Assembly: GCF_040183065.1 (NCBI RefSeq)
Contig: NC_091120.1
Location: 176,540,988-176,604,987 of the forward strand
Direction of reading: 5' to 3'
Length of the DNA stretch: 64,000 nucleotides
DNA from: Periplaneta americana
Taxonomy: Eukaryota; Arthropoda; Insecta; Blattodea; Blattidae
Below the pieces are notes generated by a model, which had not been told where the DNA came from, did no database searches, and saw only the letters and a list, made by a program, of their open reading frames with translations. How positions within the stretch are numbered: the stretch's first letter is position 1; every line of letters starts with the position of its first letter. The translations under genes and the position numbers were made by a program. Below, one piece after another: positions 1-64,000 of the stretch.

Positions 1-905
1 ACCATTTTTCATAGTTACAGGTTCTGGAGTTTGTGCATGCAGCGATGTAAATGGACAGATTAAAACTAGGTATTACACATAATGCTGAAGAGCGGCGCTT
101 ATTTATAGATGCTTCTAAAATTAGTCTGAAAGCCATTTTGTTACACAATTGCAATAAACTTCCCTCCATATCTGTAGCATACAGCGCAGCAATGAAAGAA
201 ACATACAGTACAAAAACATGTGTCGTATTCTTGAAGCCATTAAAATATGAAAACCATTGTTGGCATATTTGCGGGATCTTAAAGTCTTCTACATGGAATG
301 CAGAGTGGATTCACTAAATATCCTTTTTCCTGTGCCTTTGGGACAGCCGAGATACTCAACATCACTATACAGTCAAGGAATGGCCAAGAAGAGAAGATTT
401 CACTCCTGGAAAACATAATGTAAAATTTAAACCTTTAGTGGACCCACAAAAAATATATCTCCATCCTTTACACATTAAATTAGGGCTCATGAAGAACTTT
501 ATGAAAGATATGGACACAACAGGCGAAGGTCTGAAATATCTAAGAAGAATATTCCCTAGTTTGAGTGATACAAAATTAAAAGAAGGAATATTCATTGGAC
601 CTCAGATTAAAAAAGTGATGGGTGACCAATTTTTTTTAGAAAAATTAACTCCAAACGAAAGTGCAGCATGGGACTCATTTAAAAATGTTGTGAATGGGTC
701 CGTCGGCAACAAGAAGGAAGAAAATCATGACGAACTAATTCAGAATCTTTTTCAAAATTATAAGAATTTTGGATGCAGGATGTCTGCCAAATTCACTTCC
801 TGCATTCTCATTTAGATTTCTTTCCTAAAAACTTGGGTGCAATTAGTAACAAACAAAGGGAACGCTTTCACCAAGACATTTTACAGATGGAACAGCGTTA
901 TGAAG
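1..905 (+). pseudogene. Decayed transposon-type ORF, running in from the left edge
   Basis: Translated pieces match a conserved insect repeat protein I recognise but cannot assign to a named superfamily. Seen in order: a RLFIDASKISLKAILLHN block (about 95-150), CLWDSR (about 335), a LHIKLGLMKNFMK block (about 470), KEGIFIGPQIKKVMGD (about 580), AAWDSFKNVV (about 665), and a last block with LDFFPKNLGA then RERFHQDI and QRYEGR (about 805-900). The reading frame is broken by small indels near 270-320, a TAA at 315-317 and a frameshift near 800. The match stops near 905, where unrelated sequence begins. The 5' part lies outside the window. This is a dead copy; the family link is from memory of the conserved blocks. 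Confidence 0.6.
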
Positions 906-1824
906 GGAGATAGGATCCAGGGGCTGCTTTCGAAGAGGGGCTGCGGAGCTGCAGCACCCCCAGACATTTGTGGCTCTTGTCTCGTTTTATGTTGTGAATT
1001 ACATTTATTATACAGTCTCTATTTAGCGGGTCGATTTTTTTTTTTTTTAATTTCGCTCTCAATAATATGCACGCAATCGTTAGTGAAGTCACTTCCTCCC
1101 CTGGTGCTGCCAGAGCGAAACCAGAGACAAGGACTATAGGGTGAAGCCATTTCCTCCCCTGCAGCTGCCAGTCTCGTCTCGGATGCTTTGCGCTTTAGTT
1201 TTACCCCTTCACCCTGCTGCCCCTTGCCGTGATTCCAGATTTTCCAGGCGCTGCAAAATTTGCAGCAGTTTGTCAGTAGCGCGCAGTTTTAAATACATTT
1301 TCTTTAATGTTGTGAGTATAACAAGTGCAACAATGTTTAATTCTGTACAATATTTACAGTCTATTCAGTTCAGTACCTTAACAATTCAGGAGAAATGTGA
1401 AATGAAGTGCCCATCATAATGGAAAGAGCCGCTAAACAAAATACGAAGGCTCGCATATTTTTTCATAATTTACCCAGTATCCCTGCTTTCTTCTGTCGAT
1501 CTCCACACAGTCTGTATTAGATTAATGTGTTTCAAAGATAATTCCATCAGCTGGGGCAACAAGATGGATTTAAAATAAGAACAGTAAATGTTATTCATGA
1601 GAATAAGTAGGCATTGCTAGAATGTTTTCAAACCATAATGGAATCTGAAACATCTAACATCACAATAAATGAGGCAAGCGCCCTGGTCCGTACTCTTGAA
1701 TATCCTGAATTCAATTTCTGGCTCAGTTATTTTTTTCATTTATTGATGTATCATGTATATATAACCAACTACAACATCGCCAGTTAGATATTTCTAAGGT
1801 TCAAATCTTCATATAAAAAATTAA
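906..1824. other. Non-coding stretch, no gene recognised
   Basis: Contains a poly-T run near 1036 and short GC-richer segments with a repeated CCATTTCCTCCCCTG-like motif (near 1090 and 1147). The short ORFs here show no recognisable domain. Confidence 0.4.
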
Positions 1825-1960
1825 ATTATGGTTTATTTAACGACACTCGCAACTGCAGGGGTTATATCAGCGTCGCCGGTGTGCCGAAATTTTGTCCGCA
1901 GGATTATTTTAAATGCCAGTAAATCTACTGGCATGAGCCTGTCTCATTTAAACACAATTT
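1825..1960 (-). repeat. tRNA-derived SINE family A, 3' half only
   Basis: On the minus strand this matches the 3' half of the full SINE at 38,164-38,378: the CAGTAGATTTACTGGCAT block, the GACAAAATTCCGGC block, the GCTGATATAACC block and the terminal GTCGTTAAATAAACCATAAT. The tRNA-like head is missing, as in a 5'-truncated retrotransposed copy. Confidence 0.75.
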
Positions 1961-2477
1961 ACCCACGAGCCGCCACTGATAGGATTCATCTATGATGAGT
2001 GATTACTGCTGGTTCATACAAAGAGAGAATACTACAACATACACAAAAAAGTGTTTTAAAACGATGCCTGCCTTCCACTACGTAAATGTAAATAGCCATT
2101 TACATCATTATAACATGAAGGATACTTTATTTTTAGTACTAACACCACTATAGTAGTGGAAGACTATGTTTGTGCATTCTGAATTAGATATTAAAAATGT
2201 GGAACTGCTTAGTTAGTATCGAACTTTTCAGAAGTGTAATAAGGGTAATAACTGAAAATCTGAGGGTGCTGCTGAAAAAATGGGTTCCATTTTTGGATTC
2301 AGCATGGCAAATATGTGGATAGTAACAATGTTTCATTTCGGCACAATTTTCAAAGTTAAAATTTGTAGACTAGTGTTATCTGTTAAATATTGCCAGCTGC
2401 TAATGTTACTTCATACTGTCGGCTACATTTTTGCATCACAATTATTTACTATTAGAAACAAGAACTATATATAGAGT
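1961..2477. other. Non-coding stretch, nothing recognised
   Basis: AT-rich sequence with no ORF of recognisable family and no clear repeat structure. Confidence 0.35.
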
Positions 2478-3077
2478 GTAACAGAATAACTATGAGGACA
2501 TGAAATTAAACATGTTTTCTTGATAAAGTAATGTCCGAAATGCTTCGTTTTCAAGTGATAGTGATATGAAGGAAAACATGAAAGAACTTGGAAAGTTACT
2601 CTATAATCATAGAAAGTAAATAACTTTCTATGATTACCTACAGAGTAACTTTTTTATATAATATTAGATATTAAGAAAATGGTATTGACGAACTATTAGG
2701 AACTGTTCAAAATTGCGACCACCATTGTTGACACACAAATTATAACGCCGTATGATTGAAAGACGACTTCGAAATATCTATGATCGGTTTCAATATTCGT
2801 CAAAAGCAAAAATAATTCTAGCAAATAATTCTTCTGCTATGCCCATGGATGTTTCATAAACAATTGATTTAATAGGACCCGAAACACAAAAAAATCAACT
2901 GGAGTCGTATCTGGGGAACGTGCTGGCCAAACAACTGCTGAAACATAAATACAACCATAATGTAAATGATGAGCTCTGTCTTTTATATGAAGCATTTCGG
3001 GACACTACTTGATAAAAAAAATGTTTGTTTTCATGTCCTCTATCACACCAGAAAATTAGGAATAGTTATTCTGCTAC
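2478..3077 (-). mobile_element. Internally deleted Tc1/mariner-like element
   Basis: The two ends are imperfect inverted repeats of roughly 80-100 bp. Both begin with GTA(A/G)CAGAATAACTAT and run inward to a block containing GTCC(C)GAAATGCTTC. Between them, on the minus strand, the frames carry a degraded transposase tail, with a block like SIIRRYNLCVNNGGRNFEQFL near 2690-2800. That resembles the C-terminus of mariner-type DDE transposases. A separate palindrome (GTTACTCTATAATCATAGAAAG and its complement) lies at about 2596-2650. Stops and frameshifts make this a relic, and no clean target duplication was found. Confidence 0.55.
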
Positions 3078-3357
3078 ATCCTGTAGGTATAAATGTATTG
3101 TGTATTCTGATTTTGTTTCAAACCTGGGTAAAACTGCTCTAGAATCAATTCATGTCCTTATAAATCATCTATGTTTTTTACCCATAGTGGAACTGGAACC
3201 TTGTCACAAGCTTCGTACACCTCTCAACTGGCTGAGTGCGACAAGGAAATAAAGGAAACGCCAACCCCGAAATTGCTGGATCATTGATCAATACTTCGAT
3301 GTCATTTTCTTGACATAGTTTTGAAAACTGGTGGTGCTGTAATTCAATTTTCGGCTT

Positions 3358-3529
3358 AACTAGTGCTGAGGTAGTTCCCTTTGTACTCAGTTTATACACC
3401 TTGCATATTCGAGTCTGTGATAAGTTAGGTTTGGTTAGCTTAGGCGTTTGTTATGCCTTGCATATTCGATCCCTTCTAAAGTAAGTGATTTTCACTTCCG
3501 AAATCACGAGAACTACCTCAACGCTAGTT
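3358..3529. mobile_element. Small TIR element, family M1, copy 1
   Basis: The termini 3358-3377 and 3510-3529 are inverted repeats, matching at 18 of 20 positions (AACTAG(T/C)G(C/T)TGAGGTAGTTC). Inside, the 13-mer CTTGCATATTCGA occurs twice in direct orientation. The middle part is homologous to the larger copy at 34,562-35,192, in opposite orientation. No coding capacity; superfamily unknown. Confidence 0.55.
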
Positions 3530-3609
3530 TCACCTAAATAACGGTTTCAGTTCATCCATAGACGCATAGCAGGGAGTGGGGCCGAGCGGGCGCAATTATA
3601 TGCCATTAC

Positions 3610-4299
3610 TAGGGCTAGGATTTTGATGACCTATAAATCATGAAAAAATGTCCTAAAACAAAGCATTTATGAACTAAAAATCTTTCAAAAATGCCCTTAA
3701 AAATGCCCTAAAAATTGATCTTACATAATTGGCTTAGTAGGAATATTAATATTCAGACTAGTAATTAAATTAAATTCTAGTACCAACATTCAAGTTTATT
3801 TAATTTTACATAATTTTTCTAAGTAGTACACTTTAATTAATTATTTTGCCTGATGTAGTTCCATGTAGTCCACCACAAGGCCACTCTTATCCGGAACTAG
3901 CAGGTATAGAGGAGTCTATATTGAAGGGATGGTTGGACTGATCCATTACGTGAGGGTGTACTACGTTAAAATGACAATATTTGTGTAGAAAAACGATTAA
4001 AATAGTATACAATATAATGGGTATTAATTGAAAAAATATGTAGAGAAAATATCGAAGAAAATGAAAAATATTTTGCATTAATAATGGGGATTTATGGCCA
4101 AAATTAAATGAAAATACCCCAAAAATGACGGAATAAAATAAAAATGCTCTTATGAGTTGTAAGAGGTAAAAAATGCAAAAAATACCCAAACAATTATGTT
4201 TCAAAACACTCAATTTATCACATAACATATAAATACTAAAGCAGCTATGTTTCTGGCTTACTAGAAAAAAGATGCAATTTCATCAAAATCCTAGCCCTA
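3610..4299. mobile_element. Non-autonomous hAT-type element (TAGGGCTAGG ends)
   Basis: The ends are a perfect 20-bp inverted repeat, TAGGGCTAGGATTTTGATGA and its complement. An exact 8-bp duplication GCCATTAC flanks the element at 3602-3609 and 4300-4307. An 8-bp duplication and a 5' TAGGG start fit the hAT superfamily. The 690-bp body has no recognisable transposase. Confidence 0.85.
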
Positions 4300-4307
4300 G
4301 CCATTAC

Positions 4308-4890
4308 CATTTCTACAATTTAATAGGACACTGTAGTTGCTTTGTTGAAATAACTTGAGACCTATTGAAGATTCGATTGCAAAACTGAAACAGGAACACG
4401 AAACAAATGGGGTAATTTGATAACTTGAGGTAGGCCTACCCCTATTTGCTTTCTGTATTTGAATTCGTAAGCGTGATGATGAGCATTCGACAAACACAGA
4501 CCCTTCTGCTCTTTTTTTTTTTAAGATAAATTGCTGGCAATGAGGAAATCGTACACGTATTGAAGTTTTCCGAAATAAACATAATTAAATAACGTTATCG
4601 CGCTTTAATACATTGCAATGAGGTTATTAATATTCATCAAGTGTAACTACCTACGAAATATTATGGTTATTTCTCATTTTTTGTGCCAAAATCAATCAAA
4701 ACACTCATATTCCATTAGACATACATTGGCCTTCCCATATCCCATATCGCTTCTGCCCTAGATCAACTGATCGAACTCTGGTGACACTACCCAACAAGCC
4801 TTGCCCCTTCTATCTATTTTATGTTCGAAGGTTCGGTCAAACGTGCTGGAAGTGAGATGGTTCAGACTGATTGGCATAGGTAGCCATTAC
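4308..4890. other. Non-coding stretch with one dispersed motif
   Basis: No gene recognised. The segment around 4524-4550 (AAGATAAATTGCTGGCAATG) recurs with one mismatch near 34,190, suggesting an undefined dispersed repeat. Confidence 0.35.
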
Positions 4891-5722
4891 GGTGCGGTCA
4901 CACGTCGCTACTTTTGCAGCGCAACTTTTGTACTGCAGCTGCAAAAGTTGCGTGTCGTGTTCACACGTAAGCCAAAAGCAGCGCGCTGCACGCTACTTTT
5001 CGTGCTGTGCAACCCGAGTGCTGCAAAAGTTGCAACTGGAGGTTGCGAGTCTGTTCACACACAAGGCGCTACTTTTGCAGCCGCAGTCATGCTGCAGGTT
5101 TCCATCTCCGTGTTGACTTTTAATATACATTTTGTGGTTATGTTCGCATTATTAATAAACTCATGCGAAAGCTTACTTATCTATTATTTGCTTTTCTATC
5201 CTAACTAGTATTCAGAAATTGGCATTATTTTTACTATAGAGCTTTTAAAAACGCCTATATACTTAAATGATAACCAACAGCATATTCACGTAATCAATGT
5301 TGGCAACCCTCCTATTTGAAACTACGCTACATAAAATTAAAAAAAGTGAATTATATCGTCAGCAAATATGCTCAGACTGTGTTGTGCATTTAATAACTGT
5401 TACAAATAATTTATTTTCATCACATCTAACATTAAAATATATCCAAACAATAAAAGTATCATTGGCACATTTGGGTGGCAACACTGGTCGCAACCGCAGC
5501 AAAAGTTTCAACAAAACCGATATCAAAAATGCTGCGGCTGCAACCCTGGGAACCCTGTTCACGCGTCGCTACTTTTAAGCTGCGCGCAGCATGAAAAAGT
5601 AGCGGGCAGCAGGTTCGGCAGCCGCTACTTTTCGGGTTGCACCGTTGTTCACACGTCGCAGTACGAGAGTTGCGCAGTTTTTTGAACTCATCGCTGCAAA
5701 AGTAGCGACGTGTGACCGTACC
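4891..5722. mobile_element. Foldback-like TIR element with iterated GCTACTTTTGCAGC motifs
   Basis: The ends are inverted repeats beginning GGT(G/A)CGGTCACACGTCGC and continuing through TACTTTTGCAGCG, about 30 bp. Inside, variants of GCTACTTTTGCAGC, CTGCAAAAGTTGC and TTCACACGT recur in both orientations at each side, while the middle (about 5110-5480) is AT-rich. Such multi-motif inverted flanks are typical of foldback DNA elements. No transposase is present, and a target duplication could not be defined confidently. Confidence 0.7.
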
Positions 5723-6107
5723 TTTACGGTGGCTGAAATATGACTCTGGATGCTGTGAACGAAATTAATGCGTAGCACTCCGTGTAAAATTTCCACGTGC
5801 TGTCGCCCACATAACCTACGCGAGGTGACTAGACCAAGGTTCAACTACAGATCTACAGTGCAATGGCTTCTACTGTCTGTGGAGGTGATGACGTAAGACT
5901 GTACTATACTAGACTAAAAAATACGCCGCGGAGGAATGCGGCGTGGAAGCGATAAGCTGGTAATGGTGTAAGATGCAAGAGCTAATGTTTGTTAAAGTGA
6001 TCAGGTGTACTAGGGAGGAAATTCCCACACACACTCCCTAGCTGGCCGTGCTGAGTCACGTCCCCCCGTTCCCCACTTCCTCCAATGCACGGTTTCAGAG
6101 CTGGCGC
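5723..6107. other. Non-coding stretch, nothing recognised
   Basis: GC-richer than its surroundings, with no ORF or repeat that I can identify. Confidence 0.3.
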
Positions 6108-6327
6108 CAGTGTTACCAATTTAGCGATTTTGTCGCTAAATCTAGCGATTTTTAACAGTTTTTCGGCGACAGTTTCTTGTATCTTTTCTATTGCTTAAAT
6201 AGGGATTTAGTGACTTCTTCAACACCCTCTAGCGACAAAAATAATACTTTATCTATTGATAATAAGGAATCTAGCGATTTTTCAAATACTATTTGGAGAT
6301 TTTTCGGATCTTCAGTTGACAACACTG
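6108..6327. mobile_element. Small hAT-like MITE (CAGTGTT ends)
   Basis: Starts CAGTGTTACCAATTTAGCG and ends with the complement of CAGTGTTGTCAACT. The flanking 8-mers GCTGGCGC and ACAGGCAC agree at only 5 of 8 positions, so the target duplication is degraded or wrong. The interior repeats a TCTAGCGA(T/C) motif four times. Confidence 0.55.
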
Positions 6328-6342
6328 ACAGGCACACAGACG

Positions 6343-7594
6343 TAGTGATGGAGGAAATAATTTAAATACCGATATATTAATATTGCAATATATTGCAAAC
6401 CTAATTTCGATAATCGATATAAATGGCAGAAAATATACAATATATCGAACGATTATCGATATATCGCTATTCCGTAAGCAAATTGCATTTTCAGGTGTAC
6501 ATTTACTGTATTACAATAAAATCACTTAAATTTTATATTTCTTTTTACAGTCCAAATTAACATCATAACAGTCAAAAGCAAAAATGTAAAATTGTAACAA
6601 TAAACAATATGTTTCATTTTCAATATCATATGATGTAGGTCTTAACCTAAATCAAAATTATGATGGCGGTAAGATGAGCTTAAATGATATAGAGGGAAAG
6701 AGTTACGTGAACTCTACATTGTTGAGTATTTCATATTGGAACACGATTCAATTATTCTAATTTTATATAGGACTCAATCCAGGACACAGACATAATTTCT
6801 ACCTAACAACGTAATCATTTTTAAATGTAAGTAAACAAAACTTGTAATTATTTTTAAAAATAAGTAAACCGTATTTAATATCACAAGTTTTAACAAACTT
6901 CACAGTTGATTTGATACAATCCTTCTTCTATAGTAAGTTCCCACTGCAAGTTATTGTTACACTCCAACATTCCAAACAACAATGGTGATGATAGGGATAC
7001 AATTTTTATGCACTAAAGACATAATGAGAAAACAATGTCAGTACTAGGTTGTGCATAGAAATCATAGCCGTAAACAAATGTCACATCGGCATTAAATCTT
7101 GTTTATCTTTCAATTTCAGAATATAGAAATAAAAGTTTTGACACCCGTATTGAGGTCAGACGGTTCCCTTTCAGGGTGGGAGTTGCTCCTCCTTGGAGAA
7201 CATTAATAACGATATTGAAACAATAGTAGATAAACCTCTCGTTTGTCTCACGTTCACACACGCTGCATTTTGAATTTGGTGCTGCATATTAAACAGTTTG
7301 AATTAGAATTCCAGTCCAGCCAATTAGAGCAAGGTATTGAGTGAGGTTGCACAATTATGTAACTATCCACCTTCATTAGTTCCATATCTCGGGATTTATC
7401 GGAATTATCTAGTGTGGATTTTGTTGTTGTTGTTGATAATGATAATAATTCCACAAAAAAACTATAACTTTATGAGAAAACCGTTATAGCCTATTATACG
7501 ATATATTGAATAAAAATTTCAATACCGATATATCGCTATATCGAAACGAAAATATCGGTATTTGGTAAAAACCAATATATCGTTCCCATCTCTA
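6343..7594. mobile_element. Non-autonomous hAT-like element rich in CGATATATCG
   Basis: The outer ends are TAGTGATGG and CCATCTCTA, an imperfect inverted pair. Inside both ends lie dense CGATATATCGATA-type palindromic runs (6366-6475 and 7490-7585). The flanks CACAGACG (6335-6342) and CACAGATA (7595-7602) agree at 6 of 8 positions, consistent with an aged 8-bp duplication. No transposase was recognised in the 1.25-kb body. Confidence 0.6.
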
Positions 7595-7602
7595 CACAGA
7601 TA

Positions 7603-8380
7603 ATACGCGAAGTATCATTTCTATGTCAGCATCAATCCTGCGCCACAAGCTTGAAACGGTGGAACCAAAAAGGTGTACTAGTATGGCCGTCAAATTACCC
7701 ATAGTTCATCTCTTTTTCCGGTGTGTTTATCAGCTGTTTGGTTCATATTATTACGGTTACAAATTGTTTCATGTTGTTTTAAATATTTCAAAAGTGTAAT
7801 CAAGTTCACCAAGTGTTACTTTTTTTAAATAAGCTAATATTCTGCTCTGCTGAACTGTAGAATATGTCCTTTGATATGTTCCCCTATGCTTTAACATGTG
7901 AAGGAGTGCCAACATCCTTCTTGATAAAAGAAAGAATTTGGAAATGAAGTGTTCAGTCCATGTCGCAACCATAATACTTTTAATAAATATATAGTGAAAT
8001 GTACATTGATACAATAATCTGCTAATATTCCTGTTACCTCCACATCCATTCTAAACCGTTTACGTATGACCGAAACGGAAAGTAGCAATTGAATATTTGG
8101 TGATTGCGGTATTTCGCGGAGGATTATGGGGCATATAAGGTGTAGTTTGACGTCATATCCGTCGCACCGACTATCAAGCATATTTGCTTGGAGTGCTGCC
8201 TCCTTTCTTTTTATCCTCTCAGGTCAGCACTCAGATTTGTGTATTTCTTACCATAAACATTAATTCAGAAGATTGGTTGTGGTCCGTTATTGTACAGATA
8301 GGAGAATCACTTATGATTTATTATCTTATTGTAGACCTGGGCCCTATTCTATGAAAATATGAATATTTGTATAGTATTAG
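7603..8380. other. Non-coding stretch, nothing recognised
   Basis: Minus-strand ORFs of 81 and 96 codons overlap here, but neither shows a family motif I recognise. Confidence 0.3.
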
Positions 8381-8568
8381 CACAGTCTAGTACAGTATAT
8401 ACAGTCACGAAGCTTGAGTTGTTGAGGGTACTAGAAACAATAGACTGTCCCAGTACTATTTCGCATTGTCTGTGATGAGGCGATAGTAACGATCCTAGAG
8501 GTTAGCAACTATCTATGGATGCATATTCCCTACATATTGAGCTTCGTGACTGTATATACTAGATTGTG
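8381..8568. mobile_element. MITE family M2, copy 1 (7-bp target duplication)
   Basis: 188 bp with terminal inverted repeats of about 30 bp: CACAGTCTAGTA...ATATACAGTCACGAAGCT and the complement. GTATTAG flanks both sides exactly (8374-8380 and 8569-8575). It is homologous along its length to 29,163-29,348, which has its own unrelated 7-bp duplication. No coding capacity. Confidence 0.85.
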
Positions 8569-8659
8569 GTATTAGCAAAAAGTTATTAATGACGTCATAA
8601 AAGTGTATGGTGGAGAAACGGTTGCTTGCTACATGACATCATACCTTGAATTAGGTTAT

Positions 8660-8912
8660 ATTAACATCCTTGGCAATACATTCGTAGCCACCAGAGTTGT
8701 GCTTGGGCGTGGGTTCGATTTCCGCTTGGGCTGATTACCTGGTTGGGTTTTCCCGAGGTTTCTCCAATTGTAAGTCGATTGTCAGGTAATCTATAGCGAA
8801 CCCTCGGCCTCATCTTGCCAAATATCTGGCTATCACCAAACTCATCGATGCTAAATAACCTCATAGTTGATGCAGCGTCGTCAAATAACCAACTAAAAAA
8901 TAAAAAATAAAT
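8660..8912 (+). repeat. tRNA-derived SINE family B
   Basis: The head carries a polymerase III B-box-like GGGTTCGATTTCCGC (8712-8726). The body follows a layout I know from cockroach/termite SINEs: GGGCTGATTACCTGGTTGGG, a CTCGGCCTCATCTTGCCAAAT block, and a 3' end CAGCGTCGTCAAATAACCAACT followed by A-rich tail. The 3' terminus resembles that of SINE family A. Family recognition is from memory. Confidence 0.8.
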
Positions 8913-10329
8913 TCGTATTTTAGGATGCAAAAAACTGTTTATTATCATTCATGATATTTGTGTGAATTACTTTATCACGAATAATGATAATTTAAATACT
9001 CTGTTGTGTACCTATTTGTCAATATTTAAACGTAGCCTAATCTTCAACTTTAAGATGACCTTTGTAATTTTCCGTGTGTAATTTTAGTCTAGATATTGTG
9101 CAAGTATCGATCTAATTTGTTTGTTATTGTTTCGCGAACAAGGAAAATTCTTATGAAACCTAAAAGAGACGAAATTACTTATTTTAAAAGAGCTAGAGGC
9201 AAGGAAAGCCTTTTTTTTTTTTTTTTTACATTTAGCTAAAGTCTTAAAAAAAAAGTAAAATAAAATAAAAATAAGGAGCTGTACTGAAATTGTATCATAT
9301 CTGATAGTAGTATCACAGAGTGAATTGATCTAAACACTGAAAATTTCTATATTCCATGCATATCTGGTATGTCATATTACCATTACCAAACCATTGAAGT
9401 GTATTTAGTGACTGATGCTTAGCTGATAATGATTTATTTCGATTCGTTGGATGTTCTAATTTATGTCTAATGTTAATGAAAAGTTCTTCTACTTCAAGTG
9501 CACTTAACCTAAAACACAGGAGTGACGCGAACTGGTATTCAGCAAGTTCAGCAAGCTCAGCAGAACAAGACCTCAATGCAAGCGAATGGAAATAGTGGAC
9601 ATCAGATGGGAGCAATTCCGAAGCGGGTGAAGGACCTAAGATCTAAATCGAGGCTGACTAGAAGTAGAGTAACGCAAGTAAGAGATAGTTCAGGGAGCAG
9701 TGATGAAGGAAGAGGGGAAAACAAGGAAAAAAAATAGTATGACTTAAGGAAATGGTGTGGAGGGGAAGGAAAGAAAACTAAGAGCTAAAAAGTAGCAATG
9801 TGGAAAAGGGAGTAGTGAAAAGTGCAAATAATTAGAGATGTAGAGTGAGGGGGGTTACAGTATGTTTGGTATAATGATGAGTTAGGAGTAAAGTAGAAGA
9901 AGAATTGATGACAGACAAGAAACATTAGTGGAAGGATTGCAATAATAAATTAAAAATAAGTAATGTCCTAATTGACTTATACGAGAGGTGTGTAAAACGG
10001 GGAGACGGCACGGTATACTAATAATGTGAAGTACCGCCTCACCGAAAGGTATATTGCTTAAAGACACATATATACATTCAAACATTCATACTTAACCTAA
10101 AACATTCATTGCACTCAAATACAGAGTTAAAATGGAAATTTATTCTTTCTTTGTATACGCGTATATTCTCATTATCATTATCAGCACTTTTACTACTATT
10201 GGACTATTATTATTTCAGTCAACTGTTGTCTTGGATAATTACACAAAAAGTTCACCGGTATTTGAAGTTAATAGTAAAATTACAACAGACTGACTAAGAC
10301 TAATACGTACGTGGAACAGATCAATGTAC
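8913..10329. other. Non-coding stretch with a poly-T tract
   Basis: Contains a poly-T run near 9211-9229, then A-rich sequence. Short ORFs, including a polar 71-codon one near 9522-9737, have no family features. Confidence 0.3.
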
Positions 10330-10575
10330 TGTTGTAAGTTGTTGTTGTTTAGTAAACTGTCCGAAGACAGGTCTGAACCTCACAAGTGATACCAAGAATA
10401 CACAACTTATGAGGCAACTCGGCCAGGAGATAATGGGGTAGGGCATCCAGTTCCTTTCCCCCTCCGTATACATCGCTGACTAGACTAGACTAGCTACATA
10501 TTGCAATAGTCAGGCTTCAGATGCATACAAACAATTATTTGTTCTCCCCCTGAGATATAGGCTATCCTATTGTAA
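10330..10575 (+). repeat. Dispersed repeat of SINE-like character
   Basis: A segment with GTCCGAAGACAGGTCTGAACC, CACAAGTGATACCAA and GGAGATAATGGGGTAGGG blocks followed by CATCGCTGACTAG. I recognise these blocks as a repeat common in cockroach-type genomes, but no second copy lies in this window and the borders are not defined. Confidence 0.4.
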
Positions 10576-10674
10576 GTACAGAGTAATGAAGTACAAATGT
10601 ACAAGAAACCTTCGTGTAACACAATTCTACTAATAACTGTTAGTTACAGCTCAATACATTGTAATATATTATAC

Positions 10675-11437
10675 CAGCGTTTCTCAAACTATGGTTCGCG
10701 GACCATCTGTGGTCCTAGAGGTCTGCCCTTGTGGTCCTTCAAAAAATACAGAAGAAAAAATATAATTCAAACGAATTCCGTATCACACTATAGCTCAAAA
10801 TCTCAGAGTTTGTAAATGACACATCGCAATCGCCTTTCGCTTTTTCTCCCGGTACTGACATTTTATGAAATTTATTTACCCTACCCGTCTATCGACTTCC
10901 CACTCTTCTCTCAACAAAAACAAAAAGGATTTAAAGCACTATGAACGTGGTGTTTCTCGCTATCTTTCCCCTGCACATCTGGCGCCGCGCCTGTAACCCA
11001 TATAAGGACTACCCGAATTCATAACAGGACCAAAGTACCGAACCTTTTCATGTATTTATGACCTTCTTAATAGTTTGCACATTGAAATGGTCACGTACTG
11101 TACGTCGTACACCAATAATAGAACATGCAAAATTGCATCTTTACCTGTTGAAAATCGGGCATGTTTCTGTATTAATTTTTTTTTATTTCTCTTTTTGCAG
11201 ATATAAGAAATTTTCTTCTATTAACATTAACTTAATTAGTTAATACTAATATAAAACTAATTAAATTAAATTAATTTTAATTATATCTACATTAAAATGT
11301 AAGTACTGTATATTGATATTAAAATATGCTACATAAATGATAAATTTGCTTTCGAAGGGAACAAGAGTAAGGTGGTCCGTGGAACTGTTCTGACTTAAAA
11401 AAGTGGTCCCCACTTCAGAAAAGTTTGAGAAACGCTG
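10675..11437. mobile_element. Non-autonomous hAT element (CAGCGTTTCTCAAACT ends)
   Basis: The 16-bp termini CAGCGTTTCTCAAACT are perfectly inverted, and a looser inverted match continues inward (GCGGACCA / GTCCGTGG region). An exact 8-bp duplication TATTATAC flanks at 10,667-10,674 and 11,438-11,445. These are hallmark hAT features (CAGNG...TTTCTCAAACT). The 763-bp body codes for nothing recognisable. Confidence 0.9.
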
Positions 11438-11454
11438 TATTATACCATACTTTT

Positions 11455-11760
11455 GAGGAATAGACCCTTAACTCTGTCGGCCTTAACTCTGTCGGGTAGA
11501 GTAAAATAAAATTCAAATTCAAATTCAGATTTATTCATAACTTACATTTGAAATGGTACATTTGAATAGATACCCGAAATGAATCAATAATAATGATGAT
11601 TATAGAAATAATAGTAATAATAATACTAATAATAATAGAATAAAAGTGACTGAGATAATACAAAAATAGTAATACTAATTAATTATTAATAATAATAATA
11701 ATAATAACTAAGACTGATAAAATAAAATATAAAACCATTTAGCTAGAGTTAACACAACTT
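11455..11760. repeat. LINE-tail-like segment with AAT/ATTC simple repeats
   Basis: CTTAACTCTGTCGG occurs twice (near 11,468 and 11,483), followed by ATTCAAATTCAAATTCAG and imperfect AAT repeats to about 11,710. The CCTTAACTCTG(C/T) motif also precedes the AAT tail of the LINE end at 54.8 kb, so this is probably a degraded retrotransposon 3' end. Confidence 0.4.
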
Positions 11761-12377
11761 ATATAAGCATAATAATAATCAGGAAAAAAAAATAACGAAC
11801 TCGAAAATCAACAAAAAAATTTCGATGTATCGCAGACGACAGCAACCGCCGTATTGATATTGTGTTATGCATTACTGATAGGAGGGGGAGCCGAAGGTCT
11901 ACATCCTGACGCTCTCTTCGAATCTTCTCATACAATCATAGGAAGTTAATGCTGAAAAACAAAGTGTCTACGAGTCAAACTGTACATTATTACCAGGATA
12001 AATACAAATAACACTGAAATATATTAATCAAGTTTCAGTTATACTGAGTGTTCATTTCAAAGTGTGTCATGACGTCACTGTTGTGAGTCAGCGATTTGAA
12101 GCGAGTTTCAGCTTTTATGTCAGAGAAGTTGCCTATTAATCAAGGCGTTCAATCTGAACTTGAGAACGTGTACGGCTTAACTTGAACGTCGTAGCAACAG
12201 ATGGCGGTCTGTACGGTCTGTGTGCTACCATAACCTCTTTCGAACTATGTTTTGCGCGGCCAAGTCGTACGCAGGGTATTTGTTGTTGCGTACGACAACA
12301 TTCCACAACACAAATCAAATGCTCCGTGTCCATGTTGACCGTCCAAGTTAATGTCAACAAATACGTAAGAAATCGTC
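11761..12377. other. Non-coding flank of the piggyBac element
   Basis: No gene seen. CpG-containing sequence runs up to the TTAA insertion site at 12,378-12,381. Confidence 0.3.
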
Positions 12378-12871
12378 TTAACCCTAGCAATACCAACGGG
12401 GGGGGGTACTTTGTGTCCACCTTATCCAAAATTTATATTTTCAATATCTAACTGATGTATTAAAAATACGAAAATACTATTTATTGTCGGTTATGAATCT
12501 TTCTATCTTACTGTGTTATTGTTTAATAGTTTTCACTGATAGTTTTACCAAAACACGACTATATGTCAAAAAATATCCGCCCCTTAGTAAATGGTGTAAC
12601 CCATAATACAAGATTTCACGTTATTTCAACTATTTCAAGAATGATGCAGGACTCATGGCCAATATAATTTTTGTGCTTTTGTGTTACTACACATGTAATG
12701 CACCAACAATGGACATATTTATTCTTTTTTTTGTTACGCTCCTACTGTCCCTACAATGGGCATATTTGGTCTTTCTATTTCTGTTACACCTGATTGGTCT
12801 GATGAAGTGGTGTGATATTTATGTATCCTACTTGTTTCCGACAATTACATTTGTTGTTCAGTCTACTAGCA

Positions 12872-14644
12872 ATGAGTCGAAAGACCACAGAAGAGTTATT
12901 GGAAGAATCTACAGATTCCGAAACTGAAATTGAAAATGATGACGATGGTGAAGTAGTGAGTGAACCTGAAGACCAGTGTATCATGCGTGACAAAGTGGAC
13001 GGGGATGAAGTGGAATCCAGTTCTGAAGATGACCCTGACAACTTATCTGAAATTGAAATCAGTGATAAATATATTACTAGTACTGGAAGAGTTTACGTTT
13101 CCAAACCACCTCGAATATCAAGACGAGCTGCACAGAATATTGTGAAAGAACGCGAAGGACTACGAAGTGAAGGTAAAGTGGCCACAATAATAGAGTCGTT
13201 TGAAAAGTTCTTTACTCCAGAAATTGTAGACAGCATTATAAAGTATTCTAATGAAGAAGCGATTAGGCAGAAAGTACCAGGAACAAGTAGACTTGAATTC
13301 CTTGCTTATATAGGGCTTCTTATCTTTATGGGCAAAGAAAGTGATAGCAAGACAGCTGTTACAGATCTTTGGTCCAATATTCCTGGAAGATTTGTTTATA
13401 CTGCTACTATGAGCCGAACTAGATTCCAGCAGCTAACTAAAATAATAAGATTTGATAACAAAAACACACGAAATGAACGCAGGGAGTTTGATAAATTTGC
13501 CGCAATGCGTGAAGTATTCAACAAAATGAACTCAGTTTTACCAAAATATTATTCTGCTGGAATGCACACTGTTGTAGATGAAATGCTTACATTATTCCGT
13601 GGAAGATGTCCCTTCAAAGTTTTCATGAAGGATAAACCTGGGAAGTATGGCATACTTATACGTATGCTTACAGATTCAAAGTCAAGATATGTTATCAGTA
13701 TGCAACCATATGCAGGGAAGAATAAGAATACAGCGCAACAAACAAATTCAGCTACAGCTGTCGTAAAACGTTTGGTTCATCCTATAAATAACTCCGGGCG
13801 CAATGTAACCACAGACAGGTACTACACATCTGTTGACTTGGCTGAGGATCTATGGAACAATCACAAGCTAACTCTTGTTGGAACTTTGCAGGCAAATAGG
13901 AAACACATTCCTCAAGAACTCAAAGAAGTTTCTGGAAGAGAATTATATTCCAGTAAATTTGCTTTCAGTGATCCTGATACTGGAAGTGTTCCAATTACAA
14001 TTGTTTCATACATCCCTCGTGAAAAACCTAAGCGGTACCTTCTTATGTTATCCACTCAACATTATGATGATGCAATTGGTGCACCATCTGATCCAAAGAA
14101 GAAAACAGTAATAAATCTATACTACAATGACACTAAAGGCGGTGTCGACACAGTGGATCAAATGGTACGCAAATATTCAACAAAAAGAGCTACCAGAAGA
14201 TGGCCAGTGTCTATTTTCTACACACTTCTTGATATAGCAGCTCTAAATGGCTACACCACATTTATACTGAACTTTCCAGCCTGGAATAAGAAGAAACCAA
14301 ATCAGCGGCGACTTTATCTACAAGAATTGGGATTGAAGCTCATAACTCCGTATATTGAACGGGCAAGAAATGTTACAGGACTGCAAAAGTGTGTGATTTC
14401 GGCAATGGAAGGAATTCTGAAAAGGAAAATCAAGCAGACAAGTGGAGCAAAAGAAGTTTATGGTGGTAAGGGTCGATGCCATTTGTGTACTAGAGACTGC
14501 CGATCAAAAATAGAAAAGTACAACAAAGTGAGCAAGACAACAATCATTTGCAGTGTTTGTAAAAGGTACACATGTAGTAAAAATAGCAAGAAAACTGTGG
14601 TCTGTTCAATATGTGAGGACGAGTGTGAAGAAAGTGATGTGTAG
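12872..14644 (+). CDS. piggyBac transposase, intact
   Basis: A 590-residue DDE-family transposase that cuts and pastes DNA at TTAA sites. The frame is open from 12,812, but I prefer the ATG at 12,872 because it begins MSRKTTEELLEE and is followed by the acidic N-terminus usual in the family; the 20 upstream residues are hydrophobic and untypical. Catalytic aspartates (numbered from 12,872) fit VVDEM (D236), TTDRYYTS (D315) and KGGVDTVDQM (D426). The RWP and LLDIAALNGY motifs follow. The last 55 residues form the cysteine-rich domain (CHLC, CSVC, CSIC pairs) that binds the element ends in this family. No stop or frameshift interrupts it. Length is close to the roughly 590 residues usual for the family. 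Confidence 0.95.
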   Translation: MSRKTTEELLEESTDSETEIENDDDGEVVSEPEDQCIMRDKVDGDEVESSSEDDPDNLSEIEISDKYITSTGRVYVSKPPRISRRAAQNIVKEREGLRSEGKVATIIESFEKFFTPEIVDSIIKYSNEEAIRQKVPGTSRLEFLAYIGLLIFMGKESDSKTAVTDLWSNIPGRFVYTATMSRTRFQQLTKIIRFDNKNTRNERREFDKFAAMREVFNKMNSVLPKYYSAGMHTVVDEMLTLFRGRCPFKVFMKDKPGKYGILIRMLTDSKSRYVISMQPYAGKNKNTAQQTNSATAVVKRLVHPINNSGRNVTTDRYYTSVDLAEDLWNNHKLTLVGTLQANRKHIPQELKEVSGRELYSSKFAFSDPDTGSVPITIVSYIPREKPKRYLLMLSTQHYDDAIGAPSDPKKKTVINLYYNDTKGGVDTVDQMVRKYSTKRATRRWPVSIFYTLLDIAALNGYTTFILNFPAWNKKKPNQRRLYLQELGLKLITPYIERARNVTGLQKCVISAMEGILKRKIKQTSGAKEVYGGKGRCHLCTRDCRSKIEKYNKVSKTTIICSVCKRYTCSKNSKKTVVCSICEDECEESDV

Positions 14645-15126
14645 CATTTTACAATTTATTTTGTGACTGTTACACTAAAGTATTTGTTGGAACATATACA
14701 ATAACATTTCAATTTTTTTCTTTCATAATAGTACATACTATTCGCTGATTGTAAGTGTGGTAAACAAAGCAAGAAAACTTGTGTCCTGTTCACTGTGTGA
14801 GAACTAATGTGAAGAAAGTGATGCATAATATTTTCCAGTTCTATGATATTTTCTGGACTGTTGCATTCAAGTACTTGCTGAAAAATATACGACAACATTT
14901 AAACGTTTTTTGCTTTATGTATCCGTATAGTACACAGTATTTGCAGATTGTAAGTTTGGTATAAGTAGCCTATAACAAGGAAACGGTGGTTTGTTCAATA
15001 TGTAACAACGAGGGTGAAAATAATAATACGTAATATTTTCAGACTGTTTTGTTGAAGTAAATTGTTCGAAAATATACAATGATATTTAAATTTTTATCTT
15101 TTATAGTAGTACATGCTATTTGCCGA
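14548..15126 (+). repeat. Three tandem, diverged copies of the transposase 3' end
   Basis: The segment encoding the last cysteine-rich part plus its 3' flank recurs downstream. Corresponding anchors (A(G/A)CAAGGAAA- or AGCAAGAAAACT-type) lie at 14,585, 14,768 and 14,974, giving spacings of 183 and 206 bp. Each copy includes a (C/T)TGTTCA(A/C)TATGTG-like block, a GTGTGAAGAAAGTGATG-like block and a CATGCTATTTGC/CATACTATTCGC end. The second and third copies carry stops and are not coding. Confidence 0.85.
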
Positions 15127-15235
15127 TTACAAATATTTAAAAGATGCTCAAAATTAAACATTTTTATAGTGGTCACAAAATATCCCCCCCTTGGTACTAC
15201 AGGTCATCAAAATAGCTTGGTATTGCTAGGGTTAA

Positions 15236-15889
15236 CCCTCTCCCCATATCCCGACAGTAAGAAAAAACCCACCTCAGTACATGTTTCCAAACAGTTCATA
15301 TTCCTGCCACTACCGGCGTTGCCGTACTTATCAGTAAGTACTCTTCAGAATGAACGCCGTACTTGCTATGCAACTTCTCTGACACATAGGTAATACACCT
15401 CTGCGGAAGTGTAGGAAGATTGAATTCTCTAGGCTCATCGACTAGCCACATGACGGCATACAGCGAGCCATGACACACTTTGAACTGAACATCCAGTAGA
15501 TCTCCCCTTTGGTGCAAGAGGTATCATATCAAAATATTTTATGACAGGCGGGGAAAATATAAATTTTAAGAACTCTCTAGTGATAGAGATAGTGATAAGT
15601 ACAATAAAGTGTATCTGTGGCGATGCTAAGAAAATTATTTATGTGGAAACATACACCGTTATTAATTAAGAAAATGATCTATTTATATTTATTACAATGT
15701 TTTATCTAATAGCTTACATGCATCAGATATAATGTTATTATTGTTATTGTTATCATATTTATTCACAGTGACTATTACACTTTTACTACGTCATACTACT
15801 TTTGACTAATAAAACGGTACGAGAGGACGTGTTTCAACCAATCATATCTGTTTATCGCTGCAATTTTATCACTACCCTAGTATTTGTTT
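15236..15889. other. Non-coding stretch with an unassigned repeat-like minus-strand ORF
   Basis: A 73-codon minus-strand frame (15,296-15,517) contains YVSEKLHSKYGVHSEEY, a block I have seen in cockroach repeat translations but cannot assign. The rest is AT-rich and unremarkable. Confidence 0.3.
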
Positions 15890-16365
15890 CTTTGTTTGCC
15901 AACATTTCAAAATGCAAATTCTTTACGGTGCTATAAAACTTGCTTTGCGATCGTTAATTGTTTCCCGCATAGATAGTCAACTGAAAATGACGGCTCCGTT
16001 CAAACGTTTTGGTGAAGCTAACATTAGTGAAATAGAATTTTAGTAAATAAATTAATACCTATTTTATTATATTAGAGTACTTTCTTCTAATCTTTATATA
16101 CTTTCTTCTGTTTTTATCATCTCCCTATCATTTGTTTCTTTGTTTGCCAACATTTCAAACTGCAAATTCTTTACGGTACTATAAAACATGCTTCGCGATC
16201 GTCATTTGTTTACCGCATAGACAGTCAACAGAAAATGGCGGCTTCGTTCAAACGTTTTTGTAAATTAGTGAAATAGAATTTTAGTAAGTCAATTAATATT
16301 TTATTGCATTAGAGTACTTCATTTCTTCTAACCTTTATAAACTTTTTTCTAATCGTGTAGGCTAA
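15890..16365. repeat. Tandem duplication, two units of about 238 bp
   Basis: Two direct copies, offset 238 bp, share TTTGTTTCTTTGTTTGCCAA, GCAAATTCTTTACGGT, GCGATCGT, CGTTCAAACGTTTT and TAGTGAAATAGAATTTTAGT. They differ by scattered substitutions and small indels. No coding capacity. Confidence 0.8.
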
Positions 16366-16441
16366 TAGTCAACTAAATTCCACTCGAGTTTTGATTTTCT
16401 CTAGATAAATCAAAATCTTTAGTGAGGTTGTTGAAAAAACT

Positions 16442-16442
<1 letters not shown>

Positions 16443-16503
<61 letters not shown>

Positions 16504-16520
16504 GTTGTTGTTGTTGTTAT
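16443..16520. repeat. (ATT)n microsatellite
   Basis: About 20 ATT units followed by GTT units. A poly-A run lies near 16,692-16,713. Confidence 0.95.
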
Positions 16521-16913
16521 TATCATTATTGTCATTATCATGTTTATTCACACTGAAAAACCTTACTGAAGTAAAAACAACAGTAATAATTAATAACCAG
16601 AATTGACAATTATGTGCACTAAAAACTAAATAACTGGTATACCAAACGTTTATTCGAACAACTCTGAACAACATTCAAATTATAGGAATTCAAAAAAAAA
16701 AAAAAAAAAAAAAGGATTTAGTAATGTTTCTTAGTCCTAATTTAATTATTTTTGCAGAGGAAAACCTAATTTTCAATTATATGGACTTGCGAAACGATGG
16801 CCTTCCGCTATAACAGGAATTACTATAAAAATACGATATGCTCTAAGATTTGAGTGTCTCCCATGAACGGAATGAAATAAGCTATGAATAACAGTAAATC
16901 CTCCAGTAATACT

Positions 16914-17761
16914 TTACTTACTTACTTACTTAAAATGGCTTTTAAGTAAACCGCAGGTTCATTACCGCCCTCACATAAGCCCGCCATCGGTTCCTATCCT
17001 GTGCAAGATTAATCCAATCTCTATCATCATATCCCACCTCCCTCAAATACATTTTAATATTATCCTCCCATCTACTTCTCGGTATCCCCAAAGGTCTTTT
17101 CCCCTCCGGTCTCCCAACTAACACTCTAGCCTATATGCATTTCTGGATTCGTCCATACGTGCTACATGCCCTGCCCATCTCAAACGTCTGGATACAATGT
17201 TCCTAATTATGTCAGGTGAAGAATACAATGCGTGCAGTTCTGTGTTGTGTAACTTCCTCCATTCTCCTGTAACTTCATCCCTCTTAGCCTCAAATATTTT
17301 CCTAAGAAGCTTATTCTCAAACACCCTTAATCTCTGTCACCTCTCTCAAGGTGGGACTCCAAGTTTCACAACCTTACAGAACAACCGGTAATATAGCTGT
17401 TTTATAAATTCTAACTTTCAAATTTTTTGAGAACAGACTAGATGACAAAAGCTTTTCAACCGAATAACAGACATTTCCCATACTTATTATGCGTTTAATT
17501 TCCTCCCGAGTGTCATTCATATTTGTTATTGTTGCTCCAAGATGTTTGAATTTTACTACCTCATCGAAGGATAAATCTCCAATTTTTATATTTCCATTTC
17601 GTACAATATTCTGGTCACGAGAAATAATCATATACTTCGTCTTTTCGGGATTTACTTCCAAACCTATAGCTTTACTTGGTTCAAGTAAAATTTCCGCGTT
17701 TTCCCTAATCGTTCGTGGATTTTCTCCTAACATATTCAAGTCATCCGCATATAAATCCTCC

Positions 17762-17763
<2 letters not shown>
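16914..17763 (-). pseudogene. 5'-truncated LINE 3' end (reverse transcriptase to C-terminal tail)
   Basis: Read on the minus strand: the reverse transcriptase active-site block LYADDLNMLGEN near the 5' end, then NPEKTKYMIISRD, VVKFKHLGATIT and SSSLFSKNLKVRIYKT. After a frameshift come FENKLLRKIFEAKRDEVTGE, the RLRWAGHVARM motif and REVGYDDRDWINLAQDR. The 3' end carries an (AAGT)n tail at 16,914-16,931. Upstream RT and endonuclease regions are absent, and the copy abuts an AAT array. At least two frame breaks make it inactive. Related fragments lie at 51.1-52.1 kb. It is a non-LTR retrotransposon; the exact clade is not settled. Confidence 0.85.

Positions 17764-17817
<54 letters not shown>
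17762..17817. repeat. (AAT)n microsatellite, left half
   Basis: Uninterrupted AAT units. An equivalent array resumes at 19,103 after the Tc1-like element, so the two were probably one array before insertion. Confidence 0.9.
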
Positions 17818-17819
<2 letters not shown>

Positions 17820-17820
<1 letters not shown>

Positions 17821-19098
17821 AGGGTGGTCCGAAAGTTTCTCACCTTACTGGTTTAAAAATAGAATTATCATATTTATTTTTCAAATGTCAAAAAATATAT
17901 CATTTAATGATCTACCATGGTTTTCAGTAATTTGTGTGACGTCCATTGTTGCTGTGGCACTCCCAAATGCATTTTCGGAAACTCTCTATCAAAATCATGA
18001 TTATTTCTTGGTCAATAAATGCCCATTCTTCCTTAAAATTTTCATTGAGCGTTTGTCTGGTGCGTGGTCTATATCTCTAAACACACTGCCTGTAGTCTAG
18101 CCCATAAATTCTGAATGACTTTTAAGTCGGGATGGTTTTTCGGCCAATGAGTCCAAGCATCATTGAAGTTATTTCGAATGTCATTCCTAGTTTGTTTTGC
18201 AATATGTGCTGATGAATCATCTTGCGTTAGAATTCGAAGTGAACGAAGTTGAAATTGTCTAGGGTCATGCATGTTTTTCTGGTACAGAGACAGAATTTTT
18301 TCTCGGTAGTAGGCTCCATCAACAGTTTGTTACTGATGCACAATATTCAACTGTCTATTAATATTACGACATATACCCCAAGGAACCATAATTTTAACGA
18401 GAAATTGGAAGTTACAATAGCCAAGTCTGTTCAGGGTTATTAACCACATGTTTAAGTGTCTATGATGTCACTATCGTCATTCCTTTTCTACTTCTTAATG
18501 TATTTCTGGTAACTTTCAAAGTTCGACTGAGCTGTTTGATTGATATACTGGACTGATAATGATATTGAATTTTAGACTTTACATGCTCTCATGGTGAGAG
18601 TAACATCTGCAAACATCGATAAAATAAGCTTTAATGGCAATAAATGTTACTCTAAATAATGATTAATTATCACACTGTTGTCAACTGAAAGTATGGACGG
18701 AAAGTTCCTCACCCCGGATGAGAAACTTTTGGTTTTTAAGTAACCGAATGTTAAAACGCTTTACATTCATAAACTTCTTCTTACGTGTACTGAATCCCAA
18801 ACATTAGACTCTGAAGATTTCGAAAATATATTTTAGTGTCTAACTTAACTATCAATGGTAAAAAAAGAGCAATGACGCTGAGAGGGGAAGAAAAATCATT
18901 CAATTTCAGATAACACTTCTTCACATGTAGGCCTATGCTGTTTACGCAATGGAGGTGGACTTCAATTCAGCCAGGACAATTGTTGCTAACGTTAATATTA
19001 TTAGAACAGCATGAAAGTGCCAGTGTTTTGAAGTAATGATAAAATAATAAAGTTGATTGACAAAAATGCAATAGGAGTGAGAAACTTTCGGACCATTC

Positions 19099-19100
<2 letters not shown>
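17820..19100 (-). mobile_element. Tc1-like transposon relic
   Basis: The left end CAGGGTGGTCCGAAAGTTTCTCACC and right end TAGAATGGTCCGAAAGTTTCTCACT are inverted repeats of about 25 bp, flanked by TA at 17,818-17,819 and 19,101-19,102. The minus strand encodes the C-terminal part of a Tc1-type transposase (18,272-18,069): TQDDSSAHIAKQTRN, then HPDLKVIQNLWARL. In Tc1-type enzymes the corresponding motif is PIENLW with a catalytic E; here it is Q. Stops and frameshifts occur before and after. At 1.28 kb the element is near full length for the superfamily but inactive. Confidence 0.85.

Positions 19101-19102
<2 letters not shown>

Positions 19103-19160
<58 letters not shown>
19103..19160. repeat. 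(AAT)n microsatellite, right half
   Basis: AAT units directly abutting the TA duplication of the Tc1-like element. Confidence 0.9.
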
Positions 19161-19162
<2 letters not shown>

Positions 19163-19196
19163 TTAACGACAATGATTATAATAATAATGATGATTA

Positions 19197-19233
19197 CTTA
19201 TTTGTTTGTTTATTTATTTATTTCCTTATTTAC

Positions 19234-19284
<51 letters not shown>

Positions 19285-19393
19285 CTTACTTATTTATTTG
19301 TTTGTTTATTTATTTATTTACTTCTTTATGTATTTATTTATTTAGTTATTTATTTACTTATTTATTTACTTACTTATTTATTTATGTATTTAC

Positions 19394-19464
<71 letters not shown>

Positions 19465-19471
19465 CTTCTTT
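19197..19471. repeat. (TTTA)n microsatellite with TTAC variants
   Basis: About 275 bp of TTTA units with scattered TTTG and TTAC variants. The apparent ORFs of alternating Y, L, F and I are repeat translations. Confidence 0.97.
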
Positions 19472-19706
19472 TTTTTTTTAAATTTAGTGCTTGGCGTGGC
19501 ATCCTCGTTCTAGGCATCTTGAGTATATGAGATTTCCATTTCTGTCTATAATTTATAATTTTCTCTAAAACTGTGTCAATATTTAATTCTTTCAAAAGAA
19601 AGGTAATTTTTTTTTATTAGTATAGATTACAGTAAATGTATGTTATTATGAAACATTTCTTCTGAACCCAAGTATTCGTGTTATATATAATGTATAATCT
19701 GTATTT
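19472..19706. other. Spacer between TTTA arrays
   Basis: Begins with a T-run and holds short AT-rich unique sequence, with no recognised feature. Confidence 0.4.
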
Positions 19707-19834
19707 TCTTTATTTATTTACTTATTTATTTGTTTATTTACTTACTTACTTACTTATTTACTTACTTCTTTATTTACTTACTTTTTTATTTACTTACTTA
19801 TTCATTCATTCATTCATTCATTTATTTATTTGCG
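19707..19834. repeat. (TTTA/TTAC/ATTC)n microsatellite
   Basis: Tetranucleotide array of TTTA and TTAC units ending in ATTC units. Confidence 0.95.
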
Positions 19835-20057
19835 TCAACGCTTAAGTATTGCTATTCAACGCGGAAATGCAATGAGCGTTTTAGGTACTCTTCCCGAATC
19901 CAGCCCTTTGGACTTACTCTTTCTTCTGTAAAATTTATTAATTTTTCTTTATGTAAATATTTGTATTTATTATTATGAATTTAATATTAGCATATTGAAT
20001 TTATTTTGAAATAGGTAGATTAATCATGTTGTATTTGTGTAACAATGTACAAAATTG

Positions 20058-20058
20058 T

Positions 20059-20109
<51 letters not shown>

Positions 20110-20164
20110 TTCATTCATTCATTTATTTATTTATCTATCTATCTTTATCTATCTATTTATCTAT
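20058..20164. repeat. (TTTA/TCTA)n microsatellite
   Basis: TTTA units changing to ATTC and then TCTA units, directly abutting a 5'-truncated LINE end at 20,166. Confidence 0.95.
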
Positions 20165-20165
20165 T

Positions 20166-20638
20166 GCCCTAAAGGAGAACTACTGAGGAATAATCGCCAC
20201 CATAAAGTGAGAAGCTCCATCGCAACCACTCTTCGGAAGGCCAAGTGGGAGGTTTACGAAGAAGTGCACTGCTTGGCTGAGAATGGGTCAACGAGAAGAG
20301 CAGACATTATAGCCATCGATCGCTGGAATCAAAGAAGCCTCATTCTTGACCCCACTGTCCGTTTCGAGAAGGATGATCAACAAGCCAATAACGTTAACAA
20401 TGAAAAGAAGTCTATTTACAACCCATGTATTCCTCACTTCAGTGAGAGATACAAAATGAATATTAATATATGGGAAGTGAAAGGACTTCTTTTTGGCGCT
20501 AGGGGAACTTCATTTAAGTTAACCAAAACCACTCTCCTTTCTCTTAAATTTTCTAATGAGGACGTTAACAAAATTTATCTAATGGTATTGAGAGATTCCT
20601 TATCCATTTTACACAATCACTTGTATAATAATATGTAA
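20166..20638 (+). pseudogene. 3' end of an R2-like LINE (restriction-like endonuclease and tail)
   Basis: An open frame of about 157 codons, entered through the TTTA array with no start of its own. It reads KWEVYEEVHC, RRADIIAIDRWNQRSLILDP then TVRFE, EKKSIYNPCIPHF, EVKGLLFGARGT and a terminal SILHNHLYNNM. The R-x-D-I...ILDPTVRFE arrangement resembles the PD-(D/E)XK-type endonuclease that cleaves target DNA in R2-type LINEs, followed by the conserved tail. The same tail recurs at 32.2 kb (minus) and 48.8 kb (plus). The reverse transcriptase is missing (5' truncation). Clade assignment rests on recalled similarity. Confidence 0.7.
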
Positions 20639-20856
20639 TTTTTTTTTTCACTTCATCTCATTACTCTTCAATGTATTTTCATCTCATGTTTCTCTGAAAT
20701 CAAATTGTACTTTATTTTTAAATTTATCATTGTTCCGTATTCTCTCCGCAATCATATTATTTTTCATTTAACCTCTGCTTTGTAGTCTGGATCCTAGTGG
20801 TCAGTCGTAGATTTCGGCCAGATGTCCCATATTGTGGAATTTGTTGTGTCTATCTC
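20639..20856 (+). other. 3' UTR of the R2-like LINE fragment
   Basis: T-rich sequence after the stop, then GGATCCTAGTGGTCAGTCG and a GGCCAGATG block, leading directly into the TCTA/TTTA array that probably began as the element's 3' tail. Confidence 0.5.
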
Positions 20857-21178
20857 TTTATCTATCTATTTATTTGTCTATGTATCTATTTATTTATCTA
20901 TCTATCTATTTATTTATCTATCTATTTATTTATCTATATCTTTATTTATTTATCTATTTATTTATTTATCTATTTATTTATTTATCTATCTATTTATTTA
21001 TCTATCTATTTATTTATATATCTATTTATCTATTTATTTATCTATCTATTTATTTATTTATCTATCTATGTAATTATTTATCTATCTATTTATTTATTTA
21101 TCTATCTATTTATTTATTATTTATTTATTTATCTATATATCTATTTATTTAATTATTGATTAATTTATTTATTTATTT
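20857..21178. repeat. (TCTA/TTTA)n microsatellite between two convergent LINE ends
   Basis: About 320 bp of interspersed TCTA and TTTA units. The left neighbour is the 3' end of the plus-strand LINE, and the right neighbour is the 3' end of a minus-strand LINE. Confidence 0.97.
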
Positions 21179-22200
21179 ACTGTGTTGTACAACAGCCAGA
21201 GGCCAATAACAGTTCAACACATGACATTTTCATAACAAAAACATTAGCAATGATAGAAATTACAATAAAAATGCATAGGAATAATTAAAATAATGACAAT
21301 TAAAAATAATGATAATTGAAAATGAAAAGATGGAATCATACAAATTATATAATACAAATGATATGAAACATGACGAGAATAATATTATAATAATACATAT
21401 CAAAACAAAAGACATAATTTAATAACAACTGACATAAAACTCAAAAACGCATATACTATACATTAAATGGATCCAACTTCAATCCATGCAAATTAGCATA
21501 TTTTATACTTCTGCAGACCGGAGAGAGAGATTTAGAATTTCTATTATAAAAGATTTTTTTTTAATCTTAAACTCTTAGCAGGAATACGAAGACCGATATC
21601 GCTTCAGAAGGATTCACAATCATTGTCACCCTTAATTACTTTACAAAAAAATAATTAATCAAGATCTTGACGTCTGGCAAATAAACTACAGCAGTTTGCA
21701 GTTAATCTCATATTTATAATCGTCAGAATTAGGTAAAACTCTGTAGGAACACAAGGAAATAAATTTTCTTTGAATATTCTCCAATTTAGCGGAGTCAGTG
21801 AAAGTAATGGCGTTCATACAATAGGTCCATATTTAAACTTGGATCTAATCAACGTATAGTATAAATTTATTAAACACATAGCAGTGGAAAAAGAATGTTA
21901 TAGATCTAATTAGACCAAGTACTCTTAATGAATGGGTATAAATATATAGCACATTATCATGGAAATATAGTTTAGAATCAAGTAACACACCAAGATCTCT
22001 AATACAATCTTTCCTAGTAATTATGACATTATTAAGAGAATAATTAAATTTTAGGGAAGTAGTTTTCCGTGAGAATAAAATGACAAAAGTTTTGGATTGA
22101 TTAATTTTCATTCCATTTTCAACAGACTATAGTGCAAGTGAATTAACATCATTTTGAAGAATTTGACAATCAGCCAGACTATTAATTTTACGAAAGATAA
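21179..22200 (-). pseudogene. 5'-truncated CR1/Jockey-like LINE 3' end
   Basis: The minus-strand translation gives KINQSKTFVILFSRKT, KDCIRDLGVLLDSKLYFHDN and LRVLGLIRSITFFF, blocks typical of the thumb region after the RT catalytic core. Further downstream, across frame breaks, come RRQDLD and GDNDCESFWSDIGLRIPAKSL. The 3' UTR ends with GGCCTCTGGCTGTTGTACAA CACAGTAAATAAAT, running into the A/T tetranucleotide array. Several stops show the copy is dead. Confidence 0.7.
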
Positions 22201-22237
22201 AAGGCAGCTAGAACTTATTCTTTTACTTGTGTCATTT

Positions 22238-22340
22238 AATAATAATAATAATAATAATTATAATAATAATAATGATAATAATAATGATAATGATAATAAT
22301 AATAATAATAGTAATAATAATATAATAACAATAACAATAA
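22238..22340. repeat. (AAT/AATG)n microsatellite
   Basis: Imperfect AAT repeat with TGATAA and ATAACA variants. Confidence 0.95.
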
Positions 22341-22516
22341 TAGTGCATTAAAATAGAATTAACTATTAAAAGGACAAGTAAAGAATTGTTTTTGAGCCAC
22401 AGATAACTTATTAACAATTAATAGTGTAGCCTATATTGTAAGGTATAAGAAAATGAGAATATCACATAAATATTATTAGATCTACTATAGTTTAACCATC
22501 TATATTAAACGCTTAA

Positions 22517-22718
22517 CCCTTAAATTGACAACAGGTTAATAGGTTATATCTTATAATTTTAACAGAACAATAGAAAAAATTGGTAGGAAAATTAAAATTT
22601 CACAATACTATAATATTGGACAACATATAAAATATGGACATTGCGATAGTTGTTTTCTTTACAGTCCGACAAGGTTTAATAAACTAGTGTGAGAGAAGAA
22701 GTTTTGCCAATTTAAGGG
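22517..22718. mobile_element. TTAA-flanked MITE (piggyBac-like)
   Basis: The ends CCCTTAAATTGACAA and TTGCCAATTTAAGGG are inverted repeats with one mismatch, flanked by TTAA at 22,513-22,516 and 22,719-22,722. The CCC...GGG ends and TTAA duplication fit piggyBac-type MITEs. Its TIR differs from that of the 12.4-kb element, so it is a different family. Confidence 0.75.
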
Positions 22719-22722
22719 TTAA

Positions 22723-25195
22723 ACCTCATATTTATTTTAGTTATCACGAATATTATTAGATTTTAGGTTAGGTACATGCTCATCAAATGTAAAATTCTTA
22801 ATTTTTATAATAACCCACAATATTTCAACAATTTTGGATGTAATCCATCTGGACCTGTTTGTTTTACATTTTTTTGTTTTGTTCCTTTTCTGATCTAGTT
22901 TATTTCATATTCATTGAGTCAATTTTTAATTATATTACATTATTTTTTTATCACAGACCTAAGTCTAGACAACTATTATCGAAATTTAAATTGCTCCAGA
23001 CATGAGCTTGACCTTGGACTTGGATTGCATTGTTTGTCTTATTACTATATGTGGTATTGATAATTGTCTGATTAGACCGAAAGATGAGTTTACTTTGGTT
23101 GCAAAACTGATATTCACTGAGTTAAGGGTAAGTTGATTCTTGGCAAATTATCCTCTTAACTGAAGAGGCTGTCTAAATGTGATGATGCAACGATGTGGCA
23201 ATCCAGCGGTAATCTTATATGATTCTTAGATAAAGCCGAAGTGCTCGAACAGAATGGAATTTTCACGAGGGAGGTACTATAACTCAGCACTGCGACCTTT
23301 TGCCATCTATTGCGCTAACCCTCAAGCTAAACGCATTCCCAAACCCACACCGGCTGACTACACTAAGGTTCGCTGAGTACCCCGGTTTCGAGCAGGCAAC
23401 CCCACCCTTTCCTATAAAATCTTTTCGCTGTAAGAAAAATCCTAATGTAAACAATAGCACGTGACTGAAGTGAGGCTTCATTGGCCGCTGTTTGGCGCCA
23501 TAGATTCTCAGTACGTGTTCCCGCCTACTGTTGTACATTCTGTTTCATGTTAAACATTTCCCGTTACTCGTCAAGTAGGCCTAACCTCACTACTCTGCAT
23601 TCGTAAACATTTATTTTATAATTACTGTAATTAAATTATTTTTAAGTCTTATGTCTTCACAATGGACAGTTGAGGTTGCAAAAGCCATACTTCAGTACCG
23701 CGTGCTTACGTGAACAACCACGAGCTCAAGTGATGTCAGCTTGTTACAAGAACAGACTATTGTCGGACCATGGGATCTGTGCCCCTTCAGCGCTGTCGTC
23801 GTTCTTGGAAAAGTTAACGCCTCTACTCACCCCATTCCACCCGTTTCTCTCCCACTACGTCAAACAGCAGGCCACGAAACTTGCCGAATAGGGATGTTGC
23901 CAAACTTCCGTTAAACAATGTCATGTTTCTTGAATATTGCTTCTAGTAATGTAAGGTTAATTATTACTTATTCATAATTTAATTTAAGTAGGTCTGATGA
24001 CGCTGATTGACTTATGCAAAATGCTATTACTTGCTTAATAATATTTCTTTCACCACTCCGTGCTAGGGATAGAAAAGAGAGAAATAGGAATACAGAGAGA
24101 GAAATGAATTGCCGAGGCTGAAAAGGAATTAAGGTTCAGTTCGCATATCTTACTGGGGCATAGATCCGATGGTCGGACTATACCTCGGTATTACTGTTGG
24201 TATTCATCCGCGTTCATAGTACATATATTATTTATTTAAGAAAATATAAAAGTAGCTTTTCTTTTACATAGCATTTTACATATGAGTAAAGTTAAATGTT
24301 TCATCGCATTTAACAACTAGAATTCATTTTTTTTTAATAATACAAGATTGTGGTTTCCAAATACGAACTATATTTTCCTGCGTCATGTGAGTGTTTCGAC
24401 TGGGAGCCAAACACGGATATGACAGCAACGTGCTTATGTTTACACTAGGATTTTTCGTACAGCGAAAACAATAGAGGTCAGCCCCTCCCTGCGTCGCCAG
24501 CTGGCGTTCTGGGAATGCTATGGAATGATGATGAAATGATGAAATGGAGAAATGTTGATGGAATGATGTAGAAGCCTAATATAGGGAAACGGGTGAACCC
24601 CGAGAAAAACTCTAACTGCGACCAGCTCTGGTTAGGCTACACCGTTCTCGTTGTTCTTCATGCCGTACTTCGAACTTCATTGGAACTTGGAACTCGACTT
24701 GGTTATGGAAGGGGAAGCATGGATATTTAAAAAAAAAAACCCTTGAAGTGTCGCGTATTTTAATATAAAAAATTGGAAGAGCGACCATAACCTATAACGT
24801 TGCAGTAAAAACTATAATTTTCATCTTATTCAATTCCAGCTTTATTTCACCTTTGCCAATTCACCATTCAGTTGTTTTTCTGTTGAAATATTAGTCATTA
24901 GATGCTATGTAATTTAGTAAAATAATAAGTGGGGTAGGAGTTAAAGGGATAGATACCGGTAAATCTTACAATATTAAAAAATAACAATATTAAATATTTT
25001 TTTTCTCTGAGCCTATGTCATGGACAAAAGTGAACATTTTGTGCAAGAAAAACACTCTTTAGCCATTACTATGTAGTCACTAATAATCACCGGAGTTAAA
25101 AACACCCACGCAATGCGATCAAGCAGCTCGGAAGTGTATGTTTAGATACGAATCCTGACTCAGGATTTTGAAAGAGTGGGATAAGATTAACGACT
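22723..25195. other. Long non-coding stretch with a distant imperfect inverted repeat
   Basis: No family-assignable gene. Sequences near 23,415-23,475 and 24,418-24,475 are imperfect inverted copies sharing ACGTGCT(A)T(T)GTTTACA(T/C)TAGGATTTTTC then TACAGCGAAAA. They may be the ends of a roughly 1.1-kb element. The short region 24,505-24,560 is rich in GAATGATG/GAAATGATG units. The ORFs at 23,284-23,538 and 23,670-23,891 have no recognised domain. Confidence 0.35.
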
Positions 25196-25203
25196 ATGGA
25201 TAT

Positions 25204-26920
25204 CAGGGTTGCCAACCCTCCTGTATTTCCCGGTATCTCCTGCATTTGCCCATGATTTTTAATAGTCCCCCGTCTCCCATATTTTTCTTCTCTTCGAGAA
25301 TTTTTCTCCCTTATTTTTGAATAATGTAAAAATTGTAATTCTAAACATTTGATTTTATCGTGAATAATAATTACCGTTTTTTATATGATGAATTTTGTTG
25401 TTCAAGAGGAATTAAAATGTACAGGCTTTATAGAACGTAATGCTAGCCAAGAATGGGTTTTATAGTCGCGACGCTGTTATTCCCGGCGTGGCTCCTCCTC
25501 TTTGCTTACACTTTAGGAAGTGAAGGCTCTATAAAGTCTAGGTAGGTAGCATCGTCCGCCATTTTTGTTCTTTCGTCGCCTAGCTACAAGACGAGGAATC
25601 TATTTGCCGCACCGTTAAACATTATCATGTCGTAGCTCCTATGATAATAAATCAAACGCACTGTAATTGAGCAAATAATTGAGCGGCAAATAACGTCCTC
25701 ATGTGCTTTCTGCGAACGCCAACGAAAGAGCCAAAATGGTGGGCGTTATATTAAGTATTTATCGAACCTTAGAAAATGCATAACGTCATCAGCAGCGAAT
25801 GACAAAACGCACACGTTTAAATGTAGCCGACCTGCAACGTGATTGGCTGCCGGAAATAAGAGCGACGGGACTATAGTACTCACTCGTTTAAAATCAAACC
25901 GTGTTACTATGATAAATTTAGAAAATCTGGCTAGTTATGTTCTAATCATACCAAGTAGTAATGCTCATACAAAATGGATGTTTTATCTCATGAACAGGGG
26001 CAGGTATTTATGGAGATTAATTTTTTCATTTGTGTTTTTTTAATATTGGTGTTGGCGGAGATTGTTAGAGATTGATTTGTACTTTTATCGTAGATTAATA
26101 GAAATTTTGGAAAATAGGCCTACAATTATTTTGGAATTGGAGTATTAACTCAATATGAATATTACTTTCCAAATAATTAACATTAAAGGTTCGTTGGATT
26201 CTGATAAATGTGCGGTATGGCCAATAGACAATATTTGTTGGATTGAGACTGTATTTAACACACATTCATTTAAAAAAAACCGTGCAACCCTCAAATTAAC
26301 ACTTCCAAATTATTAGTTAAATGTTGAATTCTCCGTCTTTTGTGTTCACTAATGTAATCACAACACCTGGAATACCATGTAATGTGGCCTACTTGGATAT
26401 ATGTATAACAAATTCAAGTGAAAAAAAAAAATCCGAAAAAACTCAGAATATGAAATTTGCTACAAAACGACGCAATAGTAATAAATTCGCGAATGTGTTC
26501 ATATTTCGCTATTAGAAATCTATTTCGCAATTTGTCGCGATTGTTTTATCCGCATATTATAAGAATCACTTAATTTGTAAATATTAGTAAAAATCTATTG
26601 TATAGGCCTATCTATTATGTCGTGATTTTCACGATCTCCGTAAATACCCAGCCCTGCTAATGAACAATAATTGGACAGATGTTCAAAACAGGAGTACGAC
26701 ACATCTAATCAAATCATAGCTGAAAACTGCAGTCGACTTCATCTATTACGCGAGACAAAATCTGTCCCAAAATACTCTAAATAAAATTTAAACCTTGCTG
26801 TCAAAATGTAGAACAAAGTTGTCTTTTAGTAACTGAACCAAATAATTTATATATTTTCTATGTGAAATTTTATCGATTCCTTGTCTCCCGTATTTTCTTC
26901 AGTAAAAGTTGGCAACCCTA
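25204..26920. mobile_element. Non-autonomous hAT-like element (CAGGGTTGCCAAC ends)
   Basis: Starts CAGGGTTGCCAAC and ends with GTTGGCAACCCTA. The flanking 8-mers ATGGATAT (25,196-25,203) and ATGGATAC (26,921-26,928) differ at one position. Inside both ends, CTCCCGTATT-type motifs recur. The 1.7-kb body shows no intact or recognisable transposase, so it is probably a deletion derivative. Confidence 0.8.
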
Positions 26921-27148
26921 ATGGATACCCTCCCTCTTCAATCATGATATAAGACAGAACAATATTATGTTTCTAAGTTTTGGCCAGAAAATCGCTAAAA
27001 TTTCCCAGTCCAAATGTCGAAAATGTCGAGTCCCGGTCTAACCTGGAATTTTTTAATTGATGAACTAGTGGACTTACTCGTGTTAAATATGTAATATTCG
27101 TCCGGCTTACAGCTGTTTCAGTGCATCACGCACCATCATCAGAGCCTA

Positions 27149-28055
27149 CTAGATCGCGGCGTCATCTCGAACTTCTCTGCCTGTTAGGAGGGTGTGTTTT
27201 ATTGTTGGAATGTGTTGGATTGTGGAGTCGAATAGTGTGTGTGTACTGAAATTGATCTGTGTGTTGAGGATTTGATCAGGGTGTGTTTTAGTGTGTTTGT
27301 ATATTTCGTATTGTTCTAGTGTGTTGAGTTTTTGGTTCTTGGGTTGTATGTGTAGGATTTCCATGTCCGTATTTATGTTATTGTATGTATGGTTGGCATT
27401 GGTTATGTGATCGGCGTATGTAGATGTGTTGTGTCCTCTGGTTATAGCTTTAATGTGTTCTTTGTAGCGAGTTTGGAATGATCTGCCTGTCTGTCCTATG
27501 TAGAACTTGTCGCAACTATTACATGTGAGTTTGTATACACCTGTGTGGTCGTATTTATTTGTTTGTGTTTTTTGTGTGTTGAGATGTCTTTGTAGTGTGT
27601 TTTCTGTTCTGTATGTTATGTTGTATTTCTGTTTTCTGAATGAAGATGCGATCTTATGTGTGTTTTTGTTTTCATATGTTAGTGTGATGTATTTCTTGCG
27701 TTCTTGTGTTTGTGTTGTGTTTTGTGTATTTATGTGTTTGTTAAGTTTTTGTTTTGTCTTCCTTATGATGTTGTCTATTATGTTTGGATTGTATCAGTTT
27801 TCTTGTGCTATGAATTTGATTGTGTTCACTTCTTCATTGTAGTGTTGTTGGTTCATGGGTATGTTGAGTAATCTGTGTACCATTGTCCTGAATGCAGCAT
27901 GTTTGTGTTGTATGGGGTGGTTAGATGTATTGTGTATGTGTGTGGTGGTGGTGGTTGGTTTTCTGTATATTTTGAAGGTGTGTTTGTTGTCGATTTTTGT
28001 TATGGTGATGTCTAGGAAATTTATGGAGTTGTTGTTCTCAAGTTCTAGTGTGTAT
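27149..28055 (-). pseudogene. Penelope-like element fragment, left copy
   Basis: The minus-strand frame begins with the end of the reverse transcriptase (SINFLDITITK, then FKIYRKPTTT) and runs through the linker to the GIY-YIG endonuclease domain: GVYKLTCNSCDKFYIGQTGR, RYKEHIKAITRGH and EQYEIYKHTKTHPDQI. It ends REVRDDAAI and a TAG. One TGA at 27,794-27,796 replaces the Gly codon present in the right copy, so this copy is broken although otherwise almost identical. It reaches 65 bp further 5' than the right copy. Cysteine-rich ORFs on the opposite strand are shadows of it. Confidence 0.85.
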
Positions 28056-28056
28056 T

Positions 28057-28899
28057 GACAACAAACACACCTTCAAAATATACAGAAAACCAACCACCAC
28101 CACCACAGACATACACAACACATCTAACCACCCCATACAACACAAACATGCTGCATTCAGGACAATGGTACACAGATTACTCAACATACCCATGAACCAA
28201 CAACACTACAATGAAGACGTGAACACAATCAAATTCATAGCACAAGAAAACGGATACAATCCAAACATAATAGACAACATCATAAGGAAGACAAAACAAA
28301 AACTTAACAAACACATAAATACACAAAACGCAACACAAACACAAGAACGCAAGAAATACATCACACTAACATATGAAAACAAAAACACACATAAGATCGC
28401 ATCTTCATTCAGAAAACAGAAATACAACATATCATATAGAACAGAAAACACACTACAAAGACATCTCAACACACAAAAAACACAAACAAATAAATACGAC
28501 CTCACAGGTGTATACAAACTCACATGTAATAATTGCGACAAGTTCTACATAGGACAGACAGGCAGATCATTCCAAACTCGCTACAAAGAACACATTAAAG
28601 CTATAACCAGAGGACACAACACATCTACATACGCCGATCACATAACCAATGCCAACCATACATACAATAACATAAATACGGACATGGAAATTCTATACAC
28701 AGAACCCAAGAACCAAAAACTCAACAGACTAGAACAATACGAAATATACAAACACACTAAAACACACCCTGATCAAATCCTCAACATACAGATCGATTTC
28801 AGTACACACACACTATTCGACTCCACAATCCAACACATTCCAACAATAAAACACACCATCGTAACAGGCAGAGAAGTTCGAGATGACGCCGCGATCTAG
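28057..28899 (+). CDS. Penelope-like element fragment, right copy: RT end plus GIY-YIG endonuclease
   Basis: A frame open over about 280 codons, with no true start because the element is 5'-truncated at the palindrome centre. It encodes the last part of the RT (DNKHTFKIYRKPTTT), a lysine/asparagine-rich linker, and a GIY-YIG nuclease: GVYKLTCNNCDKFYIGQTGR has the paired GVY...YIG motif, the following RYKEHIKA carries a conserved R and E/H-type block, and EQYEIYKHTK is a later conserved helix. The CxxC in TCNNCDKFY is typical of Penelope-like elements. These retroelements pair an RT with this endonuclease. The upstream RT is missing, so it cannot be autonomous. Confidence 0.8.
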   Translation, partial: DNKHTFKIYRKPTTTTTDIHNTSNHPIQHKHAAFRTMVHRLLNIPMNQQHYNEDVNTIKFIAQENGYNPNIIDNIIRKTKQKLNKHINTQNATQTQERKKYITLTYENKNTHKIASSFRKQKYNISYRTENTLQRHLNTQKTQTNKYDLTGVYKLTCNNCDKFYIGQTGRSFQTRYKEHIKAITRGHNTSTYADHITNANHTYNNINTDMEILYTEPKNQKLNRLEQYEIYKHTKTHPDQILNIQIDFSTHTLFDSTIQHIPTIKHTIVTGREVRDDAAI

Positions 28900-29162
28900 T
28901 AGGCTCTGATGATGGTGCGTGATACACTGAAACAGCTGTAAGCCGGACGAATATTACATATTTAACACGAGTAAGTCCACTAGTTCATCAATTAATTATA
29001 TTCAAGTGTTAAAAGTGGTGTACGCAAGATTCAAAAATGGAATTTTTTCATAAAAAATCCATAGTGACACTTGTGTCATTGGTTCAACGGAACGAGTTCC
29101 GACTCTTGTCTCCGAGTCGGAAGATGACTTGCTTGCGCAACACAGTATTGCTGGCGCCCAAC

Positions 29163-29348
29163 CACAGTCTAGTATATACAGTCACGAAGCTCGAGTTTTG
29201 AGGGTGCTAGGAACAATAGACTGTGCAGGTACTATTTCGCATTGTCTGTAATGGGGTGATAGTAGCGATCCTAGTAGTGAGCAACTACCTATGGATGCAT
29301 ATTTATTTACTGCGTATTGAGCTTCGTGACTGTATATACTAGACTGTG
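29163..29348. mobile_element. MITE family M2, copy 2 (7-bp target duplication)
   Basis: 186 bp, homologous to 8,381-8,568. The TIR CACAGTCTAGTATATACAGT continues through CACGAAGCTC, with a complementary right end. GCCCAAC flanks both sides exactly (29,156-29,162 and 29,349-29,355). Confidence 0.87.
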
Positions 29349-29355
29349 GCCCAAC

Positions 29356-30100
29356 TCTGAGTTGAAATTTCGGAACGGTAGGTTCCGAGCTACTGTTCAT
29401 TTTTGCTACAGTTCCAAAATAACTGTTGCGTTATTTTTTACCCACCTCTAGTGAGGTGAATGCTTGCAGCATGAATTCAATTCCTGGAAGTACGTAGATC
29501 ATTTCAGTATATTAACCGGTACTTGTTTAAAATGATGATGGATATAAATAGTCTGAAATGAATTAATGAACTGATGTGAAGTACAGTAGAGATAATGAAA
29601 GTCGCGGATTCATGCAGCAAGAAAGTTATCAATCCAGTGACATCATGTCAAATTTCGGGTTAGGTTTTGTAGCTGTATTTTTCGAATGTGAAAAAATATT
29701 CCACCCCTATTGCCACCTGGTTAAGGAACACACGTTTGGTATTGGAGACCACAGCGCGGTTATTTCTTTCAAGGTTGCAAATGGAATATCTCAATATCCA
29801 TACCATGTAGCTAGTCATGTTTGGTTTGAAACCATTCATGTAAAGAGATGACTCTGATGATTTATTTTGCCGTGATTTTGTTCTGATTTAAGATAATATG
29901 ATAAATGAAGTAGTATACAACTGTCATGGTTAACTTGCAAAATTCAGTATTCTGTGTACATGCTCAGAATTATGCTGGAGAAGTAAAGGAAATGCGTAGA
30001 CAAGATAACGACGAAACAAGATATCAGACGCCTGTTTCTCATTGATACGGAGATCAACATCGACTGCGATGTGCTTAATTCTAAATACAATTAGGCTTTA
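29356..30100. other. Non-coding stretch, nothing recognised
   Basis: A 91-codon plus-strand ORF at 29,576-29,851 has no recognisable domain; otherwise AT-rich. Confidence 0.3.
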
Positions 30101-30233
30101 TTATTTATTTGTTCATCATTTATTTATTTATTTATTTACTTATTTTTCTGTTTATTTATTTCTGTTTATTTATTTATCTGTCTATTCATTTATTTATTTA
30201 TTCATTTATATATTTACTTATTTATTAACGTGT

Positions 30234-30280
<47 letters not shown>

Positions 30281-31016
30281 TTCATTCATTTGTACAGTTA
30301 TTTATTTACTCATTCATTCATTTGTATATTTATTTATTTATTCGTTCATTTGTTCATTTATTTATTTTTTGTTCATTTTTTCATTTGTTAGTTTATTATT
30401 TATTTACTTATTTATTTATTCATTCATTCATTCGTTCGTTTATTTATTTAGTCATTCAATAATTCATTCATTCATTCATTCGTGTATTTATTTATTTTTC
30501 GTTCATTATTTATTTATTTATTTATTTACTTATTCATTTATTTATTCATTTGTATATTTATGTATTTATTCATTCATTTGTATAATTATTTATTTATTTA
30601 TTCATTCATTTGTATATTTATTTATTTATTCATTCATTCATTTGTTCATTTATTTATTTTTGTTCATTTTTTCGTTTGTTTATTATTTATTTAGTTATTT
30701 ATTCATTCGTGTATTTATTTATTTATTTATCTATTTATTTATTTATTTATTTATATAGTCATGTATTCATTCATACATTCATTCATTCGTGTATTTATTT
30801 ATTTTTCGTTCATCATTTGTTCATTTATTTATTTATTTTATTTATTTATTTAATTATTTATTCATTCATTTGTATATTTATATATTTATTTATTCATTCA
30901 TTCATTCATTCATTCATTCATTTGTATATTTATTTATTTATTCATTCATTTGTATATTTATTTATTTATTTTTCGTTCATCGTTTATGTATTTAGTTATT
31001 TATTTATTTATTTACT
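30101..31016. repeat. Long (TTTA/TTCA)n tetranucleotide array
   Basis: About 0.9 kb of TTTA units with frequent TTCA, TTTG and TATA variants and a higher-order pattern: a GTATTTATTTATTTTTCGTTCAT-type block recurs several times. A shorter TTTA/TCTG continuation follows at about 31,122-31,190. The long Y/L/F/I ORFs are artefacts of the repeat. Confidence 0.97.
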
Positions 31017-31190
31017 GGTTTCGCCTGATTCTACGTCACAAGAATATATTACATTCCTAAGAAGTCCTACATGTGCAGATTATTCAAGTCAAGTATCACC
31101 GTCACAGGTGAAAAGTGTTAATTAATTTATTTATTGTTTATTTATTTTTATTTATTTATCTGCTGTCTGTCTATTTATTTATTTTATTTG

Positions 31191-31995
31191 GAATATGATG
31201 AACTGGTGGAATATTTATTCGCAAGTTATTAAAATAAAATGAACAAACGATTAACATAATAAAATTTGGAATTATATACACACCATACAAAAGTTTTGTT
31301 TTATATTCGTAAATTTTTTCTCTTGTTTGCGGGTATTTCTGTTATTTTTTTCTTTTGTATTACGAGATATATTTTTTTATAAAGTATAGTAATTATTTGA
31401 TAGTTCAGAAGTAAAATGCATATTTGTCTCTAATCTCTTCTAGTAGGTCCCAATAGTTGTTTAGTATATTGTGGTCTAATTGATTGGCTTGCGAAGAAAG
31501 AGGATCATCGAGTGAATTTGTTGCACAAGTATGTAGTAGTAATAACACGTGTCAGACCCTATATTTTAAAACTGTCTAATATTTAACAATGTAACCTTAT
31601 TCTCTTGAAAAGCATTAATTAATTTCCTGATCAAAATAAAATCTTTCAATACATCATGTTGGAAACCTTATTCTATACTATGTTCCAGAAGTAATTTTAA
31701 TATAATATTTCGTTTTTCAATAGTAGTTGGTTTCATTTTATTTGTCCTTGAGATAGGTCTAAATATACTGCAGAAGTATCATTATAAAATTGTGCCTTAA
31801 ATAACTTTATTAGTTATCCATATCTTTATTGTATTGCACAATGATTGGTGATGGTTTCCTAGTTTCAGGCAAATTATACACTTGTGACAGACGCAGTAGT
31901 TTCGGGAGTAAAACTTGAATGATCCATTTGTTCAGATGTATTCAGCATTTCATATAGATTACATTGCTGGTTTCAATATTGCTTGTGATTTATGA
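31191..31995. other. Non-coding stretch, nothing recognised
   Basis: AT-rich sequence without a recognisable ORF or repeat. Confidence 0.35.
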
Positions 31996-32560
31996 TGTTT
32001 AGAGAGAGAGAAAGAAATAAATCCCCTGGCCTTCATTAAGGATAACCACGAGGGTCTGGAAATTAATAGCAAATAAATATAATTAATTAAATATGAATAT
32101 TGCTATAAAAATAAAATGTAATAATTAAACACCATTTATTATCAATTATAAAATAAAATCTTAGAAGATGACCTTAAAATTATACTTATAAATAAAATAT
32201 TTTATTTAAAATTAGCATATCCTTAATTAAGACCTTCTGAGTGGTATAAATGAAATTGTTTAATCTGCAGGGAATCTTTAAGAATTTGCGAGATGATTTT
32301 TTGAATTTCAAAAGATGGTAGGCCTATTGATAATTGTTTTAAAAAATTATATGTAAATTTAGGTAAAGAACTCCGAGCACCAAAAAATAAACCTGTCACT
32401 GACCAATTGAAGAGAGGGATGTTATACTTGGCACAAGACTCATAAATGGCCCTCTTTTCATGGCCAACCTGATGAGCTTGGTTTAAATCTCTCTCCATGC
32501 GTGTAGTTAAATCTATGATAATAGTCTTTTGTTGTTGCCTTGTTTCACCTGGTAGTTGGA
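31996..32560 (-). pseudogene. 3' end of an R2-like LINE, second copy
   Basis: The minus-strand frame gives TIIIDLTTRMERDLNQAHQV, HEKRAIYESCAKYN, SVTGLFFGARSSLPKF and KDSLQIKQFHLYHSEGLN, then stop (32,224). This parallels the tail of the copy at 20.2 kb (ILDPTVRFE, EKKSIYNPC, GLLFGARGT). The 3' UTR runs on to about 31,996 and ends in a CTTTCTCTC tail on the minus strand. Only the last roughly 110 codons of the ORF remain. Confidence 0.65.
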
Positions 32561-34450
32561 AACCATCTTCAAATTGTTGTGATCGATTGTCTTCGTTTAA
32601 TTATCTCTCTGGTGATAGAGCTTTCTATATTGATCTGTTCCTGCTTCTTTTTTTATTAGATTATGTTGATATAGGCTAAATCTGGGTTAGTGTATTGTTT
32701 AAAGGTGGAAATTATTTTGCTTTTTCTCTGCATTTCTCTTTGAAATAAGGTACTTGATCATAGACAGACATTGTGAAAAAAAATGTTCAGACTAGAAATG
32801 TTATAATTTTAACATATCACAAAACTAGACGTTTATAACTATTTAATTGTGTTTAGTAACACCAATAAACCAAAAACAAGGAAAATAAAAACGATAATTA
32901 TCATAAAACAAGAGACTCTCAACTTTCACTATTTTAGTTTGAATTTCGCGGCTCTCTCTCCTGGTTTTTTTCACCCCATCGTTCTTCAAGTAGTTTCATT
33001 GTAGCTACTAAAGATGGCAGCTAGAGAGCAGAACTTATTCTGAATTATATCAAAATTTGTGCGCATTGCCTCATTACTGTATGCAGATATAATTGTAATT
33101 AATGGAAATTGTAGATTAATTTTAATTTGTTATTATATGATTTGTTTTGTCCTACATCATGCTCAATTAACAGCAGTCGTAATATGAATAAAGGAATAAA
33201 TACAGTGCACTGATACTCCACATAACTCAGACCAACTCGAGCTGTTACGAGTGTGTCGTTTTCATGGTATGAGTGCTTTGGTACATGTAAGGGAATGACA
33301 AAAGTTACAGCTTTAACAACCACCGCATGAATTCACTATTGTTTTAATCTTTAATATATATAAGCAACATTTGTTATATGTTTGAATAATTGTATGTAAT
33401 GAAATTATTTAAAGTATTACATATTTGTAAAGTAAAATATTACCCAATTAAGACATAATAAAATCTTTAATAATCGGTATAGTGATTTTCACTCTGCGAA
33501 TTTGTTCTATTGGCTGCAGTGCGACGCTTATTGTTTAGGTGTTTTGGTATTAATTGTGTGTGGTATAAAAGAACGAGGGCGATTCAAGGATACAAGAAGT
33601 ATTGAAATTGCGTTTTATTTTCATTTGAGTTTTCAAGTGCAGGGATCATGACCTCAATAGAAATATAAGTTATATTCGTCATGACATCAATTCCTTGAAG
33701 AAAAGTTACTGTCACAAGGTTAATAATGAACAGTTCACCTTCTGCTATATAAGAATACGAACTTAAAAGTCTGCTTAAAATATATCGGGACAGTGTCACG
33801 AAGAGTGGTAAGTTAATTCGTGATATTTTTTGCTAAGGCGTATATGTAAAGGTACATTTTCGTTAATTCAGTGCATGGTCTTGTGAGAGTCGTACAGTAA
33901 TACACTACTTTACCAAAGACCATTGCGAATGTTTCCAAGACTAGTAGGTACACTACACTCCGAAACAAATCAAGAGCAGGACCATCTAATTTCAATAGTG
34001 ATGTAATGTAGAAAATTACATTGTCATGCCATTACATAGTTGAAATATTGCTGTGTTTTATTGCTTCAATGTCCAATTTCAAATTCCGAAGTTACTGATC
34101 ATGTGAAATGACATGTTACGAGAATGGAACAAGAGTGGAATGGTTGACAGGGGAATGTGGAATAGTTAGGAAATCCGCTTCTAGCCGTAAGATAAATTGT
34201 TGGCAGTGAGGAAACCGTGGTTGAACTTCGGTATCCTCCCCACACTACATAGGGGGAGAAAACGTATTTAAATAATTTTCACATTCCTCGGCCTCGTATC
34301 ACTACATAATCCCCTCAACTAACACACTAACCTTGTCACATAACTCGGCTTAATGTCACTTAGCTATACCCGCATTTAATCCATAAACAAACTTATAAAT
34401 AAGACGTCAGTCCCGTGTATAGTGTGGGGCGATATCGAAGATTGGCCCTG
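32561..34450. other. Long non-coding stretch, nothing recognised
   Basis: Several 60-75-codon ORFs on both strands lack any family signature. The motif near 34,187-34,212 resembles one at 4,524-4,550. Confidence 0.35.
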
Positions 34451-34476
34451 TTATTATTATTATTATTATTATTATT

Positions 34477-34516
<40 letters not shown>
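34451..34516. repeat. (TTA)n(TCA)n compound microsatellite
   Basis: About nine TTA units followed by about twelve TCA units. Confidence 0.95.
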
Positions 34517-34518
<2 letters not shown>

Positions 34519-34561
34519 CCTGGGAGATAAGCTTATTTAAGTTAATTCTAATTTATTTTTT

Positions 34562-35192
34562 AGAATAGTGTTGAGGTAATTCCGGTGATTTTAGAAGTGA
34601 AAATAGTTGAATTTGTAAGGGATTTCATGCGGAGATGGATTTCAGAAGTTTGGGATTTTATAGGGAATATTTCAAGAAAAGAAAATTGTTCGGAAATGTA
34701 TTAAATTACGTGTGAAATGAGAGATGCGTGGTAATGGAAGTGCAAACGTTGTGGTTTCTAGTGAAGGAAAGGAATGTAGGGACATAAAACACAAGATACG
34801 ATGTAATGTGAAGAACGTAAAACTTGTATTAATTCAATAACCACTGGAATATAGTGAAGCACAACAAATAATAATGAAATAGACACAAAGTTTCTATAAT
34901 ACGGAAACAATATTATTGTAACTTCGTTTCAAAGTCCGTCATTACGCTAGCCCTTTTTGACATCAGTAGGCCTAAACAAAAATCACCAGGCTTTGAAAAT
35001 CCTGCAGAGATTGTATATGCAAGGCAAAACAAAAGCCTAAACTAACCTATCACAGATTCATATATTCATGGCATAGTGTGAGTGTACACTAGCGTGAAAC
35101 TTTCGCAATGTCACCGAAGTTATGTTGGTATGAGAGGTAAAAACTTGAAGGTGCATAAGGGAAGTGGGAAGGAAACTACCTCAACTCTCGTT
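34562..35192. mobile_element. TIR element family M1, copy 2 (longer)
   Basis: The ends resemble GTGTTGAGGTAATTCC and the complement of GAGTTGAGGTAGTTTCC, an imperfect inverted pair matching the TIR of 3,358-3,529. The internal TATGCAAGGCAAAACAAAAG CCTAAACTAACC segment near 35,016-35,047 matches the smaller copy's interior inverted. At 631 bp it may be nearer the full-length form. No coding capacity was recognised. Confidence 0.5.
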
Positions 35193-37487
35193 TAAATTTT
35201 TTTTTTACTTGAAATTGTCTCCTAACTAAAAATTTAGTTTAGCCTAGTTATTTGTGTGAGGTGGTATTATTAGTCCTTAGTCGGTATCTCAAAACAAATC
35301 TTTATTTATTCAACACAGTCTCCTTTTAGCTCCATTCACGTAGCACAAGGGTCATAAAACAATGCTAAGCCTTTTAAAAAATGTGGTACATATCGTCTTG
35401 ATCTACAAACTGTTTTTTCATAGTTACTTAATCTTGCTTCATTAGATGAAAACTTCTTTCCTATCAGTATTTTCTTCTTTGTTTTATTTTTAAGATTCGT
35501 AAACGAGTAATAGTATAATTGGACTAAATCAATTAATTCAGAGTCACTTTCATCAGTTTTCTGTAATTCAGTCAGGGTCAACCAGTGCACTATCTTGCAA
35601 ACACAGCACACCCCGACATAGTTTTCAAAATTGTGGTAGAGCAACATGGAAATTGTCACTTTGAGTATTTTCTATCAGTTTTCAGGCGTTTGGGGATCCA
35701 TTTAGCAGATAATTGCTTATTAGGGCCTACTTAAATGATAATTTACGTTGTGAAAGAAATTTGATACGAAATTTTCAGTGTCTCTGATACACATTTGAAC
35801 CCAATTCGTCAGTTCTCCAAAATCTTGTCCTGCATGACAATGATATTTTCTGGAATGATCACAGAAACAGTTTTCAACAGGATGTTCATCTTTCACCTCT
35901 GTTTTTCCTCTCTTAAAATCAGCAACTTCTTTGTGGTGATGAATGAAGGACAGTACATCCATTGTATCATCATAAATATTCTTGCTGGACAACCCTTTCA
36001 AAAATAGACAGGCCTACATTAACACCGGACATCCCTACTGCCATTAAATGCTGATTATCTGTGAAGGTGGAAGCCTTGACCTCTCGCCACCCTCTGGGCC
36101 AATTTGATTTGTCATGAAGATGACTTTACCTTTACATTATCACCAACTGATACTTAATTTTATCAAAATTGAATTTTTTTATCTGACATTATTTCTTTAA
36201 AAATCCACATTAAAGAACCGCTTAATCTTATCACCAAACCTGGAGTAACTATTAAGTGAAAAAAAACATACATGATAACTACTTTTACTTTTGTTTGTAA
36301 CTGTGGTCCAGAGTTATGTAACAATTCCAGTAATTTCATAGAAACAGTGTACTAAATTCCAGTAGTTGTGGATAAGCATATAAGCCGGTGGTTTTGTGTG
36401 GGACAACATGTTGTAACTGATGTCATAATTATAGGCCCTATATAGTAGAAATAGAAATAAATATTTTTTTTATATCATAAGATAAGAGTAGGCGAAACTA
36501 GCGCATGGAAAGTTCATGTGATACCTTTAACCCCTGATCACATATTATACAGTATAACAGATTGGCCATCCTCATGTTAAAAACGGTAACATGTGGAAAA
36601 GAACAACCAGTAATGACCGCTAGATGGAAGTACAATTGCTCCATGCAATTCATGCTACCGCCTCCCCCCCACACCCCTGCTTATATGCTATCTCTCCCAA
36701 ACCCCCCACTGGTGCTTAATAAAAATAAAAGAAACAGCATTATAACCAATTAAATACACAAAGACAATACTTCCAGCGAGGTTAAGTTGGTGGAAAAACT
36801 GTGTATTATGTAAAAGTAAGGCTTCTCCTATACAATTACCGAAATTTTTACATATGCTATAATTATTATTAACTTACCATTTTGAAAAATAATTTGTCTC
36901 TTTTTTTTTATTCTTTAGCATACGTAGGCCTAGTAGCATCTTAAGTATGTGCTTTGTGGTTTGCCTTTGTACCCAGTACACCACTTCTGTGAAATTACCG
37001 CAGTACATTTTGTACAGCTTTCTGTTACCATGCAGTTGCCATATTTAAAAAGTGAAAAACAGGATGAACCGAGAGGAATCATGCACTTAAATCGCATGTT
37101 TTATGTATTCGTGAAGGAAGTTCTTTATTTTCTACCCTTTTGAGCTGCCATATTCATAAATTGAAGAGAATAAAATTGTGTAAAAAGAAAGGAAACATAT
37201 TTTTTTTTCCATTTATGTCGTGTTCGCTGGAAACTGGACATTTATGCATTCCAAAAATTAATGGGTACTCAGAGATCTCGATCCTGGTATGGTCCTGAAA
37301 AATCCAGGATGTAAGTATGGCAACCCTGTGTTACCGTTACTACTGACTGCAGCTATAGCTGGTGCTTACATTTTAGTGAAGGCTGTAAATAAATTTTCAT
37401 TTATACAAAAGTTTTTGAAGGTGAATATTAAACTGTGTTGTGTATGCTTAAATTATTTCAGATAAGTTTAATTGAAGCCTCTCTCAG
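35193..37487. other. Long non-coding stretch with two unassigned minus-strand ORFs
   Basis: Minus-strand frames at 35,336-35,659 (107 codons) and 35,720-36,001 (93 codons, with Cys/His-containing EHPVENCFCDHSRKYHCHAG) are adjacent, on the same strand, and could be parts of one decayed gene. I recognise no domain. The rest is AT-rich. Confidence 0.3.
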
Positions 37488-37616
37488 ATTGCTGATGTTC
37501 ATAGGGATCTCCTACAGAACAAAATGAAAATTATTAAATACATCAAACAGCTTCAGAGCCATCTTGCTGATGCAAAATATAAATGTGAAAAAGCAGCTGT
37601 GAGCATTGCATTATAG
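37488..37616 (+). other. Candidate terminal exon or gene fragment (helical peptide)
   Basis: After a plausible splice acceptor (CCTCTCTCAG), the frame reads IADVHRDLLQNKMKIIKYIK QLQSHLADAKYKCEKAAVSIAL and stops with TAG. The composition is amphipathic-helical and unlike translated junk around it. I cannot name the protein, no upstream exon was identified, and the stop is followed by a donor-like GTATGT. It could be a real last exon, a pseudogene, or chance. Confidence 0.25.
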
Positions 37617-37644
37617 GTATGTAATTTGTTTCTTAACACAAATG

Positions 37645-37898
37645 AAGGGTACACGGGAAAAACGAACAATGTCACAATTCCTTTAAGGCTGATGTCATTA
37701 ACTAATTCACTGTATTACTACAAACTTTAGTGTTATTTTTACCAAAAGTGGTAAAGGAGAATTAAAACCACGGATACACTCATCATTTCCTTCATTTCAA
37801 GTAGAAATATCAATAAATTTTGCAGTAATATACTGAAATAGATCATTATCTCACCCTTAATGGAAATGTGACATTGTTCGTTTTTCCCGTGTACCCTT
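37645..37898. mobile_element. MITE with 35-bp TIRs and 6-bp target duplication
   Basis: Ends AAGGGTACACGGGAAAAACG AACAATGTCACA and its complement are near-perfect inverted repeats of about 33 bp. CAAATG flanks both sides (37,639-37,644 and 37,899-37,904). The 254-bp body is non-coding. A 6-bp duplication does not match the common hAT (8), mariner (TA) or piggyBac (TTAA) patterns. Confidence 0.8.
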
Positions 37899-38163
37899 CA
37901 AATGTAACACATCAGTTCCTATAACCTTCCAATGATTGGGAATTGGAGATAAACTAATTAGAAGAATTATCACTTTCCTTTCTCCTCTTCCTAATATTGT
38001 TTAACTTACTACTTAATTACTTAAGGGAAAATTTATAGATTCTGTAAACCCCTATGCAATACTATTCATTTTACATTGTTTGCAGACTTCATAAGGAAAA
38101 GTACTTGTTTCCGGTTTCAACCAAAATGCAATATTACCATGCGAGAATATTGATATGTTTGTT

Positions 38164-38378
38164 AGCGTAGTCAGTATAGCGCTGGCTTTCTGTGCTCGAG
38201 GTTGCAGGTTCGATCCTGGTCCAGGTCGATGGCATTTAATTGTGCTTAAATGCGACAGGTTCATGTCAGTAGATTTACTGGCATGTAAAAGAACTCCTGT
38301 GGGACAAAATTCCGGCACACCAGCGATGCTGATATAACCTCGGCAGTTGCGAGCGTCGTTAAATAAACCATAATTGAT
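38164..38378 (+). repeat. tRNA-derived SINE family A, full-length copy
   Basis: The head has an A-box-like GCGTAGTCAGTATAGCGC and a B-box-like GGTTGCAGGTTCGATCC, the two internal polymerase III promoter elements. The body continues with GACAGGTTCATGTCAGTAGA, GACAAAATTCCGGC and GCTGATATAACC, and the 3' end is GAGCGTCGTTAAATAAACC. A 12-bp duplication GATATGTTTGTT (38,152-38,163 and 38,379-38,390) marks target-primed insertion. It is non-coding and would depend on a LINE for mobility. Confidence 0.9.
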
Positions 38379-38390
38379 GATATGTTTGTT

Positions 38391-38914
38391 TTACTTCACT
38401 CTGAAGAAGTGGGTGGTTGGAATTGAAAGGGGAAGTATTGCCCCAAAGAGTGGCAGTTTCCTATCCTTGTTCGTGCTCCCATCTTCCACTTCAGCCGTCA
38501 TGATACTGAGTGTATAGATTATAGAGAAGAAGAATCACAATGCAGTGGCCCAAACTATTAATGTATAATATCACTCAATAATTATAAGCAGTTAAAACAT
38601 TTACTCACTCACATTACGATAGGAGATGTTGAATCTGTCTGCTTTCTTGTTCCAAATATTTGTAACACCTGTTCAAGAAGTGATGCATCATTCGCTGTAG
38701 TCTGTGTTATCAAATGAGAAGTTTTCGTGGATACTATTTTTCATTTCTTCCATGTTACTGGTAGCCTATGTAGATTATTTTTGTACACTTTGCTCGATTT
38801 CTCCAGAGATAAGTGACAAGAAGTTAGGCTTGGGTGACTTTGCTGGGATCACACTACCAATAATAATTCTATCCTCGAATACTACAATGTCCGTCCATAA
38901 AAGAGTTTGATATG
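38391..38914. other. Non-coding stretch, nothing recognised
   Basis: No recognisable ORF or repeat. Confidence 0.3.
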
Positions 38915-39865
38915 CAGTCAACTTTGGATATAGTGATTTCGGTTATAGTGAACATTCAGCTGTAGTGAACCTAAATTGTTGGTCCCGACCTGCATACATT
39001 AAAAAGTACATTAATATTTCCGTTTATAGTGAACTCTCGCTTTGGTTATAGTGAACCTTGTATCCTGACAAATTCTTATTTGAAGTCAGACCTTCTTGTA
39101 TAAAATTGAAAGAATATGTTGAGAACAACATTCTAAGTTTCTTACTCCTTTAGTCAAAGGACAAAAGTAAGATTAGTGATTCCTAGACAATGAGCTGTAC
39201 TGTAAATCCAGGCAATGCGTGACAACAACCTTGCCTCACTCCACCGTCGAAGGTTTCCCATTCTGTTCTCAGGCACTCTACTGTTATTTCTAATCCTCCA
39301 CCGTCAAAGGGTTACCTTTTGTTCTCAGAAACATTTCCATTACGACAGATAGCATTGAAACAATGAAATTGGCTTCCTTTATTAAAAGGGGATGGACATT
39401 ATGCCCAGAGCATAAACGAAGATTTCGATGGCTTTCAAACTCCATCAACCCTCTCCCAGTTTCCATGAAGTGACCTGGGAAATTCCAGCTGAATATGCAG
39501 TCACACTATAACAGCATTTGTCATTTGTACCTTATCGTCTGTTTCTAGTGTTCCAACAGTGAATGTACTGTATAAATATGTTGAAGCGTAAAGTGTTTTT
39601 TTTTTTTTTTTTGAAGATAAGGCGAATATTATAAGTGACATTGAACGTGGTCTTTCGCAAGTGGACGTGGATCCACAGCATAGTTTAAGTAAATCAACTG
39701 TGAGTAACAGTATACAGTGTAATTCAATCCACAAAAATGAAATGTTTTATTTTCTTGTTCACAATTTCATTCATTTCTGTCATTTAAGATTAGGAAAGAA
39801 ACACTTCGGATATAGTGAACGAAATATGCAAGTCCACAGAGGTTCACTATATCCGGAGTTGACTG
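38915..39865 (+). mobile_element. pogo/Tigger-like transposon relic with CENP-B-type HTH fragment
   Basis: The left end CAGTCAACTTTGGATATAGTGA and right end (complement) CAGTCAACTCCGGATATAGTGA are inverted repeats; a TA follows the right end, while the left flank is degraded. The plus strand at about 39,573-39,715 encodes MLKRKV, a T-run, then IISDIERGLSQVDV and HSLSKSTVSN. This is the N-terminal CENP-B-type helix-turn-helix of pogo/Tigger transposases, which binds the TIRs. The catalytic domain is absent, so it is a deletion derivative. Confidence 0.75.
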
Positions 39866-39869
39866 TACT

Positions 39870-40274
39870 ACGTGGTAGATTAAAAAAATTCTCGTAATCT
39901 TATTTCACTCAAACGAGAAATACTGTATGGGATATTTTAGTGCCAAGAATTGAAAGCTTTTGTGGTGTCACTTAAGAGTGAGTTTTATCATCTTAGATAT
40001 TGTCATTAAATAGCAATCATTTGTTTGCTTGTTTCTGTGCATTGATGAAATGTCGCAATTGAAAATGTCATTTTCAGAACAACGAACGAAATTTTTGTGT
40101 TTTGCTGGAAAAAAAAAATCAGAGACATTAATGGCGTTAAGAATGCTTGAAGAAGCATAATATATGGTGAAGCGGCACAAGTCTGAACATCATTCATGTG
40201 AATGTAAATCGAAACCGTCTCCTAAGAAACAAAAAATTGATCAGGACAAGAGCAGAGGCAAGATCATGCTGAAG
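39870..40274. other. Non-coding stretch, nothing recognised
   Basis: Lysine-rich short frames near 40,090-40,280 may be the 5' remains of the following mariner-like sequence, but no motif supports it. Confidence 0.3.
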
Positions 40275-40760
40275 AATTTCTTTGATGGTAGGGATCTGGT
40301 CTAATGAATTCATTCCAGATGGGTGTACCATAAGCAGAGAAAAGTACATCGAAATTCTTTGTCACCTCCAGGATGCGGTAATAAAGGAAACATCCAGAAA
40401 GATGGACACAGAACAGTTGATTTCTTTTGCACGAAAATGCACCAACACATTCGTTACTGGTTAAATAATTCCTTGCCAAGCATAATGTAACAGTTTTGGA
40501 GTTTCTGCCATATTTCCTGGATCTCTCACCACCCAATTTTTTCCTGTTTCCGTGGCTCAAAAAGGTTCTGAAAGGACAACGATTTGCAAGTGCTGACAAA
40601 GTCATTGCAACTAAAATGAGGGCACTGAAAGACATCGAAAAATGGTTTCCAGAAATATTTCCATACACTTTACAATCATTGACTAAACTGTGCGTCATTG
40701 CCGAAGGAAATACTTCGAAGAAACTGTTGTGTAAATGGCTGTAAGGTTGCTGATTTGTGT
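40275..40760 (+). pseudogene. mariner-type transposase, C-terminal half, frameshifted
   Basis: Fragments in different frames read in order as a mariner catalytic domain. First EFIPDGCTISREKYIEIL (about 40,309), then after a frameshift a FFCTKMH block where the second catalytic D region would lie, then PYFLDLSPPNFFLFPWLKKV and LKGQRFASADKVIATKMRAL (40,506-40,630). The typical third-aspartate motif SPDL(S/A)P.DFFLFP appears as LDLSPPNFFLFP. At least two frameshifts; TIRs not found. Confidence 0.75.
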
Positions 40761-40852
40761 GTAATAAACCAATTCCGGAATTTTTTTTTTAACTTAGGCC
40801 TAGTATGTGCTGTCACAGAATCCTGTTGGAAGGGGAACATGATTTTTTTAAA

Positions 40853-41354
40853 TAATTTCAAGGGAAAAATTGTTCCGTGGCCGGGTATCGATCCCGGGAC
40901 CTCTGGTTGAATGTACCAGTGCTCTACCACTGAGCTACCCGGGAACTCCACACGTCTCAACTTTTCCCTTTATATCCACACAACTCGCATGGGCTGACGA
41001 AACGCCAGAGACCCACAATGAGTGCACACAATCTCTGTGTGACTTGGAATTGTGGTTTTCTGTTAACGTACACAGTAACGTATATATTATGTAAATCTAG
41101 TCTTTCAGGTGAAGCTCCCTGTAAAGCAGATTTGAATAATTTCAAGGGAAAAATTGTTCCGGGGCCGGGTATCGATCCCGGGACCTCTGGTTGAACATAC
41201 CAGCGCTCTACCACTGAGCTACCCGGCAGTGGTAGAGCGCTGGTACATTCAACCAGAGGTCCCGGGATCGATACCCGGCCCCGGAACAATTTTTCCCTTG
41301 AAATTATTCAAATCTGCTTTACAGGGAGCTTCACCTGAAAGACTAGATTTGCAT
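40853..41354. repeat. tRNA-like repeats, ending in a 128-bp-arm hairpin
   Basis: Three copies of a tRNA-like module lie here: two on minus (about 40,858-40,945 and 41,150-41,226) and one on plus (41,227-41,303). Each shows GGTAGAGC...CTGGTA, then GGTCCCGGGATCGATACCCGGCC (B-box and T-arm-like), then a constant GGAACAATTTTTCCCTTGAAATTATT tail. The last two form an inverted repeat: 41,089-41,216 against 41,227-41,354, with a 10-bp loop. The first two are direct repeats about 290 bp apart. No proper anticodon loop (position 33 is C) and no 3' tRNA context, so this is a repetitive element rather than a tRNA gene. Confidence 0.8.
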
Positions 41355-42189
41355 GATTTTTTTTCTTTTTTCTGTGTACATTTCTATAAGTGTTGTTATT
41401 TCTTGTATAACTTATTGTACTACATCTATTTGTTTATTAATAATGATTTTACTCATTTTAATATTTTGGCCAGTAAGTACTAATACTTCAGTTTTAGGGA
41501 AGATATTATGAAACCATTCTTTGACAATATTTGCCTGTGTGAATGCTGCTTTTATTCTGTCATTTCACTTCTAGCATTATAACATCATTGCCTGCAAAAA
41601 TGAAATAGGTCTAATAGTAATCCACAGCAGTCAATCATACTTTTATGCAACGGATCTCCCATGAAGATTATACATATACTGTATATATTTTACATGTTAT
41701 GCTTTTTACAGAGGTTTTATATTATATTCACTACAATAAATACATGTACAATTGTGTTAGCTTCAAATTGCATTATTAAATGTTACTACAGTCTCATAAC
41801 AAATACACAACTTTAATTTTCAACGATTCCCTCGTTATATTTGTAGACTAGTAATAATTCCAAAACAGTCTGATGTCCTTTCATATATTCTTTGGAATGG
41901 CCTATTCAAAAGTCTGTAGTGCTGAAGTTGCATGGAGTATAGTAGGGGTGGTTCCCAATGCTGAATACTAGATATCAGTTCCTCTTGACCAATCTTGGAG
42001 CATATTGTTGTTCATTTTAAATGTGTGCACTTTGTTAATATATATTTCAGTGAGTATCATTAGATGTAAAGAGCAGTGAACCAATGAAAGTTTGTTAGTC
42101 AGCATGTTCCCAGCGTTTTTATCAGTGACTTCCTACAGTTACAACAATAATGTCTTTACCAGACTGAAATATACAAAGCAATTCATATA
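41355..42189. other. Non-coding stretch, nothing recognised
   Basis: AT-rich, with no recognisable ORF or repeat. Confidence 0.35.
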
Positions 42190-42590
42190 TAACTAGTGGT
42201 TTTTAAAATCTCATATTTCTGTTTGATAGAAGCTACAAAGGTGCAACTTCTTTCTAAGTATAAAGTATCTCTGGATGGATTGTTTACCCTCAGAGTAGAT
42301 TTTGAAAATGACGTCCTCCTTCCTGTACATATATCTGTACCCATTGGTCTATGTTTCTCGCAGTTCACTGCAAGATTTCCTCATGAATTCCATTGATTTC
42401 GGTGTTTATTTTGTTCTTCAAATCGTCAATTGTTCGTGATAGATTCTTATAGACTCTGTTTTTAAGATAACTCCACAAGAAAAAAATCCAGTGTTGTTAA
42501 GGTAGGTGATTTGGGTGACCACAAATTTTTAGAAATTACTTTACCATCAGAGTAATTTGTGATCAGGTTGAAAGATTCATCTGACATATG
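42190..42590 (-). pseudogene. mariner-like transposase tail, minus-strand copy
   Basis: The minus-strand translation gives WIFFLWSYLKNRVYKNLSRT, then IDDLKNKINTEINGIHEEIL, ARNIDQWVQIYVQEGGRHF and a stop. This is the pattern seen after the third catalytic residue in several Tc1/mariner transposases (FFLWGYLK..., then a C-terminal helix and GGRH). Stops interrupt it. It forms an inverted pair with 43,540-43,945. Confidence 0.65.
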
Positions 42591-43539
42591 TTAATGACCT
42601 CTCAAGTAATGTGCTTCATTGGCTGACCATGATAATATCTTTGAAGAAGTAAAAAATGGATTCTGTAGAGCAAGATCGCAAAGACTCTGGCGACACAAGC
42701 GACCTCGCGAATTGTACTACGTGTATGGTTAATCGTATTAGGGCCAGTATTATAAATGATTTGAAAAATAAACAATTTCCTTTTTATTTTAAAAACATTC
42801 CATTGAACCTCTGCATCAGTTACTTGTGCTGGTCTTTTTTCCTCTGTGGTAGAAGATATACTGTAAACGATGGGAGATTTAGGAGGTATCCGTAAATCTA
42901 CTGTAAGCCTACTGTGTATTGTATTGTATGTGGCAGATATAGTCTCCTGGTAAGATTTACTACAGGACCTGATTTATAAACACAATAATAATATTATCTA
43001 ATTTTACTAGATACATAAAACTAATTTTAAACAAAAGTGGAGGTAACGAAAATTAATGAAAACCACTTAAGCAAACTGTGATGTTAAAATTTATTTTAAA
43101 ATACATTTTTAGGGGGAATGGAATTGAATTGGTGAAAATTTTGATTTCATTTTTATTTTCCAGATTTATTATTTGGTTTTCCTCTTTAAAAATGGTATTT
43201 CACATATGACTACTTGGAGTGCAAGAGGTCAAATGACTTTATTGTCAAACGCCTGGCATTAGAAAACAACAACAACATATGTGATCTCACTACCTTCTTC
43301 TGTTTCACTTGTTGCTGTTCATTTGTTATTGTTTGTGATCAAAATGCCACACACATTGCCTCAGCATATGTTTCCTCGCCAATCTCATTAAAGAAAGATC
43401 TTGTTTCCAATTTTCTGACTATGGTTAGTATTGTCTCTTTTTGGAGGAATGCACACTCTTTATTCTCTCTGAAAGGCCTTTTGTGTGGTAGTGATGGAGT
43501 TTGATTCCCAGTAATTTTTCAGGAGATAGTAGCTACATT
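42591..43539. other. Spacer between two inverted mariner-like tails
   Basis: No recognised gene. ORFs at 42,656-42,895 and 43,214-43,504 lack family motifs. It may be the degraded interior of a composite element or unrelated sequence. Confidence 0.3.
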
Positions 43540-43945
43540 ACACATGTCAGATGAATCACAAATTACTTTCATGATAGAGTAACTTCTAAAAATTTATGAC
43601 CACCCAGATCACCTGACTTAAGATCACCGCAATTATTTCTTGTGAGGTTATCTCAAATGTAGAGGTTATAAGAATCGACCACGAGCAATAGACGATTTGA
43701 AGAATAATATAATCACAAAAATCAATGGAATTAATGAGGAAATGTTGCAGCGAACTGCGAGAAACATGGAGTGATGGGTATGGATGTGTGTATAGGAAGG
43801 AGGAGGCCATTTTCAACATCTGCTGTGAAGGTAAGCAATACTTTATGTATAGGAGGAAGGTATGCACCTTCACAGCTTCTATCAAACAGAAATAGGAAGA
43901 TTTTAAAAACTACCCATTTTATATTAACCATATGCAACTCAAAGA
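43540..43945 (+). pseudogene. mariner-like transposase tail, plus-strand copy
   Basis: The plus-strand frames give DHPDHLT, FL-GYLKCRGYKNRPRAIDDL, KINGINEEMLQRTARNME and a CV-EGGGHF end, matching the minus-strand copy at 42.2-42.6 kb. Stop codons and substitutions show decay. The DNA-level inverted match includes CATATGTCAGATGAATC-like and CACAAATTACT motifs at the inner side. Confidence 0.65.
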
Positions 43946-44486
43946 AGCAGTTGTAAAATTAAGAATGTATGTTGGACATGATTGCTTGGCTTCACGTCTA
44001 CACTGCTTTAAAATTATCAATTCAGACAGTTGTCAAGTTTGTAAGGATCCTATTTCCATCATGAATGTAGAACATCAACATTAAGTACAACAACAAAAAT
44101 TTACATTAATTCTGTCGGTAATGAAATATTGGGTGTTTCGCTTTTCTATCAAAGACATGAACTTTGAGATCATATAACTGCCTGTATCCTTAGATCAGAA
44201 TCATAAACACTTATATCATTAATATATCCTGTCCCTTCAGCACAGTCTCACATAATATAACAGTCTTTTGTGAATGCATACAACTTTACAAGAAAAATAC
44301 ACAAATATACATTTATAAGATACTGTTTAGTTCTTAATAATCTAATGTTTATCTAGCTATACTATGCTTAAAATGCTACAAATATTACTTGAGTTCTCTA
44401 TGGCCCAAAGGACACTATAATCCTATCTCCATGAACACTCACTCCTCTTGTACAGTGAGTTAGGATGTCACAAAGAAACAATTATA
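43946..44486. other. Non-coding stretch, nothing recognised
   Basis: No recognisable ORF or repeat. Confidence 0.35.
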
Positions 44487-45779
44487 CAGTAGAATCCCTT
44501 GTATCTGGCAACTACGGGACAAAGCCAGTGCCAGATAACGGAATTTGCCGATCAATTGGAAAATATTTTACAGGTTATTTAAATACATAATAGATATGCT
44601 TGTTCGGAGATTCCACCATCTTTCAAGTACTGTTCCCAAACCTATCTAGATGTCTTAACCGGCTATTTCTAAACGGAGCTGAGGTCGTGAATTAACTGTT
44701 CCGCCATTTGTCGAGCAGGCAAAAAAGTACATATTATTCACCTAATAGATATTTGTGTACCCGAAAGAGTCACATCTATGACATATAACAGAATTCTGTG
44801 AAGTGAACACAATTTGATTGTCTAGTTCAAAAATGCGACAACTCAAAAAAACAAGTTTTGAGATATCTTCAGTTGAAAGTTTCAAATAAATCACTTAGAA
44901 AGGAACAGAGTTCTGGTTCATAACCACGACAATTAGAAATGAGTCAGTATTCAGGACGAGTTTATTACAATCTTCCAGTTCATTATTAATGCATTTCGAA
45001 ATGTACTAAAACTGAATTAGTAAAGTCCATAGTTATAATTATTTCTAAAGTAGTTTATTTAGTTTTTTTTTTCTTTTTGGTTGTAAATATGACTTATCTC
45101 AATATTGAATCGGAAAGAGCTCCGAAAGGGGCTTTCAGTAGTATAAAAAACTAAAAAATTACAATTTTTGAGTTGTCGCACTTTTGAACTGGACGATCAA
45201 ATTGTCCAATATAAAATATACAGACACACAAAAACACACCCCAATGAAATTCTCAACACACAACTCAATTTCAGAACACACACACTCTTTGACTACATTA
45301 CACCACACGAATATACCCTCACAGGAAACAAAACAAGAGGTGCCATGACCAACAACGACCAGTTCTGAGGATGACCCATAAAAGGTCGAAACATGTAAAC
45401 CAGGTACGATAGAATTTAACACAAGAAAGTCATATAATACATATTCCGAAGTGATACAGTGTTAAAAGTTGTGTAATCAAGATTTACAATTGTCCACTTC
45501 AAAAATGGCAGCTTCCGAAAATCTAGATGGCTGTTTCTTTGTTTAGTTCTGAGAAGATAGTCTTTCTGTTCTCGAAGGTTTAGTTTGTGCAGTGACAGTT
45601 TGAACATTGATATTACTGCAATCTAGTGGTGCCTCATTAAAAAATATAGGTCGCTACATCAATTTGTAATCTACTTACTGGCTTTCCATCATATTTTTAT
45701 TTTATTTTTTCCTTATTCAAAAGTGCCATTGTTTTGGAATTGCCGGATATCTGGGTGCCAGATATGAGGGATTCCACTG
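44487..45779. mobile_element. pogo/Tigger-like element containing a nested Penelope-like fragment
   Basis: The left end CAGTAGAATCCCTTGTATCTGG and right end (complement) CAGTGGAATCCCTCATATCTGG are inverted repeats flanked by TA (44,485-44,486 and 45,780-45,781). A second TGCCAGATAACGGAATTTGCCG motif inside the left end is mirrored at the right. The interior is occupied by a Penelope-like 3' fragment (about 45,205-45,500) and an inverted motif pair at 44,812/45,165. No transposase of its own was recognised. Confidence 0.75.
45205..45500 (+). pseudogene. Penelope-like element, extreme 3' fragment
   Basis: The plus-strand frame reads QYKIYRHTKTHPNEILNTQL then NFRTHTLFD, parallel to YEIYKHTKTHPDQILNTQIN FSTHTLFD of the copies at 27-29 kb, and ends NNDQF-stop. 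It is followed by the Penelope-type GAGGATGACCCATAAAAGGT CGAAAC segment and a GTGTTAAAAGTTGTGTA motif like that after the 28.9-kb copy. Only the last part of the endonuclease C-terminus remains; it is a different subfamily from the palindrome copies. Confidence 0.7.
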
Positions 45780-45781
45780 TA

Positions 45782-46964
45782 CTATGTAATTTGATTTTTA
45801 TAATTTTGTGATTCAATTGTTAACTAGTGGCACTTGTTGCATAAATAAATTATTTACATTAAGACTTTTTCTTGTACGTACTTACTAGTAAAGTGTTTTG
45901 TATCTAGGCCTATTTTCGTATAGCAGACCAATATTATTGCTCATGTTTCATTGTCCTTAAATTCCATTCATTAATTTGATGCTGAAAACCATATAAGCCT
46001 CATATTTAATGAAACACATTCATATTGGTTGTCTTCATCTCTACAATAATCTTTTCATCCTCATGTCTCCTCGGGTTCTGATGTTCTTTTTATACAATAA
46101 CTAAACTGCTTTTGGTTATTGAGTTTTGTTAAAAAATATCTGACTGAATTTTTTATTAGAATGAAAAGTGTCACCAGATTATGCGAAAGTTACTGATGTA
46201 CAAATTATACAGTTATAGAAGTCCATGAAACAAGAAGTATGATATTCTCTTATACACAATTTCTGCAGTAAGCCAAAAAGAAATGATCTTATTATACCAA
46301 AGTTGTTCTGTTTGTGAAATAATGCCACTATACCCTGTCGACAGTCTATCAAATAGATAGTTATTAATGTTTTGATATGGGCCATGTGATTTGTGTAAGG
46401 GTATTAAATCCTGTTCATTCATGCTCAACTTCCGTATCGGCAGAATTTTTGAGTGGGACAACTGCTTGTGGTGTTACTTTGTATATTAGTCGTGAGTTAT
46501 TTCCTCTTCTGAAACGTGCATCCATGTTGCTTTCACTTACTCGTCGCCTGATTATAGGAACTGGTGAGCAACTGAAAATTAAAGTGCAATTTACTGACAA
46601 ACACTTTCTCATTACCAGGCTTCGAGACTTTGGACCCGATACAGTAAGTTTACTGTGCATGCACTATGAGTTGTTGACTCGCTGCAGGTAGATAGAGATG
46701 TGTTGAGGTAACAACGTTGCTATTTAGAGTAGAGTACGGTAGTATGGGGAAACACACATATGTACATTCTGAAAGTAAATATACATTACACAATGATAAT
46801 GCCAAAAGAATGTGAAAAGCATTTATTCTCCTGTCTTTTATAAGCATTTGTGTTTAATTATACACAGTGTTAATGATGGAAATAAGCATGTAGCAATTTT
46901 AATTTTTTCATTTATCCTATTGGTCGTCTTTAGGAAGTGCAGTTACAGTACCGAATTGCAATGT
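45782..46964. other. Non-coding stretch, nothing recognised
   Basis: Overlapping short ORFs around 46.2-46.7 kb on both strands have no recognisable domain. Confidence 0.3.
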
Positions 46965-47420
46965 ACCTACTACAAGATATATTCTCAGTGTCTCAAACGC
47001 AAATATTTTTCGGTTATCTGCCAAAGTTTGTACTGTAGAAAGCTGCGCTCTACGTCGCATGACGTGATAGGAGCAAAACGAAAAAATCTAACATCATGGC
47101 AGTCTCTAAGAGACAGTCCTTTATTCTCGGGGGAATCTATGTCCACTAATTTGCTCTTTATGTTACACAATGTTCCATATCCGTTATTTTTATATAAAAT
47201 TGATTTCCACTTCTGTTTTACACGTTCAATACCGGTGTACTTGATGTCTCATTAATTCTCTGCATCATTTTCTAAATTAATTTGAGGGCTTCCGGCATCT
47301 CTTGCTCTGACTTTTCTAACCGTGTAATAGTTTCAGACACAGTTTGTATGAAAACCAAGTTATTCGTCAGAACCTTCAAATCCGAGCGTTTTCCTTTGCG
47401 TATTTGTTGGCATTCATTCT
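46965..47420 (-). pseudogene. hAT-like transposase C-terminal relic
   Basis: Minus-strand fragments read IQTVSETITRLEKSEQEMPE ALKLI (about 47,365-47,285), then after frame breaks a FRFAPITSCDVERSFLQYK block (about 47,080-47,020) and a KYLRLRH end. The latter is close to the dimerisation motif (YAPITS.DVERSFSQYK) of a hAT-type transposon family common in insects. Stops and frameshifts break the copy; TIRs were not located. Confidence 0.6.
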
Positions 47421-47846
47421 ACAGTACCCCCACCCACTGTACGCTTTACCACTATACTCAGTACGCTGTTATGCGGATTTCCCACTGACCTGCTCCATTG
47501 CGTCCGAAGTCTCGAAGCCTGCTCATTACATATATGTTAGATACAGAATAAAAGTGATAGCTGTATTAAATAAAGGTTTATCCAATTAGCTATTAATACA
47601 TTACAAATCTGTTCCTTTTCCAAAATCACAAAATTCCCATTGGTGTTTCTGTGCATTCTAAGAGGAATATAGTTCATATATATTGGATTAATACTAGTTA
47701 GAAAGAAAGTTTTTCCTCTGGAAGCGAGAAGCTTGTACTGACATAAAGTATTTTAACTTTAAATTCATGTCACTTATTCAAGACCTCTGATAGTCTGAAA
47801 ATGTAAAGAATTTTATAACAAAATATGCTGAAACAGACACACTTAC

Positions 47847-48031
47847 TTGCACGTTTTTTGGTCATAGTAAAACCCAGTGCTGCATTCTTTTATGTATCGG
47901 CAAGTACAGGCACACTCCTGTGGATCCCACAGTTTGGTGTCATTGTCTGCGATACATTTCTGTTCTTCATCTATATTTTGACAGACACAATTGCATTCTC
48001 CCTTTTCATATTTTTGCAGTTTATTGCAGTG
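47847..48031 (-). CDS. Pvf: Pvf-like gene, cysteine-rich CxCxC exon
   Basis: Third large visible exon of a PDGF/VEGF-related factor on the minus strand. It begins after an acceptor (TTTCTTTTCCAG) with HCNKLQKYEKGECNCVCQN and continues KLWDPQECACTCRYIKECST GFYYDQKTCK. The CxCxC and CACTC clusters with CSTGFYYD are typical of the C-terminal cysteine-rich region of insect Pvf proteins and VEGF-C/D, thought to affect secretion and matrix binding. The exon starts in frame 0 relative to the preceding exon. Its 3' end is a perfect donor GTAAGT, which overlaps an in-frame TAA: splicing continues the protein, read-through ends it after TCK. The next exon was not identified. Confidence 0.8.
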
Positions 48032-48220
48032 CTGGAAAAGAAATTGTAAGCATGAATCAAAGATATGTAACAAACAGGTTTTCCAGGACAGAATGGGACT
48101 GTATATTTCGTAATAATTCTTTATGGTAGAGAGAGTAAGTAGCTCTGCTATTGCTGTTATCACTAGGGGGCGGAGTTTAGCATATTTGCATGTTTTATTC
48201 CTTTGTTGCTTTTGTGTGCT
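48032..48220. other. Intron sequence of the Pvf-like gene
   Basis: Unique AT-rich sequence between the cysteine-rich exon and a plus-strand LINE fragment. Confidence 0.5.
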
Positions 48221-48224
48221 TTTG

Positions 48225-48660
48225 CTTCAGTAAAGTCTCATTTTATAAACCTATGGTTCAACAATTGGCTCTCTTCTGACGAAGGAAAAATTTTACAGTC
48301 TGTACAAGAGAAACCAAATGACCTGGAAATGTACAAAAACTTTCCCAGACATGTTCAAACATTTTTAACAGAGCCAGAACAGGTCACATTGTCACACAAT
48401 TGTACCTACACCAATTTCACATTTCTGATAAATAATCCTACTTGTCTGTGGTGTAATAATCATGATGAAGATCTGGAACACATTCTTCTATACTGTCCAT
48501 CCATAAACCACAAAAGAAGTAAATTAAAATCATCAGTACCAGTTGCAGAAGACACAGCCCTGCAGTATATATTGACTACCGGTACACCTCAACTCTGGCT
48601 ACTAGCAAGAGGCATCTATAATGAACACTGATCAAAATACCCCTCATTTCTCGTGAAAAC
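48225..48660 (+). pseudogene. LINE ORF2 C-terminus with CCHC zinc-knuckle, intronic
   Basis: The plus-strand frame reads KSHFINLWFNNWLSSDEGKI, NFPRHVQTFL and then CLWCNNHDEDLEHILLYCPS: a C-x2-C-x8-H-x4-C motif found after the RNase H region in I/Jockey-type LINEs. The end is LWLLARGIYNEH. An apparent (TTGA)n tail follows at 48,733. The RT is missing. It lies antisense inside an intron of the Pvf-like gene. Confidence 0.75.
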
Positions 48661-48732
48661 CAACAACTGAATAGACTACAGTGGACTATAGTGGATTTTA
48701 TGTTGTCAGCAAACAGTTGGATACATTAAGAA

Positions 48733-48800
<68 letters not shown>
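48733..48800. repeat. (TTGA)n microsatellite, tail of the upstream LINE
   Basis: About 17 uninterrupted GATT units immediately after the LINE 3' end and immediately before another LINE's truncated 5' border. Confidence 0.95.
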
Positions 48801-48801
<1 letters not shown>

Positions 48802-49271
48802 CATATAAATCATATGCTCCCATTATATAAATGCACGACACCTTTTGAAGTAGAATGTCACCAGTCAGCCGAGGTCCACTTTGAGAAGAAGTCGATCTAT
48901 GAGCTTACAGTCAACTATTTCAATCTGAAATATGCCTTAATTCACGTTGAGGTATTCGGCTTGCTCATAGGTGCTCGAGGGACTATACCAGCTTTTTTCG
49001 AAGAATTTCGACGGAAGTTTGCTCTGCCAACATCTCTGAGGGATGACATTGTGATAACTGTGTTTAAAAAATCCTGCCAAATCCTAATTAATCACATGGT
49101 GCCACATTAATAGCAATTGTAATTTTTCACGCCCTTTTCTTTGTTTCCCTTCTTTAAAATTTAATATCCATGTTTACATATGTATAATATATATATTTTT
49201 TTTTTTTGAGGATATACTGAGTCCGTAAGGGCTGCCCTCAATGGGGGGCAGTTTACTATCTATCTATCTAC
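48801..49271 (+). pseudogene. 3' end of an R2-like LINE, third copy, intronic
   Basis: The open frame gives HFEKKSIYELTVNYFNLKYA, EVFGLLIGARGTIPAFFEEF and a SCQILINHMVPH end (stop at 49,108-49,110), the same tail as at 20.2 and 32.2 kb. The 3' UTR includes GAGTCCGTAAGGGCTGCCCT CAATGG and ends in (TATC)n at 49,256-49,270. The element is 5'-truncated directly at the preceding TTGA array. Confidence 0.7.
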
Positions 49272-50112
49272 ATGCATATTTAAGGGGTTAATGCATACTT
49301 CAGCTTTTAGCTCATATAAAAGCATATTTTCTTATTTTTTTAGCATTGTGATGCTTAAACCAAGATTAAGAATTCGAAAAATGGGAAAAACAGAATACCG
49401 AAGAAACTCAGACATTGAAACACATTACAGGAGTTACATTTTATTTATTGCAGACAGTGCACTGTTGTCGGCAAATCATTTTAGACAAATCCTTGGCAGT
49501 CAACAAAGCACTCAATTCTCATTTTATGGGTAATTGTCGTGGTTCTCACTAGAGTTAAAAAAAAAAAAAAGTTCCACAGAAGGCCTTGTTTTGAATTTGA
49601 TACTGAGACTGAATTCCAGTCAAGACAAATATAAATTGTCTATACTTGAGGCAGTATCAATGACGCAAAGACATAGAACTCAGTCAACAAGGAAACCACT
49701 GCTAATTGCTTTAGAAAGGCTGAGTTCAGTGCGATTGCAACAGCACATGAAGGAGATGCTGATGGAAGTAAATCACAACTAAGAACAAGAAATGGAATCC
49801 ATGGAGTTTTTGGACATTTATGACTATTTTCTTCAGTTGTCAGTGTACCAGAGCATATCACAAAAAGACTGTGGGTACTAAAAGATTATATATCCAACCC
49901 CTATAAAAAAGTGCCAAACGAACAACATTGGACAAATTCTTTGTTAGATTAGACTGCTACATTATACTTGTAGGATAAAAAATAATTGTACATGAGTAGT
50001 GTATGTCGTACATTGAATTCATCAGTTTCACGTTCGGGAATGTTCCAGTTATAATAAGATAAAATATATACGGTAATTTAAATTTGTATGTATGATGAAT
50101 AATATAGCTTAC
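49272..50112. other. Intron sequence of the Pvf-like gene
   Basis: Plus-strand frames at 49,291-49,533 and 49,534-49,782 are open for about 80 codons each but carry no domain I recognise; they may be part of a further decayed repeat. Confidence 0.35.
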
Positions 50113-50223
50113 CTCTTCCTTGATCTTACAGTCGCATTTGCATTTGGTATGCTGCTCCACAGTAATGTACTTCTTGCCTTTGAAGTTGAGTGTAGTTCCT
50201 CCCTCATATTGTGTCTCAATAAC
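50113..50223 (-). CDS. Pvf: Pvf-like gene, exon ending the cystine-knot domain
   Basis: A 111-nt, 37-codon exon with acceptor TACTTTTAG and donor GTAAGC. It reads VIETQYEGGTTLNFKGKKYI, then TVEQHTKCKCDCKIKEE. The HTKCKCDCK end corresponds to the H.KCEC(R) end of the VEGF/PDGF homology domain, whose cysteines close the knot. It joins in frame 0 with the preceding exon (ending ITFQ) and the following exon (starting HCNK), so exons at 53.4, 50.1 and 47.9 kb splice into one continuous frame. Confidence 0.85.
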
Positions 50224-51074
50224 CTAAAAGTACACAAAATGAACATTTCTGCATTATTGTATTCATGAATGTAATCTTACTTCTTAATACTTTTCTAGTG
50301 CACATAAGCAGTAAAGATCATTCTGGTAATAACTATATTCTCATTGTAACATGATTGTCAGCTGTTTGCAGTTAGAGTGATATTGTTTTTGCAGATTACG
50401 AATGCAGAAAATGCAAGAATTTAGTATGAGAACTAATCTGTGTTATAGGATTTGTTCAAAGTGGTGTCCATCTGCATTTACACATTCCCTACATTTGACA
50501 GAATTGTTATTCACATGCAAAAGTACTACATATTTCCATTATGCTTGCAATTTCTCTTCTTATATTGTCTCTTAAGTTCGTCTATAGCGAGAGGTTATTC
50601 CTGTTTACTTAATTTTTAGTGTTTTTAGTATGTGGATAACCATTTCATCAAAATATATTTACAAAAGATCAGAAATCACAGCAAATAGTCCAAACAAAGC
50701 CACTTGTTCACACAGAACAAGAATTTAACAAAGATCGACACTCATTGGACAAGATGCACTGTGTAATGTCCTTCGCCATCTTTTATGAACTCCACACACA
50801 CTGTTACGTAAAATGGTCGGGCACTGCAGTTAAGTATGTGGTACTGAATTGTGCCTACTAAACACCAAAACATATTGCTGAAAATTACATCGAAAATATT
50901 CTACAAAAATAGCATATTATGCAGGACTTGAGCACAACAAATGGGATATTTTATATAGGTGTTATATAGGAAATGTGCAGGGTCTGGACAAAAAAAAAGT
51001 GTATTACACGAGATAGCCTAATAAGCAGGCACGTATTATCGAGGTTTTACTGTATTACCAGACGTTTAGTTTAC
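50224..51074. other. Intron sequence of the Pvf-like gene
   Basis: AT-rich, with no recognisable repeat or ORF. Confidence 0.45.
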
Positions 51075-52135
51075 TTACAAATGGCTTTTAAGGAACCCGC
51101 AGGTTCATTGCCACCCTTACATAAGCCCGCCATTGGTCCCTATCCTGTGCAAGCTTAATCCAGTCTCTCTCATCATATCCCACCTCCCTCAAATCCATTT
51201 TAATATTATCCTCCCATCTACGTCTGCCCTCCCCAAAAGTTTTTTTTTTCGCTCTGGCTCCCAACTAACACTCTATATGCATTTCTGGATTCGCCCATAA
51301 GTGCTACATGCCCTGCCCATCTCAAACGTCTGGATTTAATGTTCCTAATTATGTCAGATGAAGAATACAATGCATGCAGTTCTGCATTGTGTAACTTTCT
51401 CCATTCTCCTGTAACTTCATCCCTTTTAGCCCCAAATATTTTCCTAACAACCTTATTCTCAAACACCCTTAATCTCTGTTCCTATCTCAAAGTGAGAGTG
51501 CAAGTTTCACAACCATACAGAACAACTGATACTGTTTCATAAATTCTGACTTTCAGCTTTTTTGAGAGCTGACTGGATGACAAAATCTTCTCAACCTAAT
51601 AATAGCAGGCATTTCCTCTATTTATTCTGCTTTTAATTTCCTCCTGAGTGTCATTTACATTTGTTACTGTTGCTGTACTATGTTCTAGTCACGAGACGTG
51701 ATCACATACTTTGTCTTTTCGGCATTTATTTGGAAATGCATCTCTTTACTTGCTTCAAATGTTTTCCCTAATAATTTATGGATTTTATAATACGTGTAAC
51801 TTTCTCCATTCTCCTGTAACTTCATCCCTTTTAGCCCCAAATATTTTCCTAACAACCTTATTCTCAAACACCCTTAATCTCTGTTCCTCTCTCAAAGTGA
51901 GAGTCCAAGTTTCACAACCATACAGAATAACCGGTAATATAACTGTTTTATAAATTCTAACTTTCAGATTTTTTTATGGCAGACTAGATGACAAAAGTTT
52001 CTCAACCGAATAATAACAGGCATCTCCCATATTTATTCTGCGTTTAATTTCCTCCCGAGTGTCATTTATATTTGTTACTGTTGCTCCAAGATATTTGAAT
52101 TTTTTCATCTCTTTGAAAGATAATCTCCAGTTTTA
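51075..52135 (-). pseudogene. LINE 3' end with internal partial duplication, intronic
   Basis: The minus strand contains the same family as 16.9-17.8 kb: VFENKVVRKIFGAKRDEVTG E, RRLRWAGHVALM and INAEKTKYVITSRD. The 3' end begins near 51,075 with AAAGCCATTTGTAAGTAAAC in minus orientation. The 51,400-51,690 region recurs at 51,797-52,110 in the same orientation, so the last part is a second, overlapping copy. Frameshifts and stops abound. It sits in the sense orientation of the Pvf-like gene, in an intron. Confidence 0.8.
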
Positions 52136-52140
52136 CCAAA

Positions 52141-53314
52141 TCTATACTAATAATAAATCTGTAATCGAAATTTTTCTGGTAATTTTCGCTTTTCCAAAAA
52201 TAATTGGTGTTAACATGTATAATTAATCATCCTGAAACCGAAAATCGCTTTTTTGAAATTTTTTGTTTGTATGTCTGTCTGTCTGTCTGTCTGTCTGTCT
52301 GGATGTTTGTTACCTTTTCACGCGATAATGGCTGAACGGATTTCGATGAAAATTGGAACATAAATTAAGTTCGTTGTAACTTAGATTTTAGGCTATATGG
52401 CATTCAAAATACTTTATTTAAAAGGGGGGTTATAAGGGGGCCTGAATTAAATAAACTGAAATATCTCGCTTATTATTGATTTTTGTGAAAAATGTTACAT
52501 AACAAAAATTTCTTTAAAAATGATTTCCGATAAGTTTTATTCCACGCAAAATTTTGATAGGACTGATATTTAAGTCTGTCTGTCTGGATGTTTGTTACCT
52601 TTTCACGTGATAATGGCTGAACGGACTTCGATGAAAATTGGAATATAGATTAAGTTCGTTGTAATTTAGATTCTAGGCTATATAGCATTCAAAATACTTT
52701 ATTTAAAAGGGGGGTTATAAGGGGGCCTGAATTAAATAAACCGAAATATCTCGCTTATTATTGATTTTTGTGAAAACTGTTACATAACAAAAGTTTCTTT
52801 AAAAATGATTTCCGATAAGTTTTATTCCAGGCAAAATTTTGATAGGATTGATATTTAAGGATATACAAGAGTTTTAAAATAACAATACAATACATTTCCA
52901 CCGCCGCCTCAGATTATAGTGTCGTTGTTCCGTAACTGCTATGTGCAAAATATTAAATTTTTTAGTAGGAAGAAAAGCAAATTTAATCATTCTATGGCAG
53001 TAGTGCATAGGAGATCGTGAATTCTTATATTTTTACACAATCGACTCTATTAATTTGGAGTGATTTATTAAAGGATGCATTCAAGACTAATTTAGAAAAA
53101 TGTTAAACGAATTATCTTTGCACCAAATGAGTGGTCTCTGGACCAAAATGATAGCATTTTAATTATTTAAATACAATTTAAATTAAGTAGCATGTTAAAC
53201 GATTTATTCTTCTATCAAACACGAATGTTCCCTGGACCCAATGTTCTATTTTAATTATGTAATTACTTTATATTTATTTCTAATAAGTGCAGCTGAGCGC
53301 ACGGGTACAGCTAG
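52141..53314 (+). mobile_element. Non-autonomous Helitron, copy 1
   Basis: Begins TCTATACTAATAATAAATCT and ends with a GC-rich hairpin-forming stretch (GTGCAGCTGAGCGCAC) followed by GGTACAGCTAG. It is inserted between A (52,140) and T (53,315), the Helitron preference, and has no TIR. It contains a TCTG microsatellite (about 52,272-52,300) and an internal tandem duplication of 285 bp (GGATGTTTGTTACCTTTTCA at 52,301 and 52,586). No Rep/helicase is present. The 3' end lies 95 bp from the donor of a Pvf-like exon. Confidence 0.85.
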
Positions 53315-53408
53315 TGTTTAATATAGATATTAAATGAGTCTTACACAGTTCTGACAACTCTTTGGAGAGAGAAAAAAACACTTTTGCATTGTTTTTTAGT
53401 GAAATTAC

Positions 53409-53593
53409 CTGGAATGTTATCACTTCTGTGGCAGTTGGCTGACAACTCAGTAGATCGTGCGAACAGCATCCCCCACAGCGCTCCACTCGAGTGCATTGTG
53501 GGTAATAAAAGATGCTTCGGTCTTCCAAGTTCTGCAATGGAACTGTGACCAGCTCAGGTGCACATGTGCCAGGCTTTGGGGCTATGGCAGCTT
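53409..53593 (-). CDS. Pvf: Pvf-like gene, PDGF/VEGF cystine-knot exon
   Basis: A 185-nt exon bounded by acceptor TTTTTTCTCACAG and donor GTAATT. The frame reads AAIAPKPGTCAPELVTVPLQ, then YYPQCTRVERCGGCCSHDLL and SCQPTATEVITFQ. The RCGGCC core with preceding PxCxxVxR is diagnostic for the PDGF/VEGF domain, a secreted dimeric ligand for a Pvr-type receptor tyrosine kinase. In insects such ligands act in haemocyte migration and epithelial closure (family knowledge). The exon needs a phase-1 preceding exon, which the mini-exon at 53.7 kb supplies. No in-frame stop. Which paralogue (Pvf1, 2 or 3) I cannot say. Confidence 0.9.
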
Positions 53594-53679
53594 CTGTGAG
53601 AAAAAAATATCATTATAGTTTTTTCCTTATTTGTCATAAGCACTTGATAATGCAATAGTACTTGGATTCTTGTACTCAC

Positions 53680-53709
53680 TTCTTTCGTCGTCAGCACTGC
53701 CAAATCTAT
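53680..53709 (-). CDS. Pvf: Pvf-like gene, candidate 30-nt mini-exon
   Basis: Flanked by acceptor GTTTTTCCAG and donor GTGAGT. In the phase required by the next exon it encodes (N/D/H/Y)-RFGSADDER, giving a continuous polar stretch before KAAIAPKPGTCAPE. The phase match (two bases in, one base out) supports it, but a 30-nt exon is easily met by chance. Upstream exons with the signal peptide were not identified. Confidence 0.5.
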
Positions 53710-53771
53710 CTGGAAAAACAAAACAAGATATTTCGTTAATATTTTATGACTAATTTTCTTGTAATGTTTCA

Positions 53772-54262
53772 TTTCTTGAACAATTTCGAGGGAAAAATTG
53801 TTCCGGGGCCATTAAACGTACCTATGCTCTACCAACTGAGGTAGTTGGTAAAGCGTTGGTACATTTAACCAAAGGTCCCGGGTTCGATGCCCATCCCCGG
53901 AACAATTTTTCCCTCGAAATTGTTCAAATCAACTTTACAGGGAGTTATACCTGAAAGTTTGATTTGCATAATACACGTCACTATTCGTTAACAGAAAAAC
54001 CACAATTTAAGTCACACTGAGTTGGTGTGCACTCACTGCTGGTTGCTTGACGGTTGTCAGCCCACTTTGAGGTCTGTGGATATTTGAGAGAAAAATTGGA
54101 TCGGTGTCTAGTAGAGTTCCCAAGTAGCTCAGTTGGTAGAGGGTTGGTATGTTTAACGAAAGGCCCGGGTTTGATGCCCGGTCCCGAAACAATTTTTCCC
54201 TCGAAATTGTTCAAATCAACTTTATAGGGAGTTATACCTGAAAGTTTGATTTGTGTTTCACT
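53772..54262 (+). repeat. tRNA-like repeat cluster, second locus
   Basis: Same module as at 40.9-41.4 kb: AGTTGGTAAAGCGTTGGTAC then GGTCCCGGGTTCGATGCCC (53,845-53,895), a CCGGAACAATTTTTCCCTCG AAATTGTT tail, a CAACTTTACAGGGAGTTATACC block, and about 280 bp later the module again (54,123-54,190) with the same tail. A truncated inverted piece of the module starts at 53,772. Loop sequences differ between copies and do not give a credible anticodon. Confidence 0.8.
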
Positions 54263-54439
54263 TCTTGCAATTCGTAGTTCAAATTTAATCCAATTAAATA
54301 ATATACGTAGTATTGCAGTTATAATCTCAGAATTTCAGTTCCTTTCACTTTGTTAATATTTATTTATTTATTTACTTATAATGTGATAACTTGAGCTATA
54401 TATAATCATAATTTTCCTTACTGTGTGTACCTAAAAATA

Positions 54440-54491
54440 TTGTGTTCATTGTATGCTTTGCACTTCACTATTTTATTATTATTACTACTAC

Positions 54492-54524
<33 letters not shown>

Positions 54525-54845
54525 TACTATTATTATTATCAATATTATTATTGCCTTATATTTTTATACTTTGTATGTCTCACTTATTTTGAACTACTGT
54601 TCACATTTTATTATGCATTTTCCTTTCTTTCTATATGTTATATATTACGTCTGATTTCCACTGACTTGTTGTTTACATTATATTATGATTATCTACTTCA
54701 GTTTTGTGTGTAAAGTTGTAGTGTACTTTACTTTGCAAATTTCTAGTGTTCTTTGTATCTCAGTTTTACTCCTGGTTGAGTGTTAGAGAAGGCCGTATGT
54801 CCTTAACTCTGCCAGGTTAAACAATTATTATTGTTATTATAATTT
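54440..54845 (+). repeat. LINE 3' UTR fragment with ATT arrays
   Basis: ATT/ACT repeats at 54,470-54,555 are followed by T-rich sequence. A GAGAAGGCCGTATGTCCTTA ACTCTGCCAGGTTAAA end then leads into a short ATT tail. I recognise that end as a common insect LINE 3' terminus. No ORF remains. Confidence 0.6.
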
Positions 54846-54916
54846 TACACCTAATATTAAAATTCACTTACAATTTAAGATTGTAGAAAAGAAAAGTAAA
54901 TTTGTTGTTTACAGTA

Positions 54917-55390
54917 CAGTATTCTCTCGATTATTCACACAGTTTGAGCACCTATGCCACATTAATTTGTTAATTTACTGGCCGATTCTCCTTTCTCAAT
55001 TTTTTCTATGATTTCTAATTTTTGTTTCACAGTTAATATAACTTCGTTTAGTACCTGACATGATTATTCACACACAATGTTTTCACAGATGACTGCAGTG
55101 AGAACAACATGTAGACAGCAAGTACACATAAAAACAGACTGGCCATTTGTATGACAGTATCAGGTACCTTTGGCTCAGATTTATCCCCTTCTTCTTTCAC
55201 AAAGGGACAATCCTTTTCCCACCCCCTGAACAAGAAATCGTAAACTTCGAAGCAGCAAAGCTTAGTTCATAACCTACCATTTTAATTTGAAGACCAATAT
55301 AATTTTTTCATGATTTCTTGTCACTTTGTATTAATAAGTAATAAATTATTTTCGACCATAAACCATGCATGGATAATCGAGAGTATACTG
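54917..55390. mobile_element. pogo/Tigger-like MITE
   Basis: The left end CAGTATTCTCTCGATTATTCA and right end (complement) CAGTATACTCTCGATTATCCA are inverted repeats with TA on both outer sides (54,915-54,916 and 55,391-55,392). The interior holds a 61-codon minus-strand frame with a hydrophobic stretch but no transposase motif. Confidence 0.75.
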
Positions 55391-55392
55391 TA

Positions 55393-56090
55393 TTAAATTT
55401 TTTTAATACATTTTCTAGCTGTGAAGTGTACGAACACCATGGAATGTAAATAAATACAATACAATACGTGCACATCATCAAGTCTGTATATAGTAGGATT
55501 TTTCAAAGGATCCCCAGTCGGTCTCTTTTGTTGCTGGAAGAACTTGGCCACACTGTCCAGCCCGGTCATTAAGGGACGCGTGCGGAAATTTCTAGGCGCG
55601 CAATTGTCACATTTTACATTGACTTCGCCACGTGGGTATGAAACAATCGTATATTTATTTCTATACAACAAATTGTACTTTCATTCAATCAATCACGAAT
55701 TAATGAATGGTTAATTTTGAGTTACTGTGTACATAAAGATCCGTTATAGAACTATTGTAGGGTCAACTTCTTCAAATTAATATTATTTTCATACTTATAT
55801 CAATAATAATAATAATAATAACACCAAAAGAAGATAATGTCAATTTGTATTTCGGTTCTAAATCCGCAGCGAAATCTAAAGTGGTATGTAATAAAATATG
55901 ACAGCATTTTGTTTCTTTTACCTCTATTCGCCTTCACTCTCTCCTAAATGAATCACAAATCTCTCTTGGTTACTGTCCCTGTCGTGCTTCATGTAATTCT
56001 CTTCCGTTTTAATTGCATGTTGAACACAGGAGAACCAATTATGGGGACCGATTGTTGCAACTACGTCACACAGAAGTTAACACACTAGAC
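55393..56090. other. Non-coding stretch, one unassigned minus-strand ORF
   Basis: A 92-codon minus-strand frame at 55,393-55,671 includes RTRPLMTGLDSVAKFFQQQK RPTGDPLKNP, which I cannot assign. A short AAT run lies at 55,803-55,822. Confidence 0.3.
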
Positions 56091-56351
56091 TCATATCAGG
56101 GTAATATTGTTTTTCGTAACATAAGGCTTTAGTTGGTGCCAGATCATTTGCCAAGGATTTAGAATGCATTGGTATGGAGGAAGTCGTAACACTTCGTGTC
56201 CATATGAGGCTGCGAGCTCTCCACTGCATTTCTTACTAATATTGGCTGATTTGATTTCCTGCAACATAACTGCCTTGCTGGGTATGGGGTTGGGCACGGT
56301 AATATTATTGTGCCTCATAAAGTTAATTATGTCTTTAACATTGCTGTTCAT
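56091..56351 (-). pseudogene. DDE transposase C-terminal fragment (Tc1-like)
   Basis: The minus-strand frame reads YGHEVLRLPPYQCILNPWQM IWHQLKPYVTKNN. Related transposases typically have GH.V.RLPPYHCDLNPIE.IWA..K. Both the conserved D and E of that motif are altered (I and Q or W), so the fragment is inactive. It is 5'-truncated and lies next to a mariner relic. Confidence 0.7.
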
Positions 56352-56489
56352 CTATCATTGGTGTCTTGGAGTTGTAATTTACAATATACTCCACAAAACA
56401 ATTGTAATAATAATAATAATAATAAAATTATAGAAGACTTTCAAACAGTGAACAAAAACACTATTTTTTTTTTCTTAACTCTACATTCA

Positions 56490-57560
56490 CAGTACTTTAG
56501 TCCCTTTCACCATTGCTGAAAACAGTGCTGGAACTCTTGAGGCAGGATACTGTTCAAAGCCGTTATCGTGTTTTCTTTGATGTCATCCACATCACTGAAT
56601 CGCTTTCCTTTCAGACATTTCTTCATCCGTGGAAACAAAAAAAGTCCGACAGAGTCAGATTGGGTGAGTAGGGTGGATGAGGCACAAGCACCATGTTGTT
56701 GTTTGTCAAAAACTGTCAGACTGTCAGAGCTGTGTGGGTTGGAGCATTGTCGTGGTGAAGCAACCAGTTCCCATTTCTCCACATTTCGGGGCGTTTTCGT
56801 TGCACACACTCTCGTAATCTTCGTAACACATCCAAATAGAAATGTTGGTTCACTGTTTATCCTGGCGAAACGAACTCTTTGTGAACAATGCCATTCACAT
56901 CAAAAAAGCAAATCAACATTGTTTTCACATTGGATCGCACTTGACGTACTTTCTTGGGTCGTGGTGAATTTGGAGTTTTCACAGACTCGATGCTTGCTTT
57001 GATTCTGGATCGTACCCATAGCACCAAGACTCATCCCCAGTCACAGTTCTTTTAAGAAAATTTGGATCGTTCTGCACTTCACTCTTCAAGTTGCGGCAAA
57101 CTCTTACGCAGTTTTCTCTTTGGTCATCTGTGAGCAAGTGAGGAACAAATTTTGCAGACACCCGTCTCATGTGCAAATCTTCGGTTAAAATTCACTGGAC
57201 TGTGCTCCGTGACAGGTTCGTTTGCTCAGGAACTTCGTCAATGGTATTTCGACGATCTTCATCAATGCACGTTTGATTTTGGCAATGTTTTCGTCATTTT
57301 TTCCTGTCAAAGGATGCCTGGGGTGTGGGCATGTCTTCAGTTGACATGTTGCCAGATTTGAAACGGGAAAACTACTCGTAGACCTGTGATTTTCCCCAAA
57401 GCATCATCATTAAAGGCTTGCTGAAGCATCCCAACGTCTCAGCTGCACTTTACCCTGACAGAAAACAAAATTTCACACACACTCTTTGTTCCTTGTGGTC
57501 GACCATCTCACTAATCACCAAACGGTTGAAACAGGAATGTAAACAACACAGCACTACAAA
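56490..57560 (-). pseudogene. mariner transposase, nearly full length but disrupted
   Basis: The minus strand reads in order: QRLQQAFNDDA (about 57,410), LHMRRVSAKFVPHLLTDDQR, KRTVTGDESWCYGYDPESKQ (first catalytic D in TGD), SNVKTMLICFFDVNGIVHKE F, QRKRPEMWRNGNWLLHHDNA PTH (second D in HHD), PHPPYSPNLTLSDFF, and KKCLKGKRFSDVDDIKENTI. The third catalytic position, D in SPDL, is N here. A TGA after TALTV and at least three frameshifts disable it. TIRs were not located. Confidence 0.85.
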
Positions 57561-57886
57561 CAAACCACTTAACTCAGACTGACGCCAGCTCACTAATGAT
57601 TGCGGGAGATCCCAAATTAACACCACCTAACAGCACAACTCTTAACTACAAAGCATGCGCTTGCAACAGTTCGGTTCCGGTTCTTTTGGGTCCATTCTCG
57701 TATGTTTGCTTCAAAAAGCGGAAACAAAGACTACCCCATCCCCCGAGTGGACAGAAAAGGTTGGGGGATAGTCTTGCTTCAAAAGGCAACCACTCAATGT
57801 GCAGTAGCCTCTGTCTTTAACTGGGGATGCATAGAACGATCCTACTATACATTTTATCAAGAAAGCATGAGTTATTTATTAGATGA
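57561..57886. other. Non-coding stretch with a local inverted repeat
   Basis: GCTTCAAAAAGCGGAAACAA with AAGACTACCCCATCCCCCG is followed at about 57,758-57,790 by GGGGGATAGTCTTGCTTCAA, an imperfect hairpin. No gene recognised. Confidence 0.4.
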
Positions 57887-59100
57887 CTAGCCGTACCCAT
57901 GCACTCCGCTGCACCCGTTAGAAATAAATATAAAGTAATTACATAATTAAAATAGGACATTTGATCCAGGGGACATTCGTGTTTGATAGAAGGATAAATC
58001 GTTTAATATGTTACTTAATTTAAATTGTATTTAAATAATTAAAATGCGATCATTTTGGTCCAGAGAGCACTCATTTGGTGCAATGACAATTCCTTTAACA
58101 TCTTTCTTAATTGTTATTACATGCAACCTTAGTTTAATGAAGATTGACATCATTTAGGTTTATTGTGTATACTTTACATTACTTGCTATATGTTTCCATT
58201 GAATTATGGTAATAACTTAATTTTAACCCTTGTTTTCTACGTCTTCAGTAAATGGCGCTTGGCCCACTATGGTTCTGAAACCTTCATATAACTTAAATAG
58301 TGATACGTGATATGTAATTATATTTCTTTCTTTCGAAAATGTAAGAATTCACGATCTCCTATGTACCATTGCCATGGAATGAATAAATGTGTTTTTTCTT
58401 CCTACTAAAAAATTTTATATTTTGCACATAGGAGTTATTGCAGGAACAACAACGCTATAATCTGAGGCGGTGGTGAAAATGTATTATATTGTTATTTTAA
58501 GTCTTGTATATCCTTTAATCGATATTACTTCATACAAACACAGAAACATACTCTGTAGGCTATGTTTAATAGCTTTTGTTTATTGTTGTCCAAGGCCCCT
58601 TATAGATGAAGTCATTTGTTTTTTATTTCATCATAGCGCCTTTAGATGGCATTGTTACATAAATTTTAAAACTCATTTATCTCATGAAATATCAGTCCTA
58701 TCAAAATTTTGCACAGAATAAAACTTATCGGAAATATTTAAAAAAAAAAACTTTTGTTATGTAACATTTTTCACGAAAATTAATAATAAGGGAGATATTT
58801 GGATTTATTTAATTCAAGCCCCCTTATAACCCCCTTTTAAATAAAGTATTTTGAATGCCATATAGCCTAAAATCTAAGTTACAACGAACTTAATTTATAT
58901 TCCAATTTTCGTATAAATCAGTTCAGCCATTATCGCGTGAAAAGGTAACAAACATCCAGACAGACAGACATAGAAACAAAAATTTCAAAAAAGCGATTTT
59001 CGGTTTCAGGATGGTTAATTATACATGTTAACACCAATTATTTTTGGAAAATCGAAAATTACCAGAAAAATTTTGGCTACAGATTTATTATTAGTATAGA
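57887..59100 (-). mobile_element. Non-autonomous Helitron, copy 2
   Basis: On the minus strand it begins TCTATACTAATAATAAATCT (5' end at 59,100) and ends GGGTACGGCTAG (3' end at 57,887) after a hairpin-capable TGCAGCGGAGTGCA. It is inserted between A and T in minus orientation. It is homologous over its length to 52,141-53,314 but has a single copy of the segment duplicated there and fewer TCTG units. The 5' end is 53 bp from a putative splice acceptor of the downstream gene. Confidence 0.85.
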
Positions 59101-59153
59101 TTTTAAATGTATACCTTTGCCAACAGTATTAAAATTGGATTTTAATGTTGCAG

Positions 59154-59183
59154 ATGCTTATGTGCAACGTCTGATTTGTCACC
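59154..59183 (+). promoter_or_regulatory. Putative splice acceptor and start context of the NTF2-like gene
   Basis: TTTAATGTTGCAG ends at 59,153. The ATG at 59,184 has a strong context, TCACCATGG. A 5' non-coding exon upstream is inferred, not seen. Confidence 0.4.
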
Positions 59184-60047
59184 ATGGCATGTATGGGTGA
59201 GAAACAAGCTGCTGAACACTTCGCTGAAGTGTATTGCAATTTGCTAGATAAGCATCGTGAACGACTGGGATTTTACCTGGCAGATGATGCTGTTTTAGAT
59301 TGGTTTGGTCGCACTGTTAGTGGGAAAGAATCTATCGCTGGTTTCATTAACCTAGAAGTGCCAGAAACCCAACACTGTTTAACATCAATTCTGCCTTCAG
59401 ATCCCATTCAGCATCGTAAGAGGTCGTATGTTGAACCAATGGATGACAGTGTAATGTCATCTAAGGACCAGAAACACCTCGATGATTCTCTGTCAGATGA
59501 TGAACTCGCAAAGCCATTGGTTAATACAGATTTTATTACTTCGTCAACCAAAGATATTGTGTCTGAAATTAACTTGAACAGGTTGTCTTTAGAACGCACT
59601 GGCCTCGAATCCACATTTGAATCTGTAGAATCTTGGGAGTCCCGTTTTACAACTCCAATGAACTGTGAGATTCCAACAGCCTCTGAGAATTATAACAAGT
59701 TTGAAGAGGGTCAAGGAGACTGTTTTCCAAAAGCCAGCATTAGTACTTCTGCCAAAGCAAACAGGTTTTTGGAAGCAAGAGGAAGCATTCAGTTCCTGCG
59801 TACCAAGCAGCCCAAGATGGCACCAAAGAATATGAAACTGCTGTCTGACACCATGAAATGGGGTCGCCACTTCAAGCTGCAGATAGCTTACACTGGGCCA
59901 AACACAGGATTTCATCAGGATCGCGGTGATGGGTTTACAGAAGACTTTAAGATATGGCTTCTGGTATATCAAGATAACACAAGCTGCAGAAGAAATCTCT
60001 CTAATGATTTTGATCGAGTAACCGGTAAAGCAACAGAAACTGGCTGA
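59184..60047 (+). CDS. NTF2-like domain protein, split domain
   Basis: A 287-residue frame starting MACMGEKQAAEHFAEVYCNL. Residues about 9-70 (AEVYCNLLDKHRERLGFYLA, DDAVLDWFGRTVSGKESIAG F) match the helix and first strands of the NTF2 fold, including the W.G..VSG..SI..F pattern of nuclear transport factor 2 and Nxt proteins. Residues about 72-220 are polar and Ser/Asp/Glu-rich, probably disordered. Residues about 225-263 (KWGRHFKLQIAYTGP, DFKIWLLVYQD) look like the closing strands of the same fold. I infer a domain interrupted by a long insert. Similar insect orphan proteins exist to my recollection, but I cannot name this one. Function is unknown; NTF2-like folds often bind partners such as mRNA export factors. 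Start chosen on Kozak context. Confidence 0.65.
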   Translation: MACMGEKQAAEHFAEVYCNLLDKHRERLGFYLADDAVLDWFGRTVSGKESIAGFINLEVPETQHCLTSILPSDPIQHRKRSYVEPMDDSVMSSKDQKHLDDSLSDDELAKPLVNTDFITSSTKDIVSEINLNRLSLERTGLESTFESVESWESRFTTPMNCEIPTASENYNKFEEGQGDCFPKASISTSAKANRFLEARGSIQFLRTKQPKMAPKNMKLLSDTMKWGRHFKLQIAYTGPNTGFHQDRGDGFTEDFKIWLLVYQDNTSCRRNLSNDFDRVTGKATETG

Positions 60048-60410
60048 TGTAAACTGTTTCACAGTCTTCAAATGCTTCTTAATTGTTGTTGTATAGTTCT
60101 ATATTGCCTGTAGAGTTTCTTGCCTTATTGACTTGCTTTTAGAGATTATTTTAATACTGTAATATTAAGGCTCCTAGGCAATAATATGACATCACATTAA
60201 AAGTTGTGATCTGTTTTTAATTTACAGTACACTCTAGATTAATTTCCTTTTTAATTTAAAATATTGATTTGTGTATTTTCAGTCAAACGAAGACTTTGTA
60301 TGCATTTCCGTTTCTTCATTATAAAAAGCATTCCAGTTAGCAGTTAAAAATAGTCTTTACACATTTAAAAATAGTCTTTTAATTTTATTACAATCCACTT
60401 TTTTTGCATA
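60048..60410 (+). other. Probable 3' UTR of the NTF2-like gene
   Basis: AT-rich sequence after the stop, with no canonical AATAAA close by. A Tigger relic begins at 60,411. Confidence 0.35.
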
Positions 60411-61284
60411 CGGTTTGACCTCGATTTCTCAAATCGCAACAGGACCAAAAAATAGTTTTACTTGTAGAAATTTCGAGTTATTGAAATTTCATTTTAAAAT
60501 TACAAAATAACATACTGTAAAAGATTACCTGTACATGCAGGATTATGTTTTACAAGAGGAGCACTGTATGACTGCAAATAGTCTGTCATTTTTTTCTGTT
60601 TCTTATCTTGTTTTCTTCCACGTAATTTTCCAACACATTAACAACACTGAAAAGATTATCATTCACATATGATTGTCCCTGGATGTAAGATCGAATTGTT
60701 GCTAGAGCACCTAATGTCTGGTTCACAGATGGTGTTAGATAACATTCAACCTGGCCAACCTCGACTAACTCATCTTCTTCTGATTCCCCCAGATCCACTG
60801 TTGCATTACTCTGGTCCATTCTGGCACTAAGTACACTTGCATCCATTGGATTCTCGGCCATGATAACTTGAGAGTCGAAGGTATCATAGTCAGCATCACA
60901 ACTGACAATCCATTGGTGCTGTAACCATTCATCAAGACCAGAGGGTGGTTAGCTCCTTTTCATCTTCTTCACCGTCAACAGGCCTGAGTCACCGTACGAA
61001 AATCCTGCTTTTCGAAAGCAATTTGAGATTGTTTCTGTTTTGATATCGGTCCAAACTTGGGAAGTAACATTATAGAACCAAAAAGGTTAATCTCAGACAC
61101 TATAGAATTCTAGATAAGAGTATTTTCTGTCTCTTGGGATCAAATTTTTGTCTCTAATTACCGAAAATTCGAAATATCGATGATTATTAACACGTAAAGT
61201 ACATGTAATATGGTCGGGACCAAGAAAATTCTTCGAGAAATAGAATATTCGAGTTAAGCAGTTCGAGAAATCGAGATCAGACTG
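60411..61284 (-). mobile_element. Tigger/pogo-like transposon relic
   Basis: The left end CGGTTTGACCTCGATTTCTC and right end (complement) CAGTCTGATCTCGATTTCTC are inverted repeats with TA on both outer sides (60,409-60,410 and 61,285-61,286). AGAAATTTCGAGTTATTG- and CTTCGAGAAATAGAATATTCGAGTTA-like motifs repeat just inside. On the minus strand (about 60,950-60,586) the C-terminal part of a Tigger transposase remains: DEWLQHQWIVSCDADYDTFD, VEVGQVE, LGALATIRSYIQ and VVNVLENYVEENKIRNRKK. The DDE core is deleted. Confidence 0.8.
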
Positions 61285-61286
61285 TA

Positions 61287-64000
61287 TTATATATGAGCTC
61301 TTGGGAAAATTCACTACTTTCAAATGCAGTTTTGGAGAGGATGCATGTTTGTCTGTTATTGAAGGATTGTAAATTGTATCCTACACTGTTTTATCTCTTA
61401 ACATAATTATATGTTTGCTTTCATGTAATAAAATTGTATTTTAACACTTTTAAAATCTTTACAGATGGAATTGAAATACCCATATTTTGGCTCATAATAT
61501 TATGTATCATTGAAGTAATGCAAAATTATTTCATGGTGTGTTCATACTTGCAGTCCTCCCTTTTTTCTTTTTTTGTTTTCGGCTACTTATTAAGAAGATT
61601 TTTTTTCCACATGTTACGCTCTTGGCTCAGAGCATATGAGTTTATGCTAATAGCGTTTTTCTTTTCATTTTTATGTGCAAACATTCCAGTGTGACTACTT
61701 CCATAACATTTCAGCTATAGTAAATATACTCTTTCTTTTCTTTCCAGTATATGAATTAATACTTATTAAACTATAATGCTTATTTACGTCATTGGTAATT
61801 TGAATGATACAGGTATCAATTAATTCAAAAGGTGACAATCTTTTCCCACTGTTGTATAATAATTTTGGTTACAGTTTCTGACAATTTAGCCGCTTGAGTA
61901 AAACAGTCCAGTCAGCAATACCTTTAAAGTTTTTGCCAATCACATGTCACCCATGCTCACAACTCTTCCGCATTAGCATCAAAATGCGATATTGAAAAAG
62001 GACAGAGCTCTGAAAATATGGTACGAGTAATTTTATATCTTGTATCCTGAGTGCAGCCCTGCTTTGAATTGATGGTACTATTTTTATTGTAACATCATTG
62101 TCCTTGTTAAATTTTTGGGTATTTCAGCTTATTTAATCAAGTAAAAAGCTCCTCTCATTGTGTTGTTTTCACCCATCATCCCCTTAAAGAACTAATAAGT
62201 ACTTGGAAGCAATAAATAACACTCAAGGAAGAAAAACAGCATTGAAACTAATTAATCTATAGTCCATACTAGATACAGTACTCATCAGACTGTCAGCAAA
62301 AAGGAAAATTAAAAAATAAAATTAGAATCAGTTTTCCTTGGAAAGAATTAAACTAATTGCTCCTCAGAAGAATAGTCATTGCCTACAAACTGATAATGAA
62401 GTAATAGAAGAGTTAGTATATGTATACCGCCGTTATAATGAAGATCTTTTTAGGGTAAATTGAATTTTCTTGATTTAGTTATATAAATTATTTCAGGTCA
62501 AGGTGCAGTTTATATTTTGGTGGAGATGGATTACATTTATATTTGTTATTGGATTAATATTTGAAATTTTGTTATGAAATTGGTATTTTCTCGCTGTTTA
62601 GCCGTTGTATTTCAGTAGGTTAGAACAAAACTTCCTTTGATGCAGAACACTAAGCAGTAGAAATAAAATTGTCTTCATTCAGCCATCATTCATACCCAAA
62701 ACACCCAGAAAAATAGTGCTACTGGTTGATTTAAAATCAATAATAGAAGCAGTCACTTATGATACAAAACTTCAGTCAACGATTGATGAAAAAGAGTAAC
62801 TGAGAGAAGTACAGAAATGTATAAGCTTTAAATAAATTGTTTTCATGTTTGTTTACATGATAATTAACGCATAATCTTTTGGCAAATGAGAGAAAAATCA
62901 TAACAATAAAACATTTAATAAACTTAAATTAAAAGAATTATGAAAACAAGATCCAAATAATTTACACAAACAATTGCAATAAAATAATTAAAAGAAAAAA
63001 TTGAGAAAATGTTCAAAAATGCCAGAAAACAAGTTTTACACGGCCAAAAAGAGGCAGTAGCACTTCTTGAGACTTTTCACAGTGGTCAGATTTTGTTGGT
63101 CACAACTTAATTCATTAGAGTTAGTCGTACATGAATAAATTACCCCAAGTTTTAAGTTATTTTTCTTAGTAACTTGTCATACAAGTAATAGTTCTACATT
63201 TCTTCCTTGACATAATGAATTCCATTTGTTGTCATTTCTTTATGCAATTTTCTTCAACTTATGAATTAGTTCATACTCATCGATGAAATGTTGTTCATTA
63301 ATACATATGTTTTGATTTCATTATAGCATGAAGAGATGCTATAGCAATATATTCTGTTGGTGTATAATTTTAGTTTGAGCAACTTGCATTTTCTTGAAAT
63401 AATTTACAAGAACAAACTTTGTTCACTATTCCAACATACAGGAAAAAGGAAATTACACTGTATTATAATTGATCTAAGTACTAATGTTATTTTTTTGTAC
63501 CAAAGGCTTCATTTAATTTCTTTCATATTCTTGAAAATAGTTACATTTGCTGCCTTGCAAAGGTGGCAGGCATTAAAACATTTCATTATGGTTTCTGATT
63601 TTTATCGTAATCCAGTATATATTATAAATGAATTCATTCCACTTATAAAGATGATAAAAAATAGAGAAATGTAGTAAAATGTATAAGAGATGAATAGAAT
63701 AAATTGTGTTTTATTTGCATTTGAACTTATAATTCACACCATGATAATTGTATCAATCATAAGTGTGTGTGTCGAAGGATATAAAAATCACTGGCAGTTT
63801 AAATCTGTAAAGTTATTTGGAGACTTCTTTTGCAGTATTTTTCTAAGCCTGTCTTCCTGTTTTAGTAATGAGATATTTTAACAGGGTTCAGTTAATCTAG
63901 AGTGTACAGTAATCAGAAAGTGAATGTTGTTACCTAGCATATGTCAGAGATATAATCTTGAAGCATAGGTTAACATTCTTAATAGCAACTTACCGTAATG
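61287..64000. other. Long non-coding stretch to the window end
   Basis: AT-rich. A 105-codon ORF at 63,357-63,674 and others lack recognisable domains. I see no transposon termini, tRNA or exon structure; it could be intergenic or intronic. Confidence 0.4.

Follow-up and report, generated by a model that had tools for sequence, protein, structure and literature searches.

A near-perfect palindrome in the American cockroach (Periplaneta americana), lying within the stretch of 64,000 nucleotides that was analysed (the window), probably arose as one insertion of a Penelope-like element (PLE) by two-ended target-primed reverse transcription. What is observed is a single insertion whose two arms point their 3' ends outward, with two fixed 3' ends that occur once each, 5' ends that are independent of each other, and joins that mostly carry microhomology. 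On this evidence the original prediction of one PLE event was right, and the mechanism that it offered was wrong.

The palindrome and its element

An inverted-repeat search of the window returned arms at 27053-27994 and 28054-28995, 942 nt each, 98% complementary and with 59 nt between them, and a direct count between the arms gave 20 substitutions (11 transitions), no indels and 97.9% identity. A chance origin is excluded by the length of the arms alone. The search and the count confirm the palindrome itself, and the count bears out the scattered substitutions without net length change that had been described; the arms of 939 bp and gap of 65 bp given for it do not stand as exact figures, since another choice of boundaries yields 942 and 59. 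The TGA reported in the left copy, where the right has GGA, is upheld by the base pair 27796/28252 and by both translations. The apparent spacer of 59-65 bp is additional 5' end of the left copy and no separate sequence; the 5' ends of the two arms are ~65 nt apart. The 3' sides are also unequal, with 46 nt in the right copy (the tail) that are absent from the left. The equal arm ends and common 3' flank that had been claimed are therefore not present. An 11-bp repeat, TGGAATTTTTT, bounds the whole palindrome in direct orientation (Table 1), so that one target duplication encloses both 5'-truncated copies, as expected of one event. Inversion-duplication of a single copy had been proposed, and both these direct flanks and the occurrence of the head-to-head layout at many unlinked loci speak against it.

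Table 1. Features of the palindrome; positions are those of the window, and "ref" positions are those of L055:3908-5412, a longer copy in the genome that serves as the coordinate system.
Feature	Position	Strand	Remarks
Left target-site duplication TGGAATTTTTT	27044..27054	.	last 2 bases ambiguous with element end
Left PLE copy, untailed, 5'-truncated	27053..28058	-	3' end leftmost; ref 446-1451
Hammerhead-like motif, left copy	27104..27146	-	core letters only; mirrored from right arm
3' part of ORF with GIY-YIG-like endonuclease region, left copy	27152..28058	-	in-frame TGA 27796-27794; coordinates mirrored from right arm
Central junction	28054..28058	.	arm overlap, 2-5 nt microhomology by aligner settings
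Right PLE copy body, 5'-truncated	28054..28995	+	ref 510/513-1451; with tail to ~29041, ref 1497
GIY-YIG-like endonuclease part of ORF, right copy	28498..28896	+	stop codon 28897-28899; PF01541 below cut-off
Hammerhead-like motif GGCT CTGATGA ... GAAA ... TGTA/AGCC, right copy	28902..28944	+	predicted cut after 28940
46-nt 3' tail, right copy alone	28996..29041	+	
Right target-site duplication TGGAATTTTTT	29038..29048	.	first 4 bases ambiguous with tail end

The high identity of the arms had been taken to imply a recent origin or upkeep by conversion. No special cause is needed for it, since the left arm is 99.4% identical to an unlinked copy (L002) and 97.9% to its own partner, and conversion between the window's two arms may have taken place. 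An assembly artefact, also raised earlier, is unlikely, since the layout recurs with arm lengths and target duplications that vary, and the sequence derives from HiFi reads if it is that of the published assembly. The 2025 American cockroach assembly has 17 chromosome scaffolds and 74 unplaced contigs (3.23 Gb) and was built from PacBio HiFi and Hi-C data (PMC12774602). Matches to Rfam microRNA and thermometer families at the centre of the palindrome were set aside, as all were below the gathering scores and such matches are expected from a long near-perfect hairpin.

Judged from its sequence, the element is a member of the Penelope-like family, of the EN+ (Penelope/Poseidon) type. PF01541 (GIY-YIG) is the best Pfam match in the right arm's ORF, with an E-value of 0.0034 and 18.1 bits against a cut-off of 22.6; the whole 281-aa arm gave no GIY-YIG match. 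The translated arm has the motif GVYKLTC..FYIGQT, and comparison with the PDB returned an intron endonuclease at an E-value of 0.46 only. The reverse transcriptase domain is found in a longer copy, L066 (RVT_1, E 6.7e-10, 39.5 bits, cut-off 29.6), and the arms in the window are truncated downstream of it. Another copy (L094/L095) starts within the tail and continues into ATGGAGTACC..., the tail sequence running into the ORF start codon ATGGA. Because this copy reads from the tail into the ORF, the tail is the leader that precedes the ORF, with its outer end at the start codon. The ORF is open for 382 codons from the ATG to the end of the stretch examined in L095 and for 418 codons in L066, and arithmetic across different copies would put its length at ~824 codons. 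A relic of the 3' part of a related PLE ORF (82% identity over 103 bp) lies at 45207-45307 of the window.

The hammerhead-like motif downstream of the stop codon has the letters CTGATGA..GAAA..TGTA, which are those of a hammerhead ribozyme core, and a 4-bp stem I. Rfam returned no hammerhead match in the right arm at E<=10, or in either arm at E<=1, and a single-sequence fold of the right-arm motif did not display the hammerhead form. Across the 58 arms that span the motif, 3 of 754 core sites carry a base other than the commonest, compared with 103 of 10522 in the ORF (raw counts).

The window holds several other repeats. A TTTA tetranucleotide array of ~231 units (30097-31014) lies ~1 kb past the palindrome. 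A 188-bp element at 29162-29349 has perfect 31-bp terminal inverted repeats and, by eye, an apparent 7-bp duplication (GCCCAAC); a second copy is at 8381-8569 (85%), and there are further copies in L064 and L040. Two tRNA-Asn-like genes with anticodons att and gtt lie ~210 bp apart on the minus strand (40872-41228), and a 285-bp unit at 52289-52859 is tandemly duplicated (two copies, 95%).

Head-to-head pairs across the genome

The genome searched comprises 91 contigs and 3,231,669,367 bases, and a 35-mer probe in the 3' region of the element has 973 matches in it at two mismatches or fewer. Among the 100 exact matches listed there are 24 neighbouring pairs less than 8 kb apart, and all 24 are in the '-+' order that places the 3' ends outward; four of these 24 distances are 108-123 bp. 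The neighbour counts rest on exact matches and thus miss any pair in which one of the probe sites is mutated. The 100 listed matches define 76 regions, 36 of which were examined as loci; with L001-L008 these make 44, less L003, which is the L051 locus. The further head-to-head copies that the original prediction suggested looking for were found as 5'-truncated pairs at 25 of the 36 loci derived from probe matches, one of them (L064) with an arm that is tail only. The remaining 11 loci were not scored as pairs, indicating that pairs are not the sole product; L059 apparently has just one arm, flanked by a 10-bp duplication of its own, and L052 and L062 have short inverted pieces. The annotated set consists of 29 pairs, namely these 25 together with L001 (the window), L002, L006 and L008. 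The 24 listed neighbour pairs include 13 within the 36 loci, the window itself and 10 previously unseen pairs that were held out and read at their outer ends only.

The tail is a 46-nt sequence with tight ends, and it is present on one arm per pair. Exactly one arm is tailed in all 29 annotated pairs (the left in 17, the right in 12) and in all 10 hold-out pairs, that is in 39/39 overall, which has a probability of ~2e-12 if each arm is tailed independently at 1/2. A tail probe has 1332 genomic matches, and among the 100 exact tail matches listed there are no two-tailed head-to-head neighbours within 8 kb. The two probes are not equally conserved, so no ratio is formed from the 1332 tail and 973 body matches. 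Two same-strand tail neighbours, the only ones less than 8 kb apart among the matches listed, may be tandem copies (C1:79684870-79688475, 3571 bp apart, and C3:53307500-53307692, 158 bp). An older relative of the family (L068:2904-3204, 78-83% identity) is likewise a head-to-head pair in which a single arm is tailed.

Exact direct repeats of at least 8 nt surround the whole pair in 24 of the 29 annotated cases, compared with 24 of 812 mismatched left/right pairings; the other five pairs have no exact duplication of that length. The lengths have a mode of 11-12 bp and reach 14, and the 23 duplications of at least 9 nt are 83% A+T. The hold-out pairs have duplications of at least 10 nt in 8/10 cases (2/90 when mismatched). 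The longest inverted match between the flanks across the 29 pairs is 8 nt.

The 5' ends are variable. Within a pair they lie 1-884 nt apart, in 14/29 cases the longer arm is the tailed one, and the 29 annotated pairs have 29 distinct combinations of arm ends. Microhomology of 2-5 nt is found at 15 of the 21 insert-free joins, versus 11% for random joins (p ~2e-10, or 1e-7 with 29 as the denominator), and inserts of 1-50 nt are found at 8/29 joins. The longest insert (50 nt, L064:854-905) resembles, by eye, the beginning of the ORF of L094 in antisense, as a template jump would leave it. The right arm of L044 has an internal gap and that of L072 is interrupted by ~500 bp; reading these two as joins with inserts of 54 and 713 nt was rejected, since further pieces of the same arm are present. 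The interval ref 1340-1370, around the leading edge of the hammerhead-like motif, contains nine of the 58 arm ends, among them both ends of three pairs; these ends could reflect run-off at the 5' end of the RNA. In the mini-pairs L053:678-881, L060:678-876 and L074:675-866 both arms stop at ref 1352-1363, with 5-11 nt between them.

Partner arms have 15 rare alleles in common, whereas 2000 permutations give 0.5 on average and never more than 3. These are spread over five loci (L071, 7; L008, 4; L040, 2; L049 and L051, 1 each), with 11/15 from two of them, and 24/29 pairs share none. At the five loci the two arms look like copies of one source, although later conversion between the arms could also have produced the shared alleles; the zero sharing in the other 24 pairs is what is expected if the source matched the majority, and is no proof. 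Minor alleles present in at least two other loci are concordant in 3 cases and discordant in 3, all discordant ones at ref 1405 (a CpG by eye), and those present in at least one other locus are concordant in 7 and discordant in 23, the discordant ones being mostly C>T or G>A changes that may be recurrent mutations. Taken by itself, this concordance count lends no support to a shared source; the permutation of rare alleles does.

The left arm of the window pair carries 3 private changes and the right arm 16 (binomial p 0.004 before correction for the 29 pairs); the imbalance has no clear mutation signature (C>G p 0.02, transitions p 0.59). A search for a second source of the right-arm variants found the 35-mer at 28682-28716, which spans three right-arm changes, only in the window (genome-wide, one mismatch or fewer). 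Neither the imbalance nor the unique right-arm stretch is predicted by same-source arms with an even clock. A different source for each arm had been suggested by the left arm being nearer to L002 than to its partner, and was rejected because allele sharing pointed the opposite way. A similar lopsidedness at L008 and L040 proved to be an artefact of counting indels per base, and both are near balance with indels as single events.

Proposed two-ended priming and the alternatives

In the mechanism proposed here, a GIY-YIG-type endonuclease would make staggered cuts, ~11-12 bp apart, in the two strands of AT-rich DNA, giving rise to the duplication that is seen. Both target 3' ends would then prime cDNA on the element RNA in the same event, as the 3'-out order suggests. 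One cDNA would begin at the ORF start codon and become the tailed arm, and the other would begin 46 nt upstream and become the untailed arm; both positions are the observed ends of the inserts, and work on the anole enzyme discussed below suggests that they are starts of reverse transcription. Each cDNA would halt independently, and a joining enzyme would presumably unite the ends, mostly through microhomology of 2-5 nt, with short inserts in some cases. Since an ORF follows the junction at which the starts are placed, and the arms contain the end of an ORF ahead of that junction, the template may be a circular RNA or a tandem one.

Self-priming, in which one cDNA (or an antisense RNA) folds back and copies itself into inverted arms, was put forward in PMC3846280 on the basis of palindromes at inverted junctions. 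It accounts for the head-to-head order and for arms of the same source, and the near-equal arm ends of the small pairs L053, L060 and L074, with so little sequence between them, agree with it. Yet it predicts identical 3' ends on both arms, and these differ in 39/39 pairs. Folding back along a target-attached cDNA should also invert the flank, whereas in the 29 pairs the inverted match is 8 nt at most and direct repeats reach 14, and 5' offsets of up to 884 nt would require very large loops. Fold-back thus appears improbable as the source of the pairs.

The near identity of the arms and their origin in one event would equally suit a local rearrangement, in which a single inserted element was afterwards duplicated in inverted form or by a template switch. 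Such a rearrangement does not predict the one-arm tail, the outer direct target duplication or the recurrence at unlinked loci with varied arm lengths, and we regard it as very improbable. The unequal 5' ends might instead point to two independent insertions side by side, but all 24 listed neighbours are 3'-out, one duplication encloses both arms, and partners have rare alleles in common at five loci, which leaves that reading with a minimal probability. There is as little to recommend the idea that the palindromic dimer is itself mobile and copied whole: several mini-pairs are of similar size, as the cluster among the listed neighbour distances shows, and yet no combination of arm ends occurs twice in the annotated set. 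Two-ended priming is thus the preferred reading of the pairs.

Relation to known systems

In LINE-1 twin priming an inverted segment arises because the RNA is also primed by the second target end, and the segments are largely non-overlapping parts of one RNA. Two-ended priming resembles it in the use of the second target end to prime on RNA. The cockroach arms differ in that the same 3' region is present in both of them in 28/29 pairs, with overlaps that reach 1297 positions; the exception is L064, where the tailed arm is tail only.

EN+ Penelope elements of Adineta vaga (Pen2a_Av and others) have a head-to-head inverted order, 5' truncation and target duplications of 8-10 bp, with an optional tail on one inverted pLTR and an ORF of 830-842 aa (PMC3846280). 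Typically such an element has its full ORF flanked by direct pLTRs, next to which lies an inverted pLTR; copy numbers are low, and in 2013 the authors favoured self-priming on antisense RNA (PMC3846280). The cockroach family has in common with them the head-to-head order, the tail on one repeat, the short target duplications and the 5' truncation, and an ORF of the estimated ~824 codons would be close in length. It differs from what is described there in consisting of many pairs of two truncated arms, with hundreds of probe matches, and in that the one-tail rule has been counted.

The Poseidon protein PAc of Anolis carolinensis cleaves both strands in vitro and extends them from two neighbouring internal starts, which mark the ends of the tail (PMC11167929). 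A hammerhead motif lies near its ORF start, its targets are AT-rich, and its main start is 111-118 bp inside the ORF; the start site showed no strand difference in vitro (PMC11167929). AT-rich targets are common to PAc, as reported, and the cockroach family, which also has a candidate hammerhead motif and a tail bounded by two probable starts and would likewise have both strands cut and extended. The genomic pairs of the cockroach differ in using one start each, at the ORF start and 46 nt before it. An analysis of paired products is absent from the passages of PMC11167929 cited here.

Both the head-to-head arrangement of PLE copies and the presence of a tail on one of the inverted repeats have already been published (PMC3846280), as have the two starts and the extension of both strands (PMC11167929). 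The interesting part is the one-tail rule. A limited literature search found neither a strict one-each tail rule nor two-ended priming as the cause of pairs. It is conceivable, if somewhat doubtful, that the PLE ribonucleoprotein is obligately two-headed, with one RNA, two adjacent starts, one for each cut end, and both cDNAs made from the same RNA. If so, the pairs would be the designed product and no accident, and the one-tail rule would be a readout of one RNA in an enzyme dimer.

The route of PLE integration and the frequent inverted pairs are described as unresolved in the cited passages of both mechanism papers (PMC3846280, PMC11167929). A young PLE family in a long-read genome now shows, in the pairs examined, a strict rule that self-priming does not predict and that two-ended priming can explain. 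The one-tail rule makes the question of PLE integration testable with the anole enzyme, which has already been purified.
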